This document shows positions 1 through 10,847 of a DNA stretch of 10,847 nucleotides, piece after piece (the stretch's first letter is position 1; every line of letters starts with the position of its first letter). Source of the stretch: an uncultured Clostridia bacterium (GTDB lineage: Bacteria; Bacillota; Clostridia; Oscillospirales; Acutalibacteraceae). The notes beneath the pieces were generated by a model. The model was not told where the DNA came from and did no database searches. It saw only the letters and a list, made by a program, of their open reading frames with translations. Made by a program: the position numbers and the translations under genes. Location: positions 1 through 10,847 of the forward strand of contig CAMCIX010000026.1 in assembly GCA_945875045.1 (NCBI GenBank), given 5' to 3'.

Positions 1-210
1 ATAGAAATGAAGGACCCTACCACCATTTTGTTGGTTTCGATTTTCTTAGGTAGCTTAGGAGTTGACCGCTTTATGCTCGGCGATATCGGAATGGGTATTT
101 TGAAGCTTTTAACCTGCGGCGTTTGCGGTATTCTTACAATTATTGACTGGTTCACGATTTCTAAGAAAACCAAAGAGCTTAACTTTAACAATGTTATGAC
201 AATGCTTTAA
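1..210 (+). CDS. TM2-domain membrane protein, 5' end missing
   Basis: The reading frame is open from base 1 to a TAA at 208-210, and the first ATG (7-9) has no room for a visible ribosome binding site. Family members usually have residues before the LKDPTT-like segment, so I read this as a gene cut by the window edge, not a complete 67-residue protein. Two hydrophobic helices are visible: TILLVSIFLGSLGVDRF, then ILKLLTCGVCGILTIIDWF. The G-x-x-G-x-DRF turn between them and the Asp-Trp in the second helix fit the TM2 domain (Pfam TM2). The domain spans the membrane twice with a short polar loop, and its biochemical role is not settled in bacteria. A short polar tail follows, ending NNVMTML. A weak terminator-like hairpin follows at 231-261, so the gene probably ends its own transcript. 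Confidence 0.75.
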   Translation: MEMKDPTTILLVSIFLGSLGVDRFMLGDIGMGILKLLTCGVCGILTIIDWFTISKKTKELNFNNVMTML

Positions 211-230
211 GGCATTAAAAACTAAAATCA

Positions 231-263
231 GGCGGCGCTTGCTTTTGCGGGCGTCGCCTTTAT
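231..263 (+). terminator. Weak intrinsic terminator after the TM2 gene
   Basis: GGCGGCG (231-237) can pair with CGTCGCC (252-258) with one G-T wobble. It is preceded by AAAA and followed by the short T-rich run TTTATTA. The tract is poor, so termination may be partial. The hairpin argues that a TTG at 239 inside it is not the start of the next gene. Confidence 0.45.
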
Positions 264-277
264 TAGAGGTAATCAGC

Positions 278-787
278 TTGAACTACACCGTAAAACGCTC
301 CAAAAGGAAAACTGTGGGGCTAGAAATCACAAAGGATTGCGAAATTATTGTCCGCGCTCCTATAGGAATGAGCGACAAGCGGATAGCCGAATTTGTTGAA
401 AAATGCAGCGGCTGGATAGCAAAAAAGCTCCCCGAGGCTCAAAAAAGAGCTTCGAAAAGCCGAGAAATCGGAAAAATGGAGGCGGAGCTTCGCCGTGCGG
501 CATATGAAGCAATACCCCCGCTTGTCGAAAAATATTCAAAAATAATGGGGCTTAAGCCCTCGTCGGTCAAAATAACCTCTGCCAAAAAACGTTTCGGCTC
601 CTGCAGCAGCAAAAACGGGCTTTGCTTTTCGTGGCGGCTTTTGGCATATCCGACTGCGGCGGTAGAATATGTGGTAGTGCACGAATTAGCCCACATTAAG
701 CACCATAATCACAGCGCCGCATTTTACGCGCTTATTGAAAAATATATGCCCGATTATAAGGAACGCCAAAGGCTGCTTAAAATATAA
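278..787 (+). CDS. YgjP/DUF45-family HExxH metallopeptidase-like protein
   Basis: Predicted 169-residue cytosolic protein of the YgjP-like (DUF45, SprT-related zincin) family. The family signature is clear: HELAH at residues 135-139 supplies two zinc-binding His and the catalytic Glu, and the third His is in the NHSAAF motif (His145). The upstream KRFGSCSSKNGLCFSWRL stretch is also typical. The frame is open back to a TTG at 239, but that codon lies in a hairpin. I chose TTG at 278 because AGAGG at 265-269 sits 8 bases upstream and the product then begins NYTVKRSKRKT, the normal N-terminus. At 169 residues it is somewhat shorter than typical members (about 220-240). The family is often annotated as a metal-dependent hydrolase, and E. 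coli YgjP has been described as a nucleotide (UTP) pyrophosphatase. The substrate here is unknown. It is convergent with the next gene. Confidence 0.85.
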   Translation: MNYTVKRSKRKTVGLEITKDCEIIVRAPIGMSDKRIAEFVEKCSGWIAKKLPEAQKRASKSREIGKMEAELRRAAYEAIPPLVEKYSKIMGLKPSSVKITSAKKRFGSCSSKNGLCFSWRLLAYPTAAVEYVVVHELAHIKHHNHSAAFYALIEKYMPDYKERQRLLKI

Positions 788-868
788 TAAGTAAACCGAG
801 GTTTATAAAGGAAAAGTATAAAAATATTTTGTCGGTCAGGCGTCTTGTCTGTCTGATTTCTGAAATTC

Positions 869-892
869 GGAACGGATAAATCCGTTCCCTAC
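869..892 (-). repeat. REP-like palindrome R1 (GTAG foot, 9-bp stem)
   Basis: Read on the minus strand, this 24-base unit begins GTAGGG and folds into a perfect 9-bp stem (GGAACGGAT with ATCCGTTCC) with a 2-base TT loop. The GTAG at the foot of the palindrome is the conserved tetranucleotide described for REP elements mobilised by RAYT proteins. No T-run follows on either strand, so it does not look like an intrinsic terminator. It forms an inverted pair with R2, their GTAG feet facing each other across 15 bases. Confidence 0.7.
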
Positions 893-907
893 ATTATTCG
901 TTTTAAC

Positions 908-931
908 GTAGGGAAGGCATTTATGCCTTCC
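908..931 (+). repeat. REP-like palindrome R2 (GTAG foot, 9-bp stem)
   Basis: A 24-base unit on the plus strand beginning GTAGGG, with a perfect 9-bp stem (GGAAGGCAT with ATGCCTTCC) and a TT loop. It matches R1 at 20 of 24 positions. The four differences are two complete base-pair swaps (unit positions 9/20 and 11/18), so both stems stay perfect. With R1 it makes a REPIN/BIME-like inverted pair covering 869-931. Confidence 0.7.
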
Positions 932-933
932 GC

Positions 934-968
934 GTCTAATATCTAACGTCTAAAATCTGACATCTAAT
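934..968 (+). repeat. Five-unit heptamer tandem repeat (consensus RTCTAAN)
   Basis: Five exact 7-base steps are visible: GTCTAAT, ATCTAAC, GTCTAAA, ATCTGAC, ATCTAAT. The core TCTAA is kept in four of five units (TCTGA in the fourth). The repeat starts 3 bases after R2 and ends 2 bases before R3, so it fills the gap between REP-like elements. Function is unknown. It could be a by-product of repeat turnover or a spacer. Confidence 0.65.
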
Positions 969-970
969 TC

Positions 971-998
971 GTAGGGGAGGGTCTCTGTGCCCTCCCCT
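971..998 (+). repeat. REP-like palindrome R3, intergenic copy of the RAYT-gene repeat
   Basis: Begins GTAGGGGAGGG and closes with CCCTCCCCT, giving a 9-bp perfect stem (973-981 with 990-998) and an 8-base loop TCTCTGTG. The first 26 bases are nearly identical to two elements inside the RAYT gene: 25/26 to the copy at 8757-8782 (read on minus) and 24/26 to 8596-8621. No T-tract follows. It shares the GTAGGG foot with R1 and R2 but has a different stem and a longer loop. The whole 788-1043 gap between the convergent genes carries only these repeats, plus a small imperfect inverted repeat at 792-805. Confidence 0.75.
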
Positions 999-1043
999 GC
1001 AAATACACAGACAAACCCCGATTTGATACTCAAAAACCGTATT

Positions 1044-1676
1044 TTATTCTTCCGGCTTACGCTCGGATTCCTTGAACAGCCTTTTATAATCGGTGGGATC
1101 AAAATTCTTTAAAAACTCCTCCCAATCCTCATCTGTAAGGTCCTTCCCTCTTGACTGATATATTTCAAAAAGATTATCGGTCACCTTTTTATAAAGCTTT
1201 TCGGTCTTTAGCCGTGCGCGGAGGGCGATTACCGTTGTCGCAGTCATAAGTATTATCAAAATAGTAAGCGGAATTAAATGCCTCCAATAAAAAGAGGCAG
1301 TAAAGCCGAAAACACCAAGGCTGTCCTGCATAACCGTGCCGAAAACGGGTATCAGAATTATTTCGGAAATTACGCTCAATATACCCGCGGCAAGCTTAAA
1401 CTTAAAAAAGCTCAAAACATACCCCGCAATAATCAAAGACGTGCAAGCACAGACCGAAATCAGGCTGTTAAGTATACCCGCCATTTTGTCCGTCCCGCCG
1501 TAGACCAAGAGCATACCGCTGATAAACAGCAAATTTATCCCCACGGTGTATATAAACACAAGGCTGTAAAGCACTCGAAGGGTCTTATAAAGCTTTCCGT
1601 CGGTTTTGGCGTATTTTATGCCGTTTTTTTCCTCGACCATTCTAACGCGCAGTAAAACGCTTTCCTGCATCTTCAT
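1044..1676 (-). CDS. Four-helix membrane protein of unknown function
   Basis: Predicted 210-residue integral membrane protein. I do not recognise a family. The frame is open back to an ATG at 1730, but that start falls inside a terminator hairpin. I chose the ATG at 1674-1676 because GAAGGAG (1684-1690) lies 7 bases upstream. Residues 1-33 are charged (VRMVEEKNGIKYAKTDGK). Four hydrophobic segments follow at about 34-59, 66-88, 93-116 and 132-153. The C-terminus is a charged tail with a DLTDEDWEEFLKNFDPTDY stretch (about 179-197) that may be a small helical cytosolic module. It sits downstream of the ABC ATPase gene on the same strand but behind a strong terminator, so it is probably transcribed separately. 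I did not find a convincing promoter. Nothing links it mechanistically to the ATPase. Confidence 0.7.
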   Translation of the reverse strand: MKMQESVLLRVRMVEEKNGIKYAKTDGKLYKTLRVLYSLVFIYTVGINLLFISGMLLVYGGTDKMAGILNSLISVCACTSLIIAGYVLSFFKFKLAAGILSVISEIILIPVFGTVMQDSLGVFGFTASFYWRHLIPLTILIILMTATTVIALRARLKTEKLYKKVTDNLFEIYQSRGKDLTDEDWEEFLKNFDPTDYKRLFKESERKPEE

Positions 1677-1709
1677 ATTTTGGCTCCTTCTATACAAAAT
1701 TATCTTACT

Positions 1710-1750
1710 AAAAACCGAACCGAGGTTCACCGTTTTGATGAACCTCGGTT
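1710..1750 (-). terminator. Intrinsic terminator of the sugar-ABC ATPase gene
   Basis: A perfect 12-bp inverted repeat (1718-1729 with 1739-1750, arms AACCGAGGTTCA and TGAACCTCGGTT) encloses a 9-base loop. Read on the minus strand, the stem is followed by CGG and then five T (1714-1710). It lies 35 bases after the msmX-like stop codon and before the membrane-protein start, so it should isolate the two genes. Confidence 0.75.
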
Positions 1751-1785
1751 AACTTTAAGCAGTTCTTTTAAACGCCCTTAATTTA

Positions 1786-2928
1786 TCAGTTGCAGATTGT
1801 AATTTCGGTATCCTTATCAAAGAGATGAATCTTCGCGGTTTCAAGAGCGATAGTGATTTTATCTCCCGGACGGGCAGTGTTAGTCGGGCTAACGCGTGCG
1901 TTGATTGACTGACCCTCACAGTTCATATAGAGATAGGTTTCAGCACCCATAAGCTCGGTAACCTCGACATCGGCTTCGATAACGCCGTCCTTATACTGCG
2001 CGATAAGGTCTTCCTCATTGTGAACGTTCTCGGGACGGATACCCATAATAACTTCCTTGCCAACATAAGCCTCAAGGCAGTTATCCGTATTCTTAGAAGC
2101 GGGAAGCTTAATCTTATACTTAACGCCTGCGCGGGTCTTGGTATCCTCAGAGCCGAACTCTACCAAATAGTCGCTACCCTCTTTAAGGAGCTTAGCCTCG
2201 ATAAAGTTCATCTGCGGAGAACCGATAAATCCGGCAACGAAGAGGTTGCAGGGACGCAGGTAAAGGTTGTTAGGAGTATCAACCTGCTGAACAAGACCGC
2301 TCTTCATAACAACGATACGGGTACCCATTGTCATAGCCTCGGTCTGGTCGTGGGTAACGTAGATAAAGGTGGTGCCGAGACGCTGGTGAAGCTTAGAAAT
2401 CTCGGTACGCATCTGTGCACGGAGCTTAGCGTCCAGGTTGGACAGCGGCTCGTCGAGAAGGAACACCTTAGGCTCACGAACGATAGCACGGCCGAGAGCA
2501 ACACGCTGACGCTGACCGCCCGACAAAGCCTTAGGCTTACGCTCAAGCAGGTGAGAAATATCAAGAATACGGGCGGCTTCCTCTACGCGGCGCTTAATCT
2601 CGTCCTTGGGAGTTTTGCGAAGCTTAAGACCGAAAGCCATATTATCAAATACCGTCATATGAGGATAAAGCGCATAGTTCTGGAAAACCATTGCGATATC
2701 GCGATCCTTAGGAGCAACGTCGTTAACAAGCTTGTCGCCGATATAGATTTCACCGTCGGAAATTTCTTCAAGACCCGCAACCATTCGGAGAGTGGTGGAC
2801 TTACCGCAGCCCGAAGGACCTACAAGAATAATAAATTCCTTATCCTTAATTTCAAGATTAAAGTCCGAAACAGCCGTTACTCCGCCCGGATATCTCTTGT
2901 AAACATGACGCAAAGACAAACTTGCCAT
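1786..2928 (-). CDS. msmX: ABC transporter ATP-binding protein, MsmX/UgpC/MalK type
   Basis: Predicted 380-residue cytosolic ATPase of the CUT1 carbohydrate-importer class. The nucleotide-binding domain is complete: Walker [10 protein letters not shown] at 37-45, Q-loop Gln83 in [13 protein letters not shown], signature LSGGQ at 135-139, Walker B VFLLDE at 155-160, and switch His193 in YVTHDQTEA. The C-terminal third (about 235-380) is the MalK-type TOBE/OB regulatory domain, with the IMGIRPENV motif. Length is normal for the family. ATG at 2928 has AGGAGG 8 bases upstream. No permease or solute-binding gene is nearby and it has its own terminator. That fits a shared ATPase serving several sugar importers, as established for MsmX in Bacillus and MsmK in streptococci. 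Which substrates it serves here is inference, and UgpC or MalK would be an equally defensible name. Confidence 0.92.
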
Positions 2929-2969
2929 AAAATAATCCTCCTGAATTCAATAGCTTTTAAGTTAATGTT

Positions 2970-3033
2970 ATTATATCAAATTATACTTGAAATTGCTATG
3001 CAAAATATACCCAATGTTGAAATGGATATTTTG
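2970..3033 (-). promoter_or_regulatory. Putative promoter region and AT-rich inverted repeat upstream of the ABC ATPase gene
   Basis: On the minus strand two exact TATAAT boxes occur at 2985-2980 and 2975-2970, about 40-55 bases before the msmX-like start. Neither has a recognisable -35 at 16-18 bases. Upstream of them an imperfect inverted repeat has arms CAAAATAT (3001-3008) and ATATTTTG (3026-3033). It could be an operator or a weak end to the rsuA transcript; no U-tract follows it. I see no clear catabolite-response (cre) site. Confidence 0.35.
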
Positions 3034-3037
3034 TTTA

Positions 3038-3769
3038 TTATGCGTTATCCGAACAATTAGAGTCGAAAATTGCCGAATTTAAGTCCGCTTCCGACATTTC
3101 CACGCACTCGCCCGGCTTTAAAAAATCAGGCAAAAACAGACCTCCCACAGCCCGCCGTTCAAGGGAGTTCACCCCAAGACCCACAACCCCGAACATACGC
3201 TTTATCTGGTGGTATTTTCCCTCGCAGATTTTAATTTCCGCAGTTCTGTCCGAAAGCCTTTTAAGATACGCACTTCGGCAAACCGTACCGTCCGCAAGGG
3301 TTATCCCGCGCAAAAAAAGCTCCGGCGCATTATCGGTTATATCCCCGTCGAGCTCGGCTATATAGGTTTTGTATATGCTTTTCTGCGGCGCTAACACCCT
3401 ATGGGCAAAATCCCCGTCGTCTGTGATAATAAGAAGACCCGTGGTGTCGCGGTCAAGCCTGCCGACAGGGAAAAGCCCCTTTCTCAAAAGGCGCTCGGGA
3501 ACAAGATCGATAACGGTTTTTCTTTTCTTATCCTCCGAGGCGGAAAGCACCCCCGCGGGCTTATTCATAACGATATATATGTGCTTTTTATATTTAACGG
3601 CTTGTCCGTCATATATCACCGAATTGCTTTCGGGGTCAAGCTTGAAATCCGCGTCTTTTTCCTGCGCACCGTCAACCGAGGCTAATCCCCTGCGGATTCC
3701 CGTTCGGGCGTCCTTGCGGGAAATATTAAGCTGTGATGAAATAAATTTATCAAGTCTTGTAAGGGGCAT
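3038..3769 (-). CDS. rsuA: Ribosomal small-subunit pseudouridine synthase A family
   Basis: Predicted 243-residue enzyme of the RsuA/RluB/E/F family, which isomerises a uridine to pseudouridine in rRNA. RsuA acts on U516 of 16S rRNA (E. coli numbering). Visible parts are an N-terminal S4 RNA-binding domain (TRLDKFISSQLNISRKDAR, about 4-50), the MNKPAGVLSA strand (about 68-77), the catalytic GRLDRDTTGLL motif (103-113, nucleophile Asp106), and the EGKYHQIKRMF motif near the end. ATG at 3769 follows AAAGGAAAG at suitable spacing. It starts 16 bases after the DUF4830 gene, and its ribosome binding site lies next to that stop codon, so the two are probably co-transcribed. Family assignment is firm. 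RsuA rather than a 23S-specific paralogue is likely but not proven from sequence. Confidence 0.9.
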   Translation of the reverse strand: MPLTRLDKFISSQLNISRKDARTGIRRGLASVDGAQEKDADFKLDPESNSVIYDGQAVKYKKHIYIVMNKPAGVLSASEDKKRKTVIDLVPERLLRKGLFPVGRLDRDTTGLLIITDDGDFAHRVLAPQKSIYKTYIAELDGDITDNAPELFLRGITLADGTVCRSAYLKRLSDRTAEIKICEGKYHQIKRMFGVVGLGVNSLERRAVGGLFLPDFLKPGECVEMSEADLNSAIFDSNCSDNA

Positions 3770-3785
3770 TTTTATTACTTTCCTT

Positions 3786-4217
3786 TTAGTATTTTGAGGT
3801 TAGCGCCTTCATTTCGCCGTCTATTCTGACCGAAGAAATATCTCCTCCGATAATAAGCTTATCGGACACAATAATATTCACAACCGCCTCCCCGCCGTCC
3901 GCCGAGGGGTAGGTGTAAACCGTGGCTGATTTTCCCCTATAAGGCAGTAAATCAAAGCCTGCGGTTTTCTGGAGTCTGTTGTATTCGTAATAAACCTCCG
4001 AAAAATTCTCGGGAATCACAATTTCCTTCGAGGTCGCCGCCGTATCGTCAACGGTAAGCCCCAGTCCCTCGATATACCCTACTCTTGCGGCGTTGGTCGA
4101 GCCGTCGATTCCTCCCGCCTCAATCGTAAAGAATTGTCCTAATAAAATCACGGCGATTATAAGTCCCGCTAAAATAACGCAGAGGCTTTTCTTTGAAAGG
4201 GTTATAAACAGTCTCAT
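3786..4217 (-). CDS. DUF4830-domain protein, membrane-anchored
   Basis: Predicted 143-residue protein with one N-terminal membrane anchor (residues about 12-30, CVILAGLIIAVILLGQFF) after a basic start, and an extracytoplasmic remainder. The segment VIPENFSEVYYEYNRLQKT followed by AGFDLLPYRGK and a late VSDKLIIGGDISSV matches my recollection of DUF4830, a Firmicute family of unknown function. The frame opens at ATG 4232, but I prefer the ATG at 4215-4217. The run GGGGGAG lies 6 bases before it, whereas nothing convincing precedes 4232. The gene sits between ispF (51-base gap) and rsuA (16-base gap), which suggests one transcript. Its function is unknown. Confidence 0.8.
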   Translation of the reverse strand: MRLFITLSKKSLCVILAGLIIAVILLGQFFTIEAGGIDGSTNAARVGYIEGLGLTVDDTAATSKEIVIPENFSEVYYEYNRLQKTAGFDLLPYRGKSATVYTYPSADGGEAVVNIIVSDKLIIGGDISSVRIDGEMKALTSKY

Positions 4218-4268
4218 TTTCCTCTCCCCCATATCATTTCACTAAATAATATGAGGCAAAAGGTAAAT

Positions 4269-4736
4269 TTATTCTATCAGGCAGACCGCATGGGCGGAAA
4301 TTCCGCTTAAATCGCCCGTAAAGCCGAGCCCCTCCTCGGTGGTTGCCTTTATATTTATATCGCAAACCGAAACGCCGCAGTCCTCTGCGATATTATTACG
4401 CATCTGCTCGATAAAGGGTGCAAGCTTTGGTTTTTGCGCTATCACAGTAGCGTCTATATTTACTATCCTGTAGCCCTTTTCCGAAAGCAGACCGACGGTT
4501 TTTTTAAGAAGTATTCTGCTGTCAATATTAAGATACGCGTTATCATTGTCGGGAAAATGCTTACCTATATCTCCCAAAGCCGCCGCGCCCAAAAGTGCGT
4601 CGCATATCGCGTGGAGAAGCACGTCCGCGTCCGAATGACCCAAAAGCCCCATTTCAAACGGAACCGTAACCCCGCCTAAAACAAGCGGTCTTCCCTCTAC
4701 CAGCTTATGAACATCATATCCGTGACCTATTCTCAT
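4269..4736 (-). CDS. ispF: 2-C-methyl-D-erythritol 2,4-cyclodiphosphate synthase
   Basis: Predicted 155-residue cytosolic enzyme of the MEP pathway to isopentenyl diphosphate. It cyclises CDP-methylerythritol 2-phosphate to the 2,4-cyclodiphosphate with release of CMP. The start [10 protein letters not shown] carries metal ligands Asp8 and His10, and the third ligand His42 is in [18 protein letters not shown]. The substrate-site segments [12 protein letters not shown] (about 54-65) and [11 protein letters not shown] (131-141) are both intact. Family length is about 155-160, so this is full length. Its ATG overlaps the ispD stop as ATGA (4733-4736), showing translational coupling with the enzyme two steps earlier in the pathway; the intervening kinase IspE is not in this window. 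Confidence 0.97.
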
Positions 4737-5470
4737 TCCTCTGCCTCCCCATTCAATAAATACTCCGCAAGCCGCAAATCCTCCGGAGTGGTTATTTTTA
4801 TGTTACGGTAACTGCCCGCAACGGTATAAGCCCCGTAGCCCGCCGCCTCCATAACCGACATATCGTCGGTGAAGCCCGAAACGTCTCCGAGCTTTTCGAC
4901 GGCGTTAAGGTAATCGGAAACACGTACGCCTTGGGGAGTCTGAACCGCGGCAAGTGTGGAGCGGTCGGGGGTGCTGATAATTTTCCCGTCCTTATCCACA
5001 ACCTTAACGGTATCCTTAACAGGCACAGCGCAGGTGACCGCCGAATGAGACCTTAGCCCCTCTGCCACCGCGCGGATAACCGTACCGTCTATAAAAGGGC
5101 GCGCCCCGTCGTGAATAAGCACCGATTGGGCGCTTTTATCAAGCCTTTCGAAGCCCTTTAAAACCGACTCCTGCCGAGTTTTTCCTCCGCAGACAATATC
5201 GGTAAGCTTATCAATTCCGTATTTTTCCGCCATTAACTGCATACTGAATACGTCCTCGGGTTTTACTGTAAGAATTATTGAGGAAATAACCTCGGAGCGT
5301 TCAAACGCCATAAGGGTTCTTGCAAGCACAGGTACGCCCGAAAGCAGAGCGGTCTGCTTATTTATGCCGCCCATACGGCTTGAAGCACCCGCCGCGACAA
5401 CTATAACGGGTATTCCCGATTTTTCTTCACCGCAAACCGCATATTCAAGCTTTAATTCCGTAAGCTCCAT
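4733..5470 (-). CDS. ispD: 2-C-methyl-D-erythritol 4-phosphate cytidylyltransferase
   Basis: Predicted 245-residue enzyme that transfers CMP from CTP to methylerythritol 4-phosphate in the MEP pathway. The nucleotide-binding loop [16 protein letters not shown] (24-39) is intact, as are HDGARPF (120-126), VKDT (151-154), the QTPQG segment (177-181), TDD (201-203) and the closing [10 protein letters not shown] (223-232). It has about 20 residues before the core strand, slightly more than usual, but ATG 5470 is supported by CGGAGG 9 bases upstream. A TATAAT box at 5497-5502 (minus strand) could be its -10, but no -35 is visible because the preceding terminator occupies that site. It heads the run ispD-ispF-DUF4830-rsuA. 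Confidence 0.96.
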
Positions 5471-5507
5471 AGCACTTTACCTCCGTTTAAAGCGGAATTA
5501 TATAATC

Positions 5508-5545
5508 AAAAAGCCGCGCCCGCCCCAAAAGGAACGAAGCGCGGC
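5508..5545 (-). terminator. Intrinsic terminator after the CD1247-type gene
   Basis: On the minus strand GCCGCGC (5545-5539) pairs with GCGCGGC (5519-5513), followed directly by five T (5512-5508). It lies 14 bases after the stop codon of the zinc-ribbon gene and separates the efp transcript from the ispD group. Confidence 0.8.
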
Positions 5546-5559
5546 GAAAATGCGGATTA

Positions 5560-6003
5560 TTATTCCTTATCGCTGTCGCAATCACAGCAATCGTCGTCAC
5601 AGCAATCGTCGCAATCGCAGTCAAAATCAAACTCAAGCTCGGTGCCGCAGTTAGGGCAGGTCATACCCTCGTTGTCGAGCATTTCCTCGTCAAGATAAAT
5701 GGTATCGTGGCAGGCGGGGCACTCGATTTCGTAAACCTCGTCGTCGCAGTCGCAGCAATCGTCACAGTCGCAGTCGTCATCATCGCCGTAGATTATGTCC
5801 TCAACGGTGGAAAGATCCTCGTCAACGGCGTCAATCTGCTCCATAAGCTCGTCACAGCCGTCCTCGATTTCGCAAATTTCAGAGGTAATGTCCCCTAAAA
5901 GGTCGATAACCGCGGCAAGGATTTTGCCCTCCTTTGTGGTCTCGTCAAGGTTAAGACCCTCTGCTAAGCCCTTTATATAAGCAATCTTTTCACAAATATC
6001 CAT
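5560..6003 (-). CDS. CD1247-type protein: helical N-domain, zinc ribbon, Asp/Cys-rich tracts
   Basis: Predicted 147-residue cytosolic protein. Residues 1-70 are an acidic helical domain (MDICEKIAYIKGLAEGLNL), which I recognise as the CD1247 N-terminal domain named after a Clostridioides difficile locus. A single zinc ribbon follows, with CPAC at 95-98 and CPNC at 116-119. It is flanked by two extreme Asp/Cys tracts: residues 74-88 hold five Cys and residues 126-143 hold seven, and both contain CDCDDCC. ATG 6003 follows GGGAGG 9 bases upstream. The gene starts 21 bases after efp and ends at a strong terminator, so it is probably the second gene of an efp transcript. Its role is unknown. The extra cysteines suggest metal binding, but that is inference. 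Confidence 0.85.
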   Translation of the reverse strand: MDICEKIAYIKGLAEGLNLDETTKEGKILAAVIDLLGDITSEICEIEDGCDELMEQIDAVDEDLSTVEDIIYGDDDDCDCDDCCDCDDEVYEIECPACHDTIYLDEEMLDNEGMTCPNCGTELEFDFDCDCDDCCDDDCCDCDSDKE

Positions 6004-6024
6004 TAAAGTATACCTCCCAAAAAT

Positions 6025-6582
6025 TTATGCGCGCTCCATATACTCGCCTGTGCGGGTGTCGATTCTGATCATTTCGCCCTCGTCGATGAAAAGCGGAACG
6101 CGGATCTCAGCCCCTGTTTCAAGAGTAGCGGGCTTTGTAGCGTTGGTCGCGGTGTCGCCCTTAAAGCCGGGGTCGGTTTGTGTAACCTGAAGCTCGACAA
6201 AGGTGGGCGGCTCAACGCCGAAAACCTTACCCTTATAGGACAAAATCTTGCAAACCATATTTTCCTTTACAAACTTAAAGTTATCGCCCAATTCGCTGCC
6301 GTTAATCGGAACCAGCTCATAGGTTTCCTGATCCATAAAGTAATAAAGGTCGCCGTCGGAATAGGAATACTCCATATCCTTTCTCTCAACATAAGCTGTC
6401 GGGAACTTTGCGGTCGGGTTGTAGCTCTTTTCAACAACCGAGCCTGTAATAACGTTTTTAACCTTAGTTCTTACAAAAGCGGCTCCCTTTCCCGGTTTTA
6501 CATGCTGAAATTCAACAACCTGTAAGACGTTTCCGTCCTCCTCAAAGGTTACTCCGTTTCTGAAATCGCCGGCACTAATCAT
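6025..6582 (-). CDS. efp: Translation elongation factor P
   Basis: Predicted 185-residue factor that binds the ribosome between the P and E sites and relieves stalling at consecutive prolines. The KOW-like N-domain starts [12 protein letters not shown]. The tip loop [12 protein letters not shown] carries Lys32, the residue that is modified in many bacteria. Two OB domains follow, and the C-terminal signature [16 protein letters not shown] is intact. Length is normal. ATG 6582 has GGAGG 10 bases upstream. The promoter at 6630-6658 leaves a leader of about 40 bases. The downstream partner is the CD1247-type gene, a neighbour arrangement I recall from other Clostridia. The modifying enzyme is not in this window. 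Confidence 0.97.
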
Positions 6583-6629
6583 ACTTATTAATCCTCCAAA
6601 TGCTTTTTAACAAAGATATTTCTAATAGA

Positions 6630-6658
6630 ATTATAAGGCTTTATGCGGCATTTGTCAA
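6630..6658 (-). promoter_or_regulatory. Consensus SigA promoter for efp
   Basis: Minus strand TTGACA (6658-6653), a 17-base spacer and TATAAT (6635-6630) match the sigma-70/SigA consensus at all twelve positions. The predicted start is near 6623, giving a short leader to the efp start at 6582. No regulatory fold is evident in the leader. Confidence 0.85.
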
Positions 6659-6686
6659 GTTTTAGTATTGCAGGGCAGCAAGGTTT

Positions 6687-6935
6687 TTAATTTTTTTTCT
6701 TTTTTTCGACCCTTATACGTCTTTTGGCGGTAGGGTTTTCTCGGTCTGTCTCTATTATTCCCTTATTAAAGCCCTGTGCGATAGCGGGATACATATTTTC
6801 CGTATCGGCGGTCGCCTGAATTTCATATGTGCCGTAGCGGTTTACCATTTCAAAGGCGGTTTCGGGCATTCCTCCGAAGGGTTCGGAGGAAATATCGAGC
6901 ACAGGAAGTTCTTTTTCTTTATCATTTTTCGGCAT
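6687..6935 (-). CDS. Small hydrophilic protein of unknown function
   Basis: Predicted 82-residue soluble protein. I do not recognise a family with confidence. ATG 6935 is preceded by GAAGGGG about 7 bases upstream, a good ribosome binding site. The N-terminus is charged (PKNDKEKELPVL). The middle contains GGMPETAFEMVNRYGTYEIQ and AIAQGFNKG, and the tail is basic (KRRIRVEKKKKN). There is no membrane segment or Cys cluster. The terminal Lys codons and the stop lie in a long A-rich tract (T-rich on plus, 6687-6707), where length variation or slippage would be easy. It is divergent from serS with 113 bases between them. The efp promoter lies downstream, so efp does not depend on this gene's transcription. 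Clean start signals and coding-like composition suggest it is real. Confidence 0.65.
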   Translation of the reverse strand: MPKNDKEKELPVLDISSEPFGGMPETAFEMVNRYGTYEIQATADTENMYPAIAQGFNKGIIETDRENPTAKRRIRVEKKKKN

Positions 6936-6982
6936 TTTTTCACCCCTTCGCTTATTATGCCCGAAAATATGCTCCTAACCGT

Positions 6983-7011
6983 TTGACATAAATAAGTAAA
7001 TATGGTATACT
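6983..7011 (+). promoter_or_regulatory. SigA promoter for serS
   Basis: TTGACA (6983-6988), a 17-base spacer and TATACT (7006-7011) make a near-perfect SigA promoter. The predicted start is near 7018, leaving a leader of only about 30 bases with AGGAGG at 7036-7041. There is no room for a T-box between this promoter and the gene. Confidence 0.85.
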
Positions 7012-7048
7012 GTATGAGTTATTTTAAGGTCTAATAGGAGGAATAATA

Positions 7049-8353
7049 ATGCTGGATATTAGATTTATTTGTGAAAATCCCGAGCTTGTTAAGGAAAATA
7101 TAAGAAAAAAATTCAAAGATAACAAGCTCCCGCTTGTGGACGAGCTTATTTCGCTTTACGGCGAGAAATGCAACGCTAACAACCGCGCAAACGAGCTTCG
7201 CGCCAACCGCAACAAGGTAAGCAAGCAGATAGGCGTGCTTATGGGTCAGGGCAAGCGCGAGGAAGCCGAGGAAATGAAAAGAATAGTTAACGAGCAGGCA
7301 GAGGAATTAAAGGCGCTTGAGGAAAAGGAAGACGCTCTTTCCAAAAAGGTGCTTGAAATTCAAATGAAAATTCCGAATATCGTGGACGCAAGCGTCCCCG
7401 TAGGAAAGGACGACAGCGAGAACGTAGAGGTCAAGCAGTACGGCGAGCAGACCCACCCCGATTTTGAAATTCCCTACCACACCGATATTATGCAGCTTTT
7501 CGACGGTATCGACAAGGACGCCGCAGGCAGAGTCGCGGGCGAGGGCTTTTACTATCTTATGGGCGACATCGCGCGCCTTCACTCGGCGGTGCTTGCCTAC
7601 GCGCGGGATTTTATGATTGACAAGGGCTTTACCTACTGCATACCGCCCTATATGATTAGGAGCAAGGTTGTAACAGGGGTTATGAGCTTTGAGGAAATGG
7701 ACGCTATGATGTATAAGATTGAGGGCGAGGATCTCTATCTTATCGGCACGTCCGAGCACTCTATGATAGGTAAATTTATCGACACCGTCACCCCCGAGGA
7801 AAAGCTGCCGCTCACCCTTACAAGCTACTCCCCCTGCTTCCGCAAGGAAAAGGGAGCCCACGGCATTGAGGAACGCGGAATTTACAGAATCCACCAGTTT
7901 GAAAAGCAGGAAATGATAGTTATTTGTAAACCCGAGGAAAGTATGGAATGGTTTAACAAGATGTGGAGCTATTCGGTCGAGCTTTTCCGCAGTATGGATA
8001 TTCCGGTTCGCACACTCGAATGCTGCACGGGCGACCTTGCGGATTTAAAGGTCAAGTCCTACGACGTTGAGGCGTGGTCTCCTAAACAGCAAAAGTATTT
8101 TGAGGTATGCTCCTGCTCTAACTTAGGCGACGCACAGGCAAGAAGACTCGGCATTAAGGTAAAGGGATCCGACGGCAAAAAGTATCTTGCCCATACCCTT
8201 AACAACACGGTTGTTGCTCCCCCGAGAATGTTAATCGCCTTCCTTGAAAACAACCTCCGCTTTGACGGCGAGCATTACAGCGTTTTAATCCCCAAGGCTT
8301 TACAGCCTTATATGGGTGGCAAAACGGTCATCACCTCTAATAAAACACTTTAA
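7049..8353 (+). CDS. serS: Seryl-tRNA synthetase
   Basis: Predicted 434-residue class II aminoacyl-tRNA synthetase that charges tRNA-Ser. The N-terminal antiparallel coiled-coil arm that grips the tRNA spans about 10-105 and is rich in Glu/Lys/Ala. The catalytic core follows: TSEHSMIGKF (234-243), motif 2 FRKEKGAHGIEERGIYR (264-280) with IHQFEKQEM, the FEVCSCSNLGDAQARR segment (351-366), and motif 3 NNTVVAPPRMLIAFLEN (385-401) with its Arg393. The sequence differs from the E. coli/B. subtilis form, which has TAEV and a Gly-rich motif 3. It resembles a second SerRS lineage that I recall from Clostridia. ATG 7049 has AGGAGG 7 bases upstream and its own promoter. A strong terminator follows, so it is monocistronic. 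Whether the genome has another serS cannot be seen here. Confidence 0.95.
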   Translation: MLDIRFICENPELVKENIRKKFKDNKLPLVDELISLYGEKCNANNRANELRANRNKVSKQIGVLMGQGKREEAEEMKRIVNEQAEELKALEEKEDALSKKVLEIQMKIPNIVDASVPVGKDDSENVEVKQYGEQTHPDFEIPYHTDIMQLFDGIDKDAAGRVAGEGFYYLMGDIARLHSAVLAYARDFMIDKGFTYCIPPYMIRSKVVTGVMSFEEMDAMMYKIEGEDLYLIGTSEHSMIGKFIDTVTPEEKLPLTLTSYSPCFRKEKGAHGIEERGIYRIHQFEKQEMIVICKPEESMEWFNKMWSYSVELFRSMDIPVRTLECCTGDLADLKVKSYDVEAWSPKQQKYFEVCSCSNLGDAQARRLGIKVKGSDGKKYLAHTLNNTVVAPPRMLIAFLENNLRFDGEHYSVLIPKALQPYMGGKTVITSNKTL

Positions 8354-8364
8354 TTTTTCACATC

Positions 8365-8401
8365 AAAAATGCAGGACAGCCAAAGCCGTCCTGCATTTTT
8401 T
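8365..8401. terminator. Bidirectional intrinsic terminator between serS and the RAYT gene
   Basis: A perfect 13-bp inverted repeat has left arm 8365-8377 (AAAAATGCAGGAC) and right arm 8388-8400, with a 10-base loop. The plus strand ends in a T-run after GTCCTGCA and the minus strand has five T from 8369 to 8365. It can therefore stop serS from the left and the RAYT/pyk transcript from the right. It starts 12 bases after the serS stop. Confidence 0.9.
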
Positions 8402-8416
8402 ATATCTATAGCCGCT

Positions 8417-8896
8417 TTATTCCGTAAAAAAGCAATCCTCATTCCACTTTTGCGGGTTGGTATCGATGTAATTCCAAATCTTTAAGTAATCGCCTTCGTT
8501 ACGGATAATATGGTCGTGAAATGAGCGCTGCCAAAGTATTTTTCCGTATCTATGCGTTGTGAACGATTTAAAATTACCAATTATATCGTAAATTTGTAGG
8601 GGAGGGTCTCCGCGCCCTCCCGTTTGATTTGAAATAAGTAAATGTATATGATTCGGCATAATTACGAATTTATCAACCGATATGTTATCGTAATTACGGG
8701 CAATATATTTAATTGACTCCTTTACGGCTTCACCGATTGGTGTTAGCTTTATTATCGGGAGGGCGCAGAGACCCTCCCCTACAATGTCACATAAAATATT
8801 TTGCTTTTGATGGGTGCATACTGTAATAAAATACGAGCCCTCGCCGCTATAATCATAATTAATTAACCGCGTCGGCTTGCGTTTGGGTAAATTCAT
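8417..8896 (-). CDS. REP-associated tyrosine transposase (RAYT) with two REP-like inserts
   Basis: Predicted 159-residue Y1-transposase-like single-strand endonuclease (TnpA_REP family). The N-terminus YDYSGEGSYFITVCTHQK matches the family. The HUH motif is His83-Ile-His85 in FVIMPNHIHLLIS. The C-terminus has WQRSFHDHIIRNEGDY and WNYIDTNPQKW, where Tyr143 is a candidate nucleophile. RAYTs nick single-stranded REP hairpins next to a GTAG foot and are thought to spread REP sequences. Oddly, the frame contains two copies of the 26-base palindrome also found at 971-996, in opposite orientation. They encode VGEGLCALP (39-47) and GGRGDPPLQ (93-101), both in loop-like positions around the catalytic core. 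The gene appears intact. It starts 21 bases after the pyk stop with a poor ribosome binding site and shares the terminator at 8365-8401, so it may be expressed weakly by read-through from pyk. Confidence 0.88.
   Translation of the reverse strand: MNLPKRKPTRLINYDYSGEGSYFITVCTHQKQNILCDIVGEGLCALPIIKLTPIGEAVKESIKYIARNYDNISVDKFVIMPNHIHLLISNQTGGRGDPPLQIYDIIGNFKSFTTHRYGKILWQRSFHDHIIRNEGDYLKIWNYIDTNPQKWNEDCFFTE
8596..8621 (+). repeat. REP-like palindrome inside the RAYT gene, copy B
   Basis: A 26-base unit on the plus strand, antisense to the RAYT gene. It starts GTAGGGGAGGG and ends CCCTCCC; stem arms are 8600-8606 and 8615-8621 and the loop is TCTCCGCG. It is 24/26 identical to R3 at 971-996 and 25/26 to copy A. 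Read in the gene's frame it gives residues 93-101 (GGRGDPPLQ). Confidence 0.85.
8757..8782 (-). repeat. REP-like palindrome inside the RAYT gene, copy A
   Basis: The same 26-base unit on the minus strand, sense to the RAYT gene; stem arms are 8757-8763 and 8772-8778. It is 25/26 identical to both the intergenic copy R3 and copy B. In frame it encodes residues 39-47 (VGEGLCALP). It is inverted relative to copy B, with 135 bases between them. Confidence 0.85.
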
Positions 8897-8917
8897 TCCA
8901 ACTACCCCGCAACAATA

Positions 8918-10330
8918 TTAAACCGTCTCAACCTTTATCAAATTTGTGTTACCCGACTTACCGTTGGTTACGCCGCCGGTTATTACAATTTTGTCGCCGT
9001 CCTCAAGCTTAAGGGTCTCCTTGGTAAGCTTTTGCGCGCTGTAAAACAGCACGTCGGTCGAGGGATAGTTCTCGCACATTACGGGAATAACGCCCCACGA
9101 AAGCGAAAGCTTGTGCCAGGTCTTTACGTCCGTCGTAAGACCTATTATATCAACGGGCGGACGGAAGCGCGACACCATTCTCGCGGTCATTCCCGACAGA
9201 CTGCAAACTGCAATCGCCTTGGCTCCAATATCAATCGCCATTCCGCAGGTGGCGTGGGAAATCGCGTCTACCGTGTTTTTAATCTTGAACTCCGCCGAAA
9301 GGAAGCGCTTTTTATAGTGAATGTTCTTCTCGGTGTTCTCGGCTATTCGAGCCATAGTCTCGACCGCTAAAACAGGATATTTGCCCGCGGCGGTCTCGCC
9401 CGACAGCATTATCGCGCTGGTTCCGTCGTACACGGCATTCGCAACGTCGGAAATTTCCGCACGGGTAGGACGGGCGTTTGTTATCATAGATTCAAGCATT
9501 TCGGTAGCCGTAATAACCCGCTTGCCGAGCATTCGGCATTTGGTAATGATTTTCTTCTGAATGGCGGGCAGCTCCTCGAAGGGGATTTCCACGCCCATAT
9601 CGCCGCGCGCGACCATAATACCCGCGCACTCTTCGGAGATTTCCTCAATATTGTCAACCCCCGAACGGTTTTCAATCTTAGCGATAAGCTCGGTTTCCTT
9701 TGCGCCGATTTCAGCTAAAAAATTCTTTACGTCAAGCAAATCCTGCTTGCAGGAAACAAAGGAACAGGCGATAAAATCTACACCCTCTTTAATTCCGAAG
9801 GCAATGTCCTCCTTGTCCTGCTCGCTTAAATATTTTTGCTTTAGGGTCTTATTGGGAAAGCTCATACTCTTGCGGTCGGAAAGCACGCCGCCGACAAGGA
9901 CGGTGCAGTTGACCTCGGTATCGGTGGTGCTTACCACTCTAAAGCTCATAAGTCCGTTATTTAAGAGGATTATATCACCCTTATTTAGGTCGTGAGGCAA
10001 TCCCTTGTAATTAATTGATACCCTTTTTTCGTCCCCCTCGATTTCGTCGGCGGTAAAGGTAAAGCTGTCCCCCTCGTTAAGGGTGATTTTACCGTTCTTA
10101 AAGGTCTTAATTCGGTATTCGGGGCCCTTTGTGTCAAGCATTAAGGCGATTGGCAGACCGAGCTTTTCGCGAACCTTTTTTACAAGGTCGATACGTTTTT
10201 TATGATCCTCGTGGGTGTTGTGCGAAAAATTAAGACGCGCAACGTTCATTCCCGCCCTGCACATCGCGGTGACGGTCGCCTCATCCGAGCAGGCAGGACC
10301 TAAGGTGCAAACTATTTTTGTCTTTCTCAT
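8918..10330 (-). CDS. pyk: Pyruvate kinase
   Basis: Predicted 470-residue glycolytic enzyme that converts phosphoenolpyruvate and ADP to pyruvate and ATP. Active-site pieces are all visible: Arg32, Asn34 and Ser36 in ARLNFSH, Asp66 in LDTKGPE, Lys218 and Glu220 in AKIENRSG, Asp244 in MVARGDMGVEIPFEELP, and Thr276 in ITATEMLESM. Glu71 in the TKGPE segment is the residue associated with K+-dependent forms. The B domain spans about 73-165. The last 120 residues form the regulatory C-domain, ending in the GVTNGKSGNTNLIKV segment. It lacks the extra PEP-utiliser-like C-terminal domain that makes many Bacillus/Clostridium enzymes about 585 residues. ATG 10330 overlaps the upstream HD-gene stop as ATGA, with AAAGGTGAAG as ribosome binding site. 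Confidence 0.97.
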   Translation of the reverse strand: MRKTKIVCTLGPACSDEATVTAMCRAGMNVARLNFSHNTHEDHKKRIDLVKKVREKLGLPIALMLDTKGPEYRIKTFKNGKITLNEGDSFTFTADEIEGDEKRVSINYKGLPHDLNKGDIILLNNGLMSFRVVSTTDTEVNCTVLVGGVLSDRKSMSFPNKTLKQKYLSEQDKEDIAFGIKEGVDFIACSFVSCKQDLLDVKNFLAEIGAKETELIAKIENRSGVDNIEEISEECAGIMVARGDMGVEIPFEELPAIQKKIITKCRMLGKRVITATEMLESMITNARPTRAEISDVANAVYDGTSAIMLSGETAAGKYPVLAVETMARIAENTEKNIHYKKRFLSAEFKIKNTVDAISHATCGMAIDIGAKAIAVCSLSGMTARMVSRFRPPVDIIGLTTDVKTWHKLSLSWGVIPVMCENYPSTDVLFYSAQKLTKETLKLEDGDKIVITGGVTNGKSGNTNLIKVETV

Positions 10331-10802
10331 TTTTCTTCACCTTTAATTTCATTAAATTTTTCGGCAATTTCATTCTCGGTGTCACGCATTGCACAAAGGG
10401 TCATATCAAGCAGCTTATCCAGCTCCCAACCGAGCATTTCCGCTCCCTTTGCGATAATATCACGCGAACAACCTGCGGCAAACTTTTTGTCCTTGAACTT
10501 CTTTTTAAGGCTCTTAAGCTCCATATCGCTAACGCTCTTTGACGGCCGCATAAGCGCCGCCGCGCCGATAAGACCCGTAAGCTCGTCCGCGGCGAAAAGC
10601 ACCTTTTCCATTTCGTGCTCGGGTTTTATGTCAACCGTAATACCGTAGCCGTGACTGCATACCGCGTGAATAAGCTCCTCGCTCGCCCCTATCTCAGCCA
10701 AAAGCTCAGGAGCTTTTATGCAATGCTCCTCTGGGTAGTTTTCAAAATCAATGTCGTGCAGAAGTCCCACAAGCCCCCAATTATCAGCGTCGGCTTCGTA
10801 AC
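10327..10802 (-). CDS. HD-domain hydrolase-like protein, N-terminus missing
   Basis: Partial gene: the frame stays open to the end of genomic sequence, reading GYEADADNWGLVGLLHDID into the domain. A GTG at 10770 can be read as a start, but the conserved WGL segment before it shows it is internal. About 158 residues are present. The HD pair is in GLLHDIDFENYP, further His residues are in HAVCSHGYG, and the late Asp is in FAADELTGLI. The first metal-binding His expected upstream is lost. The LMRPSKSVSDMELKSLKKKF and FKDKKFAAGCSRD stretches are strongly conserved in Firmicute HD proteins as I recall them. HD proteins are usually metal-dependent phosphohydrolases; the substrate here is unknown. 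The stop overlaps the pyk start (ATGA), so expression is coupled to pyruvate kinase. Confidence 0.85.
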
Positions 10803-10847
10803 CTGTCTCTTATACACATCTGACGCTGCCGACGATATGCAGTGTGT
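10803..10847. other. Illumina Nextera adapter contamination (not genomic)
   Basis: Bases 10803-10821 are exactly CTGTCTCTTATACACATCT, the reverse complement of the Tn5 mosaic end used in tagmentation. GACGCTGCCGACGA (10822-10835) is the Nextera i5-side adapter. TATGCAGT (10836-10843) is the reverse complement of the S506/N506 index ACTGCATA, and GTGT (10844-10847) starts the P5 segment. This stretch should be trimmed; genomic DNA ends at about 10802. Confidence 0.97.

Follow-up and report, generated by a model that had tools for sequence, protein, structure and literature searches.

Repetitive extragenic palindromes (REPs) and their RAYT (TnpAREP) transposases have been described in several arrangements. 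According to Nunvar et al. 2010 (PMC2817692), a canonical REPtron (REP-rayt-REP) invariably has its ORF between two inverted REPs. The tnpAREP genes of subclass 2.4, equivalent to RAYT group 4, carry in-frame internal REPs in addition to flanking ones, generally between the HuH and Y motifs, and encode proteins in which NH[IFV]H, WQ and YIxNNP motifs occur and the region from the HuH strand to alphaC is variable (Quentin et al. 2018, PMC6006769). In-frame REPs inside RAYT genes were therefore already reported in 2018 and are not new as such. The E. coli TnpAREP (4er8; PMC8266576) is a group 2 enzyme with bulged-stem REPs; its residue K82, in helix alpha3, is reported to make a specific contact to a REP base, and Q95 and R104 to be among the residues contacting the GTAG foot. 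Finally, the Rickettsia RPE elements are in-frame, translated palindromes that proteins tolerate (Di Nocera et al. 2013, PMC3733652). For RAYTs in general, enzyme and target have to be matched by indirect means, which hampers the study of what these proteins do and of how each selects its REP.

The locus described below resembles each of these systems in part. It has the motifs, the variable region and the in-frame REPs of subclass 2.4, but flanking REP pairs are absent from the 78 examined genes with both copies inside, and its REPs form a matching pair that brackets the HuH motif and tracks helix alpha3 in identity, rather than insertions between HuH and Y. As in the canonical REPtron, there are two inverted REPs per RAYT, RAYT/REP coevolution and dispersed matching REPs; here, however, the REPs lie inside the ORF instead of flanking it. 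The E. coli enzyme has the same HuH and tyrosine core, and its helix alpha3 falls on the segment that we call C1, whereas 4er8 is without the stretch encoded by the second REP. The RPE elements, unlike ours, lie in unrelated host genes that stand in no enzyme-target relation to the palindrome. In the parts of the literature covered by our search, we found no mention of a fixed inverted pair bracketing the HuH motif, nor any account of such a pair trading places with flanking REPs or being tied to helix alpha3.

A RAYT gene with two REPs in its reading frame

The window, that is, the whole stretch of DNA analyzed, is the 10,847-nt contig C26 (CAMCIX010000026.1) of the 1.7-Mb, 285-contig assembly GCA_945875045.1 from an uncultured Clostridia bacterium, rated 85% complete. 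Its terminal segment, 10803-10847, resembles what we take to be a Nextera sequencing adapter, and the last bases are probably not genomic. The features discussed below are as follows.

8417..8896, minus strand: RAYT (TnpAREP) coding sequence, 159 aa, stop codon included; from the ORF list, Pfam, NCBIfam and the match to 4er8
8757..8782, minus strand: REP copy 1 (site 1), sense in the gene; its GTAG foot is Val39-Gly40 and, with the next base, it encodes VGEGLCALP (residues 39-47)
8642..8650, minus strand: codons of the HIH motif (residues 83-85), lying between the REPs; both histidines, H83 and H85, are invariant across 66 proteins
8596..8621, plus strand: REP copy 2 (site 2), antisense relative to the gene; translated as GGRGDPPLQ, approximately residues 93-101
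8534..8593, minus strand: segment C1 (residues 102-121), the counterpart in the alignment of E. coli TnpAREP helix alpha3; varies in step with REP identity
8564-8566, minus strand: S111 codon, aligned with K82 of 4er8, within segment C1
8468..8470, minus strand: codon of Y143, presumably the catalytic tyrosine, at the start of YIDTNP; invariant in 66 proteins
971..996, plus strand: dispersed copy of the window REP, outside the gene; longest stop-to-stop frame across it 52 aa

The RAYT ORF lies between seryl-tRNA synthetase-like and pyruvate kinase-like ORFs (neighbors named by eye). It scored above the Pfam Y1_Tnp cut-off (27.8 against 23 bits) and matched NCBIfam REP_Tyr_transpos at E 1.6e-18, yet with 67 bits remained below the curated cut-off of 80, and a profile of 66 relatives found 4er8 ('TnpArep', E. 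coli) at E 1.8e-12. The protein has a Y1 HuH core with the HUH motif and a YIxxNP-type tyrosine motif. We also found NHIH, WQ and YIDTNP, the last having T where the subclass 2.4 consensus has N (relatives have YIENNP or YIDNNP), as well as the in-frame REP insertions of that subclass. In the window as a whole, no known RNA family reached its gathering score, and a 147-aa ORF at 5560-6003 (minus strand) is Cys/Asp-rich, with CD repeats and, by eye, a CPxC-like zinc-ribbon look.

The original prediction was that the 26-base palindrome at 971-996 recurs twice within the RAYT gene, in frame and in both orientations, while the HIH and YIxxNP motifs are kept, and this was borne out. The figures given for identity to 971-996 (24/26 and 25/26) are right, and the copies at 971-996 (+), 8596-8621 (+) and 8757-8782 (-) all fit the pattern GTAGGGGAGGGTCTCYGYGCCCTCCC with zero mismatches, where 0.00 such places were expected from 200 shuffles. 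Inside the gene, the copies are the arms of a 29-nt inverted repeat; they are 97% complementary and separated by 133 nt. The repeat is also dispersed, as had been supposed: the pattern has 14 places in the assembly (13 exact and one with one mismatch), of which 2 are in the RAYT gene and 12 elsewhere, so that absence from the rest of the genome, which would have counted against the prediction, is not what we observed. The same pattern read backwards, used as a control, has no place in this assembly. The window gene has no flanking copies of this REP, the only matches in the window being the two in-gene copies and the one 7.6 kb off.

Longest stop-to-stop frames were checked at 10 of the 14 places; the nine of these outside the RAYT gene were all in frames of 125 aa or less, and three more outside places, which are pair partners 46 nt from checked ones, fall outside this count. 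On three contigs of the assembly there are inward-facing, REPIN-like pairs of the window REP, 46 nt apart start to start, and on two further contigs there are heterodimers of it with a related REP. Derivation of the REPIN spacers from the RAYT gene was considered and rejected, as the 20-nt spacer of the dispersed pairs was not seen in the gene (by eye only). Near the REP at 971-996 we noted two other GTAGGG-footed palindromes, at 869-892 and 908-931, with their feet facing each other. This second palindrome type recurs, intact or diverged, beside the window REP in loci L005, L013, L014, L016 and L018; the REP and the second palindrome type together are a composite, BIME-like repeat.

The REP pair among relatives of the gene

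Relatives were drawn from 60 genomes, 25 of which had a match, and from the best 80 of at least 498 confirmed loci, and are mostly from Clostridia. Of 113 loci profiled, 112 had a hit, and 103 genes, the window gene included, were kept after one duplicate, repeat loci and truncated or low-scoring genes had been dropped. With a detector that requires a GT[AG]G-like foot and a fixed orientation, we observed a REP hairpin at both sites in 81 of the 103 genes, a proportion that describes genes near the window gene and not all RAYTs; 4 genes had a REP at site 1 only, 11 at site 2 only, and 7 at neither. Synonymous codon shuffles that preserved the protein yielded both sites in 1 of 2060 cases, which, together with the 0.00 expectation given above, rules out a chance origin of the pair. 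In the 81 genes, the pair brackets the catalytic HIH segment. The site-1 foot is in the same codon phase (GTA GGG, Val-Gly) in 79 of the 81, and REP length, which ranges from 23 to 27 nt, is equal at the two sites in 80 of 81. Among the 7 genes in which none was detected, inspection of the sequences indicated a pair in reverse order in L112, a single sense copy after HIH in L120, and one REP at a third in-frame place in L115.

The two copies within a gene resemble each other. Copy 1 compared with the reverse complement of copy 2 gave a mean score of 20.2 within genes and 8.4 between genes, and the own-pair score exceeded that of all 200 synonymous shuffles in 88 of 103 genes. The own partner was the best match in only 46% of genes, because relatives share REPs. 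By single linkage at 4 mismatches, which produced one broad cluster, both copies fell in one cluster in 80 of 81 genes.

The REP pair arrangement is thus general among the sampled relatives, and not peculiar to the window gene. Most of these relatives carry REPs of other sequence at the same two sites, from which we conclude that the arrangement is old; the original suggestion of an insertion into the window gene in particular is not supported in that form. Self-recognition, also suggested originally, is a fair inference, given the match to dispersed genomic REPs, the location in length-variable parts of the protein and the constraint on the DNA described below. As a whole, the interpretation first offered is partly supported.

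We compared REPs inside genes with REPs outside them. With both copies inside and no less than 300 nt of sequence on either side, 78 genes qualified for this comparison, and none of them had a flanking inverted pair of hairpins within 500 nt. Any outside REP-like hairpin within 500 nt was found in 22 of these 78 (7 of 78 by a stricter count of matching copies within 400 nt), in 7 of 12 genes with one copy inside, and in 5 of 7 with none detected inside, one of which (L121) has a classical flanking pair; 22/78 against 12/19 for the others gives a Fisher p of 0.007. Eight more distant loci were varied. In L130 (viral contig) and L134 (Leptolinea plasmid), REPs flank the gene on either side and are missing from its interior. 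The single palindrome of L133 (Spirosoma plasmid) is downstream, and of the two REPs of L135 (Monoglobus plasmid) one is internal and the other sits at the upstream limit of the match. The pair is inside the gene in L129 (viral contig, 43% identical), and no convincing REP was found at the gene in L131, L132 and L136.

On these comparisons of sequence, one REP pair seems to have shifted from the flanks of the gene to two of its loops. The loop positions rest on alignment to 4er8, which stops short of site 1; both sites are length-variable in the alignment, and site 2 lies within an insertion relative to 4er8. We lean towards the view that the window gene represents an internalized REPtron, a RAYT of group 4 (subclass 2.4) in which the two inverted REPs would have left the flanks for the coding sequence. 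The direction from outside to inside is unrooted, and the reverse move may also fit these data.

Constraint on the in-gene REPs

The features of in-gene REPs described here show that they are maintained as DNA hairpins, as judged from comparisons among genes. Where members of a set of five genes with one REP type share a residue, the codons were identical in 156 of 160 cases inside REPs and in 475 of 849 outside (gene pairs, which are non-independent), whereas freely varying synonymous DNA had been named at the outset as a sign of ordinary protein conservation. In 26-nt REPs, stem positions were paired in 259 of 280 cells at site 1 and 251 of 264 at site 2, compared with column-shuffle maxima of 213 and 198. 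Double-change cells numbered 60 and 63, against maxima of 28 and 27 in 500 column shuffles, a control that leaves shared ancestry in. REPs differ between genes and match within a gene, with compensatory changes in their stems. In many relatives, the 26-nt REPs repeatedly have G opposite A, or A opposite G, at stem pair 7, close to the loop, which is reminiscent of the bulge that E. coli REPs are reported to need.

Could the peptides be what matters, the DNA repeat being incidental? REP-encoded residues are indeed more conserved than the rest (0.90 against 0.70 in 120 listed close homologues, a difference that selection by shared words may favor). Against this stand the frozen synonymous positions, the rarity of both sites in the codon shuffles, the copies outside genes, and the observation that from one REP type to another the encoded peptides are replaced entirely but the palindrome persists; we have rejected ordinary protein conservation on these grounds and give it almost no credence. 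V39-G40 illustrates the point. It is invariant in an alignment of 22 proteins (all REP-bearing loci from the 60-genome search), but is in neither the invariant nor the 90% list of the 66-protein set, and its apparent invariance in 22 relatives is due to the constant codon phase of the site-1 foot. What appears to be a conserved protein motif can thus belong to the DNA, and the target of an enzyme can leave its mark on the sequence that encodes the enzyme.

REP identity, the protein and the host genome

For the 81 genes with a pair, we compared REP distance with distances of protein segments from which REP codons had been removed. The partial Mantel correlation was 0.26 for C1, the segment after REP copy 2, and 0.15 for M, the segment between the REPs, values that 0 of 200 permutations reached in either case; for the N-terminal and C-terminal (C2) segments there was no correlation (-0.01 each). 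The C1 and M correlations persisted when four residues adjoining the REPs were trimmed, and when the set was reduced to 56 genes. At matched N- plus C-terminal distance (0.25-0.45), C1 identity was 0.53 for pairs of genes with similar REPs (90 pairs) and 0.23 for those with different REPs (490 pairs). Recent block recombination was rejected as the source of this link, since C1 synonymous identity in same-REP pairs is not raised (0.49 against 0.55).

The column most strongly linked to the REP was S111, which adjoins the nearly invariant K110; N68, in segment M, came second. When only genes with distant backbones were compared, the nearest REP predicted residue 111 in 64 of 80 cases, against a background of 0.19; under stricter distance limits the values were 50 of 72 and then 32 of 54, with N68 tying at the last. 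Sorted by REP loop, in classes chosen after the data had been seen, residue 111 was Gly in 8 of 8 genes with the 3-nt loop C[ACT][TG]TG, Ser in 13 of 13 with CTTG-type loops, Tyr in 6 of 6 with short GTTTCC-like loops, and Met in 5 of 5 with TTCACGAA. Ser was also found in 13 genes with other loops, an apparent link of Arg with CGAC-type loops was seen by inspection only, and one of five REP-class patterns matched no gene. In the profile alignment, counted by position, S111 falls on K82 of 4er8, and the invariant Q123 and R132 fall on Q95 and R104, so that the foot, which is constant, would face a constant part of the protein and the stem, which varies, a variable one. By these alignments, REP identity and the helix encoded directly behind copy 2 vary together, most at the residue aligned with K82.

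It might be argued that the REPs are old insertions in tolerant loops, without function, and that the link to the helix reflects common descent only. The length variability of the sites, with site 2 an insertion relative to 4er8, agrees with such a reading, and an independent-pairs test on the tree, which had 0 or 1 usable pair per trait, was underpowered, so that shared ancestry stays a partial alternative for the REP-helix link. The relatives on viral contigs (4) and plasmids (4) were too few for an out-of-sample test of the residue-REP relation. However, the N- and C-terminal segments, which have the same descent, show no REP correlation, and the frozen synonymous positions and compensatory stem changes also argue against this reading, which we consider very improbable.

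We also examined how in-gene REPs correspond to REPs of the genomes that carry them, and dispersed REPs of the host were often a match. Exact places of the in-gene REP in its own genome, in-gene copies included, numbered 22 in Gemmiger formicilis, 8 in Ruminococcus flavefaciens, 41 in Flavonifractor sp. An10 and 39 in Chakrabartyella piscis; these four REPs had 0 exact places in the other five genomes searched with the same pattern. At 1 to 3 mismatches, the R. flavefaciens REP had 15 places in Anaerosolibacter, the Flavonifractor REP 23 in Chakrabartyella and 3 in Gemmiger, and the Chakrabartyella REP 20 in R. flavefaciens. Within one genus, type-D REPs had a mean of 12.6 places outside the gene in the five genomes with a type-D RAYT or fragment, and 0.8 in the other 20, among which is counted G028, with a very short RAYT fragment beside its one type-D place. 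Two observations run against this correspondence and against an internalized REPtron: type-C REPs occurred in seven of 25 genomes in which no type-C RAYT was found, and G029 (type A), G008 (type B) and G011 (type C) had no place beyond the in-gene pair at the mismatches allowed.

The persistence of a matching pair in these last three genomes agrees with autoregulation, by which the hairpins would be kept as sites where RAYT attaches to the gene or mRNA encoding it and so restrains its own expression, the spreading of REPs being secondary. So does the predicted stability of the in-gene hairpins in the transcript, with RNA energies near -16 kcal/mol. Yet one site would suffice for this purpose whereas an inverted pair is the rule, and exchange with flanking REPs suggests an ordinary REPtron role; from the sequence data at hand, we think autoregulation unlikely as the main explanation.

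The same three genomes, which hold the in-gene pair only, speak against recurrent overwriting, by which dispersed REPs would replace in-gene copies through gene conversion or REP-to-REP insertion, so that in-gene identity would reflect the current REP population and not selection. In favor of overwriting, the in-gene heterodimers of L021 and L052 use the same two REP subtypes as the dispersed heterodimers of the window genome, and the REPs of L051 and L053 differ between the two sites. On the other hand, asymmetric, site-specific loop variants are common to related genes (L019/L049, L066/L078, L086/L105 and L027/L044), which favors inheritance, and REP type tracks helix alpha3. Overwriting appears to us less probable again than autoregulation, though not negligible.

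Under the reading that we prefer, an internalized REPtron, the function kept by selection is most likely the physical linkage of enzyme and substrate, which local self-binding may accompany. RAYT would bind the in-gene hairpins while its own gene is single stranded, for example on the lagging strand, and the inverted order would give one usable REP per strand. Recognition of the constant GTAG foot would fall to the conserved residues Q123 and R132, that of the variable stem and loop to helix alpha3 (S111 and its neighbors). Target and reader, being in one gene, would travel and change together, and a transferred RAYT could bring with it the seeds for a new REP family. Each such gene would state its own presumed target, in two copies. 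The window protein has at least 2509 homologues at E <= 0.001 (all homologues, REP-bearing or not), from whose sequences a protein-DNA recognition code could be learned. We are evenly divided on the fuller proposal that the gene combines reader and target in one self-contained unit (REP1, HuH segment, REP2, reading helix) in which specificity would shift by concerted change of the REP pair and alpha3, mainly at the K82 equivalent, each gene being a self-labeled enzyme-substrate pair whose recognition code may be readable from sequence alone.

One minor observation concerns the Chakrabartyella piscis chromosome (G084 C1), in which the segment 846288-847193 contains five exact REPs, all in one orientation, at steps of ~220 nt.
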